From positions 124,001 through 188,000 of the forward strand of contig CAMBSD010000003.1 in assembly GCA_945870425.1 (NCBI GenBank): a DNA stretch of 64,000 nucleotides, given 5' to 3'. The DNA comes from Chitinophaga pinensis (GTDB taxonomy: Bacteria > Bacteroidota > Bacteroidia > UKL13-3). Shown in pieces: positions 1-64,000 of this stretch (the first letter of the stretch is position 1; each line of letters starts with the position of its first letter). The position numbers and the translations under genes were made by a program. Below the pieces are notes generated by a model. The model saw nothing but the letters and a program-made list of their open reading frames with translations, made no database searches and was not told the DNA's origin.

Positions 1-136
1 TCAGGTGCTTTTGATGAGTGTATGTCTTGCATGATAGTTTTTTTGATGTTTGTTAGTTGATAGGATTCAAATTTAAAAATCAAGAATCTTTCTATATTCT
101 TAGTGATAATTTTTAATTCCTAATTCCTGATTATTC

Positions 137-1252
137 CTAGTATCCAAATATTTCATTAAGCTTTCCTTCTAGAGCTTCGCCTCTTAATTTTGTTCCTAAA
201 ATCTTTCCTTCTTTGTCTAATAAAACCTTAAAAGGAATACCTTCAATGCTGTATTGTTTTACTACAGCTGAATTCCATTTCATCAAATCGCTCACATGTG
301 TCCATAAAAGTTTATCATCATTGATGGCTTTGGTCCATGCATCACGGTTATCATCCAAACTCACACTAAAAATTTCGAATCCTTTGGCTTTGTATTTATT
401 GTAAAGCTTGACCACATTTGGGTTTTCCTCACGACAAGGACGACACCAACTGGCCCAAAAATCCACCAATACATATTTGCCCCTTAAAGATGACATGGCT
501 ATTTGCTTGCCATAAGGGTCACTCAATACGATGTCTGGAGCCTCAGAACCAATGGCTGTTTTAGCTAAATCTTGAACACGTGTATGCAAGGCAGTAGCAT
601 ATTTAGAAGCTGAAAATTTAGGGTATAGTTTATTGTCTATTTCTTTAAATAACTCGAAATCGGCTTCAGGCATCAAGAAACTGGTAGCAAAATAAGGCAC
701 CATGGAGTTTTGTAAACTTAAAATGTATTCTTTTATAGCTGTTTTGTTGGCATTAGTCAAACTGTCAAATTGATTTCTGATTTGTTCTTGTACTTCGACA
801 GGCGGCACTTGTTCACCATACATGGCATATTTCTCTTCAAGCTTGCGCATTTCTGCATAAGAAGCATTATTAATCAAGAATAGTTTTTGCAATTCAATAT
901 TTTCTTCTGAGCCTTTAACGGTATAGTTTTCAACTTTATCAGCATCAATATCCAATTGAATATTGCTGGTTGAGTCAATCACAACTATCACATCGCCTTT
1001 GGGCAATCTTATGGTACAGAAAGTTTTCTCAGGAATGCTTCCATTTAACTCAAAACTACCATCGGGTGCAATGTTTGAAGAGTCAAGAAACACAAGCCCA
1101 GTAGCCGTAATTTCTTGAATACTAATACTGCCAGTGGTGTTTTTTATCTTTCCACTAAGTTTAAATCCGTTTTGCTTTTCGCTGCTCTTGTCTCCCGAGC
1201 CACAAGAGGCAATAAGGATAACAAAGCTAAGTATGCTTATTAATTTTTTCAT
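137..1252 (-). CDS. Thioredoxin-fold (TlpA/ResA-like) lipoprotein
   Basis: A 371-residue protein that probably acts as a thiol-disulfide oxidoreductase on the periplasmic side of the envelope. Residues 1-17 form a lipoprotein signal peptide ending in a lipobox (IASC), so Cys17 would be lipidated. Residues about 28-125 look like the beta-rich DUF4369 domain that often precedes thioredoxin domains in Bacteroidota. The last 140 residues are an AhpC/TSA-redoxin domain with the active-site motif WASWCRPC, giving a CxxC pair. The gene starts 2 nt after the gatB stop, so the two are almost surely cotranscribed, although no functional link is obvious. The exact substrate cannot be told from the sequence. 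Confidence 0.88.
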   Translation of the reverse strand: MKKLISILSFVILIASCGSGDKSSEKQNGFKLSGKIKNTTGSISIQEITATGLVFLDSSNIAPDGSFELNGSIPEKTFCTIRLPKGDVIVVIDSTSNIQLDIDADKVENYTVKGSEENIELQKLFLINNASYAEMRKLEEKYAMYGEQVPPVEVQEQIRNQFDSLTNANKTAIKEYILSLQNSMVPYFATSFLMPEADFELFKEIDNKLYPKFSASKYATALHTRVQDLAKTAIGSEAPDIVLSDPYGKQIAMSSLRGKYVLVDFWASWCRPCREENPNVVKLYNKYKAKGFEIFSVSLDDNRDAWTKAINDDKLLWTHVSDLMKWNSAVVKQYSIEGIPFKVLLDKEGKILGTKLRGEALEGKLNEIFGY

Positions 1253-1254
1253 TT

Positions 1255-2721
1255 CTATTTTTTGTCTAAGGTTTCTTTTAACAAAGCACTGGCCACTTTT
1301 GGGTCGGCTTTACCCTTACTTGCTTTCATTACTTCACCCATAAAAAGGCCTACCAAGCTCACTTTTCCAGCTTTGTATTCAGCTATTTTCTCAGGAAATT
1401 TGGCAATGGCAGCATCTATCCAAACCTGCAACTCGTCTGAATTACTTTCTTGTATTAGGTTTAAGCTTTCAGCAATACTCAACACCGAACTGCTTGGAGA
1501 TTCTATCAATGCAGGGAATATCTTTTGTTGTGCCGCACTGTGACTTACTTTTCCATCATCAATCAAAGCAATGATTTCGGCTATTTGAGCAGGTTTTATA
1601 ATGAATTGTTTGATATGTAAAGCTTGCTCGTTCAAATACGATCGCACATTCACCATCACCCAATTGGCAGCCGATTTGGTATTTTTTGTGTGAGATAATA
1701 CTTCCTCAAAATAGGTGGCTGTGTCTTTATCATCAATCAATACATTGGCATCATATTCATTCAAACCAGATTGTTTGGTATATTTTTCAAACAAGGCCTT
1801 TGGTAATTCAGGCATCAATAGTTTGATACTATCAATATATACAGGGGTGATACGCAATGGTGGTAAATCTGGTTCGGGGAAATACCTATAATCACTCGCT
1901 CCTTCTTTGCTACGCATAGCGGCTGTAGTGCCTTTCAATGCATCAAAAGTGCGGGTTTCCATGTGCAATTTTTCACCTGCTTCAAGGGCTTCAATCTGAC
2001 GTTTTATTTCGTGGTCAATCGCTCTTTGTACATTTCTAAAAGAGTTCATGTTTTTCACCTCCACCTTCGTTCCAAATTTGTCAGCACCTTTTATCATTAC
2101 TGAGATATTGGCATCGCAACGCAGACTTCCTTCTTCCATATTGCCATCACAAATCTCAAGGTATTTCAATAGTTTTTTGATTTCAGTTAGATATAAGTAA
2201 GCCTCTTCTCCGCTCCTGATGTCAGGTTCAGAAACAATCTCAATAAGCGGCACACCTGCACGATTTAAGTCGATAAGGGTATCATACAAATCTTGGTCAT
2301 GCATACTTTTACCTGCATCTTCCTCCATGTGAATGCGGGTAATGCCAATTTTCTTTTCAGCACCCTCTTTGGTTTTTATCTCAATATAACCATTGGTGCA
2401 AATAGGGGTTTTATCTTGGGTAATTTGGTATCCTTTAGGTAAATCGCCATAAAAGTAATTTTTACGGGCATAGTATTGGTATTCTGCAATGTGGCAATGA
2501 GCGGCCAATCCCATTTTTATGGCATAATTGACCACTTCTTTGTTGTGTTTTGGCAAGGTGCCAGGGTGGCCAAGGCTTATAGGACCTATGATGGTATTAG
2601 GGTCTGAACCATAGTCGTATGCATCTGAGCAATATGCCTTACTTTTGGTAAGCATTTGCGCATGCACTTCAAGGCCAATAACGGCTTGGTATTTCGAATA
2701 ATCTATTGAATTTTCACTCAT
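1255..2721 (-). CDS. gatB: Aspartyl/glutamyl-tRNA amidotransferase subunit B
   Basis: GatB is the tRNA-binding and kinase subunit of the GatCAB complex, which turns Glu-tRNA(Gln) or Asp-tRNA(Asn) into the amidated form using ammonia supplied by GatA. At 488 residues it has the family's usual length. The N-terminus carries the conserved YQAVIGLEVHAQ segment, followed by the GatB signature around EIVSEPDIRS and NMNSFRNVQRAI. The last 150 residues are the helical YqeY-like tail with the conserved VxxLFMGEVMK segment. gatA and gatC are not in this window, so the complex is encoded at scattered loci. It lies first in a two-gene unit with the thioredoxin lipoprotein. Confidence 0.97.
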   Translation of the reverse strand: MSENSIDYSKYQAVIGLEVHAQMLTKSKAYCSDAYDYGSDPNTIIGPISLGHPGTLPKHNKEVVNYAIKMGLAAHCHIAEYQYYARKNYFYGDLPKGYQITQDKTPICTNGYIEIKTKEGAEKKIGITRIHMEEDAGKSMHDQDLYDTLIDLNRAGVPLIEIVSEPDIRSGEEAYLYLTEIKKLLKYLEICDGNMEEGSLRCDANISVMIKGADKFGTKVEVKNMNSFRNVQRAIDHEIKRQIEALEAGEKLHMETRTFDALKGTTAAMRSKEGASDYRYFPEPDLPPLRITPVYIDSIKLLMPELPKALFEKYTKQSGLNEYDANVLIDDKDTATYFEEVLSHTKNTKSAANWVMVNVRSYLNEQALHIKQFIIKPAQIAEIIALIDDGKVSHSAAQQKIFPALIESPSSSVLSIAESLNLIQESNSDELQVWIDAAIAKFPEKIAEYKAGKVSLVGLFMGEVMKASKGKADPKVASALLKETLDKK

Positions 2722-2840
2722 AAAATGAGTTGCAATTTAGCTTTAATATTTTAATTAGAAAAAGCAATTACCAACTCCCTGAAGGATATGATTGTGAATA
2801 GGTTTAATATTTTTGTGCATGAATAATACGGGCATTGGCA

Positions 2841-2882
2841 ACATCCCCCTGACCCCTTTCCCAATGCATCGGGAGAGGAATG
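2841..2882. repeat. Degenerate C/T-rich palindromic intergenic repeat
   Basis: In the gap between phoH and gatB there is a C-rich arm (CCCCCTGACCCCTTTCCC) followed by a G-rich arm (GGGAGAGG). The inner arms pair at 7 of 8 positions around an 8-nt loop. It resembles the C-rich and G-rich arms of the element between sufB and sufC at 14067-14187, so the two may belong to one family. Confidence 0.5.
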
Positions 2883-2910
2883 CCAGCGCAAAGAGCCGAT
2901 ATGCTTCTCA

Positions 2911-4290
2911 CTACAAAAGCATATTGGCCAAATTTGCTAATTCGCTTCTTTCTCCTTTTTCAAGGGTAATATGGGCATACAATGGATTGTCTCTTACCTT
3001 ATCTATCAAGTACGATAAACCATTGGATTGCGAATCAAGATAAGGGGTATCAATTTGAAAAATATCTCCCGTAAACACAATCTTAGTGCCTTCTCCTGCG
3101 CGGGTAATAATGGTCTTCACCTCAAGAGGGGTAAGGTTTTGCGCCTCATCTATGATAAACATAATATTAGATAAACTTCTTCCTCTGATATAGGCGAGCG
3201 GTGTCACCATCAGTTTCTCTTGGTTCACCATGTCGGTTATCTTTTGGTATTCCTTATCGCTCTCTTTCCATTGGTTCTGAACCAATTTTAGGTTATCCCA
3301 AAGAGGTTCCATGTAAGGGTTAATCTTCGATTTTACATCACCAGGCAAGAAGCCGATATCTCTGTTGTTTAAAGGGATGATTGGTCGGGCAAGGTATATT
3401 TGACGGTAGTTTGATTTTTGCTCCATGGCCGATGCCAAGGCCAACAAGGTTTTTCCCGTACCTGCCACACCTTGAATGGTAACCAAAGATATATTTGGAT
3501 TTAATACCGCATGCATGGCAAAGGATTGCTCGGCATTGCGCGGTTTGATGCCATAAGCACTCACTTTGTTCACGCGCTCTAAACTTTCGTTTTGCGAGTT
3601 GTAGAAACACAAAACAGAGTTTTTGTCGTTTTTCAATACAAAAAATTGGTTGGCATAAGGCTTTTGTTTCAGCACAAAATCATAGCTCACAAAGCCTTTG
3701 GCATATATTTCATCAATCACAGAGGCTTTTACTTTTTCAATCACCCTATGACCCGTGTGCAATGTGTCGAGGTTTTTTACTTTTCCTGTTTCATAATCTT
3801 CGGCATGTAGGTCTAGCGATTTGGCTTTAAGCCTAAGGTTCACATCCTTGGTCACCATGATAACTTTGCGGTCAGGGTGCTGTTGTTTCATAGCCAACGC
3901 TGCATTCAATATGCGATGATCGGGTTTTCTTTCGCCAAATATTACCTGTGCGTCTATATTGCTTTTTTCGTGCATGATTACTTTGAACCTGCCACGTGTA
4001 GGGCCATTGATATTAATCCATTCAGATAAGGTGTATTCACCCGAAAGTTTGTCTAAAAAACGTATGAAACCGCGGGCTTCAAAGTTGAGGGTATCGTTTC
4101 CTTTTTTAAAATTATCAAGCTCTTCTAAAACCGTGATGGGAATGGCTACATCGTGTTCTTGAAAATTTTTTATGGCATTGTGGTCATATAGAATAACCGA
4201 TGTGTCGAGTACGAAAATCTTTTTTTCTTCTTTTACTTTCGCCTTTACTCTTGGCTTGCTTACTTTTTTTACTGCAACTTTCTTAGCCAT
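2911..4290 (-). CDS. PhoH-family ATPase with N-terminal PIN domain (PhoH2 type)
   Basis: This 459-residue protein joins a PIN-type ribonuclease domain to a PhoH ATPase, the PhoH2 arrangement. PhoH2 proteins characterised elsewhere unwind and cleave RNA; that role here is by family only. Residues 1-23 are a Lys-rich tail. The PIN domain starts at FVLDTSVILYD (about 25-36) and keeps several of its acidic residues. The PhoH domain has Walker A GVAGTGKT at 274-281 and Walker B with DEAQ at 381-384, followed by the sensor-like FTGDIFQID. The gene stands alone between gatB and the rhodopsin, and is transcribed away from the latter. Confidence 0.93.
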   Translation of the reverse strand: MAKKVAVKKVSKPRVKAKVKEEKKIFVLDTSVILYDHNAIKNFQEHDVAIPITVLEELDNFKKGNDTLNFEARGFIRFLDKLSGEYTLSEWININGPTRGRFKVIMHEKSNIDAQVIFGERKPDHRILNAALAMKQQHPDRKVIMVTKDVNLRLKAKSLDLHAEDYETGKVKNLDTLHTGHRVIEKVKASVIDEIYAKGFVSYDFVLKQKPYANQFFVLKNDKNSVLCFYNSQNESLERVNKVSAYGIKPRNAEQSFAMHAVLNPNISLVTIQGVAGTGKTLLALASAMEQKSNYRQIYLARPIIPLNNRDIGFLPGDVKSKINPYMEPLWDNLKLVQNQWKESDKEYQKITDMVNQEKLMVTPLAYIRGRSLSNIMFIIDEAQNLTPLEVKTIITRAGEGTKIVFTGDIFQIDTPYLDSQSNGLSYLIDKVRDNPLYAHITLEKGERSELANLANMLL

Positions 4291-4609
4291 ATCTTTACTT
4301 GGATTTAGTTTAAATCAAATATGATTAATTGCGACATCTGTTTGTGTTTTACTTTTAAACAGATGTGGATTAAAACAATTACTTAACGTTGGATTGTCAA
4401 ATCTGGTAATAAGTAATTAAAATGTTTGAAGCGGTTAACAGGTGATTGGCTATTAATCTATATATTGTATGTTATTTTCAGATCTTAATTTTATGTAGTA
4501 ATGAATTTTTTTTAGATCATAAGATTGTTTAAGTTATTGTTTCGATTTACAAAACACAACTATCCATAGGATTCTATGTCAAGCGTTTACAAAATGGTTT
4601 TATCATGAA

Positions 4610-4635
4610 AGAGAGTTTATAACTCTCTAAAAAAA
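4610..4635. repeat. Hairpin containing a 15-nt word that recurs beyond crtY-blh
   Basis: AGAGAGTT at 4610-4617 pairs perfectly with AACTCTCT at 4621-4628 around a 3-nt loop. The word AACTCTCTAAAAAAA (4621-4635) is repeated directly at 7800-7814, and GTTTATAACTC (from about 4614) recurs near 7999. The copies lie on either side of the rhodopsin and crtY-blh genes. Confidence 0.5.
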
Positions 4636-4835
4636 ATAATAAATAGGTATGTAGGTTTTCAATCGCCCATTTTTGAATAAACTTCATTTCATTAACAATT
4701 TTTAGAGTTTGTTTTTAAATGTTTGATTATCAATACTATAAAATTGACAAATTAGCACAAGATGAAGGGAAAGCAGACAATTTGACAAATAATAATATTT
4801 TTTACTATTTTAAAACATTTACATAATAATTTAGT

Positions 4836-4843
4836 TATAATTG
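4836..4843 (+). promoter_or_regulatory. Possible -7 element for the rhodopsin gene
   Basis: TATAATTG differs at one position from the Bacteroidota -7 consensus TAnnTTTG and lies 22 nt before the rhodopsin ATG. A proper TTTG element at the right distance is missing. A second possibility is TTTG at 4781-4784 with TACTATTT 18 nt further on. Neither is strong. Confidence 0.3.
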
Positions 4844-4865
4844 TCGTAAAACAAATAAATAATAT

Positions 4866-5585
4866 ATGGAACACTTAAAAATTCTAAGCGACAACTATGT
4901 TGCATTCACGTTCTTTATCGGAACAATGGCCATGATGGCCGCATCTGTTTTTTTCTTTTTTGAATTAAACAACACCTCACAAAAATGGAGAACTTCGGTT
5001 CTTGTTTCTGGATTAATTACCTTCATTGCAGCAGTTCATTACTACTACATGAGAGGTTACAATTTAGAAACTGGAGATTCTCCTACATTCTTCCGTTACG
5101 TTGATTGGATCTTAACTGTTCCATTAATGTGTGTAGAATTCTATTTAATTACCAAAAAAGCAGGTGCTAAGATTGGTTTATTATGGAAGTTGATTTTTGC
5201 ATCTTTAGTGATGTTAGTTACCGGTTACTTCGGAGAAACAATTGATAGAGGTAATAGCGTGCTTTGGGGTGTAATCTCTGGTGCTGCTTATTTCTACATT
5301 GCTTACCTAATTTGGTTTGGCGAAGTAGCTCAATTGGCTCAAACAGCTGGTCCACAGGTTGCTAAAGCAACAAGAGTATTGGCTTGGTTTGTACTTGTAG
5401 GTTGGGCAATTTACCCATTGGGATACATTTTAGGAACACCAGGTGGATTATTTGGTATTCAATTGGTAAGCGATCCTGCTGCTGCTAGTCATGCAATGGA
5501 TATTGTTTACAACATCGCTGATGCTATAAACAAAATTGGTTTTGGTCTAGTTATTTACGCTTTAAGTAGAAATTCAGAAGACTAA
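4866..5585 (+). CDS. Proteorhodopsin-type light-driven proton pump with a fenestration glycine
   Basis: A 239-residue seven-helix retinal protein of the inner membrane. Retinal would be bound as a Schiff base to Lys223 in helix G (DAINKIGFG). Helix C reads RYVDWILTVPLMCVEFYL, giving the D-T-E triad Asp80, Thr84, Glu91, which in this family marks an outward proton pump. His58, the partner of the proton acceptor in proteorhodopsins, is present. Met88 is at the spectral tuning site, and Met or Leu there goes with green absorption. Gly135 in helix E aligns with Phe152 of green proteorhodopsin; Gly at this site opens the fenestration used by carotenoid antennas in xanthorhodopsin. There is no cleaved signal peptide. 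The gene is followed by a terminator and then crtY-blh. Confidence 0.97.
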   Translation: MEHLKILSDNYVAFTFFIGTMAMMAASVFFFFELNNTSQKWRTSVLVSGLITFIAAVHYYYMRGYNLETGDSPTFFRYVDWILTVPLMCVEFYLITKKAGAKIGLLWKLIFASLVMLVTGYFGETIDRGNSVLWGVISGAAYFYIAYLIWFGEVAQLAQTAGPQVAKATRVLAWFVLVGWAIYPLGYILGTPGGLFGIQLVSDPAAASHAMDIVYNIADAINKIGFGLVIYALSRNSED

Positions 5586-5604
5586 CAATTTTACTTTTTA
5601 ATTG

Positions 5605-5644
5605 AAAGGGAAGGTAATTTACAAATTTACCTTCCCTTTTTTAT
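5605..5644 (+). terminator. Strong intrinsic terminator after the rhodopsin gene
   Basis: AAAGGGAAGGTAA (5605-5617) pairs perfectly with TTACCTTCCCTTT (5627-5639) around a 9-nt loop and runs into a T-rich tract. The 13-bp stem lies 20 nt after the rhodopsin stop and 39 nt before the crtY-blh start. It should end most rhodopsin transcripts, so crtY-blh must rely on read-through or its own promoter. Confidence 0.85.
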
Positions 5645-5677
5645 TAGGTTCCAACAATAATAATTTCAATAAAATTT

Positions 5678-7684
5678 GTGTTAAAAGAATTGTCAAATAA
5701 GTTTGATTTTTTGTTTGTAGGCCTAGGTGCCTCCAATTGCTTATTAATTTTAAGACTTCACGAAAATGGAATACTTAATGATAAAACTTTTGCCGTAATT
5801 GAACCAAATAGTAAAAGTATAAATGACAAGACTTTTTGTTTTTGGGCTACTGAAGAAGAACTCTTGAGGCTAAAGTTAAATACGCTTGTAAGCAAAAGTT
5901 GGGATTGTTTAGAAATTGGAGGAATTGCTAAACAAGTAATTAATCCACTTAGATATTATTATGTAAAATCTATTGATTTATATAATATTACCAAAGATGT
6001 GTTGAATGATTATCAATTTAGATTATATGGTTCTCAATTAACAGAAAACCCAAAAATTACAAAAAATACATTTGAAATTAATTTAAAGAGTGAAATTATA
6101 TTCGCTGATAAAGTTTTTGATAGTCGCCCGCCCAATTATTTATTACCTAAAAAACACCAAAGTCATTTATTCCAATCTTTTTATGGTTGGAAAATTAAAA
6201 CTCCAAACCAATTTTTCGATATAGATTCCATTATGATGATGGATTTTAGGATAGAGCAAAATAATGCCACACAATTTATTTATATGCTTCCTTTTGATCG
6301 TGATTATGCATTGGTTGAAGTTACCAGATTCGGGAATTCCATTATGGAAGAAGCTGAAGCCAATACAATATTTGATAATTACGTAAATAAATTAGGCATT
6401 ACTTTTGAAATTATTGAAACAGAAAGAGGAGTTTTACCTATGACCTCTTCGCAAATGCAAATTGAAAATTTCGGGGAAAATTGGATATATATGGGCGTTA
6501 AGGCTAATCTATTAAAAGCAACTACAGGTTATGCCTTTCATGCCATGGCTGAAGATGCATTAGCCCTAGCAGGAAATATAAAAAATAATTATTTTTTTAA
6601 TAGAAAAATAAAAAAGGAAAGATTTAGATTTTACGATAGGCTATTACTTAAAATACTAAATGATCAGCCTGAATATGGAAAACCAATTTTTGAAACATTA
6701 TTTCAAAAGGTACCTATTGTAAAGGTTTTAAGTTTCATGGGAGAAAAAACCAATCTTTTCCAAGAGTTTTCAATTTTTTTTAGATTACCCAAAAGGGTTT
6801 TTATTTTAACAGCAATTAAAGATATTTATCAACAAACCAAAACGTTACCTATTTTAATTTTACCTTTTTTTTTTACCATTCTTTTCTTAATACTTAATTA
6901 TTTAAAATCAGAATCGATTTCATGGCTTCTTCTTGGCATAGGTTTTTTTACAGTTGGCTTGTCACATGGTGCATTAGATCATATTACACAAAAAGCGAAT
7001 ATAAACGCCAAAGAATATACTTATTTTATAGTCAATTATTTAATTAAAAGTGCCCTAATTGGTTCGGTTTGGCTTGTTTTTCCTTCCTTAGCATTAATTA
7101 TCTTCATTCTTTATTCGGCTTGGCATTTTGGACAAGCTGATTACCAGGAGTGGAAATTAAAGTACGGATTGCAATCATTTTTATGGGGATTAATATCTTT
7201 ATTAATAATTTTATTATTCCACTTCGATGAGTTGAATCTATTTTTGCTACAAATACCAAATTTACAAGCTTTAAATACTATTAACCATATTTCGCATAAC
7301 CAATTATTTATGTATCAAATTGGAATTGTTATTTTGGGTTTCATTTTGGCTCTTTTAAACAAATCCAAATTAATGGCTCTTACTTTAATGTATTTAATGC
7401 TTTCATCAATGCTACCCTTATTACTTTCATTTGGAATTTATTTTGTAGGTCAGCACAGTATGCATGGTTGGAAACACCTAAAATGTGGATTAAATGAAAC
7501 ATTACCGAGTTTATTAATAAAAGCATTACCATTTACACTGGGAGGTATAATAGTCATTTTGTTTTTTATGCTTTATTTTAGTGTAAATTATATCGGTGTT
7601 TTTTTTATTGTATTATCATGTTTGAGTATGCCACATGTATTGAGCATGAATTATTTTTACTCTAAAAAAGATATAATCAGCTAG
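5678..7684 (+). CDS. Fused lycopene beta-cyclase and beta-carotene 15,15'-dioxygenase (CrtY-Blh)
   Basis: One 668-residue ORF holds two complete enzymes. Residues about 8-385 are a lycopene cyclase: a FAD-binding VGLGASN loop (14-20), acidic Glu42 ending the second strand, the cyclase signature NDKTFCFW (49-56), DSRPP (148-152), YMLPFDRDYALVE, and KATTGYAFHAM. Residues about 388-668 are a Brp/Blh membrane dioxygenase with several hydrophobic helices and the expected metal-ligand histidines: GLSHGALDH (His430, His435), AWHFGQAD (His483), GQHSMHGWKH (His593, 596, 600) and His653. Cyclisation of lycopene to beta-carotene and its cleavage to retinal would occur in one protein. The start is GTG at 5678; no ATG precedes it in frame. 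No stop or frame break lies at the junction. Other crt genes are absent here. Confidence 0.93.
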   Translation: MLKELSNKFDFLFVGLGASNCLLILRLHENGILNDKTFAVIEPNSKSINDKTFCFWATEEELLRLKLNTLVSKSWDCLEIGGIAKQVINPLRYYYVKSIDLYNITKDVLNDYQFRLYGSQLTENPKITKNTFEINLKSEIIFADKVFDSRPPNYLLPKKHQSHLFQSFYGWKIKTPNQFFDIDSIMMMDFRIEQNNATQFIYMLPFDRDYALVEVTRFGNSIMEEAEANTIFDNYVNKLGITFEIIETERGVLPMTSSQMQIENFGENWIYMGVKANLLKATTGYAFHAMAEDALALAGNIKNNYFFNRKIKKERFRFYDRLLLKILNDQPEYGKPIFETLFQKVPIVKVLSFMGEKTNLFQEFSIFFRLPKRVFILTAIKDIYQQTKTLPILILPFFFTILFLILNYLKSESISWLLLGIGFFTVGLSHGALDHITQKANINAKEYTYFIVNYLIKSALIGSVWLVFPSLALIIFILYSAWHFGQADYQEWKLKYGLQSFLWGLISLLIILLFHFDELNLFLLQIPNLQALNTINHISHNQLFMYQIGIVILGFILALLNKSKLMALTLMYLMLSSMLPLLLSFGIYFVGQHSMHGWKHLKCGLNETLPSLLIKALPFTLGGIIVILFFMLYFSVNYIGVFFIVLSCLSMPHVLSMNYFYSKKDIIS

Positions 7685-8081
7685 ATATTTGATTTAAATA
7701 CCTTCTCTGCTAGGCTGCCAAACGACATCTTAACTATACTAAGTCTATGCCAAGTCATTGAAAACGTGGGCTCTCCACATAAATTACAAGGGATCTTGAA
7801 ACTCTCTAAAAAAATTAATTAATTTTTATCGATTTTATCAATCATTTGTGACCGGGGAAATAGCATTTCAACATAAATCTTTAGAGCGATTTGCTAATTT
7901 CGGATAGTGTGGGATTTTATTTTGTAATGAATGATATTATTTGAGGCATTTAGAAGGATTCCAAATACTTAGTAATCAAGTTAAATCGGAAACCGAGGGT
8001 TTATAACTCAAATATTAAAATTTATGTAACATTTGCTAAAGAAAATGCACCTATTATTGCTCCATTAAATTCAAATTTTTA
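7685..8081. other. AT-rich gene-free spacer after crtY-blh
   Basis: About 400 bp without a credible ORF. It contains the direct-repeat copy AACTCTCTAAAAAAA at 7800-7814, an overlapping palindrome (AAAAATTAATTAATTTTT), and GTTTATAACTC near 7999. No clear terminator with a GC-rich stem is seen, and no perfect promoter for the next gene. Confidence 0.55.
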
Positions 8082-8735
8082 ATGTTGCAAAAACCATTGG
8101 TATCTGTATTGTTGGCGGTATACAACACACCATTTGAATTAGTAAAACGTGCTATTATTTCAGTATTGCATCAAAACTTGCAAAATTTCGAATTGATTAT
8201 TGTAGATGACGGAAGCGATAATGAATATAGATTTGAGTTGAATGATTTTGTGGCCTTTTTTCCAAATGTTATAACCTACATCTTTCATGCCAATTGCGGA
8301 CAAGCAGAGTCAATAAATAAAGCAATATTGCTTAGTAAAGGTGAATTTATAACCATTATAGATGCTGATGATGAGTTTAAGTCCAATCACCTGCAAAAGT
8401 GCATGGAACAAATGACGCATTCCGATTTGATTGCTTCCACAACGCATACCGTTGTAGATGCCGAAGATGATTATTACATTCCAGATAGAATGGATAAATC
8501 AAAAGTGATTCATGTAGATGATTGTATTTTATTTGCAACCTTATTTGGTAAAAAAGAAGTGTTTCTCAATAATAAATTTTATAATATGTATAGTTCGGAT
8601 GCCAATTTTTATGAAAGGGTGTCAAAAAAATATATAGTTAAAAAAGTAAACCTTCGCACCTATATTTATTACCGAAACATTCCGAATAGCACCTGCGCAA
8701 AATTAAAAAATACGATGTTGCAAGCATCTGTATAA
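8082..8735 (+). CDS. Family 2 glycosyltransferase
   Basis: A 217-residue cytoplasmic GT-A fold enzyme that would move a sugar from a nucleotide donor to an unknown acceptor. The N-terminus PLVSVLLAVYNTP and the following LIIVDDGSDN are the typical GT2 nucleotide-binding strands. IIDADDEF at about 94-101 carries the metal-binding DxD. It has no membrane helices and is shorter than many GT2 enzymes, lacking a long C-terminal part. It lies 9 nt before a second, possibly also sugar-transferring, gene, so the pair probably acts together on a surface glycan. The acceptor cannot be inferred. Confidence 0.88.
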   Translation: MLQKPLVSVLLAVYNTPFELVKRAIISVLHQNLQNFELIIVDDGSDNEYRFELNDFVAFFPNVITYIFHANCGQAESINKAILLSKGEFITIIDADDEFKSNHLQKCMEQMTHSDLIASTTHTVVDAEDDYYIPDRMDKSKVIHVDDCILFATLFGKKEVFLNNKFYNMYSSDANFYERVSKKYIVKKVNLRTYIYYRNIPNSTCAKLKNTMLQASV

Positions 8736-8744
8736 ACTACGAAT

Positions 8745-9485
8745 ATGCAAAAACAGCTCATATTTGCCTGCCTTTTTACTGGAGTTTACGATGTTAACCG
8801 ATCAGAAACATTGCCAAACAACGACTATTCATTGATTGAAAAATGGACAAATTCTATCATAGCCTTAGAACTGCATGGGGTAGTTTTTCACAATAGTTTT
8901 TCGCCTGAAATTGAAGACCGTTTTAGCAATGAATACATTACTTTTAAATATGTAAATTATGATCCCATTTATAATTTAAGTGTGTATAGATATTTTGTTT
9001 ACCACAACTTCTTATTAACTCATCAAAACCAAATAGAATCAATATTTATAACAGATATTACAGACGTGGAGGTTATTAATAATCCATTTTTACAGCCTTT
9101 GTTTTTAAACAATCCTGATGCATTATTTTGTGGTGATGAACCAACAACTCTGCAAAACGAATGGATGATGAAACATTCAACACATTTTCGAAATCAGATA
9201 TCCGAATTTTCGGCTTATGAAGAAAAATTTACAAATGAAACCTTGCTTAATTGTGGAATTGTTGGTGGTAATATACATACTATGTCAGCACTGATAAATG
9301 AATTGGTGCAATTTCATGAGCAATATAATAAAAACAATAAAACAGCTTACACAGGTGATATGGGAGCATTTAATTTTATTGTTCGAAGTAAATTCAATAA
9401 ACAACTATTTCATGGAAACCCAGTCAATACGGTATTCAAATCATATGAAATAAATAATACGGATTGTTGGTTTAGACATAAATAA
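8745..9485 (+). CDS. Uncharacterised protein, probably GT-A-like glycosyltransferase
   Basis: I do not recognise the family with certainty. The 246-residue protein is soluble and begins with a hydrophobic strand (QLIFACLFTGVYD). It has an acidic motif after a strand (IFITDITDVEVINNPF), which resembles the DxD region of GT-A glycosyltransferases, and later LLNCGIVGGN and YTGDMGAFN, which resemble donor- and acceptor-site loops of such enzymes. It begins 9 nt after the GT2 gene, so the two are likely cotranscribed. The enzymatic role is an inference from these motifs and the neighbour. Confidence 0.65.
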   Translation: MQKQLIFACLFTGVYDVNRSETLPNNDYSLIEKWTNSIIALELHGVVFHNSFSPEIEDRFSNEYITFKYVNYDPIYNLSVYRYFVYHNFLLTHQNQIESIFITDITDVEVINNPFLQPLFLNNPDALFCGDEPTTLQNEWMMKHSTHFRNQISEFSAYEEKFTNETLLNCGIVGGNIHTMSALINELVQFHEQYNKNNKTAYTGDMGAFNFIVRSKFNKQLFHGNPVNTVFKSYEINNTDCWFRHK

Positions 9486-9608
9486 TTGGATATTTGCCTT
9501 CTGTTGATGTTATTATCAAACTCCGTCAATATTGCTTTTATTCTCTTCAATAACAATATTGTATTTACCCCTTATTTCAACTAAAATTGAAGCCTCAATC
9601 AGCCTAGC

Positions 9609-10580
9609 ATGAAGTTTAAAATAAACTTTGATATAGAACCTTTGCCATCCAAAATCAATCATAAGGATGCATTGTTTTTTATAGGCTCATGCTTTGCTGA
9701 AAACATAGCCGCTAAACTATCGGATAATAAGTTTAACATCTATTCAAACCCAAATGGCATTGTATTCAATCCCTTCAGTATTTTCAATTCTTTAGCCCAT
9801 ATATGTGAGGATAAAAACTATGATGAAAATGCCTTGCTTCAATCGGATGATATGTGGTATTCTTTTCATCACCACAGTGCTATCAAGACACAAATCAAAG
9901 AAGAATTGCTAAGCAAAGTCAAAGCAATAAATAAGGAGGCTAAAGAAGCCTTAGCGCAAGCCAAACACCTTTTTATTACGATGGGTTCGGCATGGGTGTA
10001 TGAATATTTACCTCATCAGGAAATTGTAGCTAATTGCCATAAGGTGCCTCAAACACAATTTCAAAAAAGGCTGTTATCAATAATAGAAATAGTGGAAGCT
10101 TTCAATGCCATTTACCCTAAAATAAAAAAGCTTAACCCTAATATAAACATCATGCTAACGGTTAGTCCTGTTAAATACTTACGAGATGGCATTATAGAAA
10201 ATAACCTAAGTAAATCCACTCTGCTGCTAGCTGTGGATGCCATTTGTAAAACGCATTCCTTGCCCTATTTTCCTTCCTATGAAATTGTGAATGACGAATT
10301 GCGCGACTACCGCTTCTATAAAGATGATATGGCTCACCCCAGTGAAACAGCCATTCAATATGTGTGGGAAAGGTTTGTAGATACTTGTATTGCTGAAGAG
10401 TCTAAACAATTGATGCAGCAGTTGGAGGAAATAAGGAAAGCCTATCATCATCGTCCTTTTAATGAGGACAGTGCACAGCATCAAAAATTCAAAAAGTTGT
10501 TTTTACAAAAAGCAGAAGACCTTCAAAACAAGCACCCTTATCTGAGTTTGGAAGCCGAAATTTCGTATTTTTCAGTTTGA
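9609..10580 (+). CDS. GSCFA domain protein
   Basis: A 323-residue protein of the GSCFA family, named for the motif visible here as IGSCFAEN at residues 25-32. The family belongs to the SGNH/GDSL hydrolase-like folds and its substrate is unknown. Further family features are the NPNGIVFNPFSI segment, FITMGSAWVYE, LTVSPVKYLRDG and DMAHPSETAIQYVW near the C-terminus, the last carrying the Asp-x-x-His pair expected of an SGNH hydrolase. It has no signal peptide. It lies 70 nt before dnaX on the same strand. Confidence 0.9.
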   Translation: MKFKINFDIEPLPSKINHKDALFFIGSCFAENIAAKLSDNKFNIYSNPNGIVFNPFSIFNSLAHICEDKNYDENALLQSDDMWYSFHHHSAIKTQIKEELLSKVKAINKEAKEALAQAKHLFITMGSAWVYEYLPHQEIVANCHKVPQTQFQKRLLSIIEIVEAFNAIYPKIKKLNPNINIMLTVSPVKYLRDGIIENNLSKSTLLLAVDAICKTHSLPYFPSYEIVNDELRDYRFYKDDMAHPSETAIQYVWERFVDTCIAEESKQLMQQLEEIRKAYHHRPFNEDSAQHQKFKKLFLQKAEDLQNKHPYLSLEAEISYFSV

Positions 10581-10649
10581 CAATCAAATTAATAAAATTT
10601 GGGCATTATTTGTTAATGGTAAAAAAGTAAGAAAGACTATTTTGCAGCC

Positions 10650-11798
10650 ATGGAAAATTTTGTGGTTTCTGCTCGTAAGTATCGTCCGTCAAGTTTTGAC
10701 ACGGTTATAGGTCAGCAGCACATTGTACAGACATTAAAAAATGCCATTAAAAACAAGCATTTGGCTCACGCATTTTTATTTTGCGGACCACGTGGTGTGG
10801 GTAAAACCACCAGTGCACGTTTGCTTGCCAAAACCATTAATTGTAGCAATTTGTCTGCAAATACTGAAGCTTGCAACGAGTGCGACAGCTGCAAGGCATT
10901 TAATAATAACGTAAATTTTAACATCTACGAACTAGATGCGGCCTCTAATAATTCGGTTGACGATATTAGGGCTTTGGTTGACCAAGTTCGATATGCACCC
11001 CAAGGTGCGCAATACAAAATCTATATCATAGATGAGGTGCACATGCTGAGTACTGCAGCATTTAATGCATTTCTAAAAACCCTTGAAGAGCCGCCACCTT
11101 ATGCTAAGTTTATTTTAGCAACCACAGAAAAGCACAAGATCCTTCCAACCATATTATCACGCTGTCAGGTATTTGATTTTTATAGAATCAAGGTTGAAGA
11201 CGCTGTGAAGCAGTTGAAATTAATCTGCGAAAGGGAAGGGGTAACTGCCGAAGAAGAGGCCTTGCACATCATTGGTCAAAAGGCCGAAGGGGCCATGCGT
11301 GATGCGCTTTCTATTTTTGATAGGATTGTAAGTTTTTCAGGTAATAACATCACTTATAAAGATGTTATTCAAAACCTAAACATCCTTGATTACGATTATT
11401 ATTTTAAGATAACACAATACATCCTAAGCGAAGACATTCCGGCTACTTTGTTATTGTTTAATGATATTTTATCAAATGGCTTTGATGGCTTACATTTCTT
11501 AACAGGTTTGTCAGACCATTTAAGAAACCTGAGTGTTTGTAAGTTTCCCGATACGGTTAAATTGTTAGAAGTAGCCTCTTCGGTAGCTACTAAATATGCG
11601 CAACAATCACAAACAGCTAATATCAGCTTCTTGTTGAATGCCTTGAATATGCTCAACAAATGCGAGTTGGATTACAAATCAAGCAAGAACCAGAGACTTC
11701 ATGTGGAATTATGTTTGATGAAGCTATGTCATTTGAAAGGCTACACGCAATTAGAAAGCACCAATCTTGAGTTGGGGCTAAAAAAAAAAATAGTGTAA
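10650..11798 (+). CDS. dnaX: DNA polymerase III gamma subunit (zero-frame product of dnaX)
   Basis: The unshifted dnaX product is 382 residues long and serves as an ATPase subunit of the sliding-clamp loader. It has Walker A GPRGVGKT (46-53), zinc-finger cysteines in TINCSNLSANTEACNECDSC, Walker B IIDEVHML, and the sensor region LATTEKHKILPTILSRCQ. Domain III follows. The reading frame ends at TAA 11796-11798, directly after a run of 11 A at 11780-11790. The frame that continues domains IV and V lies one base back and is open through to 12424, as in the tau form. The short form therefore resembles gamma of E. coli and Thermus. Confidence 0.95.
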   Translation: MENFVVSARKYRPSSFDTVIGQQHIVQTLKNAIKNKHLAHAFLFCGPRGVGKTTSARLLAKTINCSNLSANTEACNECDSCKAFNNNVNFNIYELDAASNNSVDDIRALVDQVRYAPQGAQYKIYIIDEVHMLSTAAFNAFLKTLEEPPPYAKFILATTEKHKILPTILSRCQVFDFYRIKVEDAVKQLKLICEREGVTAEEEALHIIGQKAEGAMRDALSIFDRIVSFSGNNITYKDVIQNLNILDYDYYFKITQYILSEDIPATLLLFNDILSNGFDGLHFLTGLSDHLRNLSVCKFPDTVKLLEVASSVATKYAQQSQTANISFLLNALNMLNKCELDYKSSKNQRLHVELCLMKLCHLKGYTQLESTNLELGLKKKIV

Positions 11799-12424
11799 AT
11801 CCTAATGAGGAGCAAAGCTCAGTTCCTGCTGAGAGTTCTGTTATCGAACTAAAATCAGCAGTTGAAAGTGTTTCCATTCTAGCTGAACCTGAAACTCCCA
11901 AAATAGTTCCATCCCTTAATTCATTATTTGCAGATACCAAAAATAAGCCAAACGACCTGGTAGCATTGGCCAAACAGCGAATGGCTGAAAAGAAACAGCA
12001 AGAAGAGTCGGGCAATAGCATTGATAATAAAGTGGAAGATTCGGTACCCAATGCTGAGATAACCCAAGAGGTATTTGACATTGTGTGGCAAGCCTACTTG
12101 AAAGAACTTGATGACAAGGGAAACCGAAGGATTTCTAGCTTTATCAAAGAGCGCTCTTATGAGATTGTGGCGGGAGATAGAGTGAAACTGACCTTGTTTA
12201 GCAACCTTGAAAAAGAAATGTTTGAGGCTGAAAGACTTTTCGTTTTGCCATTTTTTAGAAGCCGTTTGAAGAACAATACCTTTGAGTTTGAATGTGAAAT
12301 TAGCAATAATAACCCCACTGAAAATAGGTTGCTAACTGCTGAGCAGAAGTTTAAACTCATGGCACAGAAAAATCCATTGTTAAGCGATTTGCAAAGGATA
12401 TTTGAATTGCAAATTGAATATTAA
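10650..12424 (+). CDS. dnaX: DNA polymerase III tau subunit, made by slippage at the A11 run
   Basis: If the ribosome slips one base back, or RNA polymerase adds one A, at the A-run (11780-11790), translation continues in the frame that reads KKKNSVNPNEEQSS and stays open to the stop at 12422-12424, giving about 591 residues. The extra part holds an acidic linker, a Lys/Gln-rich stretch near KQRMAEKKQQEE, and a folded C-terminal domain (WQAYLKELDDKGNR to the end) like tau domain V, which contacts the polymerase alpha subunit. A small hairpin (CTCAG, 6-nt loop, CTGAG) lies at 11818-11833, rather far to be a classic stimulator. A sequencing error of one A is the alternative. Confidence 0.8.
11780..11790 (+). 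promoter_or_regulatory. A11 slippery run in dnaX
   Basis: Eleven consecutive A at the exact point where the dnaX reading frame must move by -1 to give tau. The zero frame reads CTA AAA AAA AAA ATA GTG TAA. The -1 frame has no stop until 12422. In Thermus thermophilus a run of nine A in dnaX causes transcriptional slippage, while E. coli uses ribosomal -1 frameshifting on A AAA AAG. Confidence 0.8.
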
Positions 12425-12554
12425 GATACATTTCAGGTATAATATTCATTCTGAATGAACTCCAATAATTTTGATGAAAGTATTCATTTAAAGTATATTT
12501 CTAAAATTACTTTAAAATTCTGCAAAACACTTTGATAAGATTTTTGTCTTTTAT

Positions 12555-12586
12555 TTAGACTAATTACAGATAATAATTTATTTTTG
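12555..12586 (+). promoter_or_regulatory. Candidate promoter of the suf operon
   Basis: TATTTTTG at 12579-12586 is a perfect match to the Bacteroidota -7 element TAnnTTTG. TTAG at 12555-12558, 20 nt upstream, matches three of four bases of the -33 element TTTG. Transcription would start about 20-25 nt before the sufB ATG. No obvious operator palindrome for an iron or redox regulator is seen next to it. Confidence 0.6.
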
Positions 12587-12615
12587 TAGGCTAAGTCTAA
12601 AAAAGATTTACTAAA

Positions 12616-14067
12616 ATGTCTGAAAATCAAGAAGTAGATATAATTGACGAGGTTATAAGTCAAGATTACAAATACGGTTTTAGCACTGATATTGAAATGG
12701 AGACTGCTCCAATGGGTCTAAGCGAAGAGATAGTTCGTTTTATCTCAGCTAAAAAAAATGAACCCGAATGGTTGTTAGAATGGAGGCTTAAAGCTTATCG
12801 CTATTGGTTAACTTTAAAAGAACCAACATGGCAAAATTTTAGGTATCCAAAAGTCAACTATCAAGATATTATATTCTATGCTGCCCCAAAGCAAAAAATT
12901 ACCTTAGACAGTCTTGATCAAGTAGACCCTGAATTACTAAAAACCTTCGAAAAGCTTGGTATTAGCTTAACAGAGCAAAAACGATTGACAGGCGTTGCCG
13001 TTGATGCGGTGTTTGATTCAGTGTCGATTGCTACTACATTTAAAGATCAATTGAAAGAAAAAGGAGTAATTTTCTGCGCTATTAGTGAAGCTGTGCATGA
13101 ACATCCAGAATTGGTGAGAAAATATTTAGGCTCAGTAGTACCTGCAACTGACAATTATTATGCAGCTTTAAATTCAGCTGTGTTTAGTGATGGTAGTTTT
13201 GTTTACATACCCAAAGGTGTTCGTTGCCCAATGGAGCTTTCCACCTACTTTCGTATCAATGCAGAAAATACCGGTCAGTTTGAGCGGACTCTCATTATAG
13301 CTGATGATAATAGCTATGTGAGCTATCTTGAAGGTTGCACCGCACCTATGCGTGACGAAAACCAACTTCATGCGGCAGTGGTTGAATTGGTAACACACGA
13401 TCATGCTGAAATTAAATATTCAACCGTTCAAAATTGGTATCCTGGAGATAAAGAAGGCAAGGGCGGTATCTATAATTTTGTTACCAAACGCGGCATCTGC
13501 GAAGGTTCCCATTCTAAAATTAGCTGGACACAAGTTGAGACTGGTTCTGCCATCACTTGGAAGTACCCTAGTTGTATTTTGAAAGGTGATTATTCGACAG
13601 GAGAGTTCTTTTCTGTAGCTGTTACCAACAACCATCAATTGGCTGATACGGGCACTAAAATGGTTCATATCGGTAAGCATACCAAAAGTAGAATTGTGAG
13701 TAAAGGTATATCGGCTGGTAAGTCACATAACACATATAGAGGTTTGGTTAAGGTGAATAAGAAGGCTGAAAAATCTAGAAACCACACCCAGTGCGACAGT
13801 ATGTTAATTGGAGATAGAAGTGGTGCTCATACCTTTCCATATATAGAAGTAAACAACAATACTTCACAAGTGGAGCATGAGGCAAGTACTTCAAAAATTG
13901 GAGAAGATCAATTGTTTTATTGTAACCAAAGGGGCATTGGAACTGAAGAGGCAATTGGACTTATTGTAAATGGATTTTGTAAAGAGGTATTGAACCAATT
14001 ACCTATGGAATTTGCAGTTGAAGCGCAGAAGCTATTAGCAGTAAGTTTAGAGGGAAGTGTAGGATAA
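12616..14067 (+). CDS. sufB: Fe-S cluster scaffold SufB
   Basis: SufB is the main scaffold of the SufBC2D complex, on which iron-sulfur clusters are built from persulfide sulfur delivered by SufS and SufE. The 483-residue protein has the usual length and family segments: [16 protein letters not shown] near the N-terminus, [29 protein letters not shown] with the conserved Cys region, and the C-terminal [19 protein letters not shown] that forms the contact with SufD. It is the first gene of the operon sufB-C-D-(GxxExxY)-S-E-T. Its stop codon touches the first bases of a palindromic repeat that fills the gap to sufC. Confidence 0.97.
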
Positions 14068-14187
14068 AAAGCCCCTCTAAATCTCCCCCGAGGGGGAGAC
14101 TTTTAAAAAAAGAAATTTTATGAATGAAATAGAAAAAATAGGGAATCAAACTCTCTCTCCTTTGGGGAGAGTAGGAGAGGGGCTTTT
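14067..14187. repeat. Palindromic element filling the sufB-sufC gap and entering sufC
   Basis: A perfect 12-bp outer inverted repeat, AAAAGCCCCTCT (14067-14078) and AGAGGGGCTTTT (14176-14187), encloses two inner palindromes: TCTCCCCC/GGGGGAGA at 14082-14099 and CTCTCC/GGAGAG around 14153-14170. The left end overlaps the sufB stop codon. The right end lies inside the sufC ORF, so codons 1-22 of sufC are made of this repeat. Its C-rich and G-rich arms resemble the copy at 2841-2882. Confidence 0.75.
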
Positions 14188-14950
14188 AAGCATAAAAAAT
14201 CTAAAAGCAGAAATAGAAGGTAAGAAAATTCTGAATGGAATTAACCTTGAGGTAAAAGCAGGCGAGGTACATGCCATCATGGGACCAAATGGCGCAGGTA
14301 AAAGTACTTTAAGTGCTGTGCTTGCTGGTCGTGCAGACTATGATGTGACTGAAGGTTCTGTAACCCTTGATGGCAAAGACCTATTGGACATGTCGGCAGA
14401 AGACAGAGCGCGTGAAGGTGTGTTTTTAGCTTTCCAATACCCAATCGAAATTCCGGGTGTAAGCACTACCAATTTCTTAAAAACTGCAGTAAATGAAAAA
14501 CGTAAATACCAAGGTTTAGAGCCCATGGAGGCAACTGATTTCTTGAAATTGATGCGTCAGAAAATGGAGTTTGTAGAAATGGATAAATCTTTAACATCAC
14601 GCTCATTGAACGAAGGATTTAGCGGTGGTGAGAAAAAGCGAAATGAAATTTTCCAAATGGCTATGCTTGAACCTAAATTATCTATTTTGGATGAAACTGA
14701 TTCAGGTTTGGATATTGATGCTTTAAGATTGGTATCAGAGGGAGTAAACAAATTGCGCAATAAAGACAATGCTTATATCGTAATTACCCATTACCAAAGA
14801 CTGTTGGATTATATCGTTCCGGATTTTGTGCATGTATTGTATAAAGGAAGAATTGTGAAAAGTGGAGATGCCAGTTTAGCTAAAGAGTTAGAGCTAAAAG
14901 GATATGATTGGATTAAAGCAGAAGTAGAGGCTAATGCTAAAATAATATAG
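14120..14950 (+). CDS. sufC: Fe-S assembly ATPase SufC with a repeat-derived N-terminus
   Basis: SufC is the ABC-type ATPase of the SufBC2D scaffold complex. The conserved protein begins at [13 protein letters not shown] (residue 22 on), with Walker A GPNGAGKS at 55-62, the ABC signature region [13 protein letters not shown], and Walker [13 protein letters not shown]. SufC homologues generally start two or three residues before IKNL. Here the only upstream ATG in frame is 14120, which adds about 20 residues (from MNEIEK to VGEG) encoded by the palindromic element at 14067-14187. A TTG at codon 15 is the only other upstream start candidate. The family length is about 250, so 276 fits an added tail. 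Confidence 0.95.
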
Positions 14951-15008
14951 CCAAAGATTGCACTGATTACTCGGAAAAAGAATTAGTGAAATTTGTGTAA
15001 TCTGTGGC
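14950..15008. repeat. Short inverted-repeat element (CCACAGATT family) between sufC and sufD
   Basis: Starting at the G of the sufC TAG stop, an arm of about 28 nt (GCCAAAGATTGCACTGATTAC and on) faces a right arm ending GTAATCTGTGGC at 15008. The arms match at about 16 of their outer 21 positions. The element has no gene inside and looks like a short form of the element pair that encloses the GxxExxY gene at 16309-16848. Confidence 0.65.
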
Positions 15009-15022
15009 AAAAAAAGAAATAC

Positions 15023-16309
15023 ATGTTGTTAGAAAATATTAAATCAGAATACAATCAGTATAAAAACCAAGCTGAAGAAAGTGCATTCTTTCAATTGAGA
15101 GAAAAGGCATTTGCAGAATTTGATAAGAGTGGTTTTCCTACTATAAAGAATGAGGAGTGGAAATACACGAATCTAAAAAGCATTTTCGATAAAAATTTCA
15201 AAAGCACTTGTGTATCATCTGCTAGTGTTAAGAATCTTTTAGTTGATAGTTTATTTAATAGCATTAAAGCCAACAAATTGGTATTTGTGAATGGCAGCTT
15301 CAATCCAGAATTATCAAGTATTATTGAGAAGGACAGTGCTATTGTAATTTCGAATTTGGCAAAAGCAAGAAAAGAAAATACAATTGTGTTTGATGCACAT
15401 TTTGGTAATTATGCAAAGATTGAAAATGAATCATTGAACGCCATGAATACGGCTTTGATGAGTGATGGAGCTTTCGTTTATGTGCCTTCAAACAAGAAAG
15501 TTGAAAATCCAATCATCATCATAAATGTGGTTGATGCCAATGACATGAACGTATTGAGCCAACCTCGTAACCTGATAATTTTAGAAAAAAATGCAGAAGC
15601 TTGCATCGTTGAATCGTATATTTCTGTTGGGGTAAATGCCTCTTTCATCAATGTGGTGAATGAAATATATGTGAATGAAAATGCCCATTTAGAGCATTAT
15701 AAAATCCAGCAACAAACAGGTGAAAGCTATCAAAATAACTATACACAAATTTTTCAAGAGGCTAATACCAATATCAATCAAGTAACCTTAACCCTTGATG
15801 GAACAATGGTTCGCAATAATTTACATTTCTATATGAATGGCAAAAATTGTGATACACTTTTGTATGGATTGTATATTACCGAAGGTTCAAACCATATAGA
15901 TAACCATACCCGTGTTGATCATGCTATGCCTAATTGCCAGAGCAATGAATTGTATAAAGGGATCATGAAAGACAAGTCAACGGCAGTGTTTAATGGTAAG
16001 ATTATGGTTCATTTGGATGCTCAAAAAACCAATGCATACCAAAGAAATCAAAATGTATTGTTAGATCCAGAAGCTTCAATTAACACTAAGCCACAGTTGG
16101 AGATTTTTGCAGATGATGTAAAATGCACACATGGAGCAACCATTGGTCAGCTTGATGAAGAACCTATGTTTTATTTACGTAGCAGAGGCATTCCTGAAGA
16201 TGTAGCAAGAAAAATGTTATTAAATGCATTTGCTGATGACATAGCAGAAAAAATAAAAATACCAGAATTGGTAGGTTTGTTGGAACAATTAATTGAAGAA
16301 AAATTATAG
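15023..16309 (+). CDS. sufD: Fe-S assembly protein SufD
   Basis: SufD is the SufB paralogue of the SufBC2D scaffold and is needed for iron entry into the cluster. I place the start at ATG 15023 (MLLENIKSEYNQYK), which gives 428 residues. A GTG 30 nt upstream in frame falls in the repeat and adds nothing conserved. Visible family features are PTIKNEEWKYTNLKSIF, typical of SufD N-termini; the beta-helix core; THGATIGQLDEEPMFYLRSRGI, which carries the conserved His of the C-terminal SufB interface; and the ending IAEKIKIPELVGLLE. The TAG stop provides the first base of the next repeat arm. Confidence 0.95.
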   Translation: MLLENIKSEYNQYKNQAEESAFFQLREKAFAEFDKSGFPTIKNEEWKYTNLKSIFDKNFKSTCVSSASVKNLLVDSLFNSIKANKLVFVNGSFNPELSSIIEKDSAIVISNLAKARKENTIVFDAHFGNYAKIENESLNAMNTALMSDGAFVYVPSNKKVENPIIIINVVDANDMNVLSQPRNLIILEKNAEACIVESYISVGVNASFINVVNEIYVNENAHLEHYKIQQQTGESYQNNYTQIFQEANTNINQVTLTLDGTMVRNNLHFYMNGKNCDTLLYGLYITEGSNHIDNHTRVDHAMPNCQSNELYKGIMKDKSTAVFNGKIMVHLDAQKTNAYQRNQNVLLDPEASINTKPQLEIFADDVKCTHGATIGQLDEEPMFYLRSRGIPEDVARKMLLNAFADDIAEKIKIPELVGLLEQLIEEKL

Positions 16310-16336
16310 CCACAGATTACACAGATTGCACAGAAG
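16309..16336. repeat. Left inverted repeat around the GxxExxY gene
   Basis: A 28-nt arm starting at the G of the sufD stop codon, with an internal 9-nt period (CACAGATTA, CACAGATTG, CACAGA). It matches the reverse complement of 16821-16848 at 23 of 28 positions, counted by eye. Confidence 0.7.
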
Positions 16337-16381
16337 ATTTATTTCTGATTAATGTTATAATGGCAAAGTTATTTTTATAAT

Positions 16382-16795
16382 ATGTTAACTTTCGAAGAAC
16401 CTGAGGTTTTCTATGAAACCATAAAAAAGTATACCAATAAAGAGGAAACTTACAAGATCATTGGGGCTTGCATGGAAGTACATAAAAATTTAGGAAGAGG
16501 TTTTTTAGAGATTGTATATAAAGTAGCATTAGAAATTGAGTTCAAATTGCAGGATATTCCATATAAAAGAGAACAAGCTTTTGAAATAGAATATAAAGGA
16601 AAAAAGTTGAATAGGTATTATGTTGCAGATTTTATCGTGTTTGATTGTATTGTCTTAGAGTTAAAAGCTCAATCCTATGTTATTTAAGAAAATTACAAGC
16701 AAGTGATAAACTATTTGGCAGCATCAAAATTGAAAACAGGCCTACTTATTAATTTTGGAGAAGATTCTTTAAAGTTTAAACGAGTAGTTTTATAA
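16382..16795 (+). pseudogene. GxxExxY protein gene interrupted by an in-frame stop
   Basis: Residues 1-101 match the GxxExxY family (GACMEVHKNLGRGFLEIVY, then YVADFIVFDCIVLELKA). The frame stops at TAA 16685-16687, but the same frame goes on with ENYKQVINYLAASKLKTG and GLLINFGEDSLKFKRVVL to a second stop at 16793-16795. That continuation is the family's normal C-terminus, in the right place and without a frame change. So one codon, read without the stop, would restore a protein of about 137 residues. The family's function is unknown; the fold is thought to be nuclease-like. The gene sits inside the suf operon between two inverted repeats, so it looks inserted. Confidence 0.8.
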
Positions 16796-16820
16796 CATAA
16801 TAAAATTTTTTATCGAAAAT

Positions 16821-16848
16821 ATTCAGTGTAATCAGTGAAATCTGTGGC
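16821..16848. repeat. Right inverted repeat around the GxxExxY gene; supplies the sufS start
   Basis: The 28-nt arm ends in AATCTGTGGC and is the inverted partner of 16309-16336. Two GTG codons lie in it, at 16835 and 16844, both in frame with sufS. Since no ATG precedes the conserved SufS sequence, translation of sufS most likely begins within this repeat. Confidence 0.7.
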
Positions 16849-18130
16849 AGAAATAAATAAAATCAGAGAGCAATTCCCAATCCTTCATCAGAAAGTGAAT
16901 GGAAAGCCATTGGTGTATTTTGACAATGCTGCTACTACTCAAAAGCCGCTATCCGTTATTGAGGCTTTGAATACCTATTATTCCAAAGACAATGCAAACA
17001 TTCACCGTGCAGCCCATACACTAGCTGCTCGTTCTACCGAAATGTTTGAAGATACCCGAAAAACCATTCAAACCTTTATAAATGCCCGAGAAGTTGAAGA
17101 ATGTATTTTTACCAAAGGTGTAACTGAAAGCATCAATCTAGTTGCTCAAACTTGGGGTAGAAAATATCTACAAGCAGGAGATGAAGTTATCATCACTAGC
17201 TTGGAGCACCACAGCAATATTGTGCCTTGGCAAATGATATGTGAAGAGAAAGGAGCTATACTAAAGGTTATTCCAATAAACGATGCAGGTGAACTGTTGA
17301 TGGCTGAATACGATAAATTATTGTCTCCCAAAACCAAAATGGTGGCTTGTGTATGGGTCAGCAATGCTTTGGGAACCATCAACCCTGTTAAAGAAATAAT
17401 TGAAAAAGCCCATGCTGTAGGAGCAAAGGTTTTATTGGATGGAGCGCAAGCATGCTCACATTTGGATGTGGATGTGCAAGCATTGGATTGCGATTTCTTA
17501 GCCATTTCATCACATAAATTATATGGCCCAACGGGTGTGGGAGTGCTTTATGGCAAGCGAGAATTGTTAGAAGCCATGCCACCTTATCAAGGAGGAGGGG
17601 AGATGATAAAAGAAGTGAGTTTCGAACGAACTAGCTATAACGAAATCCCTTACAAATTTGAAGCAGGAACACCCAATATTGGAGATGTGATTGCATTCAA
17701 ATACGCCCTAGATTTTGTTAACGAATTAGGCAAAGAAAATATTCGTAATCACGAAAATGAGTTGTTACATTATTTGGTAAACGGCTTATTGAGATTGAAT
17801 GAAACTGATGTCATGTCCAGCGGAGTCGAGACACATCAATATGCGTCTCCACAAAAAACTATTACATTAATCGGCACAGCCAGAGAAAAAGTATCCGTTC
17901 AATCATTCATCATCGAAGGAATGCACCATTTTGATGTAGGCATGATGTTGGATGCAAGAGGCATTGCGGTAAGAACGGGACACCATTGCACACAACCCTT
18001 GATGAATCGTTTGGGATTGGATGGTACAGTCAGGGCATCATTTTCTGTTTATAATACGATGGAAGAAGTGGATGTATTTTTGGAAGCAGTGAAAAAAATA
18101 GTAACATTAACCGCAAAGCATATAAAGTAA
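16835..18130 (+). CDS. sufS: Cysteine desulfurase SufS
   Basis: SufS is a PLP enzyme that removes sulfur from cysteine and passes the persulfide to SufE. The 431-residue protein has the PLP lysine Lys228 in SSHKLYGP, the active-site Cys385 in RTGHHCTQP, and typical N-terminal PLVYFDNAATTQKP. The start is uncertain: GTG 16835 or GTG 16844, both within the right arm of the repeat that ends the GxxExxY cassette. The first six residues (MKSVAE) are encoded by repeat sequence, and homology to SufS begins near INKIREQFP. The C-terminus (TAKHIK) may also touch the next repeat element. Confidence 0.95.
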   Translation: MKSVAEINKIREQFPILHQKVNGKPLVYFDNAATTQKPLSVIEALNTYYSKDNANIHRAAHTLAARSTEMFEDTRKTIQTFINAREVEECIFTKGVTESINLVAQTWGRKYLQAGDEVIITSLEHHSNIVPWQMICEEKGAILKVIPINDAGELLMAEYDKLLSPKTKMVACVWVSNALGTINPVKEIIEKAHAVGAKVLLDGAQACSHLDVDVQALDCDFLAISSHKLYGPTGVGVLYGKRELLEAMPPYQGGGEMIKEVSFERTSYNEIPYKFEAGTPNIGDVIAFKYALDFVNELGKENIRNHENELLHYLVNGLLRLNETDVMSSGVETHQYASPQKTITLIGTAREKVSVQSFIIEGMHHFDVGMMLDARGIAVRTGHHCTQPLMNRLGLDGTVRASFSVYNTMEEVDVFLEAVKKIVTLTAKHIK

Positions 18131-18178
18131 AAACACAAAGAGCACAAAGAAAAGCTTCGTGAACTTAGCGGTTTAACT
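18109..18178. repeat. CACAAAG-family palindromic repeat between sufS and sufE
   Basis: CACAAAGAGCACAAAG (18134-18149) is followed by TTCGTGAACTTAGCGGTTT, whose reverse complement is a similar period-like word. The left side may extend into the last codons of sufS, where ACCGCAAAGCATATAAAG resembles the inverted right end at 12 of 18 positions. Confidence 0.5.
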
Positions 18179-18195
18179 TAGGAAAATGAAAGTAA

Positions 18196-18624
18196 ATGCA
18201 AAAAAATATAACAGACATACAAAACTCAATTATCGAAAACTTCGAGTTGTTTGAAGATGATATGGAAAGCATCTTGTTTTACTTGATGGATTTGGGTAAG
18301 AAACTACCTGCCATGTCTGAACAACATAAAACGGAAGAGTATATCGTTAAAGGCTGTCAGAGCAAGGTGTGGTTATTCCCAAGTTTTGCGGATGGTAAGG
18401 TGATTTTTGAAGCAGATAGCAATACTGAAATCACAAAAGGTTTGGTATCTCTTTTGGTTGAAATATGGAGCGGTCAAACACCTGAAGATATTTTGAACAG
18501 CGAATTGTTTTTCATTGATAAAATTGGCATGAGTAGAATGATTGGAAGCCAAAGAAGCAATGGATTTACAAGCATGATTAAACAAATTAAGATGTATGCC
18601 TTGGCATACAAAACAAGTCAGTAA
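18196..18624 (+). CDS. sufE: Sulfur acceptor protein SufE
   Basis: SufE takes the persulfide from SufS and hands it to SufB. The protein has 142 residues, the family's usual length. The acceptor Cys is Cys54 in IVKGCQSKVWL, the family signature. Other conserved parts are QNSIIENFELFEDD at the N-terminus and RSNGFTSMIKQIK near the C-terminus. It follows sufS after 65 nt, and the gap holds a palindromic repeat. Order and strand agree with a single suf transcript. Confidence 0.96.
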   Translation: MQKNITDIQNSIIENFELFEDDMESILFYLMDLGKKLPAMSEQHKTEEYIVKGCQSKVWLFPSFADGKVIFEADSNTEITKGLVSLLVEIWSGQTPEDILNSELFFIDKIGMSRMIGSQRSNGFTSMIKQIKMYALAYKTSQ

Positions 18625-18625
18625 A

Positions 18626-18643
18626 GACGTATAATTATACGTC
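18626..18643. repeat. Perfect 18-bp palindrome between sufE and sufT
   Basis: GACGTATAATTATACGTC is a perfect palindrome lying right after the sufE stop. It has no T-tract, so it is a poor terminator, and it resembles the GACGT...ACGTC short palindromes that recur between genes in Bacteroidota. It could also be a binding site; I cannot tell. Confidence 0.6.
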
Positions 18644-18664
18644 AAATTTAAACAACTTAAAAAA

Positions 18665-19003
18665 ATGGAAAACACCACTGATAAACCACTTCGAACGTTT
18701 GTAGATGTTCAGAATGAAGCCATAAAGGTATTGGAAACGGTATATGACCCAGAGATACCTGTGAACATTTATGAGCTAGGATTGATTTATGAAGTTAATG
18801 TATCTGTTGATTTAAACATAGAAATTGTGATGTCGCTTACATCTCCCTTTTGCCCTGCAGCCCAAAGCATGCCTGCTGAAATAAAAGAAAAACTAAGTGC
18901 CATGGAAGGTGTGAAAAATGTGGAAGTGCGAGTAACTTTTGAACCACAATGGACCCAAGACTTGATGAGCGAATCGGCTAAGCTGCAATTGGGTTTTATG
19001 TAA
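18665..19003 (+). CDS. SufT-like Fe-S maturation protein (MIP18/DUF59 family)
   Basis: A 112-residue protein of the MIP18 (DUF59) family, which helps deliver iron-sulfur clusters to target proteins. It has the family core: AIKVLETVYDPEIPVNIYELGLIYEV, the conserved Cys region TSPFCPAAQSMP, and the VRVTFEPQW ending. It is the last gene of the suf operon, 40 nt after sufE, which supports the name SufT. The partner clients are not known from the sequence. Confidence 0.9.
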   Translation: MENTTDKPLRTFVDVQNEAIKVLETVYDPEIPVNIYELGLIYEVNVSVDLNIEIVMSLTSPFCPAAQSMPAEIKEKLSAMEGVKNVEVRVTFEPQWTQDLMSESAKLQLGFM

Positions 19004-19012
19004 TTATTTTTT

Positions 19013-19040
19013 GCCACAGATTGAATAGATTAGCGCAGAT
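19013..19040. repeat. Single CCACAGATT-family repeat arm after the suf operon
   Basis: GCCACAGATTGAATAGATTA begins 10 nt after the sufT stop and matches the outer arm of the elements at 14950-15008 and 16309-16336. No facing arm is found in the next 60 nt, so it is a half copy. Confidence 0.55.
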
Positions 19041-19100
19041 AATTAAAAAAAGAAAAAGTAGTTAATATATAGAAATATGACCTAACCTAAGACTAATTAT

Positions 19101-19322
19101 ATGGAAGCTATCTTTCTCTTGTTATTCTTTCCGCCTGTGATGGGTTATTTGGTCATCACCAAAGGATATCACTTTTGGATGTGGTTTATTATTGGCTTGT
19201 TTTTGCCAGTTATCTCTTTGTTTATTTTATTCTTCTTAAAAGAAAAGCCCATCGTGATAGACCTGAGTAAATTGGTAGTTCACGAGCAGAATTATAAAGT
19301 ACTTTGGAAAAAGGAAGAGTAA
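19101..19322 (+). CDS. Small membrane protein of unknown function
   Basis: A 73-residue protein that I do not recognise. It has two hydrophobic segments, about 2-18 and 27-47, and a charged cytoplasm-type tail (KEKPIVIDLSKLVVHEQ) to the end, so it probably sits in the inner membrane as a hairpin. It ends 5 nt before the convergent T9SS gene. It lies about 100 nt downstream of the suf operon, and I see no functional link. It is a plausible real gene because of its membrane pattern and ATG. Confidence 0.6.
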   Translation: MEAIFLLLFFPPVMGYLVITKGYHFWMWFIIGLFLPVISLFILFFLKEKPIVIDLSKLVVHEQNYKVLWKKEE

Positions 19323-19327
19323 AATCA

Positions 19328-20668
19328 CTACTCTTTTATAAACTTCTTGGTAATATCTTTACCCTCCACATTCATTCTAACGAAATAAACACCATTCGAC
19401 ATGCCACTGATATCAAGGCTTGCCAAGCTTCCTGCTTTGCTCCATTCGGTATTCACATCCTTCTCTTTTCCTAAGATGTCATATACATGAATAGCTACTC
19501 CTTTTACAGGTTTTGAGAATTGTACATTCAACCCATTGCTTGCAGGCACAGGAAATACGCTTATCTCCAATGGACTATATTTTATTTCTTTTACTGCGCT
19601 ATTTCCTCCAGTAATGGTAATATAGTTTGTGCGGGTGGTATCATCACTTCCACCTTGGTAGGTAGCTTGCAATTTAATGCTATATTTTCCAGTTGCATTA
19701 AACAAAATACGTGGGTTTTGAGAAGTTGCACTGGTGCCTGCCACATACGAAACAGTGTTTGGTGTAGTAGTCCATTGGTAAGCAATTGGACTTCCAGCAC
19801 AAGCATCATTTAAATTCACAGTATCTGTTGTGGTAGCGTTTACCTTTGATGTAGTGAAATTGGCATTATTTACAAACAATTCAGGACGATATCTGTCTTT
19901 AAATCTTACCGTAGTAGTGCCACCCACACCTAAACCACCTGTGGTAACAACCACCTCAAGTATAGGGAATTTTTCACCTTTGGCTAACCATTTGTATTCA
20001 GTTCTGTTATTAGGAATGGGTATGCTAAATCCACTAATGCTTATTGAATCAACTTCTTTAATAACTGATTTTACTCTAATGCAATCAAACAGGCCATAAG
20101 GGGTTGTTATTTTACCCCATCCATCAACCGTTGTAATTCTGTAGCCAGATTGGGTGAAACCACCTAGGGTAGCCAAACTCAAACTACCTGCAAATGAACA
20201 GCTATCTCTACGACCAACAGTTAAAGGAAATTTATAAATGGTATCTTTTGGGGCAAGTGTTAATCCCAGTGGAAGGCTGTTGAATGAAACACCTCTGCCT
20301 AATAATACACTTGCTGTTGCCGTATTTTTATAAAAACCCATTACATTGCTTAAGCCTGCCCCTCCGGTAAATGCGCCTAAACTTAGGTTGTTCTCCTGCA
20401 CCCCATAAGTGGCTGTGGCAAAATATATAACGTAAGTTGATGAAAGGGGAGATGCATATTTTTCGACATCTTGGCTTGTAGGTATAAGTCTAGAAAAGTC
20501 CCATGTAGTATTTAAGCCCGTGGTAGCAAAATTAAAATTTCCTGCAGGAGCTAAGCTGAAACGCAAAGTGTCATTAGCCTTAGGCATATCAGCATTCATA
20601 ATGGTGATTTGTGCTTTCAAGCTTATCACAGCCGCAACAAATACAATAATTAGTATGTTTCTTTTCAT
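19328..20668 (-). CDS. Secreted protein with PKD-like domain and T9SS C-terminal sorting domain
   Basis: The 446-residue protein carries an N-terminal signal peptide (about 1-19, ending SLKAQ). The first 260 residues are beta-rich and not recognised. A PKD-like Ig fold lies around 275-360 (NLNDACAGSPIAYQW to SIKLQATYQGG). The last 75 residues are a type A T9SS sorting domain (SVFPVPASNGLNVQF, then GVYFVRMNVEGK and a basic end). It should be exported by Sec, carried through the outer membrane by type IX secretion, and anchored to the cell surface. The ligand is unknown. Confidence 0.88.
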   Translation of the reverse strand: MKRNILIIVFVAAVISLKAQITIMNADMPKANDTLRFSLAPAGNFNFATTGLNTTWDFSRLIPTSQDVEKYASPLSSTYVIYFATATYGVQENNLSLGAFTGGAGLSNVMGFYKNTATASVLLGRGVSFNSLPLGLTLAPKDTIYKFPLTVGRRDSCSFAGSLSLATLGGFTQSGYRITTVDGWGKITTPYGLFDCIRVKSVIKEVDSISISGFSIPIPNNRTEYKWLAKGEKFPILEVVVTTGGLGVGGTTTVRFKDRYRPELFVNNANFTTSKVNATTTDTVNLNDACAGSPIAYQWTTTPNTVSYVAGTSATSQNPRILFNATGKYSIKLQATYQGGSDDTTRTNYITITGGNSAVKEIKYSPLEISVFPVPASNGLNVQFSKPVKGVAIHVYDILGKEKDVNTEWSKAGSLASLDISGMSNGVYFVRMNVEGKDITKKFIKE

Positions 20669-20851
20669 AGCATTTATATTCTATGACAAAGAAGCAAAAA
20701 AAAATCTAATAATCAGTCTTTAAAGAATTATTAATTAAAAACAAAATTGAATTTGACCAAAAGATTGGACAATTATGAACTCACCATCTTTTTTTGGATA
20801 GCATTTATTCGTTTCAATCTATATACTTTTGAAAATCAAAATCGAAGAAGG

Positions 20852-22258
20852 ATGAAAAAAATATTGTTTATATGTTTATTGTTGATTTGCTTTTGTGGAA
20901 AAGCACAGAGCAATAAAAATATCCATGCGATTGCCAATTTTAATGATACTAATTTGAGTAGATTTGGTGTTGATGGTGGTGATATTTGGAACGACTGCGC
21001 TGCTTGGCACGATCCACGAAATAATAGAGAATATGCCATTGCGGGGAGTACTGACTCTATTTATTTTTTCGATATTACAGATAATAAAATGGTGAAAAGT
21101 GATGTGGAATATGGTTCATGTAACTTTGCAACCAATCGTGATTACGAGGTGTATCAGCATTATGTATATTGTGTGAGTGATAGGGCCACAGGGGTTGGTC
21201 AATTGCAAATATTTGATTTGAACTACTTGCCCGATTCAGTTCATAAAGTTTATGAATCAAACAGTTTAAGTTTTTTTTCTCATACAATCTTTATTGATTC
21301 GGCAAGTAAACGTATGTATATGTGCAGCAATACCAAAACAAGTGGATTAAGTGCCATGGATGTTGTTTCAATTGCAGACCCGATAAATCCAGTATTTTTA
21401 GCCGAATTGGATGTGCCTAAAAACGGTACAGGACAAAAACTATTTACAAGGGTGCATGAAATGTACGCGAGAAATGATACAGTCTATTTATCATGTGAAT
21501 ATCCCGGTTTATTCATTTATGACCTGCGTAATTTAAACCAACAAAAAATCCTAAGTGTGATTTCAAACTATCCTCAAAATGGCTATAATCATAGCAGTTG
21601 GCTTGATGATTCAGGCAAGTACTTGATGTTTACTGACGAAAACCAAGGCCTGAGCATTAAGATGTATGATGTAAGTGATATTACCAATCCAAAGTTTATG
21701 AGCGTGTTTAATTCAAGTCCCCAAGCCATGCCGCACAATGCATTTTGGAAAGGTAAATACGGCATAGCATCTTCGTATCAAGATGGTGTTGTATGTTGGA
21801 ATTTGAGTGACCCATACAATCCAATTAAAGCGGGGTGGTTTGATACCTATCAAGAGAATCCCAAAATATATAGTGGTTTTAAAGGTTGTTGGGGTGTTTA
21901 TCCTTATTTGCCTTCAAATAAAATCATCGCAAGTGATTTGCGCTCTGGTATCTGGGTGCTGAAGATTGATAGTAGTGCTGCAAATGATATGAATGAATTA
22001 GAGATGATCTCTCATTTGAATCTATTTCCTAATCCTTTTAAAAATATAATCAGCATCAATACTGGGCAAAACCTTGAATCCATTAGTATTTCAGACATAC
22101 AAGGTAAGGTATGGGTACAAAAAAATTTGAAGCTTTGGCCGCGTAACAATACTTTTGAAGTCGATACTGAAAATTGGCCTGCTGGCATTTACTTTGCAGA
22201 AGTAATTACCGACAAAGGACGAACTTTTAAAAAAGCAATAAAGATACAAGGTGAGTAA
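20852..22258 (+). CDS. Choice-of-anchor B-like LVIVD-repeat protein with T9SS sorting domain
   Basis: I start the gene at ATG 20852 because it gives a clean signal peptide (MKKILFICLLLICFCGKAQS); the open frame begins further up at a TTG. The mature part has repeated YFFDITDNK, LQIFDLNYLPD and MYDVSDITNPKF segments, the beta-propeller-like LVIVD repeats of choice-of-anchor B proteins. The C-terminus (about 400-468) is a T9SS type A domain (LNLFPNPFKNIIS, then AGIYFAEVITDKG). It is a secreted surface protein of unknown role. The next gene begins 8 nt before its stop, so translation of the two is probably coupled. Confidence 0.85.
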   Translation: MKKILFICLLLICFCGKAQSNKNIHAIANFNDTNLSRFGVDGGDIWNDCAAWHDPRNNREYAIAGSTDSIYFFDITDNKMVKSDVEYGSCNFATNRDYEVYQHYVYCVSDRATGVGQLQIFDLNYLPDSVHKVYESNSLSFFSHTIFIDSASKRMYMCSNTKTSGLSAMDVVSIADPINPVFLAELDVPKNGTGQKLFTRVHEMYARNDTVYLSCEYPGLFIYDLRNLNQQKILSVISNYPQNGYNHSSWLDDSGKYLMFTDENQGLSIKMYDVSDITNPKFMSVFNSSPQAMPHNAFWKGKYGIASSYQDGVVCWNLSDPYNPIKAGWFDTYQENPKIYSGFKGCWGVYPYLPSNKIIASDLRSGIWVLKIDSSAANDMNELEMISHLNLFPNPFKNIISINTGQNLESISISDIQGKVWVQKNLKLWPRNNTFEVDTENWPAGIYFAEVITDKGRTFKKAIKIQGE

Positions 22259-24224
22259 ATACAGAATAAAGAAAATATATGTTGCAGTAATTCTGTTCAT
22301 CTCTGTTTCCATTCCGATTAAGGCTCAGGTAGTTGATAGCAGTTCAGGCATCGATATAATAACCCAAGCCCCAACTACTCCGAAAAAGAAAATAAAGCCA
22401 CTATACTTTCCAACTTCATTTATCACAGAGGGCGAAATAGACCACAATGCAAAATTTCATCCTATTGATACGAGTATGCAAAGGGAAGAAATTAACAACC
22501 CTATGTATCGCAAATGGGGTGTGTTTCAAGATTTGGGAAATGTAGCAACACCCGGACAAAGTTTGATATTTAATGGCAATAGGCCCATGGATTTCAACCT
22601 ATGTTTGAATCCTTTTGAAACTTATTTTAAACGACCAGAGGATACCAAATACTATAATACCAAATTGCCTTATTCTGATTTTACTTATACGCAAGGTTAT
22701 AATGAATTACAACAGCTATATGCAAAGCATTCTCAGAATATTAGCCCACGTTGGAATTTTGGTGTTGATTATTATGGTGTGACTTCGAAGGGCTATTATC
22801 TGAGTCAATATACTAATACCTATCATACCCAAGTTTTTAATCGTTATCAAAGCAAGTCTGGTAAATATGATATGTTGTTAAGCATGAATTTTAATTATGG
22901 TGTTGTTGATGAAAATGGCGGTATTAGAAGTGATTCGGCCTTTGAATATCTTACAGGTGCTAGTAAAACAGCGGAGGTAAGATTGCAAAATAGTGAGACT
23001 CGTTTTAAAAGCAATAGCGTTTATTTGAAACAATACTTTCATTTTGGTAAAACAGATGAGAATATTACCAAGGATGATACAACCTATACGTTTCATTCAA
23101 GAGGCTATTTTTCTCATACATTCAAAGCTGAGAATATGAGTTATATTTTTAACTCAGTAGGGGATACCAATCAACAACTATTACCTAATTTTTTGTATGA
23201 TACCATTTACACTATCGTAAATGGTATAAAGACTTTTACAAGATTCGATTCATTGTATTATGGTCAGATTTCAAATCGCCTTGCATATACACTTTATAAC
23301 GATACAAGCAAAGCCAACGAAAGAAGGTATTTGGAATTAGCCATTAGCCACAAATACATTTCAGTTTCGCAGCACGATAAGCAAAACAGTTTTAACAATG
23401 TATTGCTTGAAGGGAAAATTGAAAGACAGAAGTTTGATAACAATTCCATTTCATTTCAAGCCTATGGTGGATACTTTGCCACGGGTTATAATCAAAACGA
23501 CTTGAAACTTTCGGCCGATGCCAGTTTCAGAACAACTTTGTTTGATGTTTCGGGCGGTTTGTTTAATCATTTGTTCAGACCAGATTTTACCTCAAACCAA
23601 TTTAGAAGTTATTCCTTTATTTGGGATAATGATTTCTTAAAAACCAATATTAGTAATTGGCATGTGGCTTTGCATACGCGAAAGTTTAAGAATAATTTTC
23701 ATTTTAGTTTCAACCAATATTTATTGGCCAATTGGGTGTATTATGATAAAAGCATGATGCCTAAACAAAGTTCTGATGTGATTTTGATGCAGCAAATAGA
23801 AGCTCATAAGTTATTTAAGTTATGGCGTTTTTATTTTGATAACCGAATTGTGTATCAAAAAACCAATAATGATTTTATTAGACTACCTGAATTCTCAGCC
23901 ATATTGAGGTATTATTTTGAAACCCCTATGTTTAAGAATAGAGTGACTTTGCAATTAGGAACAGATATTTTTTACAATACTGCCTATTATGGAAATGCTT
24001 ATAATCCGGCTACAAGAAGTTTCTATATACAAGATGAAGTGAAAATAGGCAATTACCCAATTATAAATGCCTTTGCATCCATTAAGCTTCGTAAAGCAGT
24101 TATATATTTTGTTTACGAACACATCAATCAAGATTGGGTAAATAAAGGGTTCTACTATACCGTTAATTCACCTCTTCCTTTGGCAGGCTTGCGCACAGGG
24201 GTTAGGTGGAGAATATTTGATTAA
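22251..24224 (+). CDS. Putative porin (Porin_10 family), outer membrane
   Basis: A 657-residue protein with a GTG start at 22251, overlapping the previous gene by 8 nt. Residues 1-26 are a signal peptide ending IPIKAQ. The rest is a long series of alternating Tyr/Phe-rich strands, as in outer-membrane barrels, and the last residue pattern (GLRTGVRWRIFD) ends in a hydrophobic/aromatic strand. It fits the Porin_10 family, common in Bacteroidota, whose members are putative porins. Its pairing with an LVIVD surface protein may mean joint secretion or uptake, but that is a guess. Confidence 0.75.
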   Translation: MSKYRIKKIYVAVILFISVSIPIKAQVVDSSSGIDIITQAPTTPKKKIKPLYFPTSFITEGEIDHNAKFHPIDTSMQREEINNPMYRKWGVFQDLGNVATPGQSLIFNGNRPMDFNLCLNPFETYFKRPEDTKYYNTKLPYSDFTYTQGYNELQQLYAKHSQNISPRWNFGVDYYGVTSKGYYLSQYTNTYHTQVFNRYQSKSGKYDMLLSMNFNYGVVDENGGIRSDSAFEYLTGASKTAEVRLQNSETRFKSNSVYLKQYFHFGKTDENITKDDTTYTFHSRGYFSHTFKAENMSYIFNSVGDTNQQLLPNFLYDTIYTIVNGIKTFTRFDSLYYGQISNRLAYTLYNDTSKANERRYLELAISHKYISVSQHDKQNSFNNVLLEGKIERQKFDNNSISFQAYGGYFATGYNQNDLKLSADASFRTTLFDVSGGLFNHLFRPDFTSNQFRSYSFIWDNDFLKTNISNWHVALHTRKFKNNFHFSFNQYLLANWVYYDKSMMPKQSSDVILMQQIEAHKLFKLWRFYFDNRIVYQKTNNDFIRLPEFSAILRYYFETPMFKNRVTLQLGTDIFYNTAYYGNAYNPATRSFYIQDEVKIGNYPIINAFASIKLRKAVIYFVYEHINQDWVNKGFYYTVNSPLPLAGLRTGVRWRIFD

Positions 24225-24243
24225 GGAATTTTAAAATAAAATT

Positions 24244-25152
24244 ATGACCAATTTTTCTAACTCTACCAGACTTAATAAATATGTTAGTGATAGTGGTGTT
24301 TGCTCAAGGCGAGAGGCAGACAGGTTTATTGAGCAAGGTAAGGTTTTTGTTAATGGACGAAAGGCTAAAATTGCAGATCAAGTTTTTTCTGGTGATACCG
24401 TTACGGTTAATGGAATAATCATTGAGCCACAGAAGGCTGAAGATGCTATTTTTATTATACTTAATAAGCCTATTGGTATTGTATCAACCACTGAAAATGT
24501 AAAGGACAATATTGTTACTTTTGTCAATCATAGCAAACGCATTTTTCCCATTGGTAGGTTAGATAAAGACTCTCAAGGATTGATTTTTTTGACCAGTGAT
24601 GGTGATATTGTAAACAAAATCTTGAGGGCTGGCAATAAGCATGAGAAAGAGTATTTGGTTACTGTAAACAAGCCCATCACTGATGGATTTATTTCGGCTA
24701 TGGCTAATGGCGTTCCGATGATGGGTGTAAACACCCGCAAATGCGAGGTTTTCAAGGAGTCTACTTTTGTTTTTCGTATTATATTAATTCAAGGATTAAA
24801 CAGACAAATACGCAGAATGTGTGAGCATTTTGGCTATGAAGTGGTGAAACTTGAGCGCATTCGCATTATGAATATAAGCTTGAAAAAGCTACCACTTGGT
24901 GATTGGCGAGACCTTACTCCTAGAGAACTTGAAGGCATTTTTAGTATGATTGAACATTCATTAGGAACAGAAGATGTTGACAAAAAGAGCAAGAAGAATA
25001 TAGATAATAAAGGCGCTAAAACAAAAGAAAATGGAGCGAATCAAAAGCCTAAATCGGATAAGAAAAGTCCTGCAAAAGACGAAAGGCGTAACCCAGATTT
25101 AAGAAACAAAAGACATACAAATAAACCTTCAGGAAGAGGGAAAGGGAGGTAG
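24244..25152 (+). CDS. rluF: 23S rRNA pseudouridine synthase, RluF type, with Lys-rich tail
   Basis: RluF-type enzymes convert a uridine in 23S rRNA to pseudouridine. Residues 8-55 form an S4 RNA-binding domain ([20 protein letters not shown]). The catalytic aspartate is Asp107 in [10 protein letters not shown], and the RluF-like KCEVFKEST and [17 protein letters not shown] follow. After about residue 240 there is a tail rich in Lys, Asn and Arg, probably disordered, which may help RNA binding. Such basic tails are common in Bacteroidota members of this family. Target specificity is inferred. Confidence 0.88.
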
Positions 25153-25209
25153 GTTAGTACTTTCTGTCTAATTGAAATGATATTAATTTACTAATAACTA
25201 TTGTCCTAG

Positions 25210-25551
25210 TTATTCAAAATTCTTTTTGCTTTCTAATTCTGCTTGGGTCTGAAGTTCTTTGTTTCGTTTTTCGTCAATAATCACGTATACATCCTCATCA
25301 TCACGCTTCATAAGGTATTTTTCACGTGCAAATTTTTCTAGGTTTTTGTTGTTCGAAAAAAGTTCGTTAGATTCTTTACTCGCCTTTGCTATTTGCTCTT
25401 TTAAGAAGATATTTTCTTTAGTGGATTTATTGAGCTGTTCGCGGTATTTAAATTGGTTGATGATGCTATTTCTGTCATTAAAAAACAAAAGTAAAACCAA
25501 TAGCAAACTGGCAATGATATATTTGTTTAATATGATTTTTTTGAAACGCAT
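25210..25551 (-). CDS. Septum formation initiator family protein (DivIC/FtsB-like)
   Basis: A 113-residue bitopic protein. A short cytoplasmic N-terminus precedes a membrane helix (about 11-25), and a coiled coil (about 35-75, with LNKSTKENIFLKEQIA) lies in the periplasm. The end has the family's FAREKYLMKRDDEDVYVI motif. Such proteins help assemble the division site with FtsL and FtsQ. It is downstream of eno with an inverted repeat in the gap, an arrangement found in many Bacteroidota. Confidence 0.88.
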   Translation of the reverse strand: MRFKKIILNKYIIASLLLVLLLFFNDRNSIINQFKYREQLNKSTKENIFLKEQIAKASKESNELFSNNKNLEKFAREKYLMKRDDEDVYVIIDEKRNKELQTQAELESKKNFE

Positions 25552-25562
25552 TTTTTAAGATA

Positions 25563-25608
25563 TCGGTTCACAATTCAAAGATTAATTTTACTGTAAACTG
25601 TGAACCGA
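25563..25608. repeat. Inverted repeat between eno and the divIC-like gene
   Basis: TCGGTTCACA (25563-25572) and TGTGAACCGA (25599-25608) are perfect inverted 10-mers with a 26-nt AT-rich middle. There is no T-tract on either side, so it is probably a palindromic repeat and less likely a terminator. Confidence 0.55.
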
Positions 25609-25625
25609 ATAACTATTAAACTATA

Positions 25626-26960
<1,335 letters not shown>

Positions 26961-27001
26961 TTAAATTTATTTAAAATTCCTAATTGAAATTAATTAATGT
27001 A

Positions 27002-28102
27002 CTAGTTCATTAATTTAATAAAGTTGTCAAAAAGATATCTACTATCATGAGGGCCAGGCGCAGCTTCAGGATGGTATTGAACTGAAAATGCTTTTTTGCC
27101 TTTTACCCTTATTCCTTCTACTGTATTATCATTTAAGTTGATGTGTGTTAACTCTACTTTTTCGTTTTTCTCAACATCCTCGTTGCTTACTGCAAAACCA
27201 TGGTTTTGTGAGGTTATTTCGCAATGTCCAGTAATAATATTTTTAACAGGATGATTCAATCCTCTGTGGCCATTATGCATTTTAAAGGTTTTTAATCCTT
27301 GTGATTCAGATAAAATTTGATGACCTAAACAAATACCAAAAAGAGGAATATCGGCATCTACTATTTGCTGAACTGTTTTAACCGCGTATGGCATGGCACT
27401 TGGATCACCAGGGCCATTGCTAATCATAAATCCATCTGGTTTAAACTTCATCATTTCTTCAAATGATGTGTTTGAATTGAAAACAGATAAGTAGCAATCT
27501 CTATCTACAAGGTTTCTTAGGATGTTTTTCTTAACACCTAAATCCAGAACTGCCACTCTTTTGGATGCTGTATCGTTTCCAACAAAATAGGTTTCCTTGG
27601 TTGATACTTTTGATGAAAGTTCTAAACCTTGCATACTAGGAACAGCAGCTAATTCAGCTTTTAACTCTTCAATGGTTTTATCATCCGAAGATATAACTGC
27701 ATTCATGGCTCCTTTGCTGCGAATTTGTCTAACAAGAGCTCTGGTATCAATGTCGGCTATACCAATAAGATTGTTCAAAACAAAATATTCTTGAATGGTT
27801 TGTGTGGATTGTTTACGAGAATAAGGTACATTGAAACTCTTGCATACCAAGCCAGCAATTTTGATTCCGTCAGACTCAATTTCTTCTTCATGGATACCAT
27901 AGTTACCAATATGTACATTTGTTTCAACTAAAATTTGTCCGAAATAAGATGGGTCGGTAAATACCTCTTGATAGCCAGTCATACCGGTATTAAAGCATAT
28001 CTCGCCAAAATTTGTTCCAGTTTTCCCAATGGATGTTCCATTAAAAATGGTACCATCTGCTAGCAGCAGCACAGCAGGAAATTTAGTGATGGTTCTACTC
28101 AA
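27002..28102 (-). CDS. carA: Carbamoyl-phosphate synthase small subunit
   Basis: CarA is the glutamine amidotransferase subunit that feeds ammonia to CarB for pyrimidine and arginine synthesis. The 366-residue protein has the N-terminal CarA domain (LLLADGTIFNGTS, GEICFNTGMTGYQE) and a class I GATase domain with nucleophile Cys in FGICLGHQIL and the His-Glu pair in VQYHPEAAPGPHDS. carB is not in the window. A clear Bacteroidota promoter lies 18 to 49 nt upstream of the start codon. Confidence 0.98.
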   Translation of the reverse strand: MSRTITKFPAVLLLADGTIFNGTSIGKTGTNFGEICFNTGMTGYQEVFTDPSYFGQILVETNVHIGNYGIHEEEIESDGIKIAGLVCKSFNVPYSRKQSTQTIQEYFVLNNLIGIADIDTRALVRQIRSKGAMNAVISSDDKTIEELKAELAAVPSMQGLELSSKVSTKETYFVGNDTASKRVAVLDLGVKKNILRNLVDRDCYLSVFNSNTSFEEMMKFKPDGFMISNGPGDPSAMPYAVKTVQQIVDADIPLFGICLGHQILSESQGLKTFKMHNGHRGLNHPVKNIITGHCEITSQNHGFAVSNEDVEKNEKVELTHINLNDNTVEGIRVKGKKAFSVQYHPEAAPGPHDSRYLFDNFIKLMN

Positions 28103-28119
28103 AGCGTTTTAGATTTTGG

Positions 28120-28151
28120 CAAATGTAAATTATCACCAAAAGTTAATCAAA
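28120..28151 (-). promoter_or_regulatory. carA promoter, full match to the Bacteroidota consensus
   Basis: Read on the minus strand, TTTG (28151-28148), a 20-nt spacer, then TACATTTG (28127-28120). Both boxes match the TTTG/TAnnTTTG consensus exactly. Transcription would start around 28113-28116, leaving a leader of about 11-14 nt before the carA ATG at 28102. Confidence 0.75.
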
Positions 28152-28183
28152 TGAAGTTTTGCACCATCAGATATTACTTAAAA

Positions 28184-28972
28184 TTAAAATAATCTGCATC
28201 GTATTCTTTTTGAGCCCATTGGTGCAAATCTCATGGCTAATCCTAATGAAGAAAAGCTGTAAGAATCATATGTTTTTATATTTGGATTTGAATTTCCATC
28301 AGAAGCTAAATTTTTAGTTGTGCTAACTTGTAAGGTATTCTCAAAACTCAAAATAAATTGAGGACTAATTTTGTAAAATACCCCAAAACCTATTTGAACA
28401 TAATAGGCAGTTAGCTTATCATAAACATGTCCAGGTAGAACCCTGTTTAATCCAATAGAATTTATTTGAGCCTTATCAATAGTATTGTTCAAATTAGGTA
28501 TGAACCTGCTAAAAGCTGATGAGTATTGAAAAGCTCCAAGCCCCATGATTCCATTGTATGAGAATCTTCCATTTACTAAATATAAGTTTTCGTTAAAACT
28601 GTAGTTACAGGTTAGTCCAAATTCTTTAAGGTCAGACTCGAAGATTGATTTGGGTCCCCAACTTGTTCCAGCTTCTTTGATGCCATTTATTTTTTGAACA
28701 CCATAATTGGCACCCATTTCCCAAAAATTATTAAAGGATTTGTATATTCCTAGTCTGTATCCACTTGTATATTCAGTTCCATATCCTTCTTGGCTTCTGG
28801 GTGTTGTGAATTCTCTGGCATGTCCCCAGTAAATTGGCAATCCATAGGATCCATAAACTTTCCATGTTGCCAATTTGCTTATATGTTGCCCCGAAACGGC
28901 TGTATGAATTAACAAAATTGTCAATACATATATGAATTTTTTAATGCTTTTAGGACTTAAAATTGTAATCAT
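28184..28972 (-). CDS. Outer-membrane beta-barrel-like protein, unknown function
   Basis: A 262-residue exported protein. A hydrophobic segment (about 11-28, ending AVSGQ) looks like a signal peptide, and the rest is rich in alternating Tyr, Phe and Gly as in small outer-membrane barrels (YGLPIYWGHAREF, YRLGIYKSFNNFWEMG). It ends a minus-strand run of envelope genes, 6 nt after the carboxypeptidase-like protein gene. No specific family is recognised. Confidence 0.65.
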   Translation of the reverse strand: MITILSPKSIKKFIYVLTILLIHTAVSGQHISKLATWKVYGSYGLPIYWGHAREFTTPRSQEGYGTEYTSGYRLGIYKSFNNFWEMGANYGVQKINGIKEAGTSWGPKSIFESDLKEFGLTCNYSFNENLYLVNGRFSYNGIMGLGAFQYSSAFSRFIPNLNNTIDKAQINSIGLNRVLPGHVYDKLTAYYVQIGFGVFYKISPQFILSFENTLQVSTTKNLASDGNSNPNIKTYDSYSFSSLGLAMRFAPMGSKRIRCRLF

Positions 28973-28978
28973 ATTTAC

Positions 28979-29608
28979 TTATTTCTTTTTCTTTTTTGTG
29001 TTTATCGAATTTAAAAACTGACTCCAAGCACCCAAATCAAATATTTTTAAGGGCTGAGCTTGACCATTATAATAATATTTGTCATATTGCTGTTGCATAT
29101 ACCACCTATTGGTTTCCTGGCCATCAGGTGCGAGTGATGCCATTTGGTCTTCTATTGGTTTTTTTCTTAAGTTTCTGTATGCCAAGCTTAATTCATCATC
29201 AGGAATTTTAGTTTTAACGAAATAGTAGTCAAATTGCTCTTTTGATGGGTAGGAGCGAATAACTGTTTCTGGAAGATAAAAAGTATCATCACTCATAGGA
29301 ACAACTGTATTAAGTTTGTTACCATCAAAGTCTTTTGGTATATTATATTCGACAGGTCTAAGACCAATAGCTGTAAACAAAATCCTATCTGTCCTTTTTA
29401 CAACCAATGAAAAATAGCCCCCCATATCAGAATAAGTGCCTTTGTTTCCGCCATTTATGCGTAAACTTACATATGGCAAAACCTTGGTGCTATCATAACT
29501 AACTGCAAAACCGGAAAGTTGCACTAGGTCATCATCATTTTGTTGCGCAAATGAAACCAATGACCCCAAAAGGCAAATAATCAATATGGAATATACTTTA
29601 GTTCTCAA
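28979..29608 (-). CDS. Exported protein with carboxypeptidase-regulatory-like domain
   Basis: The 209-residue protein has a signal peptide (about 1-21, ending VSFAQ) and then a beta-sandwich domain of the CarboxypepD_reg-like type: LSGFAVSYDSTKVLPYVSLRI, NGGNKGTYSDMGGYFSLVV and ILFTAIGLRPVEY. The same domain begins TonB-dependent receptors, but no barrel follows here. A Lys-rich end (NTKKKKK) closes it. It lies between chrA and an outer-membrane-type gene with 5-6 nt gaps, so all three are probably one transcript. Confidence 0.75.
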   Translation of the reverse strand: MRTKVYSILIICLLGSLVSFAQQNDDDLVQLSGFAVSYDSTKVLPYVSLRINGGNKGTYSDMGGYFSLVVKRTDRILFTAIGLRPVEYNIPKDFDGNKLNTVVPMSDDTFYLPETVIRSYPSKEQFDYYFVKTKIPDDELSLAYRNLRKKPIEDQMASLAPDGQETNRWYMQQQYDKYYYNGQAQPLKIFDLGAWSQFLNSINTKKKKK

Positions 29609-29613
29609 GTAAT

Positions 29614-30810
29614 TTAAATAATAAACCCAGCCAATATAAAAAACAAAACAATAATTGGATAGGGTATTTTGGTTGACAATAATAAGAATAAAGTCAATAA
29701 TACAGCTATCATATTTTCTTCATTTATTTCTAAAGGCTTAAATAAGATATAAGCTGAAGCGACAACTAAGCCTGCCGAGGCGACATTTATACCTTCAATT
29801 GCATTTTTTATCGGAGGATAGTTTTTCATTTGGTTCCATATAGGATAAACAAAAAATATGAGTAAAGCCCCTGGTAAAAAAATGCCAATAGTACCAATAA
29901 TACCGCCTAACAATTGTCCTCCTAGTCCCCAATCTTTAAGTACCATGGCACCTGTAAAACTTGAAATACTAAAAACGGGACCTGGTAATGCTTGTAAAAA
30001 TCCTACACCTGCAAGGAATTCATTAGGGTTTATATAATGCTTAAATTCAACAAATTGGTTAAACATCATTGGGATTAATACATGACCGCCACCAAATACA
30101 ATTGAACCATAGCGGTATGTGTTTTCGAATAAAAGAAATGCCTTATTTTGGGTCAAGCCACCTAGTATAGCTGCAAATAGAAAAATACCTAAAAATAGAA
30201 GGAAGTTCTCCCAATTAATATGTTTAATTGTTTTCGGTTTTTCAATTCTACCCCTAGTGTTTACATAGCTTGTTATAGAACCACCCAATAGCAATAAGAA
30301 CGGGAAGTAATAAGGCGTTTGGAGAAAAATACCAGCGAAGGCTGAAACACAAAACAAAAACCAATGGTAGTTTTTTGTTACAAATAGTTCAGTAAGTTTA
30401 AATGCCGCAAACACGATAAAGCCAATGGCCATGGGCTGTATAAACTTTAAAAAGTCTAATTTAGGGTTATTGATATTAAAAAAAGTGAGTACAATTGCGA
30501 ATATGAGCATGAGTATTGAGGCGGGCAATACCCAAACACCTAATGTGAAAAATGCCAAACTTGGCCCCCCCATTTTAAATCCAATGGCTGTGATGGTTTG
30601 AGTAGACGTTGGGCCTGGAAGGATACTGCACAATGAATTAAGTTCTTTAAGTTCATCTTCCGTTAAGTATTTTTTCTTTTTAACCATCAATTTAAGCATC
30701 TGGGTTAAATGCACTTGAGGACCGCCAAAAGCCGTAAAGGCCAATTTAAGAACATCCAACAAAAACACGATGTTTCTGAAATGTGCTATTTTGGATGTTT
30801 TTTGATGCAT
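29614..30810 (-). CDS. chrA: Chromate transporter (ChrA, two-domain form)
   Basis: A 398-residue inner-membrane protein of the CHR superfamily. It contains two homologous halves in one chain, the long form. Family motifs are FTAFGGPQVHL and LPGPTSTQTITAIGFKMGGP in the first half, and GGGHVLIPMM and LPGPVFSISSFTGAM in the second. About ten hydrophobic helices can be seen. The family exports chromate and takes up or exports similar oxyanions; the actual substrate here is unproved. It is followed closely by two envelope genes and lies 61 nt after lipA. Confidence 0.88.
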   Translation of the reverse strand: MHQKTSKIAHFRNIVFLLDVLKLAFTAFGGPQVHLTQMLKLMVKKKKYLTEDELKELNSLCSILPGPTSTQTITAIGFKMGGPSLAFFTLGVWVLPASILMLIFAIVLTFFNINNPKLDFLKFIQPMAIGFIVFAAFKLTELFVTKNYHWFLFCVSAFAGIFLQTPYYFPFLLLLGGSITSYVNTRGRIEKPKTIKHINWENFLLFLGIFLFAAILGGLTQNKAFLLFENTYRYGSIVFGGGHVLIPMMFNQFVEFKHYINPNEFLAGVGFLQALPGPVFSISSFTGAMVLKDWGLGGQLLGGIIGTIGIFLPGALLIFFVYPIWNQMKNYPPIKNAIEGINVASAGLVVASAYILFKPLEINEENMIAVLLTLFLLLSTKIPYPIIVLFFILAGFII

Positions 30811-30871
30811 AAAAGTTATTGATTAACTAAATGTGAAAATAGAACAAAGATTTAACTTCATTTCAAATTCA

Positions 30872-31741
30872 TTAGGCAAGGTGTTTTTCTGCATGGTAAC
30901 TTGATCGAACCAAAGCACCACTTTCAACATATTTAAGTCCTTTTTCTAAACCCACTTTTTTGAAATGTTCAAATTTTTCTGGCGTAATAAATTCTTCAAC
31001 CGCTAGGTGCATTTTGGTTGGTTGTAAATACTGGCCAAGGGTTAGTACATCACAACCATGATTGGCAAGATCGTCCATGATTTGATAAACCTCATCATCT
31101 GTCTCACCCAATCCCAACATAACACCAGATTTCGTTCTTAATCCGCGCTCTTTGATTTTTAATATTTGCTCCAAACTTCTTTCATACTTTGCCTGAGGCC
31201 TTACTTTACGATACAACCTTTTTACGGTTTCCATGTTATGGCTTACTACTTCAGGTTTTTCATCAATTACCCTATACAGTAAATCCCATTTTGATTGAAA
31301 ATCTGGAATAAGCGTTTCCATAGTTGTTGATGGGTTTAATTCCTTTACCAATCTAATGGTATCAGCCCATACATTAGCCCCTTTATCAGGCAATTCATCT
31401 CTGTTTACTGAGGTAAGAACAGCATGCTTTACATTCATCAAGCGAATGGCTTCTGCTACCCTTATTGGCTCTTCCAAATCGTAACTATGAGCACGGCCAG
31501 TAGCCACTGCACAAAAAGAGCAGCTTCTCGTACATATATTACCTAATATCATAAAGGTGGCTGTACCTGCACCCCAACATTCGCCCATATTTGGACAATT
31601 TCCACTTTCACAAATAGTGTGAAGTTTATATTGGTCAACAATATTTCTAACATTTCTGTAATTTTCACCAGTTGGTAGTTTTACTTTTAACCAACTTGGT
31701 TTTTTTACTCTTTCCTCGGTTAATACTGGTAATTCAATCAT
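30872..31741 (-). CDS. lipA: Lipoyl synthase
   Basis: LipA is a radical-SAM enzyme that inserts two sulfurs into octanoyl groups on the E2 and GcvH proteins. The 289-residue protein has the auxiliary cluster motif [12 protein letters not shown] (CX4CX5C), the radical-SAM motif CTRSCSFC (CX3CX2C), and the C-terminal RSSYHAE that supplies a serine ligand. Length is normal. Its neighbours are not lipoate genes. As an iron-sulfur enzyme it depends on the suf system further left. Confidence 0.97.
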
Positions 31742-31763
31742 TTAAATTCTATTTATTTTTTTA

Positions 31764-32525
31764 CTAATTTTTCCAACCCCAATTGAAGCCTAGATATAAG
31801 CCTACAAAAAAATTATTTGCATTGTAGCCATATAAAATCGGAATTCCTTCCCCAAAACCGTCAACAACAAGCCCTAATTCAATATTCTTATATTCATCAG
31901 GGTACTGCCCCCATTCTACTGCCAGCGCCAAACGGCCATAGGCTCCTAATTTTATGCTTGTTTCTCCTATACCTTGGGCAAAGCTAGAACTTCCATAAAT
32001 ATTAAATTCGTTGGTACTATCAATCACAAACTTGGACCTTACTATATTTGCATTCCTAAATTTGTCCAATTGAATAATATCAAGGTAATAAGGCTTTAAA
32101 AATGCTAAATTTAATCCACCTGCATAAATTAAATTTAGACCTAATGCGTTTTTGTAACTTTTCTCAGTAATGTTTGTAATATTGCCGTATCCTGTTCGCA
32201 AGAAAAAAATATTGTTTAGTTTACCAAATTTATACTGACTAGCATTATTATATCCATCTCGTTTTACTTCTTTGGGATTTTGTATGATGGCAAGTTCGGT
32301 TTCAATGATTTTGTTTTTCAATCCAGTTTTATGCCAACCATATCTGAAACTAAGACCCCCTAAACCATGCGTGTTGGCGTTTATTCCAAACTGATAATCA
32401 TTCATATACAGCATTTGCGCCTCAGTTATGGGCGCGTTTTGCGCATAGCTTTTTATACAAAAAAATATGATTATTACTAGTAAGGTGATTGTTTTTTGTA
32501 ACACTTTATTACTTTCGTTTTTCAT
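31764..32525 (-). CDS. Exported protein, outer-membrane barrel-like
   Basis: A 253-residue protein with a signal peptide (hydrophobic about 10-25, ending KSYAQ) and Gly/aromatic alternation through the rest, such as LGGLSFRYGWHKTG and the C-terminal NFFVGLYLGFNWGWKN, which has the pattern of a closing barrel strand. No family is recognised. Its gene is 22 nt upstream of lipA on the same strand and may share its transcript. It is divergent from the osmC-like gene, only 18 nt away. Confidence 0.65.
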   Translation of the reverse strand: MKNESNKVLQKTITLLVIIIFFCIKSYAQNAPITEAQMLYMNDYQFGINANTHGLGGLSFRYGWHKTGLKNKIIETELAIIQNPKEVKRDGYNNASQYKFGKLNNIFFLRTGYGNITNITEKSYKNALGLNLIYAGGLNLAFLKPYYLDIIQLDKFRNANIVRSKFVIDSTNEFNIYGSSSFAQGIGETSIKLGAYGRLALAVEWGQYPDEYKNIELGLVVDGFGEGIPILYGYNANNFFVGLYLGFNWGWKN

Positions 32526-32543
32526 TCAAAAATAAAATAAAAT

Positions 32544-32951
32544 ATGAATACCGCAGAAGTAATTTATCAAGGATATTTAAGATCAGAATGTACTCACTTG
32601 CATTCAGGCGTAAAAATAGTGACTGACGCCCCAACTGATAATTTTGGAAAAGGCGAAGCATTTTCTCCTACTGATTTGGTCGCCATAGCATTAGCTAGTT
32701 GCATGATTACTACTGTGGGTATCCTCACTAGGCTAGAAAATATCCACTTGGAAGGAAGTAAATTAATGGTTAAAAAAATCATGGAAAGCAATCCAAGAAG
32801 AATTGCTCAGGTACATATTGATATTGAAATCAATAATCCTGATTTGAATGAAGAACAAAAAAGACGCATTGAGGAAATTGCCCAAAATTGCCCAGTAGCC
32901 AAAAGCTTACACCCCGATTTAATTCAAAAGCTAACTTTTTCTTATAATTAG
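32544..32951 (+). CDS. OsmC-family protein
   Basis: A 135-residue cytoplasmic protein of the OsmC/Ohr family, some of whose members reduce organic peroxides with two cysteines. Both are present: Cys53 in LASCMITTVG and Cys116 in QNCPVAKSL. The SPTDLVAIALA segment is typical. The family also includes YhfA-like proteins of unknown role, and I cannot decide between the two. The gene ends by overlapping, in convergent fashion, a 27-codon ORF on the other strand. Confidence 0.9.
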   Translation: MNTAEVIYQGYLRSECTHLHSGVKIVTDAPTDNFGKGEAFSPTDLVAIALASCMITTVGILTRLENIHLEGSKLMVKKIMESNPRRIAQVHIDIEINNPDLNEEQKRRIEEIAQNCPVAKSLHPDLIQKLTFSYN

Positions 32952-33031
32952 AATTTTGGGCAAGAACCTTTACAAGCTTCCATAGCTATCAAAACGCAGA
33001 AAGCCAATATTATTAATCCTATCTTTTTCAT
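32948..33031 (-). CDS. Candidate 27-residue lipoprotein
   Basis: ATG at 33031 opens a 27-codon frame that ends at 32948. The peptide starts MKKIGLIILAFCVLIAMEAC, a textbook lipoprotein signal with lipobox MEAC, leaving a mature tail of only 8 residues (CKGSCPKF) with two cysteines. It resembles in layout the very small entericidin-like lipoproteins. It overlaps the osmC-like stop by 4 nt. Only the signal peptide pattern supports it. Confidence 0.45.
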   Translation of the reverse strand: MKKIGLIILAFCVLIAMEACKGSCPKF

Positions 33032-33070
33032 TTTATTTATGTATTTTGTTTTTATTATATATCAAAAATA

Positions 33071-34288
33071 ATGCCTGTGCAAAAGTATGACATTAAACCA
33101 GAATTACTTGAATCGTTTGATTTAGTTTCTTTTTTTACACAACACAGAAACGTATCACCCAATGATTTTATTTTAAGAAATAAAACAAAATTTTCAGTTG
33201 ATAAAAATCTTCTAGCAGAACAACTTAAACTTAAAGTTAAACTTGCTCACAAAATTCCAACTTTTCATGCAGCAAATTGTTGGCTCACGAGTAAAAGTTT
33301 TGAACAGGCATCTGGTGAAAAGTCAGCTTTGTACAAAGCCTCACTCTTTACTGGAAAAAAAATTCTTGATCTCTGTGGTGGATTGGGTGTCGATGATTGG
33401 GCTTTTTCTGCACGTTTTGATTCGATAGTTTCATTAGATATTGATGCCTATTTGAATGTATTGGTAAATCATAACTTCAAACGATTAAACCTTGCAAATG
33501 TAAGCAGAGTGACGGCTGATGCCTATTTATATTTACAAAACACCCAAGAAACATACGACTTAATATACATTGATGCCGACCGCAGAGTAAATGACAAAAA
33601 GGGATTTCGATTGGACGATATTGAACCTTCTTATGGCAAAATTGAATGCAGATTAAGGGAATTAACAAACCGTGTTTTGCTCAAACTTTCGCCATTAATT
33701 GATATCAGTTATTGTGTAAATCATCTTGAGAACTTGAAAAGCATATATGTAATAGCCCAAGAAGGTGAAGTGAAAGAGGTGCTATGTGAAATTGATTACT
33801 CAACACCTCCTAATCAACAAGAAGTTGGAATAATTGCAGTAGATATGGATGAGCACAAAATTCATCATTTTTCAAGTACATTTTCAAATCAGCATAATTG
33901 TGTTTTAGCGAATTCATACTCACATCATTACTTCTATGAAGCGTCTTCTGCTATTGTTAAGTCGGGACTATCCTCTGCTTACGGGAAAAGTCTGGAATTG
34001 CTATCACCATCCATTCATTCGTCCTATTTTGTAAGTGAAATAAAAATAGATGAATTTATGGGAAGGCGATTTGAGCTGGTAAAGGCTTTTGTTTTTTCAA
34101 AAAAATCTTTAAAGGAATACTTGAAAATAAATAAAATTATCAAAGCCAATGTAAGTAGAAGTCAATTTCCTATATCACCAGACGAAATAAAAAAACAATT
34201 TCAAATAATGGATGGTGGAATTGAATACCTATTTTTTACAACCCAAAGCAATGGGGGAAAACTGGTATTGCATTGCAGAAAAAGTTAA
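33071..34288 (+). CDS. SAM-dependent methyltransferase with THUMP-like C-terminal domain
   Basis: A 405-residue protein. Residues 1-85 form a helical N-terminal part. SAM-binding motif I is ILDLCGGLGVDDWAFS (about 97-112), then SLDIDAYLNVL and the post-motif YIDADRRV. The last 90 residues (FELVKAFVFSKKSLKEY to the end) are of the THUMP-like type, an RNA-binding-like domain, so an RNA substrate is likely. The family is typical of Bacteroidota and its target is not established. Neighbour genes give no hint. Confidence 0.8.
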   Translation: MPVQKYDIKPELLESFDLVSFFTQHRNVSPNDFILRNKTKFSVDKNLLAEQLKLKVKLAHKIPTFHAANCWLTSKSFEQASGEKSALYKASLFTGKKILDLCGGLGVDDWAFSARFDSIVSLDIDAYLNVLVNHNFKRLNLANVSRVTADAYLYLQNTQETYDLIYIDADRRVNDKKGFRLDDIEPSYGKIECRLRELTNRVLLKLSPLIDISYCVNHLENLKSIYVIAQEGEVKEVLCEIDYSTPPNQQEVGIIAVDMDEHKIHHFSSTFSNQHNCVLANSYSHHYFYEASSAIVKSGLSSAYGKSLELLSPSIHSSYFVSEIKIDEFMGRRFELVKAFVFSKKSLKEYLKINKIIKANVSRSQFPISPDEIKKQFQIMDGGIEYLFFTTQSNGGKLVLHCRKS

Positions 34289-34299
34289 TGATTTAATTC

Positions 34300-35412
34300 T
34301 TACTTTATGATTACTTTACTTAATTTTTGCAAGTAAGATTCATCTATGCTAGCCCCCAAGCCCATTGAATCAGGCATTTTTACCACTCCATTGTTTTCAT
34401 AGGTAATTCCACCAACAACAGGGTCTTCAATAAACATTAAAGGGGTATCAAAATCATAATGAATAATATTGTTGCTTACTAAAGATAGATGTGCCGAAGC
34501 GGTAAATCCTAAGCGTGATTCTAGGAAACCGCCTACTTGTATCTTCATATTTGATTGCTCAGCAATATCAATAATTTTCAAAGCTTTGTAGAATCCGGAT
34601 GATTTACCTAATTTGATATTGAACAAATGACAAGCATGCAAGTCAACCAATCTCCTGGCATCATTTTGATCGCAGCAGGACTCATCGGCCATGATGGGTA
34701 TAGGACTATTCACTCTGACTTTTGCCAATTCCATGAAATTCCACCTTGGGATGGGTTCTTCGCAATGCTGAATCTTGCAATTTTCTATTCGGTTTAATAT
34801 CTCGATAGCATCTTCTGTGTTCCATCCTTGATTGGCATCAATCCTTAAAGGCATCTCATTTCCAATTGCATCTCTTATGAGTTGAATGCGTTTAATATCA
34901 TCTTCTTTTTTACCACCCAATTTAACCTTCATAAATTGAAAACCTCTATCTACAACTTTTATGGCATCACTCACCATTTTTTCTTTAGGACCGAGACTTA
35001 CGGTGTAGTCGGTTATTAATGTCTTGTTGTTTTCGCCTCCTAAAAATTCATATAAAGGCAGTTCAGCATGTTGTGATGCAACATCATATAAAGCAATGTC
35101 GAATGCGCTTTTAATACTGCTATTTCCATAAATAATAGAATCCAGTAGGGCTGAACAAGCAGCTACATCAAGAGGGTTTTTGCCTATAAGAACCTTAGCA
35201 AGGTATTGCGCCACCACAAAACAAGTATCCATGCTTTCACCATTAATGGTCATAAATGGGCTGCACTCTCCAAATCCCGTCAAACCTGAGTTACAGCGAA
35301 TCACAACAACCACATTTTCGGCATATTCGAGAGGGCCCAATGAAATGACAAAGGGTTCTTTAAGTTTAATGGGTGATTTATATACTTCAATTTGCTTTAT
35401 AAGTACATTCAT
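34300..35412 (-). CDS. Dipeptide epimerase-type enolase superfamily enzyme
   Basis: A 370-residue enzyme of the mandelate racemase/muconate lactonizing subgroup. The active-site lysine pair and metal ligands are visible: KVKLGGKKEDD (first Lys), RIDANQGW (Asp), HCEEPIP (Glu), MADESC (Asp/Glu) and NIKLGKSSG (second Lys). This pattern fits L-Ala-D/L-Glu epimerases and other dipeptide epimerases that recycle peptidoglycan peptides, but related enzymes act on other substrates. It has no signal peptide. Confidence 0.85.
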   Translation of the reverse strand: MNVLIKQIEVYKSPIKLKEPFVISLGPLEYAENVVVVIRCNSGLTGFGECSPFMTINGESMDTCFVVAQYLAKVLIGKNPLDVAACSALLDSIIYGNSSIKSAFDIALYDVASQHAELPLYEFLGGENNKTLITDYTVSLGPKEKMVSDAIKVVDRGFQFMKVKLGGKKEDDIKRIQLIRDAIGNEMPLRIDANQGWNTEDAIEILNRIENCKIQHCEEPIPRWNFMELAKVRVNSPIPIMADESCCDQNDARRLVDLHACHLFNIKLGKSSGFYKALKIIDIAEQSNMKIQVGGFLESRLGFTASAHLSLVSNNIIHYDFDTPLMFIEDPVVGGITYENNGVVKMPDSMGLGASIDESYLQKLSKVIIK

Positions 35413-35604
35413 AATGATATATTATGGTTGGTTCAATGATTTGTAAAAGTATTTAAATACCCTGACTTGGTTTTAGAAATGTGTACACAGTCAAGGGTTA
35501 ATAGGCAATTAATTATAACAAATGATTTGGAAAAGTAGGATTTATTAGAACTTACAGAAGAATTAGCCTTGAGATTTGACACCATAAATATCGACAATGA
35601 TGCT

Positions 35605-35612
35605 TATATTTG
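35605..35612 (+). promoter_or_regulatory. -7 box candidate upstream of prfC
   Basis: TATATTTG is an exact match to TAnnTTTG and lies 37 nt before the prfC ATG at 35649. The nearest TTTG (35575-35578) is 26 nt upstream, which is longer than the usual spacer. Confidence 0.4.
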
Positions 35613-35648
35613 TGGACTATTTACAAACGCAAGTGCCCTCAAAGCCAC

Positions 35649-37265
35649 ATGAATAAAGAAGATATCATAAAACGCAGAACCTTTGGAATTATTAGTCACC
35701 CCGATGCTGGAAAAACAACCTTAACAGAGAAATTTCTTTTGTTTGGTGGTGCCATTCAAACGGCAGGTGCCGTAAAAAGCAATAGAATTAAAAAGGCTGC
35801 CACCTCCGATTTTATGGAGATTGAGAAGCAGCGTGGTATCTCGGTTGCATCATCTGTAATGGGTTTTGATTATAAAAACTACAAAGTAAATATCTTGGAT
35901 ACCCCTGGTCACAAGGACTTTGCTGAGGATACCTATAGAACACTAACTGCCGTTGATAGTGTTATTCTTGTTGTCGATTGTGTGAAGGGTGTTGAGGATC
36001 TAACCCGCAAACTGATGGAAGTATGTCGCATGCGAAATACGCCTGTGATTGTATTCATCAACAAATTGGATAGGGAGGGTCAAGATCCTTTTGATTTGTT
36101 GGATGAAATAGAAAAAGAATTGAATATTCATACAAGACCTCTAAGTTGGCCAATTGGCATTGGTTCAACCTTCAAAGGGGTTTATAATTTATTTGAAAAG
36201 AAACTACAATTATTTTCACCAGCCAAACAAACCATCTCGGATGATGTGTTTGATATTACAGATTTGAATTCTATTGAACTTGATAATAGAATAGGAGAGA
36301 AGGCTGCCAAAAAACTACGCGATGATGCTGAATTGATAGAAGGTGTATATGAACCTTTCAATAAGGATTTGTATTTAGATGGCTATTTAGCACCTGTTTT
36401 CTTTGGTAGTGCTATCAATAATTTTGGTGTAAAAGAGTTGCTTGACACTTTTGTGCAAATAGCTCCTGAGCCTCGTCCAAGATTTACTGAAACCCGTGAG
36501 GTGTTGCCAACAGAGAATAAATTCAGCGGATTTATTTTTAAGATTCATGCTAATTTAGACCCTAATCACCGTGATAGGATTGCCTTTTGCCGCATTGTAT
36601 CTGGTAAATTTGAACGAAATAAATTCTACCAACATACGAGACTTGACAAGAAATTTAGATTTTCCAGCCCTACAAGTTTTATGGCAAATGAGAAAAGCAT
36701 TGTGGATGAAGCTTACCCAGGTGATGTAATTGGTTTGTATGATACTGGAAATTTTAAAATTGGCGATACTTTATCCGAGGGTGAATTAATGTTTTATAAA
36801 GGAATACCAAGTTTCTCACCTGAGATTTTTAAAGAGTTGGTGAACAAAGACCCCATGAAAACCAAACAACTTGAAAAAGGTATTCAACAGTTGACTGACG
36901 AAGGTGTGGCGCAGCTTTTCACCCAACAGCAAGGTTATGTTAAAATTGTTGGAACAGTGGGTGATCTTCAGTTTGATGTAATTCAATTTAGATTGCTTCA
37001 CGAGTATGGTGCCTCAGTTGAGTTTACTAAATTGCCTTACGAAAAGGCAAGTTGGTACACCTCCACCGACAAGGCTGCTTTGGAAAGATTTAACATGGTA
37101 AAAAAATACAATATTGCTGCTGATAAAGAAGGGCGACCAGTGTTTTTAGCTGAGAGTGCTTGGGCACTAAAAATGAACCAAGATAATTTCCCTGACATCG
37201 CTTTCCATTTTACTTCTGAATTTAAAACGGACCCAAATGCCATTAGACAAGCCAATGCTTGGTAA
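35649..37265 (+). CDS. prfC: Peptide chain release factor 3
   Basis: RF3 is the GTPase that removes RF1 or RF2 from the ribosome after termination. I start it at ATG 35649 ([16 protein letters not shown]), which gives 538 residues; an upstream TTG frame adds 13 unconserved residues. Motifs are G1 [14 protein letters not shown]3 [14 protein letters not shown]4 FINKLDREG, and the RF3 domains II and III with [18 protein letters not shown]. The length is typical of RF3 and distinct from EF-G. It stands alone. Confidence 0.97.
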
Positions 37266-37305
37266 TATTAAGGATTTTAATCGTTAACTAAATTATACTA
37301 ATACA

Positions 37306-37713
37306 ATGAAAAAAAACACTTGCTGTACTTTATTATTTATCGTCTTAAACATAAGTGTGTTTTCTCAAAACTTAGCCCCAAAAGTGGGTGCTGATAAGGA
37401 TAAGCATGGTTGCATTGGCTCAGCTGGCTATACTTATTCTTCTATCAAAAATGATTGTATTCGTGTGTTTGAGCAAAATATTAGGTTAACTGAAGCTTCA
37501 CCTAAAGGCTCATTTACCTCAATGACCTCTATTATTTTCAGCAAGGATAGTTTGAAGGTAGAAGTGTTTTTGCCTAATTATAATAGAGGGCAAATCTTAA
37601 ATAAGAAGGTTTCTAATGGAAAGTATTATTGGCAGAAAGGAAATCTTGTGCTAAAAAGAAAAAAGGGTTTTGAATTATTTGAAAACTCTAAGTTGATTTT
37701 TAAACAGAGTTAA
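37306..37713 (+). CDS. Small exported protein of unknown function
   Basis: A 135-residue protein with a signal peptide (about 1-20, ending SVFSQ) and a mature part of about 115 residues. It has two Cys (in KHGCIGSAGYTYS and NDCIRVFEQ) that could form a disulfide. I do not recognise a family, though segments such as KHGCIGSAGYTYS are of the kind repeated in small Bacteroidota exported proteins. It lies 40 nt after prfC and 37 nt before the MBL exonuclease gene. Confidence 0.7.
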   Translation: MKKNTCCTLLFIVLNISVFSQNLAPKVGADKDKHGCIGSAGYTYSSIKNDCIRVFEQNIRLTEASPKGSFTSMTSIIFSKDSLKVEVFLPNYNRGQILNKKVSNGKYYWQKGNLVLKRKKGFELFENSKLIFKQS

Positions 37714-37749
37714 TTAGTCGAGTATCCATACCATTAATCCCATTAAAGC

Positions 37750-38736
37750 TTGCCCCTAATTGAATTCACCCCAAATGGAATGTATGTTCCCCTAGCGGAT
37801 ATTTACATTGATCCATTTAAGGCAGTTGACAAGGCAATTATTACGCATGCTCATGGAGACCATGCCAGGCGAGGTTGTAGAGATTATCTTTGTCATGCAC
37901 AAAGTGTACCCATATTAAAACGAAGGATGGGTAACTACTTATATCAATCAGCAGAGTATGGGGATATAGTTGATATCAATGGCGTAAAATTTAGCTTTCA
38001 TCCTGCTGGTCATGTGTTAGGTTCTGCTCAAATCAAAGTAGAATACAAAGGAGAAATTTTGGTGGTAAGTGGTGATTATAAAACAGAAGATGATGGTATT
38101 GTTGCACCATTTGAAGCCATTAAATGCCATACATTTATTACAGAGTCCACCTTCGGATTGCCCGAATTTGATTGGCTTCCGCAAGAAGAAATATTTAAAC
38201 AAATCAATGAATGGTGGCAAGCAAATGCGAATGAGGAAAAGTGCTCCGTAATCTATGCCTATTCATTAGGAAAGGCCCAACGAATCCTTCAATATTTAAA
38301 TCATCAAATAGGACCTGTCTTTGTTCATGGCTCCATCCAAAACATGAATGAAGCATACAGAGAAGCAGGCGTTTTGTTAAAACCCACTCGCAAGGCAGGC
38401 TCAGATGTTGATAGAAAAGAATTCAGAAAAGCTTTAATCATAGCGCCACCCTCAGCTGATAACAGCTATTGGATGAAAAGATTTGAACCTTATGTAACAG
38501 GCCTAGCCAGTGGTTGGATGATAAACGGTGGTAGTAAAGCATGGCTAAAATCAGATAATGGTTTTGCCTTAAGCGACCATGCCGATTGGAAAGGATTGAA
38601 TAAGGCCGTGCTTGAAACTGGAGCAGTAAAAGTAATTGTTACGCATGGCTATACGCAAGAATTTGCGAGTCATTTAAATAGCCTTGGTATTGATGCGGTA
38701 GCTATGAAAACACAGTTTGATTCTATCGATGTTTAG
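37750..38736 (+). CDS. MBL-fold DNA exonuclease (ligase-associated type)
   Basis: A 328-residue metallo-beta-lactamase enzyme of the kind usually encoded beside an ATP-dependent DNA ligase and thought to trim DNA ends. The HxHxDH motif is ITHAHGDHARRG, and other ligands lie in PAGHVLGSAQI, SGDYKTEDDG, FALSDHADW and VTHGYTQ. The start appears to be TTG at 37750 (MPLIEFTPNGMYV); there is no in-frame ATG before the conserved sequence. No ligase gene lies nearby. Confidence 0.88.
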   Translation: MPLIEFTPNGMYVPLADIYIDPFKAVDKAIITHAHGDHARRGCRDYLCHAQSVPILKRRMGNYLYQSAEYGDIVDINGVKFSFHPAGHVLGSAQIKVEYKGEILVVSGDYKTEDDGIVAPFEAIKCHTFITESTFGLPEFDWLPQEEIFKQINEWWQANANEEKCSVIYAYSLGKAQRILQYLNHQIGPVFVHGSIQNMNEAYREAGVLLKPTRKAGSDVDRKEFRKALIIAPPSADNSYWMKRFEPYVTGLASGWMINGGSKAWLKSDNGFALSDHADWKGLNKAVLETGAVKVIVTHGYTQEFASHLNSLGIDAVAMKTQFDSIDV

Positions 38737-38741
38737 TCCTT

Positions 38742-39869
38742 TTAATGATAATCTTTTCCCAATGAATCTAATGCTGGCGTTGCATTATTTAAGAAATCAA
38801 ATAGAGCCAAATTTTCCCAAGAGGATGCATCTGTAGCCGTATTACTTTTAAAGGCAATCCATTCAGGTGCCCAATAGCAAATTCCAGAATTGAAGCGTCT
38901 TTGACTTAATCGCGACAGGCTTGAAATGAATGTAGCTTGACCTAATTTTGTGGCAGAATATTCATTGATAAGTTGACTTGAATCTCCCACAATATTATTG
39001 GTATAATCATTCCAACCTAAAGAAAAAGGATAAGCCGTTTCTGCTATTAATACGGGTTTATTTATTCGAGATTCAATTCTGCCAATCCATAAATTGAGGT
39101 TGTCTAAACTTTTACCATGCCACCATGGATAATATGATAAACCTATTATATCATAGTCGAGGCTATCTCTTTGTAATTTTGTATAATAATCTTCAGCTAT
39201 ATCGTAACCTGCAATATGTATGATAATTTTTGTTTGAGGAGAAATTTGCCTAACCGCCTTTATTCCTGATTTAAGCAAAGCTACCATGTTAGGCCAATTG
39301 GAATCAGTATTATCTTTTGGGTCTTTTACTTTACCTTCATTCCATAGAAACCCTTGGTTTATTTCATTTCCAATTTGCACAAATTCTGGCATGGCATTTT
39401 GTTGGATTAGATAACTCAATACTGATTTCGTGTACTGATACATACTATCATTAAGTGTATTTATATCCAGGCCTTGCCAAGCTTTAGGCTTTTCTTGATG
39501 ACCGGGGTCTGCCCATGTATCCGAATAGTGAAAGTCTAACCAAAACCTGAGTCCCTTGGCCTTGATTCGTTTGGCAAATTCAGCCACTTCAACTAAGGAA
39601 GAATGCTTGTCAGAAGGGTTATTCCAAATTCTAACCCTGATGGTATTAATGCCTTTTGATTTCGTTATTTGTAAGATATCATCTGATTTACCATTGACAT
39701 AAAATTTAGTACCATACTCTTCAATCATGGGTGTAAATGATAGGTCTAAACCTTTAATGAAGGATACATTTTTTTGAGGTGGTTTCAATCCAACACAATC
39801 GGTTTTGCATTCCTCTTTACAAGCTGAAAGAATAGAAACTGAAATTAATATGGCAACAAAGTACTTCAT
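38742..39869 (-). CDS. GH53 endo-beta-1,4-galactanase lipoprotein
   Basis: A 375-residue glycoside hydrolase of family 53, which cuts beta-1,4-galactan of plant or algal pectin. It starts with a lipoprotein signal and lipobox LSAC (Cys16). Family segments are KGLDLSFTPMIEEYG, TIRVRIWNNPS, FWLDFHYSDTWADPGHQ, the acid-base Glu in IGNEINQGFLW and the nucleophile Glu in LIAETAYPFS. As a lipoprotein it is probably on the outer membrane. It follows murA after 3 nt, so they may be cotranscribed. No sugar uptake genes accompany it. Confidence 0.92.
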   Translation of the reverse strand: MKYFVAILISVSILSACKEECKTDCVGLKPPQKNVSFIKGLDLSFTPMIEEYGTKFYVNGKSDDILQITKSKGINTIRVRIWNNPSDKHSSLVEVAEFAKRIKAKGLRFWLDFHYSDTWADPGHQEKPKAWQGLDINTLNDSMYQYTKSVLSYLIQQNAMPEFVQIGNEINQGFLWNEGKVKDPKDNTDSNWPNMVALLKSGIKAVRQISPQTKIIIHIAGYDIAEDYYTKLQRDSLDYDIIGLSYYPWWHGKSLDNLNLWIGRIESRINKPVLIAETAYPFSLGWNDYTNNIVGDSSQLINEYSATKLGQATFISSLSRLSQRRFNSGICYWAPEWIAFKSNTATDASSWENLALFDFLNNATPALDSLGKDYH

Positions 39870-39872
39870 ACT

Positions 39873-41180
39873 TTATTCCACTCTTGTGATATCAGCACCA
39901 AGCATTCTAAGTCTTTCGTCAATATGTTGATAGCCTCTATCAATCTGAACAATATTGTTGATGGTTGATGTGCCTTCGGCAGCTAGGGCAGCTATTAGCA
40001 TGGATACACCTGCGCGAATATCAGGGCTACTCATGGTAATACCTCTTAACTTTTGTTCTCTGTTGCTACCAATAACAACCGCTCTATGAGGATCGCAAAG
40101 AATTATTTTTGCACCCATATCAATCAAATTGTCTACGAAGAATAGTCTGCTTTCAAACATCCATTGATGAATCAAAACACTTCCTTTGGCTTGCGTTGCC
40201 GTTACCAAAGCAATAGATATTAAATCAGGTGTAAAGGCAGGCCAAATGCCATCTCTAATGGTTAACATAGAACCATTAATTAGACTCTCAATTTTATATG
40301 TATCTTGACTTGGTATAAAAATATCATCCCCTCTAAATTCCATTTGTATACCCATACGTTGGAATACTTTGGGTATTATACCAAGGTCGGGAATAGAACA
40401 ATTTTTGATGGTTATTTCAGAATTGGTTGTTGCGGCTAGTCCAATAAAACTGCCAATTTCAATCATATCGGGTAGCATGCGGTGAGTGCATCCACCAAGC
40501 GAATCCACACCATCAATTGTTAACATATTTGAGCCAACGCCCGAAATTTTTGCTCCCATGCTATTTAGCATTTTGCAAAGTTGTTGTAAGTAAGGTTCGC
40601 AGGCAGCATTATAAATGGTTGTTTTGCCTTTAGCTAAGGATGCTGCCATCAATATGTTGGCTGTGCCTGTTACTGATGCCTCATCAAGCACCATATAAGC
40701 ACCTCTTAAATTTTTGGCATCTACGCTATAAAACTTCTCATCGTGGTTGTATTCAAATTTTGCACCCAAAGCTTCAAAGCCTCTGAAGTGTGTGTCTAAA
40801 TGTCTACGGCCAATTTTATCACCACCTGGTTCTGGAATAAATCCTTTGCCAAAGCGAGCTAACAAGGGTCCTACAATCATGATGGAACCTCTTAAGCCTG
40901 CACCTTTCTTTTTAAAATCTTCGCTTAATAAAAATTCTTGATGAACCTCTTTGGCTTCAAAAGTGTAAGTATCCTTGTTGATTTTTTCGACCTTCACACC
41001 CATATCTGCAAGCAGTTCGATGAGTTTTATAACATCACGGATATCAGGTATGTTTTCAATTGTAACCTTTTCTGAAGTTAACAGCACAGCGGATATTATT
41101 TGCAATGCTTCGTTCTTAGCCCCTTGAGGCACTATTTCTCCTTTTAATTGTCTACCACCTTTTACCTTAAAATAAGCCAT
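39873..41180 (-). CDS. murA: UDP-GlcNAc 1-carboxyvinyltransferase with Asp at the catalytic Cys position
   Basis: MurA adds enolpyruvate to UDP-GlcNAc, the first step of peptidoglycan synthesis. The 435-residue protein has typical PQGAKNEALQIISA near the start, GPLLARFGKG and FTPDLISIALV. In the active-site loop, where E. coli MurA has LPGGCTIGARP with Cys115, this protein has EPGGDKIGRRH, so Asp121 takes the place of Cys. Natural Cys-to-Asp MurA enzymes (Mycobacterium, Chlamydia) stay active and resist fosfomycin. A -7 box (CAAATATA on the plus strand, 41200-41207) lies 20 nt upstream. Confidence 0.96.
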   Translation of the reverse strand: MAYFKVKGGRQLKGEIVPQGAKNEALQIISAVLLTSEKVTIENIPDIRDVIKLIELLADMGVKVEKINKDTYTFEAKEVHQEFLLSEDFKKKGAGLRGSIMIVGPLLARFGKGFIPEPGGDKIGRRHLDTHFRGFEALGAKFEYNHDEKFYSVDAKNLRGAYMVLDEASVTGTANILMAASLAKGKTTIYNAACEPYLQQLCKMLNSMGAKISGVGSNMLTIDGVDSLGGCTHRMLPDMIEIGSFIGLAATTNSEITIKNCSIPDLGIIPKVFQRMGIQMEFRGDDIFIPSQDTYKIESLINGSMLTIRDGIWPAFTPDLISIALVTATQAKGSVLIHQWMFESRLFFVDNLIDMGAKIILCDPHRAVVIGSNREQKLRGITMSSPDIRAGVSMLIAALAAEGTSTINNIVQIDRGYQHIDERLRMLGADITRVE

Positions 41181-41687
41181 ATCGATTTTGTATTTTCTTC
41201 AAATATACCTTTCGATAACAATTTTGTAGTCTTACTTAGTTACAAGAATATGTGGAAAAGATTGACTGATTTCAAATTAGTCAACAAATTTATTTGAAAG
41301 GAGACAAGTATTTGATGCCAATATTGATATCTCCTACTTTATAAGTCGGAGTTAAAATGTTGCATAAAAAAGCTTATAGATTGTTGCTTGCTATGGTATT
41401 ACAAAAAAATCCATTTAAAATAAACTTAGATATACAAAATGGTTAGATGCAGACTTAAATAATTGCAATCATCAATCAAAATATCAATTTTTTTTTGAAA
41501 AATCAAATAAAATAGGCATCATCAAGCCATTTATAAGTTTTCTTTACAGTTTGAAAACATTTTAGTAAGCATTTATATTCGATAAATATTATCAAAAATC
41601 GCTCGTTTAGGTTTAACAAAATGGTAGCTTTTTCTTACTAATTCACAAATTCAACTATTTTCGCCCTAAAATTAAAAAATATTTTAA
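41181..41687. other. AT-rich spacer between murA and the 41688 gene
   Basis: About 500 bp with divergent genes on either side. It contains the murA -7 box at 41200-41207 (minus strand) and an imperfect hairpin (GACTGATTTCAAATTAGTC near 41264). A 29-codon ATG frame at 41358 is not convincing. No RNA gene or repeat element is recognised. Confidence 0.5.
41200..41207 (-). promoter_or_regulatory. -7 box candidate for murA
   Basis: On the minus strand it reads TATATTTG, an exact match to TAnnTTTG, 20 nt before the murA start. No TTTG lies at the expected distance upstream of it. Confidence 0.4.
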
Positions 41688-42221
41688 ATGAATACAGAAC
41701 TGAGTGTCTTTTTAGAAATTGTTAAATACCTTATTCCAGCCCTTATTATCTTTGTCATTACCCATTTTCAATTGAAGTCATTTTTTGATTCGGAGTACCA
41801 AAAAAGATTGATTGATTTGCGTTTTGAACAAACCAAAAACGTACAACCGCTTAGAATGCAATCATACGAAAGATTGATTTTACTAATGGAGCGCATGAGT
41901 CCTGAAAGCCTTGTGATGCGCATTTACCAGCCAGGTATTTCGGCAACTCAACTTAAAACTGATTTGATTGCAGACATAAACACCGAGTTTAATCATAATA
42001 TTTCGCAACAATTGTATGTTTCTATTCAATGCTGGCAAATGGTGAGGGTGGTAAAAGAAGAGATGGTTAATTTGATTAACACTGCCTATGCGGATTCAGG
42101 CCATAATGCTGTTGGTCTAGATTTAAGTAAGTCTATTTTTGAGCAATTAATAAAAATGGAAGAAATTCCAACTCATAAAGCGCTTATTTTTATAAAGAAA
42201 GAATTTGATTTAATGTTTTAA
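41688..42221 (+). CDS. Membrane-anchored protein of unknown function
   Basis: A 177-residue protein with one N-terminal membrane helix (about 9-27, YLIPALIIFVITHFQLK) and a mostly helical cytoplasmic part, as in small membrane-anchored proteins common in Bacteroidota. It contains LRFEQTKNVQPLRMQSYERL, which is a positively charged helix, and ends in EFDLMF. No catalytic motif is seen. It lies 71 nt before the methylmalonyl-CoA mutase gene on the same strand. Confidence 0.75.
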   Translation: MNTELSVFLEIVKYLIPALIIFVITHFQLKSFFDSEYQKRLIDLRFEQTKNVQPLRMQSYERLILLMERMSPESLVMRIYQPGISATQLKTDLIADINTEFNHNISQQLYVSIQCWQMVRVVKEEMVNLINTAYADSGHNAVGLDLSKSIFEQLIKMEEIPTHKALIFIKKEFDLMF

Positions 42222-42292
42222 TGCGGCCATGAAAGGGCGAAATACAAACAAGATAGGGTGCAGCCCTGTTATTAAATACCTTATTAAAAACA

Positions 42293-43843
42293 ATGACAGA
42301 TAAAAAATTTACTACCGATAGTGGCATAGAGATTAAGCAATTATATTCTGAGCCTATAGCCAATACAGAGAAACCTGGAGAATTCCCTTATACGCGTGGG
42401 GTGCAACCGGATATGTACCGTGGTCGTTTGTGGACCATGAGACAATATGCTGGTTTTTCAACAGCTGAAGAAAGTAATAAGCGTTATCATTACCTATTAA
42501 ATCAAGGTACAACAGGTTTGAGTGTGGCCTTCGATTTACCTACACAAATTGGATACGATAGTGATCACATCATGAGTGAGGGAGAAGTGGGTAAAGTGGG
42601 CGTGGCTATTGATACTTTAAGAGATATTGAAATTTTATTTGATGGTATTAAACTGGAAAACATTACCACCAGTATGACCATCAATGCTACTGCTTCAACG
42701 CTTTTGGCTTTTTATATTGCGCTTGCTAGAAAGCAAGGGGCCGATATCAAAAAGATTTCAGGAACCATACAGAATGATATCTTAAAAGAATATGCGGCAC
42801 GCGGTACCTACATATATCCACCAAAACCAAGTATGCGCATCATTACTGATATTTTTGAATATTGTAGTAATGAAGTGCCTAAATGGAATACCATTTCCAT
42901 TTCAGGTTACCATATTCGTGAGGCAGGAAGTACAGCTGTGCAAGAGATTGCATTTACTTTAGCCAATGCCAAAGCATACAGTTTAGCAGCCATTGAAAAA
43001 GGTTTAGATATCAATGTATTTGGACAAAGACTTTCGTTTTTCTTCAATGCACATAACAACTTTTTTGAAGAGATAGCCAAGTTTAGAGCAGCCCGTAGGA
43101 TGTGGGCTAAAATGGCAAAAGAACTAGGAGCAACCAACCCAAAAGCCATGATGCTGCGTTTTCATACCCAAACAGGTGGAGCTACATTACAAGCACAACA
43201 AGCTGAAAACAACATCATGCGCGTGACTTTGCAGGCTATGGCTGCTGTATTAGGTGGTACACAAAGTTTGCATACCAATGGGTTTGATGAAGCCTTGAGT
43301 TTACCTACAGAAAATGCGGCTAGAATTGCCTTGCGTACACAACAAATAGTAGCTTACGAAAGTGGGGTAGTGGATACCGTTGACCCATTAGGAGGTAGCT
43401 ATTTTATTGAAGAATTAACCAATACCATCGAAGCTGAGGCTTGGAATTATATCCAAAAAATTGATGCAATGGGTGGCAGTGTAAATGCCATTGAGCAAGG
43501 TTATATTCAAAAAGAAATAGCAGATGCCAGCTACCGCTACCAAAAAGACATTGAGAACAAAGACAAAATTATTGTTGGCGTAAACAATTTCATTAGCGAT
43601 GCCGTGAATCCTCCAATCTTGAGAGTAGATGATAGCATTAGAGTGCAACAAATTGATAAACTAAAACAAGTAAAAGCCGAGCGTGACAATGAAAAAGTGA
43701 AAGCTGATTTAGCCCGATTGGACCAAGCTGCCAAAGACGGAAGTAATGTAATGCCGATCATTATTGATGCCGTTGAAAATTATGCCAGCTTGGGTGAAAT
43801 AGCAGATACCTTTAGAGGTGTATTTGGGGAGTATAGAGCTTAG
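42293..43843 (+). CDS. Methylmalonyl-CoA mutase family catalytic subunit without B12 domain
   Basis: A 516-residue mutase large subunit; the B12-binding domain normally found at the end is missing, so a separate small subunit is needed. It has the catalytic barrel with [24 protein letters not shown] (Tyr in the active-site loop as in methylmalonyl-CoA mutases), [24 protein letters not shown], and [15 protein letters not shown]. The usual reaction is between succinyl-CoA and methylmalonyl-CoA. Other acyl-CoA mutases such as isobutyryl-CoA mutase use the same architecture, so the substrate is open. No partner subunit is in the window. Confidence 0.9.
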
Positions 43844-43993
43844 ATTGGGTTAATTCGTTAGTTGGTTATTGAGTTATTGCGAAATTATCATTTATGATTG
43901 ATTTTGATAGATGTTGATTTTACAAAATTTACTTCTCAATTCAATTGAGATTGTCACCGCAATAATTTAACATAAATTCCATATTTTGCATGG

Positions 43994-44743
43994 GTGAAAA
44001 AACTCATTCCCATACTTCTTTTATTTGCATTCACCCAATGTCATACCCCTAAGCCTTATGGCAAGGCTGAATTGGGTGGTATCCGCATCAACAAAGACTC
44101 CTTAAAAATAAGTGATGAAAAAACACATGTCCTTATTCAAATCTATAAGGTAAAGCTAGATAGCTTGATGGGAGAGGTGTTGTGCTTTAATGAACAAGAT
44201 TTAAGTAAACAATTACCTGAAGGTTCACTAGGCAATATGCTATGTGATGAGTTGATGTTATATGTCAAAGATAAGGTGGAAAAGAAAATAGATTTTTGCC
44301 TGTATAACCATGGTGGTATTCGCATTGGCAGCCTTTCAAAAGGAAATATTACAGTAGGAAAAATATACGAATTAGCCCCTTTTGACAATTATCTTGAAGT
44401 GGTGGAATTGGACGGAAAATCTTGTAAAAAGTTATTTGATTTAATTGCCCAAAATGGTGGAGCCCCTTGTTCTAAAGAACTTAGGATGAAAATACAGAAC
44501 AACCAAGCATCAGACATATTCATTAACCAACAAGCATTTGACGAAAACCGAAACTATCTAATTCTTACCAATGATTACGTAGCTGCAGGTGGCGATAAAA
44601 CAGAACCTATGAAGAATGCCATCAATCGCTACAAAATAAATGTGTTTGTGCGTGATGCCATGATTCAGCACCTTCGAGATAAAGGCAAAAGAAAAGAGGC
44701 TTTAAAAGCCATGGTGGACGGCAGAATGGAAATCATTAAATAA
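43994..44743 (+). CDS. 5'-nucleotidase C-terminal domain lipoprotein
   Basis: A 249-residue lipoprotein. A GTG start at 43994 gives the signal MKKLIPILLLFAFTQC, where Cys16 would be lipidated. The rest matches the C-terminal substrate-binding domain of UshA-type 5'-nucleotidases: GSLGNMLCDELMLYV, FCLYNHGGIRIGSLSKGNITVG and YLILTNDYVAAGGDK. It lacks the metallophosphatase domain, which is encoded by the next gene, 7 nt downstream. The two halves are in reversed order compared with the single-chain enzyme. Confidence 0.88.
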   Translation: MKKLIPILLLFAFTQCHTPKPYGKAELGGIRINKDSLKISDEKTHVLIQIYKVKLDSLMGEVLCFNEQDLSKQLPEGSLGNMLCDELMLYVKDKVEKKIDFCLYNHGGIRIGSLSKGNITVGKIYELAPFDNYLEVVELDGKSCKKLFDLIAQNGGAPCSKELRMKIQNNQASDIFINQQAFDENRNYLILTNDYVAAGGDKTEPMKNAINRYKINVFVRDAMIQHLRDKGKRKEALKAMVDGRMEIIK

Positions 44744-44750
44744 GTAAAAC

Positions 44751-45680
44751 ATGAGCAGCAGAAAAGACTTTATAAAACAATCCAGTATCTTATTAGGTGG
44801 TGCCGTGCTGGCAAGTACGCCATTTTACTCATTTGCGGCTACTAAAAGCACTAAAATTAGCATCCTGCATACAAATGATTGGCACAGTCGCATCGAGCCT
44901 TTTGATAAAAACGACAGGAACAATGCGGGAATGGGTGGTGCTGAATACCGTGCAGCCCTGATCAAGAAGATTAGGCAAGAAGAAGAGCATATATTATTAT
45001 TGGATGCTGGTGATATTTTTCAAGGCACACCCTATTTTAATTTTTATGGTGGTGAGCTTGAATACAAACTGATGACCGAAATGGGCTACGATTGTGTTAC
45101 CCTTGGAAACCACGATTTTGATAATGGTATCAATGGCTTGGTAAAACAGATGCCTTTGGCCGGTTTTGATTTTGTGAATTGCAACTATTCTTTTGATGAT
45201 ACAGAGTTAGAAGGAAAAATTCAACCATATAAAATTTACCACAAAGGCCCAATTAGGATAGGTATTTTGGGTGTTGGTATTGAGTTAAATGGTTTGGTGC
45301 CCGAGAAATTATATGGCAATATACTGTATAACAATCCTATAGAAAATGCTAATAAAACTGCGGCCTATTTAAAGGAAAAGAAAAAATGCGATTTGGTTAT
45401 TTGCTTGTCACACTTGGGTAATAAATACTCAGGTGACAAGGTGAGTGATGAAACCTTAGCTAAGCAAAGTAAGAACATTGATTTGATTTTAGGTGGACAT
45501 ACCCATACCTTTTTATCTGAACCCATCATATACAAGAATGTGGACAATAAAAACGTAATTGTGAACCAAGTGGGTTGGGCAGGACTAAAATTAGGGAAAT
45601 TAGATTTCATATTTAATGCTGTTAACAATCAACTCACATTGCAAAAACACCAAGCTATCCACATTGACTTATTTGCTTGA
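44751..45680 (+). CDS. 5'-nucleotidase N-terminal metallophosphatase domain, exported
   Basis: A 309-residue metallophosphatase with the UshA-type metal motifs: ILHTNDWHSRIEP (DxH), LLDAGDIFQGT (GDxxQ), LGNHDFDNG (GNHD) and GGHTHTF (GHxH). A signal peptide is likely (about 1-29, RKDFIKQSSILLGGAVLASTPFYSFAA). It has the Tat-like RKDF start but not two arginines. Together with the preceding gene it would make up a complete periplasmic 5'-nucleotidase that cleaves nucleotides or UDP-sugars. It ends before the dnaA upstream region. Confidence 0.9.
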   Translation: MSSRKDFIKQSSILLGGAVLASTPFYSFAATKSTKISILHTNDWHSRIEPFDKNDRNNAGMGGAEYRAALIKKIRQEEEHILLLDAGDIFQGTPYFNFYGGELEYKLMTEMGYDCVTLGNHDFDNGINGLVKQMPLAGFDFVNCNYSFDDTELEGKIQPYKIYHKGPIRIGILGVGIELNGLVPEKLYGNILYNNPIENANKTAAYLKEKKKCDLVICLSHLGNKYSGDKVSDETLAKQSKNIDLILGGHTHTFLSEPIIYKNVDNKNVIVNQVGWAGLKLGKLDFIFNAVNNQLTLQKHQAIHIDLFA

Positions 45681-45701
45681 TAAAATGTTAACTAACCTTG
45701 T

Positions 45702-45720
45702 AGGGATGCCCTAAATCCCT
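45702..45720 (+). terminator. Possible weak terminator after the nucleotidase pair
   Basis: AGGGAT (45702-45707) pairs with ATCCCT (45715-45720) around a 7-nt loop, then TATTTTACT follows. The stem is short, 6 bp, so this is a weak call. Confidence 0.35.
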
Positions 45721-45759
45721 TATTTTACTGATATCTTGGATAGTTTAGATAATTGAGGC

Positions 45760-45913
45760 TTATCAACATTTAACTATTTTTTTCTTCCATTTTGATTTTT
45801 TTTTTTTTGATGTTTTTTTTAAATTGGTTAAAATCAGCAAGTAATTTTTTTCGATATTTTTTTCAATAAAAATACGTTGAAAAGATTTTTTTATGTAAAC
45901 TTTTTTATTCACA
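45760..45913. promoter_or_regulatory. DnaA-box-like sites and T-rich tract upstream of dnaA
   Basis: TTATTCACA at 45905-45913 matches the DnaA box TTATNCACA, and TTATCAACA at 45760-45768 is a one-base variant. Between them lies a very AT-rich stretch with long T runs (about 45774-45870). This could be an origin element or a dnaA autoregulatory site. Only two boxes are seen, so oriC is not established. Confidence 0.4.
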
Positions 45914-45942
45914 TTTACACTCGAAAAGGTAATAAAAAAGTT

Positions 45943-47379
45943 ATGAGCGAAAAGACATGTGAAGGAGTTTGGAACAATATTGTCAAGATAATACAGGATA
46001 ATGTTCCACCTCAAAGTTTTAAAACATGGTTTGAACCCATCAAATCAATCAAATTAGATAACAAAGTATTAACAATACAAGTTCCTAGTCAATTCTTTTA
46101 CGAATGGTTAGAAGAGCACTATGTTACATTGTTGAAAAGAGCATTAAAACAAGAATTAGGAGCAGGCTCCCGTTTAGAGTATAATATAATAGTAGAAAAC
46201 GCTACCTCCAACTCAGCTCCTTATGTAATGAACCTGCCAGGTAGCAATAATGCTAAATCGGATAGTCAAAATATTGGGGTTCCTTTAAATCTAAATCCAG
46301 GTATCAAAAATCCTTTTATTATTCCGGGATTAAAAAAGGTAAATATCGACTCAAACCTAAACTCTAATCTTACTTTTGATAATTTCATTGAAGGAGATTG
46401 TAACAGATTGGCGCGCGCTGCAGGTTTATCTGTAGCTGCTAAACCAGGTGGAACTTCGTTTAACCCTTTAATGATTTTTAGCGAAACGGGTATGGGTAAA
46501 ACCCATTTGGTGCAAGCCATTGGTAACATGATTAAGCAAAACAGCAAAAACAAAATTGTGCTGTATGTGCCTATCGAAAAGTTTACCAACCAATTTGTTG
46601 ATTCGGTTAAAAATAACTCAAACCAAGATTTCTTAAATTTCTACCAACAAGTAGATGTGTTGATAGTGGATGATGTTCAGTTTTTAGAAAACAAACAAAA
46701 AACACAAGAGATTTTCTTTACTATTTTCAATCACCTTCACCAACAAGGTAAACAGCTTATATTAACTAGCGATAGAGCGCCTAAAGACCTAAAAGGTATG
46801 GACGAGCGTTTGTTGAGTCGCTTCAAATGGGGACTTTCAGCAGATATTCAAGTACCTGATTTTGAAACACGTCAAGCCATACTTGAGCACATGATGTACA
46901 ATGATGGTATCAACCTTCATAAAGATGTGGTAGAATATGTAGCACATAACATCAATACCAATGTGCGCGAATTACAAGGTGCTTTGGTAAGTTTATTGGC
47001 ACAAGCTTCGCTTAACCGCAAAGAGGTGACCATTGATTTAGCTAAGCAAATCCTTAAAAACTTTGTTAAAAACAGTTCACGCGAAATTTCAATTGAGTTC
47101 ATACAAAAATTGGTTTGTGATTATTTCCAAATTCCAGTGGAGCATGTAAAATCAAAAACTCGTAAACGTGAGATTGTACAAGCCCGTCAAATCAGTATGT
47201 TTTATGCTAAGGATTTAACCAAATCATCGCTTAAAACCATCGGAATGCACTTTGGTGGCCGAGATCACTCAACGGTTATTCATGCTTGCCAAACGGTAAA
47301 TGATTTAATAGAAACAGACAAAAAATTCAGAGCCGATATTGAAGAAATAGGCAAAAGAATAAAAATGAATTTAGTATAA
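45943..47379 (+). CDS. dnaA: Chromosomal replication initiator DnaA
   Basis: DnaA opens the origin and loads the replicative helicase. I use ATG 45943 (MSEKTCEGVWNNIVK), giving 478 residues; an upstream in-frame ATG at 45877 adds 22 unconserved residues. Domain I is the first 85 residues, a linker with Asn/Ser follows, domain III has Walker A FSETGMGKTH and Walker B VLIVDDVQFLENK, and domain IV has the DnaA signature GGRDHSTVIHAC. A strong terminator follows 5 nt after the stop. Confidence 0.97.
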   Translation: MSEKTCEGVWNNIVKIIQDNVPPQSFKTWFEPIKSIKLDNKVLTIQVPSQFFYEWLEEHYVTLLKRALKQELGAGSRLEYNIIVENATSNSAPYVMNLPGSNNAKSDSQNIGVPLNLNPGIKNPFIIPGLKKVNIDSNLNSNLTFDNFIEGDCNRLARAAGLSVAAKPGGTSFNPLMIFSETGMGKTHLVQAIGNMIKQNSKNKIVLYVPIEKFTNQFVDSVKNNSNQDFLNFYQQVDVLIVDDVQFLENKQKTQEIFFTIFNHLHQQGKQLILTSDRAPKDLKGMDERLLSRFKWGLSADIQVPDFETRQAILEHMMYNDGINLHKDVVEYVAHNINTNVRELQGALVSLLAQASLNRKEVTIDLAKQILKNFVKNSSREISIEFIQKLVCDYFQIPVEHVKSKTRKREIVQARQISMFYAKDLTKSSLKTIGMHFGGRDHSTVIHACQTVNDLIETDKKFRADIEEIGKRIKMNLV

Positions 47380-47383
47380 TTTG

Positions 47384-47414
47384 AAAAGCCAATCAGTGAT
47401 GATTGGCTTTTTTA
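47384..47414 (+). terminator. Intrinsic terminator of dnaA
   Basis: AAAAGCCAATCA (47384-47395) pairs perfectly with TGATTGGCTTTT (47400-47411) around a 4-nt loop, followed by more T. A 12-bp stem directly after the dnaA stop codon. Confidence 0.9.
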
Positions 47415-47480
47415 TGCTGTTGTTTTGATTCTGCCTTCGGTTGGTGTTATCAAGAACAAGATTTTTGATGTTGAATCCCT

Positions 47481-47558
47481 TTTGTCCGTGGTTTGTGTCC
47501 CCACAAACCACATTTCGTGAGTATAGAAGGATTGGTGCGGACACCAACCTTGGACAAA
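47481..47558. repeat. Three-part palindromic repeat between dnaA and hflX
   Basis: Outer arms TTTGTCC (47481-47487) and GGACAAA (47552-47558) enclose a 10-bp hairpin GTGGTTTGTG/CACAAACCAC (47488-47511, loop TCCC) and a second hairpin TTGGTG/CACCAA (47532-47547, loop CGGA). The structure is cloverleaf-like but lacks tRNA features such as a T-loop or CCA stem. Confidence 0.7.
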
Positions 47559-47693
47559 CATCCATCATAGGATAATAGTCCTCAATTCCTGAATGTCTTC
47601 AGGTGTATAAACTCCATGATATTACCCATTTTGTGTTCGCTTATTTATTCATATTATTGTAAGCACAAAACACAATAGATATAGAACCATAGG

Positions 47694-48893
47694 ATGCCCA
47701 AATTATACGATACCCAGAAGAAACAAGAGAAAGCCGTATTGGTGGGTGTTAATCTGCAAGGTCAGAAAATAGAACAAGCCGAAGAATACATAGATGAACT
47801 GGCTTTTTTGGCTCATACTGCCGGTGCAGTGGTGGCTAAAAAATTCATGCAACGACTGCCATACCCAAATCCTCGCACCTTTATTGGTGAAGGAAAATTA
47901 GAAGAAGTAGTAGAATATGTTCAAGCCCATGAAATTGACATGGTGATTTTTGATGATGAATTATCGCCTTCTCAAATCCGAAACCTTGAACACAATATCA
48001 AATGCAAAATCCTCGACCGCAGCAATCTTATCTTAGATATTTTTGCTAGCAGGGCTCGTTCTGCACAATCAAAATTCCAAGTTGAATTGGCACAAGCACA
48101 ATACCTATTACCTCGTTTGACTCGTATGTGGGGACACCTAACAAAACACGCTGGTGGTATTGGTACAAGAGGTCCGGGTGAATCCGAAATTGAAACGGAT
48201 AGAAGGGCATTGCGTGGCATCATTACTAAGTTGAAAGAACGCTTGGATGTGGTAGACAAGCAAGCCGAAACGCGCAGAAAAAACAGAGATGAAAAAGTGC
48301 GTGTGGCCTTGGTGGGATATACCAATGTGGGCAAATCAACAATCATGAATTTATTGAGCAAATCCAACGTCTTTGCTGAAGATAAGCTATTTGCGACATT
48401 GGATTCAACCGTTAGAAAAGTGGTGTTTGATAACATCCCTTTTCTGCTAAGTGATACGGTTGGTTTTATTAGAAAATTACCTCATCAATTGGTCGAATGT
48501 TTTAAGTCAACCTTGGATGAAATTAGAGAAGCGGATGTGTTATTGCATGTGGTAGATGTGAGTCATCCAAACTTTGAAGAACAAATTTTGGTGGTGAATA
48601 AAACCCTTCAAGAAATAAAAGCGGGAGATAAACCCACGCTCATTATCTTCAATAAAATTGATAACTTAAAGGAGCCGCTTGAGATAGATTTTGATGAATT
48701 TGGCAATGAAGAGCCTTACATTGAAAGATTAAAAAGAACTTGGATGGCCAAAGAAAATACACCTGTTATTTTCCTATCGGCTGAAAAGAAAATAAATATT
48801 GCTGAGTTAAGAGATACCATTAAAAATATGGTAATGAATGTGTCGGGCAAGACCATTCATACCTTATATGATATTCAAACAGAAGATATATAA
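47694..48893 (+). CDS. hflX: GTPase HflX
   Basis: HflX binds the large ribosomal subunit and splits or rescues stalled ribosomes. The 399-residue protein has the HflX N-terminal domain (AGAVVAKKFMQRLPYPNPRTFIGEGKLEE) and a basic coiled linker with GGIGTRGPGESEIETDRR. The G domain has G1 GYTNVGKS, G2/G3 ATLDSTVRK and SDTVGFIRKLPH, and G4 FNKIDNL. It is followed after 2 nt by a hotdog thioesterase and after 9 more by menF, so these share a transcript. Confidence 0.97.
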   Translation: MPKLYDTQKKQEKAVLVGVNLQGQKIEQAEEYIDELAFLAHTAGAVVAKKFMQRLPYPNPRTFIGEGKLEEVVEYVQAHEIDMVIFDDELSPSQIRNLEHNIKCKILDRSNLILDIFASRARSAQSKFQVELAQAQYLLPRLTRMWGHLTKHAGGIGTRGPGESEIETDRRALRGIITKLKERLDVVDKQAETRRKNRDEKVRVALVGYTNVGKSTIMNLLSKSNVFAEDKLFATLDSTVRKVVFDNIPFLLSDTVGFIRKLPHQLVECFKSTLDEIREADVLLHVVDVSHPNFEEQILVVNKTLQEIKAGDKPTLIIFNKIDNLKEPLEIDFDEFGNEEPYIERLKRTWMAKENTPVIFLSAEKKINIAELRDTIKNMVMNVSGKTIHTLYDIQTEDI

Positions 48894-48895
48894 AC

Positions 48896-49339
48896 ATGAG
48901 TATATTTAAGTTGGAGGGAGTTACCCTTGAAGCCATGATGGAGCGCAACCGCAACACTTGTAGTGAGTGGATGGGTATTGAGTTTATCGAGATTGGTGAA
49001 GATTTTTTATTGGCACGTATGCCGGTTGACTATAGAACCATTCAGCCTTTGGGGGTGGTTAATGGGGGTGCCTTTTGTGTATTGGCAGAAACAGTGGGCA
49101 GCTTAGCTGCTAACATCTGTATAGATAGAGAGCAGTTTGTGGCAGTTGGTTTAGATATCAATGCCAATCATATTCGCTCGGCTCATAAAGGTTGGGTATA
49201 TGGCAAAGCCACTCCTTATCATTTGGGTAAAACTACCCAAGTTTGGGAGATAAAAATTACAGATGATGAGGGTAAGCTATGCTGTATTAGCCGCTTGACC
49301 ATGTCTGTAATACCAAAGCCTAGCACCCCTTTTAAATAG
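48896..49339 (+). CDS. Hotdog-fold acyl-CoA thioesterase, probably DHNA-CoA hydrolase
   Basis: A 147-residue PaaI-like hotdog protein. The core is VVNGGAFCVLAETVGSLAAN, where the Glu of LAE is the expected catalytic residue. Its gene lies 9 nt before isochorismate synthase, a menaquinone gene, so it probably hydrolyses 1,4-dihydroxy-2-naphthoyl-CoA in menaquinone synthesis, the MenI role. The family as a whole acts on many acyl-CoAs, so this is inferred from position. Confidence 0.82.
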   Translation: MSIFKLEGVTLEAMMERNRNTCSEWMGIEFIEIGEDFLLARMPVDYRTIQPLGVVNGGAFCVLAETVGSLAANICIDREQFVAVGLDINANHIRSAHKGWVYGKATPYHLGKTTQVWEIKITDDEGKLCCISRLTMSVIPKPSTPFK

Positions 49340-49348
49340 TATTTGTAG

Positions 49349-50347
49349 ATGCAGGCCTTTGCTTTGTTCAAACTTCCACAGTCGGATAAAATTTATTTTA
49401 TCAAAGGGCAGATAAGTGCTGATTTGGAAAGTATTGACTTTGCTGATAAACAAACGCATTTTGTTATCTCGCCTTTTGCACAACAAAACAGAGCCTTTGT
49501 AATAAAACCAGATGAAATAAATGAATGGACAGGAGAGACATTTGATTTAAAATATCACAATGATCCACAAGAAAGTGGAACCAGGTCTGAGTATATCCAT
49601 TTTGTGCAGCATGCGGTGGATACCTTAATCTCGCATTCTGATATATATAAGTTTGTGGCAGCAAGGGTTAAAAATATTGATAAGCCCTTTGATTTCGATG
49701 CTTTTGACATGTTTGATAAACTTACTCAAAACTATTCATCTGCCTTTACTTATTTGCTTACTTCTGAAATAACAGGTACTTGGTTAGGTGCAAGTCCTGA
49801 GTTGTTATTGCATCATCAAAATAAGGTATTGACAACCGTAGCATTGGCAGGTACATTAGCCAAAGAACAGTTAGGTGCATGGACTATCAAGGAGATAAAA
49901 GAGCAGAAATGGGTTGAAGATTTTATCTATGAAACCTTGTTGCCTTATTCCGAAGCCCTTGAAAAAAGCCAAACTGAAACCATAAGTTCTGGAGAATTAA
50001 GACACCTGAAATCAACTTTCACAGCTAGATTAAAGCCAGAGCAAAACTCAGTAGGAGAGGTGTTGTCTCAATTGAATCCAACCCCCGCTGTATGTGGCCT
50101 TCCACAAGATGTGGCATATCATTTTATTATGGAAATGGAGGGAATGGATAGGCAGTTGTATAGTGGTTTTGTGGGGGTATTGAATCTTGAAGAACAAACA
50201 CATTTGTATGTGAATATACGTTGTGCTCAGATTTTCGAGAAGCAGATAAATCAATTTGCAGGTGCAGGCATTACATCTTCATCCGTTCCTGAAAAAGAAT
50301 GGTTGGAAACAGAAAATAAAATGGCTGCTATTGGCAAGTTTTTGTAA
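49349..50347 (+). CDS. menF: Isochorismate synthase (menaquinone pathway)
   Basis: MenF converts chorismate to isochorismate, the first committed step of menaquinone synthesis. The 332-residue protein has the chorismate-binding fold: WLGASPELLL, TVALAGTLAKEQ, LNPTPAVCGLPQDVA, YSGFVGVL and GAGITSSSVPEKEWLETENKM, the metal-binding C-terminal motif. It is a bit shorter than MenF of E. coli, as in other Bacteroidota. EntC and similar enzymes make the same product; the neighbouring thioesterase supports MenF. The rest of the men genes are not in the window. Confidence 0.9.
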   Translation: MQAFALFKLPQSDKIYFIKGQISADLESIDFADKQTHFVISPFAQQNRAFVIKPDEINEWTGETFDLKYHNDPQESGTRSEYIHFVQHAVDTLISHSDIYKFVAARVKNIDKPFDFDAFDMFDKLTQNYSSAFTYLLTSEITGTWLGASPELLLHHQNKVLTTVALAGTLAKEQLGAWTIKEIKEQKWVEDFIYETLLPYSEALEKSQTETISSGELRHLKSTFTARLKPEQNSVGEVLSQLNPTPAVCGLPQDVAYHFIMEMEGMDRQLYSGFVGVLNLEEQTHLYVNIRCAQIFEKQINQFAGAGITSSSVPEKEWLETENKMAAIGKFL

Positions 50348-50402
50348 AAGAGCCATTATAAAAACATAGTCATTATAATTTTTTCTTAATTCATAATAAG
50401 TA

Positions 50403-50475
50403 TGGGGCGTCATGGCGTCCCGTTCGAACGGGACGAAGCCATCTAATTTATCGGAAGATTGCTTCACTTAGTTCG
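50403..50475. repeat. Long palindromic repeat between menF and the rsmH-like gene
   Basis: A perfect 20-bp palindrome CGTCCCGTTCGAACGGGACG (50416-50435) is flanked by GAAGCCATCT (50435-50444) and the inverted AGATTGCTTC (50456-50465), 9 of 10 positions, and weaker outer arms. It is more GC-rich than its surroundings. It resembles a dispersed repeat type known in many bacteria with words like GAAGCAATCT and GATTGCTTC. Confidence 0.7.
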
Positions 50476-50528
50476 CAAAGACGTTCAATTAGGAAAGAAG
50501 TCTATTAATAATTCATTAGTTTTGACCC

Positions 50529-51578
50529 ATGGATAATCCAGATTCTAAGCCACCTCGCAGAGTGCGATACAAGGGCACTCACCCTAAAACTTTCAAGGAG
50601 AAATATAAGGAATTGCAACCAGATCGTTATGCTGCTGATATTGAAAAAGTGTTGCTGAAAGGCTATACCCCTGCGGGTATGCATCGTTCTATTTGTGTAA
50701 ACGAAATCATGGATTTTCTAAAAGTGCAGCCGGGACAAGTAGGTATGGATGCTACATTAGGTTATGGTGGACACAGTTTAGAAATTCTAAAAGCATTAAA
50801 CCATCAAGGTAAATTATATGCCACGGATATTGATCCATTAGAATTGCCAAGAACCAAAGAAAGACTGGAGAAGCAGGGTTTTGGAGAAGCAGATATTGTG
50901 ATTCAGAAAATGAATTTTGCGGGTATAGATTTGATTGTTGAAGAAGCGGGTTTATTGAATTTTGTCTTAGCAGATTTGGGTGTATCCTCTATGCAAATTG
51001 ATAACCCAGATAGAGGATTTTCACTAAAGGTAGATGGTCCATTGGATTTAAGATTGAACCCTCAAAATGGAAAATCCGCAGCAAGGTTGTTAGAAAATAT
51101 TTCGCAACAACGCTTAGAAGAAATACTGATTGAAAATTCTGATGAACCTTATGCAGATGTGATTGCAGAGGCTATCATTAAGACCATTGAAAGTGGAAAC
51201 AAAATTCAAACCACCACACAGTTGAAAGATTGTATTAAAGAGGTGCTTGATTTTTTCCCTGCTTCTGAAAGCAAAGACATCATTAAAAAGTCGTGCCAAA
51301 GAACTTTTCAAGCATTGCGCATAGAAGTAAATGATGAGTTCGGTGTATTGAATGCCTTTCTTCAAAAGCTGCCAGATGCTTTATTAGTTGGAGGAAGGGT
51401 AGCCATTTTATCATTTCATTCAGGTGAAGATCGTAGGGTAAAAAAAGCTTTTCAAGCATTTTATAGACAAGGTATATTTAGTGAAATCTCACCAGAACCC
51501 ATTAGGCCAAGTGCTGAAGAGGTGGCAAGCAACCCAAGGGCCCGTTCGGCTAAGTTACGCTGGGCTATTAAGGCTTAA
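50529..51578 (+). CDS. RsmH-family methyltransferase with N-terminal extension
   Basis: A 349-residue SAM-dependent enzyme of the RsmH (MraW) family, which makes N4-methyl-C1402 in 16S rRNA. The family parts are MDATLGYGGHSLEIL, VLADLGVSSMQIDNPDRGFSL, DLRLNP, RTFQALRIEVNDE and AILSFHSGEDRRVK. Against the usual N-terminus (HVPVLL), it has about 50 extra residues with basic PPRRVRYKGTHPKTFKEKYKE and a different opening (GMHRSICVNEIMDFL). It is not in a division cluster. It may be a second, divergent copy; if so the target may differ. Confidence 0.85.
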   Translation: MDNPDSKPPRRVRYKGTHPKTFKEKYKELQPDRYAADIEKVLLKGYTPAGMHRSICVNEIMDFLKVQPGQVGMDATLGYGGHSLEILKALNHQGKLYATDIDPLELPRTKERLEKQGFGEADIVIQKMNFAGIDLIVEEAGLLNFVLADLGVSSMQIDNPDRGFSLKVDGPLDLRLNPQNGKSAARLLENISQQRLEEILIENSDEPYADVIAEAIIKTIESGNKIQTTTQLKDCIKEVLDFFPASESKDIIKKSCQRTFQALRIEVNDEFGVLNAFLQKLPDALLVGGRVAILSFHSGEDRRVKKAFQAFYRQGIFSEISPEPIRPSAEEVASNPRARSAKLRWAIKA

Positions 51579-51608
51579 GACATGCGTATTTTTTTGTAAT
51601 GTCCTTTT

Positions 51609-52499
51609 CTATTCAGCACCTATCATCACCGAAGTCATGGTGAGAGAACCCAGCAATGCTTTATCATTAAAGAAACTTATTGGATCATTTTTTTCCTTCA
51701 ATGCTAAAGCGTACAATAATGGAATATAATGCTCAGGACTTGGAATGGCTTTACGTCCAGCTAACCCAAAATTCTCATAATGTATAAGGGCATCATGGTT
51801 ACCATCCAAAATAAGCTTTTTAAAATTAGTATTCATTTCAATAGCCCAATCAAAGCCAAATTCAGGTTCGTTCATTTTGTCCCAAGCCACCATTCCTAGG
51901 TTATGTACCATATTTCCACTGCCAATAATAAGCACCCCTTTGTGACGCAATGATGCCAGGTCCTTAGCCAATGCATAATGATAAGTTGCAGGTTTTGTAT
52001 AGTCGATGCTAAGTTGCAAAACGGGCACATCCGCGTTAGGATAAAGGTGTTTCATAATGCTCCAAGTGCCATGGTCTAATCCCCATTTTTCGTCAAGGTC
52101 AATGCTGGTGCTTTTGATACTATGTTGTACTTCCTTGGCATAGGTTGGGCTTCCAGTTGCAGGATATTGCACATCAAACAAGGCTTTAGGAAAGCCTCCA
52201 AAATCATGTATGGTGCGAGGTTTCTCCATGGCTGTTACAAAGGTACCTTTGGTTTCCCAATGCGCAGAAACACATAATACCATTTGAGGCTTAGGTATTT
52301 TCTGACCAATGCTTCGCCATTTCTTTACAAATTCGTTTTCTTCAATGGCGTTCATTGGGCTACCATGACCCATAAACATAACTGGCATGGGTTTACTATG
52401 AGCAAGGTTACTTGCTATTTTATTCAAGTCACTCAAATTCATACTTAATGCGGATAAGGGCAGCAGGGATGCTACTTTAATAAAATCTTTCCTATTCAT
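51609..52499 (-). CDS. ygiD: DODA-type extradiol dioxygenase family protein (YgiD-like), probably exported
   Basis: A 296-residue member of the class III extradiol dioxygenase family, like 4,5-DOPA dioxygenase YgiD. Metal-binding histidines lie in MFMGHGSPMNAI, CVSAHWETKG and DHGTWSIMKHLYP. The N-terminus MNRKDFIKVASLLPLSAL is a hydrophobic signal-like segment, similar to the nucleotidase at 44751, so it may be exported. The substrate is uncertain; DOPA-type activity is by family only. It is alone between rsmH-like and rhlE. Confidence 0.85.
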   Translation of the reverse strand: MNRKDFIKVASLLPLSALSMNLSDLNKIASNLAHSKPMPVMFMGHGSPMNAIEENEFVKKWRSIGQKIPKPQMVLCVSAHWETKGTFVTAMEKPRTIHDFGGFPKALFDVQYPATGSPTYAKEVQHSIKSTSIDLDEKWGLDHGTWSIMKHLYPNADVPVLQLSIDYTKPATYHYALAKDLASLRHKGVLIIGSGNMVHNLGMVAWDKMNEPEFGFDWAIEMNTNFKKLILDGNHDALIHYENFGLAGRKAIPSPEHYIPLLYALALKEKNDPISFFNDKALLGSLTMTSVMIGAE

Positions 52500-52659
52500 T
52501 TGGTGATAAACAAAGATCGAAATATTAGAGCTTGAATTAGAGTAGAAATGTCAATCTTTATTTGTTAATAAAAAGGTTAAGCCAAAGTTCTTTTGCATGT
52601 AACCTATAAAAAAGAAAATTGACATAATAAATATACATTACAAATCAGTCATCCTCTCA

Positions 52660-53946
52660 TCAATTAGAAGCTTTTCTTCTAAGGTTATTGTTTGGCTTGG
52701 TAGTTCTATTTCCTTGTGGTGCCCTATTTCCTTGGTTGTTTCCAGCACCTTCGGGTCTTCTTCTTGGGGTGCGGGTAGGGGCTGCTTTCTTGGTTTCTAC
52801 AAAATGGTTTTGCAATGGGAAAGGATGTTCATCAATAACAGGCACAGCCTTACCAATCAATTTATGGATATCACGCAAAAACTCTTTTTCTTCTGCATCA
52901 CAGAATGAAAGGGCTATGCCACTTGCACCCGCACGACCTGTTCTGCCAATACGATGAACATAAGTTTCTGAGATATTTGGCAACTCATAGTTAATTACAT
53001 GCGAAAGGTTGTCAACATCGATACCACGTGCTGCAATATCCGTAGCCACAAGCACTCTTGTGGTTCCATTTTTAAAATTATTTATTGCACTTTGTCTTGC
53101 ATTTTGTGATTTGTTTCCATGAATAGCCTGCGCTTTAACACCTGATTTATCTAAGTCTTTCACAACCCTGTCAGCACCATGTTTGGTGCGGGTAAACACC
53201 AATACACTTTTTATTTTAGGGTCTTCTAATAGGTGTTTTAACAAATGTCTTTTATTGTCTTTGTCAACAAAATAAACGGCTTGCTCAATGGTATCTGCAG
53301 TGCTTGACACCGGAGTTACTTCCACTTTAGCAGGGTTTGATAATATAGTATTCGCCAACTTTTGTATTTCAGAAGGCATGGTAGCCGAGAAAAATAAGGT
53401 CTGACGTTTCTGTGGGATTTTAGCAATTACTTTTTTTACATCATGAATAAAACCCATGTCAAGCATACGATCTGCTTCATCCAATACAAATATTTTAAGG
53501 TGTTGTATGTTTACAAACCTTTGGTTAATTAAGTCTATCAATCTACCAGGTGTAGCAACCAAAATATCAACTCCTCTTTGTAATCCTTGAGTTTGTGCGT
53601 GTTGAGATACACCACCAAAAATTACCAATTGTTTCATGCCTAATCCACGGCCATAGGCTTTAAAACTTTCTTCGATTTGTATGGCGAGTTCGCGTGTAGG
53701 TGTGAGTATTAGGGCTTTGATGCTTTTGTTTCCTGGGTCAACCAATTTTTCTTTATGAAGTAATTGTAGAATAGGAATTGCAAAAGCAGCTGTTTTTCCT
53801 GTGCCTGTTTGCGCGCAGCCTAAAAGGTCGCGTTTTTCAAGGATAAGGGGAATGGATTGTGCTTGAATGGGCGTAGGGGAGGTGTAACCTTCCGTTTTAA
53901 GAGCCTGCATAATAGGCTCAATTAAGTTTAATTCTTCGAATGTCAT
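52660..53946 (-). CDS. rhlE: DEAD-box RNA helicase, RhlE type
   Basis: A 428-residue RNA helicase. Motifs in order: Q motif TSPTPIQAQSIPLI, Walker A AQTGTGKTAAF, PTRELAIQI, VATPGRLID, DEAD in VLDEADRMLDMGF, SAT in FFSATMPSEI, VLVATDIAARGIDVD and HRIGRTGRAG. After about residue 375 comes a basic, Asn/Arg-rich disordered tail (RRRPEGAGNNQGN). RhlE proteins of Bacteroidota act in ribosome assembly and cold adaptation. The gene is alone. Confidence 0.95.
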   Translation of the reverse strand: MTFEELNLIEPIMQALKTEGYTSPTPIQAQSIPLILEKRDLLGCAQTGTGKTAAFAIPILQLLHKEKLVDPGNKSIKALILTPTRELAIQIEESFKAYGRGLGMKQLVIFGGVSQHAQTQGLQRGVDILVATPGRLIDLINQRFVNIQHLKIFVLDEADRMLDMGFIHDVKKVIAKIPQKRQTLFFSATMPSEIQKLANTILSNPAKVEVTPVSSTADTIEQAVYFVDKDNKRHLLKHLLEDPKIKSVLVFTRTKHGADRVVKDLDKSGVKAQAIHGNKSQNARQSAINNFKNGTTRVLVATDIAARGIDVDNLSHVINYELPNISETYVHRIGRTGRAGASGIALSFCDAEEKEFLRDIHKLIGKAVPVIDEHPFPLQNHFVETKKAAPTRTPRRRPEGAGNNQGNRAPQGNRTTKPNNNLRRKASN

Positions 53947-54223
53947 TTATTAATATTAGTTCTGGCTGATGTTTCTCATGCAAGGTGCATGTAATGTAGA
54001 GGAAAACTTAGCCAGTAAGAATTTTACAACAACATATTTGTGCTAGCAGCATCAAGATTTGAAAGCTTGCATAACAAAAGTTTTCAAAGGTAAGGGTAAT
54101 ACTTGGTTATTTATTAAAAAGATTTTTGAGACAAAATTTGAAACTAAGTTATTGCATTCAATTTTATAAATAATTGAATTCTATTTTTGTTTCAAATTCC
54201 TATAGTTGTATAAATAAAATTCT

Positions 54224-54964
54224 ATGAAAAAGAGCTTATTGTTTTTGTCAATGATTCTTTTCTTAATCAACAATGGTATGGCTCAAAACCAAGCCAAAAC
54301 TAATTATCTTAATAAGAATAGTATTGGGGTTGGGTTAAATATTTCTACAAATGGTATAGGTGCCCAACTTGCTTATTCCATTCTAAAAAAGAGCAAATTA
54401 ATAGCTAGGGTAGAAGGTAGATACTTTTATTCTGAAATTAAGGATAGGGAGGTTACATTTCAGCAAACACCCATGCTGGTGAATGGTTATATCAAGCGAG
54501 GTTCAATCGGATTTATGCTTGACTATCATCCTTTTGGTAATTCATTTAAACTTACAACAGGATTTGCCATTTTACTAAACGAAGTACACAATGTTGCCAA
54601 ACTCAGGGATTCATCAGTTCAGGGAAATATTAAGATTAGTCCTGATGAAGTGGGCTCTATTAATATAGACTATAGTATAAAGCCAAGCCCTTATTTTGGC
54701 ATCGGTGTAGGAAAATTAGTACCAAAAAAACGTGTTGGTTTCTCTTTTGAAATTGGAATTTACTATACCGGAATGCCAAATGTAAATTATGAAACAACAA
54801 AATTACTTAAGTTAACTCAAAACTATCTTAAGTATGTAAATTATGGTGCCTTTGTTGATGATTGGTATAAATATTATAGTAAAAATACACTTAATGATGA
54901 TTTTCCTATTATGCCAGTTATCAATTGCGGTTTGAGCATTAAATTGGGTAAAATAGAAAACTAA
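54224..54964 (+). CDS. Exported outer-membrane barrel-like protein, unknown function
   Basis: A 246-residue protein with a signal peptide (about 1-20, ending NGMAQ) and a mature part with many alternating hydrophobic and glycine residues, such as NSIGVGLNISTNGIGAQLAYSI and YFGIGVGKLV, as in small outer-membrane barrels. It ends SIKLGKIEN. I do not recognise the family. The gene is 69 nt upstream of hrpB, without an evident link. Confidence 0.65.
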   Translation: MKKSLLFLSMILFLINNGMAQNQAKTNYLNKNSIGVGLNISTNGIGAQLAYSILKKSKLIARVEGRYFYSEIKDREVTFQQTPMLVNGYIKRGSIGFMLDYHPFGNSFKLTTGFAILLNEVHNVAKLRDSSVQGNIKISPDEVGSINIDYSIKPSPYFGIGVGKLVPKKRVGFSFEIGIYYTGMPNVNYETTKLLKLTQNYLKYVNYGAFVDDWYKYYSKNTLNDDFPIMPVINCGLSIKLGKIEN

Positions 54965-55033
54965 ATTCTATACAGTTTCTAAATTGCCCCGCAAATTTTC
55001 ATTAAACTTGCACTCATTTTATCTCAAACACAA

Positions 55034-57520
55034 TTGTCTTTCGAACCTTATTCATACCAATTACCTGTTGCTGATATCATCAATGAAGTAAAGCAGCACT
55101 TATCTGAAAACAATACACTCATTGTAAATGCCCCACCGGGTGCAGGTAAGAGTACCTTGCTTCCATTGACCTTATTAGATGAAGCTTGGTTAAAAGGTAA
55201 AAAAATCATCATGCTAGAGCCTCGCAGGTTAGCAGCACGTAGCATTGCTACCCGCATGGCAGAGCTATGGGGCGATAATGTGGGTGATACCATTGGTTAT
55301 CGCATTCGTTTTGAAAATAGAATAAGTGATAAGACAAGAATTGAAGTGGTTACAGAAGGTATTCTAACACGTATGCTTCATTCTGATAATGCACTCGAAC
55401 ATGTGGGATTGGTGATATTTGATGAATTTCATGAACGTAGTTTGTTTGCGGATGTAGCCATGGCATTGTGCCGAGAAGCCCAGCAAATACTAAGGCCCGA
55501 CTTACGCATGATGATCATGTCGGCCACATTGGATATGCCTCAATTAACAGCTTTGCTTAAATGTCCAGTGGCTATAAGTGAAGGCAAGCAATATCCTGTG
55601 GAGGTAAAGTATGTGGGTGATCAAGACCCATTCTTATTGCCAGAAACAACAGCTCATACCATTGTAAAAGCGGTGAAAGAAAATCCGGGAGATGTTTTGG
55701 TTTTCTTGCCAGGTGAGGGAGAAATAAAAAAATGTGCTGAATTATTGAAAGGTAGATTGACCGATTTTGCCATTCATCCTTTGTATGGACAGTTGCCTCA
55801 AAAGGAACAAATAGCTGCCATAATGCCAAATAGAAATGGGAAGCGAAAAGTGGTGCTGGCAACATCCATTGCTGAAACAAGTTTAACGATTGAAGGCATA
55901 AAAATAGTAATTGATACAGGTTTTGCTCGTGTGTCGCGCTTTGATCCTAAGTCAGGTTTATCAAGACTTGAGACAGTAAGCATCACAAAAGATTCAGCCA
56001 ATCAAAGAGCTGGTCGTGCAGGCAGATTAAGTGCAGGTGTTTGCTATCGCATGTGGACCAAAGCCACACATGAAAGACTATCAGAACATCGCACACCAGA
56101 GATAATGGATGCAGATTTGGCAGCCCTTGTTTTGGATATGGCCAAGTGGGGCATCAGCCATATTGAGCAACTCACCTGGTTAACACCACCACCAAAAGCA
56201 TCCATCTCACAAGCCCTAGATGTGTTGACTAGTTTAAATGCCATTGACACTAAAAGAAAAATAACAGAGCATGGCATTGACATACACCAATTGCCTTGTC
56301 ACCCAAGGATAGCACACATGCTTTTAAAAGCAAAGCAAGACAGGGCCATTCCATTAGCTGCAGATATTGCTGCTGTATTGGAAGAGCGTGATCCATTGCC
56401 AAAAGACAGTGGTATAGATATCAATTTGCGAATAGAAGCATTGCGTAGAGGTAGACAAAACAATAGCCTAGGCAATCGTTTTAATAGGATTGAAAAAGTA
56501 GCTGAATCCTACAGAAGAATGTTGAACGCTACATTAGATAATGGCCCTGTGGATGATTATGAAACAGGTTTGTTATTGGCATACACATACCCTGAACGCA
56601 TTGCTTTTGCAAGGCCTGGCAACAATGCACAATTTCAATTGGCCAATGGCAAAATAGCCACTGCAGGTCACCGAGATAATTTGGCAAATGAACCTTGGCT
56701 TGCTGTGGCACATATCGATACAAGAGATGGTCTAGGTAAAATTTTCATGGCATCACCGCTTAATCCCAAAGACTTGTTGCCAATGGTAAAAGAAGTGGAA
56801 GTCATACAATGGGATACTCGCAAAGGTGGTTTGATTGCCAGCAAAGACTTACGCATTGGAAGTATCGTTTTGCAATCTAAACCTATTGCAGCGACTAGTG
56901 AAAAGCATTTGATTGAAGCCATTTCGAATGCAATAAAAAATGAAGGAGAGTCGCTGTTAAACTTTGATGATGATTTCAAACAATTACAAAATCGCATACT
57001 AAGTGTTTGCAAGTGGAATGGCTTTAAAGATTGGCCTAATTTTAGCATAGGCGATTTGTTATTGCATAATTTGGACTGGCTTGGTTTTTATTTACCTAAG
57101 GTGAAAAAGCCTGAAGACCTAAAGAAAATTAATGTAAGCGAGGCCTTGTATGCCTATTTAAGTTGGGAGCAACAGCAAGAATTAGAGCGGCAGGCACCTG
57201 CCAAAATTAAAGTCCCAAGTGGTTCAAGTATTGCCATTGAATATTTTGCAAATGCAGAAACACCCGTTTTATCTGTAAGGTTGCAAGAGGTATTTGGGAT
57301 GGCTGATACCCCAAAAGTAAATGATGGTAAAGTATCTCTAGTGATGCATTTATTATCGCCCGGTTTCAAGCCTGTGCAAGTAACTTCAGACTTAAGAAGC
57401 TTTTGGGATAATACCTATTTTGAAGTAAAAAAGGAATTGAAACGCAGATATCCTAAACATGCTTGGCCTGATGAACCTTGGACCGCAACAGCCGTTGCCA
57501 AAGGTGGAGTAAGGCGTTAA
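55034..57520 (+). CDS. hrpB: ATP-dependent helicase HrpB
   Basis: HrpB is a DEAH-family helicase of unknown cellular target; the family is common in Proteobacteria and Bacteroidota. The 828-residue protein has Walker A APPGAGKST, DEAH variant VIFDEFHERS, SATLD, LATSIAETSLTIEG, and QRAGRAGRL, then the HrpB-specific C-terminal domain with PKHAWPDEP. The start is TTG 55034; no ATG precedes the conserved N-terminus. A terminator follows. Confidence 0.95.
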   Translation: MSFEPYSYQLPVADIINEVKQHLSENNTLIVNAPPGAGKSTLLPLTLLDEAWLKGKKIIMLEPRRLAARSIATRMAELWGDNVGDTIGYRIRFENRISDKTRIEVVTEGILTRMLHSDNALEHVGLVIFDEFHERSLFADVAMALCREAQQILRPDLRMMIMSATLDMPQLTALLKCPVAISEGKQYPVEVKYVGDQDPFLLPETTAHTIVKAVKENPGDVLVFLPGEGEIKKCAELLKGRLTDFAIHPLYGQLPQKEQIAAIMPNRNGKRKVVLATSIAETSLTIEGIKIVIDTGFARVSRFDPKSGLSRLETVSITKDSANQRAGRAGRLSAGVCYRMWTKATHERLSEHRTPEIMDADLAALVLDMAKWGISHIEQLTWLTPPPKASISQALDVLTSLNAIDTKRKITEHGIDIHQLPCHPRIAHMLLKAKQDRAIPLAADIAAVLEERDPLPKDSGIDINLRIEALRRGRQNNSLGNRFNRIEKVAESYRRMLNATLDNGPVDDYETGLLLAYTYPERIAFARPGNNAQFQLANGKIATAGHRDNLANEPWLAVAHIDTRDGLGKIFMASPLNPKDLLPMVKEVEVIQWDTRKGGLIASKDLRIGSIVLQSKPIAATSEKHLIEAISNAIKNEGESLLNFDDDFKQLQNRILSVCKWNGFKDWPNFSIGDLLLHNLDWLGFYLPKVKKPEDLKKINVSEALYAYLSWEQQQELERQAPAKIKVPSGSSIAIEYFANAETPVLSVRLQEVFGMADTPKVNDGKVSLVMHLLSPGFKPVQVTSDLRSFWDNTYFEVKKELKRRYPKHAWPDEPWTATAVAKGGVRR

Positions 57521-57524
57521 ATAA

Positions 57525-57556
57525 AAAAGGGTTGAATAGTTTAACCCTTTTATTTT
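57525..57556 (+). terminator. Intrinsic terminator of hrpB
   Basis: AAAAGGGTT (57525-57533) pairs with AACCCTTTT (57543-57551) around a 9-nt loop and is followed by ATTTTT. It lies 4 nt after the hrpB stop. Confidence 0.85.
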
Positions 57557-57559
57557 TAA

Positions 57560-57769
57560 TTATGATGCTTTGTAAGCAACTTCAAATTCTTTGACAAAAT
57601 CGGCTAATTTGATTTTAGCCAAACTTGGTTTTCTTTTCCAGTAATCTTCTTGAAGCAAAGCATTACGAATAAATTTACCCATTTGTGCATACCCTTCGGC
57701 ATAGGTTTTTGGTAAACCCGCTTGCTACAAGCCATTCAGAGCATTTTCAAAACCAAAGGTAGTTCAAGA
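57560..57769 (-). pseudogene. C-terminal remnant of a decayed gene
   Basis: On the minus strand a frame ending at TAA 57560-57562 reads, from upstream, TTFGFENALNGL, a TAG, then QAGLPKTYAEGYAQMGKF and IRNALLQEDYWKRKPSL to VKEFEVAYKAS. The part after the TAG is clearly protein-like, and the part before it continues sensibly for 12 codons up to a TGA. It looks like the last 65-70 codons of a gene with a nonsense codon and a lost front. I do not recognise the family. Confidence 0.5.
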
Positions 57770-57941
57770 TGTATTATTGTTTATTTAATTAGATAATTCT
57801 TCTACAATTTCTAAAAAACAATATTCATCGCTTTCAATTTTTCGAATATTTTACTAGTAAAAGTTAAACACAGTGCATATGACCTACAATCGGATAAATG
57901 ATTTGTTAAATCAATTTATATAAGAGCTTTTAAGCATAAAC
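57770..57941. other. AT-rich spacer before the TonB-like gene
   Basis: Nothing recognisable is seen in this stretch, between the pseudogene remnant and the end of the TonB-like gene. Confidence 0.5.
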
Positions 57942-58778
57942 TTATGGCTTAAATCTAAATACAATAGTCATGGTTCCATATTGTTCATCCGGACCATCAT
58001 TTCTGCTTGAGAATCGAGTTTGCAATGCGCCTTGTTTAGCTTTCTCTAGTAGGCTAGGGTTTAGCGTTGTACTACCCATTTGACCAGGCGTAGCTTTTGT
58101 GACATTGCCATCTCTATCAACAATAATGCGCACAACAACTTTACCCGTTTCGCTTGAATTATCTTCGATATTTGGAAGCTTGGCTACTTTCCTACCGGTT
58201 AAATTATAACTCACGCCATCTTTGCCAGTGCCCAAGCCAGAATCACCTAAACCTGTTCCTTTTGGATCTCCATCTGGTGAACCATCATACCTTCCTTCGT
58301 TACCTGGAATATCACCACTCCCATAACCTCCTCCTTGATTGCCTTTTTTACCACCTTTTTTAAACAAGGCATTTGTATTTACAACAGGTTCTGGTTCTTT
58401 TTTAGGTAATTCAATTTTAGGCTCGTGTTTAGGTTTTAATTCAGTATGTTTATGTTCTTTTTCTGCTTTCTTTTCCGTTACATTCACCTCGTCTGTTTCT
58501 TGGGTAATAGAAGGAGGGTCTTGTTGGCTTTCAATAGGAACAAATGTTTCTTGGGTTTGAGAAGGCTCGGGAACTGGAGCAATATCAGGCCCCCCCATGC
58601 TCTCATCACCCAATAACATCTTCATTCCTTCCAATTCCATGGGAGGATTTGGAGGGGAGATAACAAAAAATATTAAAGCCAAGAGGGCAATTCCATGTAT
58701 TAACAAAGTGCCCGCAAGCCCATAATAATTGTGCTTTCGGCCCTTTCGCTCAATATAATAGTTTTCCTGTGTGGTCAT
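57942..58778 (-). CDS. TonB-like energy transducer protein
   Basis: A 278-residue protein with one membrane helix near the N-terminus (about 20-42, LAGTLLIHGIALLALIFFVI), a long Pro/Lys/Glu-rich periplasmic spacer (EPSQTQETFVPIE and KKAEKEHKHTELKPKHEPK), a Gly-rich part (GGKKGNQGGGYGSGD), and a C-terminal domain VVVRIIVDRDGNVTKATPG that resembles TonB. It should carry inner-membrane energy to outer-membrane receptors. ExbB and ExbD are not adjacent, so the motor partner is elsewhere. Confidence 0.85.
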   Translation of the reverse strand: MTTQENYYIERKGRKHNYYGLAGTLLIHGIALLALIFFVISPPNPPMELEGMKMLLGDESMGGPDIAPVPEPSQTQETFVPIESQQDPPSITQETDEVNVTEKKAEKEHKHTELKPKHEPKIELPKKEPEPVVNTNALFKKGGKKGNQGGGYGSGDIPGNEGRYDGSPDGDPKGTGLGDSGLGTGKDGVSYNLTGRKVAKLPNIEDNSSETGKVVVRIIVDRDGNVTKATPGQMGSTTLNPSLLEKAKQGALQTRFSSRNDGPDEQYGTMTIVFRFKP

Positions 58779-58873
58779 AGCTTAAGAATATTTTGTAAAT
58801 ATATAAACGAATGGGCCCTGACTTTCTTATGACATATTCACATCTACACAACTAAAATGCTTTTTTGTATGAT

Positions 58874-58904
58874 ATTGCATAATCCTTTTGGCTGCTTACA
58901 TTTG
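58874..58904 (+). promoter_or_regulatory. purB promoter that would give a nearly leaderless mRNA
   Basis: TACATTTG at 58897-58904 matches the -7 consensus exactly, and ATTG at 58874-58877, 19 nt upstream, fits three of four bases of TTTG. The purB ATG is at 58909, only 4 nt after the box, so transcription would begin at or next to the start codon. Confidence 0.55.
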
Positions 58905-58908
58905 CGGT

Positions 58909-60246
58909 ATGCAATTAAATTCCCTTTCAGCTATTTCTCCTGTTGATGGTCGCTACCGCAGGCAAACCGAAAATCTTGACCAATATTTTAGTGAATTTGC
59001 CTTAATCAAGTACCGTATTCAGGTGGAGATAGAGTATTTTATAGCCTTAAGTCATTATGGATTAAAAGGTTTGGAAATAAAACCAAATGAATCTAATTTG
59101 AGAGATATTTATAAAAATTTTAGTTTGGATGATGCAACACGTATTAAAGAGATTGAGAAAACTACCAACCATGATGTAAAAGCGGTGGAGTACTTTTTGA
59201 AAGAAGAGTTCGCAAAACTTGGATTGCAAGCTGTAAGTGAGTTTGTACATTTTGGATTAACTAGCCAAGATATTAACAATACGGCTATTCCTTTAAGTAT
59301 TAAGGATGCTTTGGAGCAAAGCATAATTCCGAGCTTACAAAAGGTGATTGAAAAATTGGATATGCTGAGTAATGAATATAAAGATGTATCTTTATTAGCT
59401 CGTACACATGGACAAGCTGCAAGCCCAACAAGATTGGGTAAAGAAATATATGTATTTGTTGAAAGGTTAAAGCAACAACAAAAACAGTTGATTCATATTC
59501 CATATTCTGCTAAGTTTGGCGGTGCAACAGGAAATATGAATGCGCATCATATTGCTTATCCAACACATAATTGGCATCAATTTGCAGATACCTTTGTTAA
59601 CAATATTCTTGGGCTACATAGATCAAATCCTACAACGCAAATAGAACATTACGATAACCTCGCTGCTTTGTTTGATTGCTTTAAGAGAATCAATAACATA
59701 TTGATTGATTTAAGTCGTGATGTATGGCAATACGTGGCAATGGATTATTTCAAACAAAGGCTGAAAGAAGGTGAGGTAGGCAGCAGTGCCATGCCTCATA
59801 AAGTGAATCCCATTGATTTTGAAAATGCCGAAGGTAATTTGGGATTATCCAATGCTATTTTTGAGCATCTATCAGCTAAATTACCTATCTCAAGATTACA
59901 AAGAGATTTAACCGATTCAACTGTACTTAGAAATTTAGGAGTGCCATTTGCTCATAGCCTTATCGCTTATGCGTCATTGCAAAAAGGTTTGGATAAATTG
60001 GTTTTAAATGAGGATAAAATCAAGCAGGATTTGGAAGACAATTGGGCAGTAGTGGCAGAGGCTATTCAAACTATTTTACGTAGAGAAAATTACCCAAAAC
60101 CATACGAAGCTTTAAAAGCACTCACAAGAACGCACGAATTGATTACCCAAAAAACTATACACTTTTTTATAGATGGTTTAGATGTGAGTGAACAAGTTAA
60201 ATTAGAATTACGTAATGTTACACCACACAACTATACTGGAATTTGA
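58909..60246 (+). CDS. purB: Adenylosuccinate lyase
   Basis: PurB catalyses two steps in purine synthesis: SAICAR to AICAR and adenylosuccinate to AMP. I start it at ATG 58909 (MQLNSLSAISPVDGRY), which gives 445 residues; an earlier TTG adds seven unconserved residues. The signature GSSAMPHKVNP, the SPVDGRYRR opening, and HFGLTSQDINNTAIP (where His-Thr-Ser-type residues bind substrate) are clear. A lipoprotein gene begins 1 nt after its stop. Confidence 0.97.
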   Translation: MQLNSLSAISPVDGRYRRQTENLDQYFSEFALIKYRIQVEIEYFIALSHYGLKGLEIKPNESNLRDIYKNFSLDDATRIKEIEKTTNHDVKAVEYFLKEEFAKLGLQAVSEFVHFGLTSQDINNTAIPLSIKDALEQSIIPSLQKVIEKLDMLSNEYKDVSLLARTHGQAASPTRLGKEIYVFVERLKQQQKQLIHIPYSAKFGGATGNMNAHHIAYPTHNWHQFADTFVNNILGLHRSNPTTQIEHYDNLAALFDCFKRINNILIDLSRDVWQYVAMDYFKQRLKEGEVGSSAMPHKVNPIDFENAEGNLGLSNAIFEHLSAKLPISRLQRDLTDSTVLRNLGVPFAHSLIAYASLQKGLDKLVLNEDKIKQDLEDNWAVVAEAIQTILRRENYPKPYEALKALTRTHELITQKTIHFFIDGLDVSEQVKLELRNVTPHNYTGI

Positions 60247-60247
60247 G

Positions 60248-60808
60248 ATGAAAAAAACAAGTAAATTCATTCTGACATTTATGGTTATCGGCTCTACATT
60301 ATATGGATGTGATGATAATAAAGTAGTACTTTACCATGATATTGATAACACCAATTATACAATAAATAATGGTATTCGACCTAACTACTATAATGCGAAA
60401 ATTCCAGGATTAAATGCGCAAGTAATTGATTATACGCTTCCAAATGAATATCAAAACAAAAGTCAATTGTTTCCAGATAGTAGTTTGGTGATAAGTTGGG
60501 ATGCGGCAGGTTTCAAGAATGCTAACGCCTTTTTAAAGTACTTTAAACAAATTCAATTGTTGATAAGAGATGGTAATAAGGAAGAAATAGCTAATCATAT
60601 CAACTTTCCACTTAAGAATTTGTCCAACAAAAAAGAATTCTTAGAAAATTATGACAAAATATTTGATGAAGTATTCAAATATGAAGTGTTAAATCAGGAT
60701 CCTAATTTCATGTTTCGTAATAATTTTGGTGCTCTTGCAGGACATGATGGTCAATTGTGGTTTAAGCCTAAGGGTGGCTCATACACAGTTATTGCAATGA
60801 ACTTTTAG
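60248..60808 (+). CDS. Lipoprotein of unknown function
   Basis: A 186-residue lipoprotein starting at ATG 60248 (MKKTSKFILTFMVIGSTLYGC), with lipobox LYGC so Cys21 would be lipidated. An in-frame TTG upstream, within purB, is not used in my model. The mature part is mixed helix and strand with FENYDKIFDEVFKYEV-like charged segments and no recognised motif. It starts 1 nt after purB, so it is surely cotranscribed. It ends by overlapping the convergent WbqC gene by 4 nt. Confidence 0.75.
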   Translation: MKKTSKFILTFMVIGSTLYGCDDNKVVLYHDIDNTNYTINNGIRPNYYNAKIPGLNAQVIDYTLPNEYQNKSQLFPDSSLVISWDAAGFKNANAFLKYFKQIQLLIRDGNKEEIANHINFPLKNLSNKKEFLENYDKIFDEVFKYEVLNQDPNFMFRNNFGALAGHDGQLWFKPKGGSYTVIAMNF

Positions 60809-61407
60809 ATATAATATTGCCTACTATCAGGCCCTTGGCTAAATAGTAAATCAATAATGGATAGATTGGACTGAAATCCAAATTTACTATCAAACACTTG
60901 ATAATAAGGTTTTAAATCTTTTGGCGTTGTATCCATTTTCTTGGTGTTAAATTGACTTCTAAAATCTGGATGATAATCTTTGACAAATACGTTTGTAAAA
61001 TTTATCTTGGTTTTTATTTTTACTAATTTTAAACAAAGTTCAAACAGCTTTAGGTTAAATTCATATAGGGTATGAATGTTTTTATCGAAATAGATGATTT
61101 CAAATTTATCTTTATAGTATAAAAAATAGGGCGAGTTATTGTAAGCAGAAATAATGCTTTGCCAATGATGTCGTTTCCAATCTGTATCTGATTGCGTTTT
61201 TATTTCAGAGATGAGTTGGTTGTCGCCATGCTGAATTGGAATAATTAATGGCAATATTCCATTGGCAGATAGGATTTTAGATCTGTTTCGATAGGTTTGT
61301 TTTATGAAATTTTCTTGGGTTTCAATCAACACCTCTTCGTGTTTGGCCAATTCGCTTATGTAAGCTATACTTGGTAAATAATGTAAACTAAATAAGGGCA
61401 GATTCAT
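60805..61407 (-). CDS. WbqC-like family protein
   Basis: A 200-residue protein of the WbqC-like family, found in O-antigen and other surface polysaccharide regions, with no proven reaction. I start it at ATG 61407 (MNLPLFSLHYLPSIAYISEL), 1 nt after the stop of the methyltransferase; an upstream frame start adds 11 residues that overlap it. Typical segments are YRNRSKILSANGILPLIIPIQ and DWKRHHWQSIISAYNNSPYF. It is the last of three minus-strand genes. Confidence 0.88.
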   Translation of the reverse strand: MNLPLFSLHYLPSIAYISELAKHEEVLIETQENFIKQTYRNRSKILSANGILPLIIPIQHGDNQLISEIKTQSDTDWKRHHWQSIISAYNNSPYFLYYKDKFEIIYFDKNIHTLYEFNLKLFELCLKLVKIKTKINFTNVFVKDYHPDFRSQFNTKKMDTTPKDLKPYYQVFDSKFGFQSNLSIIDLLFSQGPDSRQYYI

Positions 61408-61408
61408 T

Positions 61409-62143
61409 TTACTTAGCTCCAACTTTTGTGAAAATTTCAATACTGATTTCTATTTTGGATGCACAATTAAAGGCTTTAATCAAATCTGCTTCGATCATGG
61501 AAGATGGGTTGTTACCGTTCTTATTAATATAGTTTTGAATAGCACTCCAAGTATTAATATAACCTAGAATATCATCCACGCTCCACTTTAATTTTGTGTA
61601 ATGTTTTTCTGTTTTTATTTCATTGAAAGGAAAAGGGATGCTTTCATATTTCTCATCCAAATATCTTCTTTCTGGATCCCAATAATCGCCAACTACTTCT
61701 ACATAAAACCTTTGAATAATCTCATCCACCTCTGGTATGGAAGTAAACAAACCGTAACCTAAAACTGCTACTAATCCATTTGGTTTTAAAACCCTCCTTA
61801 CTTCCTTATAAAATTCATCAAAATGAAACCAGTGGAAAGCCTGTGCTACAATAATCAAATCTATGCTTGTATCTTTTAAACTACTATTTTCAGCCTTTTC
61901 AATATGATAAGAAATGTTTGGTTTCTGGATAGCATGGTCTATTTGCTTTTGACTGATATCGGATGCAAACACCTTTTTGAATGTATCTGAAAGCATGGCT
62001 GAAATTTGTCCATTTCCACAAGCGCAATCCCATGCCAGTTGCCTTTCTTTGCAATGAGAAAATATCTCTTGAATCAAACTTTGAGGGTAGCTAGGTCGAT
62101 ACTTAGCATATAAGTCAGCTTGATTTGAGAAATTGTCTTTCAC
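61409..62143 (-). CDS. SAM-dependent methyltransferase, class I
   Basis: A soluble methyltransferase of about 244 residues. SAM motif I is LAWDCACGNGQIS, the acidic residue lies in VFASDISQKQ, and motif IV is LIIVAQAFHWFHFDEF. The sequence looks like the UbiE/small-molecule methyltransferase type. I place the start at GTG 62143 (MKDNFSNQADLYAKYRPSYP), which overlaps the pepT stop by one base (TAGTG), so translation is coupled. A GTG at 62161 adds six residues. The substrate is unknown. Confidence 0.85.
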   Translation of the reverse strand: MKDNFSNQADLYAKYRPSYPQSLIQEIFSHCKERQLAWDCACGNGQISAMLSDTFKKVFASDISQKQIDHAIQKPNISYHIEKAENSSLKDTSIDLIIVAQAFHWFHFDEFYKEVRRVLKPNGLVAVLGYGLFTSIPEVDEIIQRFYVEVVGDYWDPERRYLDEKYESIPFPFNEIKTEKHYTKLKWSVDDILGYINTWSAIQNYINKNGNNPSSMIEADLIKAFNCASKIEISIEIFTKVGAK

Positions 62144-63396
62144 TATTTTTTCTCCTCCCACACTTGCACCAAATTCACTAACACTTCCACTGCTTTTTGC
62201 ATGTCTTGAACACTCACATATTCCATTTTGCTATGAATAGCCATTTCACCTGTAAAAATATTAGGACAAGGTAATCCCATAAAAGATAATCTTGAGCCAT
62301 CTGTACCTCCACGTATATTCATTATTTCAGGCTCAATTCCAGATCTTCGATATGCTTCGCCAGCATTTGCCATTACTTGAGGGAATTGGTCTAACATCTC
62401 TTTCATATTGCGATATTGCTCAACTACCTTCATGTCAAATGTGGCTCCAGGAAATTTATCAACGGCTTTTTTTGCCAAATTTGCCAACCTGTTTTCATAT
62501 ATGGAAAGGTTTGAAGTTTCAAAATCTCTAACAATGAATTGAACATAGCACTGCTCCAATCCGCCTTGGGTGTGAACGGGATGTACAAAGCCTTCATAGC
62601 CTTCAGTGGCTTCTGGGCACCATGTATCACTTGGTAGTAAGTCCATAAAATAGGCTGCGACTTTTTGCGCATTTACCATTTTATTTTTTGCATAACCTGG
62701 ATGAGCGCTCACTCCAGTAAATGTTATGGTGCAAGCATCTGCCGAAAAGCTTTCACCTTCCAACATGCCTCTTTCGCCACCATCAAGGGTATATCCAAAA
62801 TCTGCGTTGAGCTTTTGCATATCCACTTTGTTCACACCTCTACCAATTTCCTCATCTGGGGTAAATAGAATGCGGATTTTACCATGCTTAATTTCGGGGT
62901 GTTGCAAAATGTAATTAGCAAAATCCATGATTATAGCCACACCTGCTTTATCATCAGCTCCAAGCAAGGTTTTGCCGCTAGCTGTGATAATATCATCACC
63001 AATACGTTCTGATAAGTAAGGGTGCTTTTGACTTGAAATAACAACTGAATTATCATCAGGTAGAACAATATCGCTTCCATCCCAAGCCTTATGAAGTATT
63101 GGTTTTACATCTGTTCCACTGCAATCAGGGGCGGTATCCACATGAGAGCAGAAGCAAATAACAGGTGTTTGATTGTCTGAATTGGCTTCAATCGTAGCAT
63201 AAACATAGCCATGCTCATCTAATTCAGCATCTAATATACCTATTTGCTTTAGCTCTTCAACAAGCAATCTGCTTAAATCCTTTTGCTTCATGCTTGATGG
63301 CTGAGTGTTTGATTCTGGGTCAGCAGTAGTGTCTATTTGCACATAACGCATTAATCGTTCGGCAACAGTGTGTTTATAATGGTCGATTAATGGCAT
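62143..63396 (-). CDS. pepT: Peptidase T (tripeptide aminopeptidase)
   Basis: PepT is a zinc M20 exopeptidase that removes the N-terminal residue from tripeptides. The 417-residue protein has the zinc ligands in CFCSHVDTAPDCSG, GADDKAGVAI, FTPDEEIGRG, TLDGGERG and the C-terminal IHSKMEYVS, and NIRGGTDGSRLSFMGLPCPN. Length is normal. It heads a three-gene minus-strand operon with a methyltransferase and WbqC-like gene, with tight overlaps. It is cytoplasmic. Confidence 0.97.
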   Translation of the reverse strand: MPLIDHYKHTVAERLMRYVQIDTTADPESNTQPSSMKQKDLSRLLVEELKQIGILDAELDEHGYVYATIEANSDNQTPVICFCSHVDTAPDCSGTDVKPILHKAWDGSDIVLPDDNSVVISSQKHPYLSERIGDDIITASGKTLLGADDKAGVAIIMDFANYILQHPEIKHGKIRILFTPDEEIGRGVNKVDMQKLNADFGYTLDGGERGMLEGESFSADACTITFTGVSAHPGYAKNKMVNAQKVAAYFMDLLPSDTWCPEATEGYEGFVHPVHTQGGLEQCYVQFIVRDFETSNLSIYENRLANLAKKAVDKFPGATFDMKVVEQYRNMKEMLDQFPQVMANAGEAYRRSGIEPEIMNIRGGTDGSRLSFMGLPCPNIFTGEMAIHSKMEYVSVQDMQKAVEVLVNLVQVWEEKK

Positions 63397-63617
63397 CTGT
63401 TAAGAATTTGACCTGCAATATAATTATTGATTGGATAATGTTTTTTCAATTTGGGTTGACTTGCTCTATTATGGGAAAAAAACGGCATTTTATTTTTTTG
63501 TAAGTTCTTGAATATTATTTATATGCGATTTAGGTATGATTTAGGTAACAAATAAAGAAATCTTCAAACTTGGGGTTTAAGACAAAACAAAGGTTTAATC
63601 TTTTAAAACTAAACATT
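63397..63617. other. AT-rich upstream region between pepT and the small ORFs
   Basis: No ORF and no perfect promoter are found. Both pepT (minus) and the small ORF at 63618 (plus) would take their promoters from it. AT content is very high. Confidence 0.45.
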
Positions 63618-63701
63618 ATGTACGGACTAATCGTTAATGCGCAATTTGTAGTATTAAATGCTATAAAAGCGTTGTCAAAAACATTGAAGTTGTTTGTGTA
63701 A
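63618..63701 (+). CDS. Candidate 27-residue hydrophobic small ORF
   Basis: ATG 63618 begins MYGLIVNAQFVVLNAIKALS and ends KTLKLFV at TAA 63699-63701. It is amphipathic and hydrophobic, like a small membrane-active peptide. It is followed 19 nt later by a terminator hairpin, so it would sit on a short independent transcript. No family is recognised; it could also be a noncoding RNA. Confidence 0.35.
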   Translation: MYGLIVNAQFVVLNAIKALSKTLKLFV

Positions 63702-63719
63702 AAACTTCAACACTAAGAT

Positions 63720-63746
63720 ACTGCCGCATAAATGCGGCAGTTTTAT
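63720..63746 (+). terminator. Terminator hairpin between the two small ORFs
   Basis: CTGCCGCA (63721-63728) pairs with TGCGGCAG (63733-63740), loop TAAA, plus an outer A-T pair, followed by TTTTATT. It is the most GC-rich stem near the right end. Confidence 0.85.
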
Positions 63747-63759
63747 TAAACAAATAATT

Positions 63760-63885
63760 ATGAATACAATAATAGCCTTAGCACAACAAACACATTTAAG
63801 TCTAATGAAGACCTTGTTAAAGATTATTAGAGAACTTGATTCCAACACGAAGGATTTAAATAAAAACTCAAATCAAACTACCTAA
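63760..63885 (+). CDS. Candidate 41-residue small ORF
   Basis: The ATG at 63760 (MNTIIALAQQTHLSLMKTLL) gives 41 residues, hydrophobic and helical first, polar at the end (NTKDLNKNSNQTT). A longer frame starting at 63694 would span the terminator hairpin, so the inner ATG is more likely. The helix (LAQQTHLSLMKTLLKIIREL) resembles the previous small ORF in pattern. Function unknown. Confidence 0.35.
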   Translation: MNTIIALAQQTHLSLMKTLLKIIRELDSNTKDLNKNSNQTT

Positions 63886-64000
63886 ATTACTTGGTCTGAT
63901 AATCAGTCATTAATAATTTTGCCAAAAAAAGCATTTGTTTGAAACGAAATGCTATTTACATTCGTCTATACAACCATACAAAACAATATTTAATCCATTT

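Follow-up and report, generated by a model that had tools for sequence, protein, structure and literature searches.

The window, a stretch of 64,000 nucleotides, sits well within a 254-kb contig. Near its start, a single gene joins a lycopene cyclase (CrtY) to a beta-carotene dioxygenase (Blh), with a proteorhodopsin gene directly upstream. The features of this locus are as follows:

4866-5585 (+), proteorhodopsin gene, 239 aa (PF01036, E 1.2e-42; best solved relatives are proteorhodopsins)
5605-5645 (+), terminator-like hairpin between the rhodopsin and fusion genes (16-bp stem, 3-nt loop, T tail)
5678-7684 (+), fusion gene crtY-blh, 668 aa, GTG start, stop included
5705-6796 (+), CrtY half, FAD-dependent lycopene cyclase, residues 10-373 (PF05834 match)
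6797-6943 (+), junction, residues 374-422 (helices 372-387 and 394-408, and the start of 412-431)
6944-7654 (+), Blh half, membrane beta-carotene 15,15'-dioxygenase, residues 423-659 (PF15461, TIGR03753)

The 668 codons of the fusion gene run without interruption, and no in-frame start codon lies upstream of the GTG. An earlier sequence-only reading had described one unbroken frame, a full CrtY and a full Blh within it, and a rhodopsin as neighbour. The frame is borne out by Pfam and by independent genomes, the two enzymes by near-complete coverage of both profiles, and the rhodopsin by its family match and solved relatives. PF05834 (Lycopene_cycl) covers residues 10-373 with profile positions 1-373 of 380 (E 1.3e-38; 133.5 bits against a cut-off of 23.4), and PF15461 (BCD) covers residues 423-659 with positions 3-265 of 267 (E 9.9e-32; 111 against 28 bits). 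These are the only Pfam domains in the 668 aa. The Blh half also exceeds the cut-off of the NCBIfam model blh_monoox (TIGR03753; 118.3 vs. 95.25). The cyclase half matches both TIGR01790 (the lycopene cyclase family) and TIGR01789 (the CrtY equivalog) below their cut-offs (80 vs. 209.5 and 59 vs. 215.2). Because its score is lower than the curated cut-off, the half is not classed as a TIGR01789 equivalog, and its product could thus be monocyclic rather than bicyclic.

The residues that are universal among fused and separate CrtY proteins are G15 and G17 (the FAD motif glycines), E214, and T216. We take E214 to be the glutamate of a FLEET-like motif. H430, H483, H593, and H653 are found throughout the Blh family, fused and unfused. 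A comparison of 55 fused-clade sequences shows the universal residues of the two families retained in nearly every one. Among fused proteins, H435 and H600 are near-invariant. H596, which the sequence-only reading had listed with these six histidines, is not conserved. The residue before H593 is Q in the fused clade and W in many relatives, and the fused clade also has W598. In the marine Blh 66A03, changing His21, 78, 188, or 192 cut the activity (PMC9227343). By motif and spacing, H430, H483, and H593 fit the first three of these. The fourth has no clear counterpart by the same measure, and H600 or H653, the two candidates, may stand in for it.

The junction, measured from F375 to G422, is 43-52 residues long, and is 48 or 51 in 58 of 70 proteins. 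It is the least conserved stretch (identity to the window about 0.26 vs. 0.42). Between the window copy and its relative of 98% identity, which differ by few changes, dN/dS is 0.28 for the whole frame and 0.24-0.38 by part; this small sample holds 13 silent and 14 residue-changing codon differences. AlphaFold2, given 70 sequences, models the whole chain with pLDDT 92.7 and pTM 0.81. Structure comparison, which spans residues 4-382 and therefore the cyclase half only, places this half closest in fold to geranylgeranyl reductase-like flavoproteins (Z 22.9, 349 aligned, rmsd 4.1). A sequence search of the PDB gave no match to the whole-protein profile or to the Blh half.

The fusion is genuine and ancient, and many uncultured Bacteroidota carry it. 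The same frame is found at 98% identity in a second genome of the genus. No stop or frame break, which the sequence-only reading had named as grounds for rejecting the fusion, is found here, and the frame is intact in this relative and in the kept matches of the species-genome scan. Full-length matches exist in 14 of 58 relatives (own genome counted). Thirteen of them have no internal stop, and in the other (G025) the single TAA, close to the end, is the stop that terminates its own frame. The reading had also proposed a search for single chains with both domains. About 85,000 species genomes were scanned; 299 relatives were confirmed and the best 80 kept, and in all of these 80 the two halves share one frame, some being cut by contig ends. 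Nearly all are titled as Bacteroidota metagenome bins; a few carry other bin labels as putative assignments (Streptomyces, Sphingomonadales, Kapaibacterium, Ignavibacteria, and Methylotenera). Among 295 genomes of the class, BCD is found in 52, and about 25 of these are fused judging by frame length (650-699 aa). The 31 fused genomes from the class and other relatives represent ten family codes. Because the genomes compared are related, these counts are not independent of one another. No relative of the fusion is found among viral contigs or phage records, and plasmid matches are to the cyclase only, none spanning both halves.

Separate trees were built for the two halves. The fused rows come together in the CrtY tree, with support of 100/98 without L137 and 92/73 with it. 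The copy of G315, whose frame is broken, falls in this group, as does the cyclase of G293 from the same genus, and adjoining the group are three unfused cyclases located beside blh (L112, L115, and L121). L104, L110, and L111 make up another group with the remaining separate cyclases. The Blh tree likewise unites the fused rows (98/97), along with two lone Blh proteins, L125, which is cut by a contig end, and the uncut L118 of G251. Subgroups common to both trees are window-L003-L023, L004-L040, L008-L009, and L054-L083-L061-L074. Since there is essentially one fused clade and much the same subgroups recur in both half-trees, the simplest and likeliest reading of the sequences is that the halves fused once and then descended together. 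The lone Blh of L118 may predate the fusion as its precursor or stem from a subsequent loss. In unfused relatives, crtY and blh overlap by 4 nt (L112 and L115) or 14 nt (L110 and L121) when the likeliest starts are assumed; therefore, a small indel could join the genes. Rhodopsin, crtY, and blh occur in the order of the window in the unfused genomes G117, G187, and G292.

Irregular copies are also found. At L123:3529-5663 (+), in G315, the halves lie in different frames, with an apparent one-base shift near 4668 (an error, a split, or decay). What remains of a fused-type Blh in G008 (L131:4539-5117 (-)) is 193 aa long, in a genome with neither rhodopsin nor CrtY. The lone Blh in the fused clade noted above (L118:2239-3087 (-), G251) comes from a genome that lacks CrtY and carries another Blh of a different kind.

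The fusion is closely associated with rhodopsin. The proteorhodopsin of the window, RYVDWILTVPLMCVE, has D, T, and E at the acceptor and donor positions of proton pumps, as read from its sequence. Rhodopsin is found in 30 of the 31 fused genomes. In the window's family, it is present in 13 of 13 fused genomes (one split over two contigs) vs. 2 of 22 others (Fisher 7e-8, uncorrected for kinship). At the best 80 loci, rhodopsin lies immediately upstream on the same strand in 43 and in another close arrangement in 12. The other 25 have no rhodopsin in the flanking stretch covered, and in several genomes it lies elsewhere. The hairpin at 5605-5645 has a fold z of -4.2 against dinucleotide shuffles, and a comparable hairpin separates rhodopsin and fusion in 41 of 55 loci, where 0.8 are expected from such shuffles. 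A consensus terminator scan lists nothing at 5605-5645, while a separate hairpin scan and the fold do find the hairpin. The sequence-only reading had suggested that a fusion could tie retinal supply to rhodopsin demand; such a tie is not simple co-expression, because the hairpin is usual and rhodopsin lies elsewhere in several genomes.

A second proteorhodopsin, 94% identical to that of the window, is found in the same genome at L149:2721-3443 (-) on C41, a contig of 3.5 kb. It could be a paralogue or reflect strain variation in the bin.

In the own genome, PF05834 and PF15461 are each found once, both in the fusion. Another contig carries a pigment operon of crtYcd, crtZ-like, and cruF-like genes (L148:6136-7965 (-)). 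The crtZ-like gene encodes a 152-aa FA_hydroxylase-family protein, so called by position, size, and family. crtB, crtI, and idi are found on a third contig, and CrtI passes the cut-off of the model for bifunctional phytoene desaturase/3,4-desaturase. As a set, crtYcd-crtZ-cruF is similar to the genes found in monocyclic flexixanthin makers (PMC10784355), and it is reported that a Bacteroidota CrtYcd can act as a monocyclase (PMC2889829). The operon and the CrtID-type desaturase elsewhere in the genome suggest, by gene content, a monocyclic carotenoid. If the pigments are monocyclic, the making of bicyclic beta-carotene would fall to the fusion.

The two-cyclase pattern extends to other genomes. 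An additional lycopene cyclase is found in 30 of 31 fused genomes, the exception being 77% complete, and in all six genomes where crtY adjoins an unfused blh. The dedicated cyclase therefore seems older than the fusion. The 18 lone-Blh genomes have one cyclase type each, which must serve both pigments and retinal, so retinal synthesis does not in itself call for a dedicated cyclase. Where it exists, the fusion seems to be the private enzyme of retinal, apart from the pigment cyclase.

The explanation we consider quite probable is that the protein is a bifunctional lycopene-to-retinal synthase, dedicated to retinal, which arose once in Bacteroidota. We infer that both activities reside in the one chain. 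The N-terminal FAD domain, probably on the membrane, would cyclise both ends of lycopene to give beta-carotene. The C-terminal membrane domain, with iron probably bound by histidines, would split beta-carotene into two retinals, which would supply the neighbouring proteorhodopsin. Pigment synthesis would rest on a separate cyclase, which in this genome is the CrtYcd of the operon with the CrtZ-like hydroxylase and the CruF-like protein. Fusion would keep cyclase and dioxygenase in equal amounts, and beta-carotene would be cleaved ahead of the pigment enzymes. The hairpin may act as a partial terminator, giving much rhodopsin and an enzyme expression that is probably well below it. The fused gene probably formed, once and in Bacteroidota, from overlapping crtY and blh genes. 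A stricter form, in which beta-carotene is handed from cyclase to dioxygenase without release, as a private retinal line kept since the single fusion, is possible but doubtful.

The best surviving alternative is that the two halves work independently, their join giving equal amounts or being a neutral relic of the gene overlap, without channelling or insulation. It opposes only the insulation part of the explanation above and is compatible with bifunctionality; we find it a plausible reading, if short of probable. It is consistent with the overlap of the unfused neighbours, where one small indel could join the genes, with the low conservation of the junction, and with the different frames in one genus and the lone fused-type Blh elsewhere. 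Against it are the keeping of the fusion in most descendants across the ten family codes, the nearly fixed length of the junction, and the confident model of the whole chain.

It is improbable that the fused cyclase feeds a general carotenoid pool of which Blh takes a share, so that the protein is not specific to retinal. Such a role would suit the sole CrtY-type cyclase of its genome, and a Bacteroidota CrtYcd is reported to be able to act as a monocyclase. However, the fusion tracks rhodopsin and not pigment genes. Twenty of the 22 non-fused family genomes lack rhodopsin, while CrtYcd is retained in 21 of the 23 searched, which include a fused genome divided between contigs.

Very unlikely is the degeneration of one half to leave a single activity. 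While the sub-threshold NCBIfam scores of the cyclase and the missing clear counterpart of the fourth catalytic histidine point that way, the retention of universal residues in both halves and their similar evolutionary rates argue against it. That an assembly or sequencing error merged two genes, as a single missed base could where crtY and blh overlap, has practically no likelihood and is refuted, because independent genomes carry the same frame at identities from 98% down to about 34%, which excludes chance and error.

No description of a bacterial CrtY-Blh fusion was found in the open-access papers searched. To that extent the sequence-only reading, which knew of no described natural fusion of this type, is supported for bacteria; in eukaryotes, a four-domain Blh fusion is known (PMC10016063). 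In this protein of Thecamonas, the nearest case found, Blh is fused with a CrtYc/d-type cyclase, CrtI, and CrtB (PMC10016063). As in the protein studied here, lycopene cyclase is directly followed by Blh in one chain; unlike it, the Thecamonas protein is eukaryotic, has four domains, and uses a CrtYc/d cyclase, whereas the bacterial one has FAD-type CrtY, of a different family, and neither CrtI nor CrtB. Proteorhodopsin clusters with separate crtY and blh share the enzyme families, the two steps, and the nearby rhodopsin, but have two proteins and include crtB and crtI, which lie on another contig here. The CrtIB fusion in rhodopsin clusters of Verrucomicrobiota (PMC10284914) is another case of consecutive retinal-synthesis enzymes naturally fused in a bacterium, though it joins earlier steps. 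The same paper names CrtBY and CrtIBY as known natural fusions, with no CrtY-Blh among them. CrtYB and CrtIBY of fungi and thraustochytrids are also carotenoid-pathway fusions containing a lycopene cyclase, but they combine a CrtYc/d-type cyclase with synthase or desaturase, without dioxygenase.

If one natural bifunctional protein turns lycopene into retinal, as predicted here, it would be of use in vitamin A and rhodopsin engineering. The fusion offers a direct means of testing how a water-insoluble intermediate is handed over, and it marks retinal-based light use across many uncultured Bacteroidota. The two-cyclase pattern suggests how retinal and pigment synthesis can stay separate in cells.

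Farther along the window, at 12616-16309 (+), are SufB-, SufC-, and SufD-like genes in a row, recognised by sequence, an ordinary arrangement.
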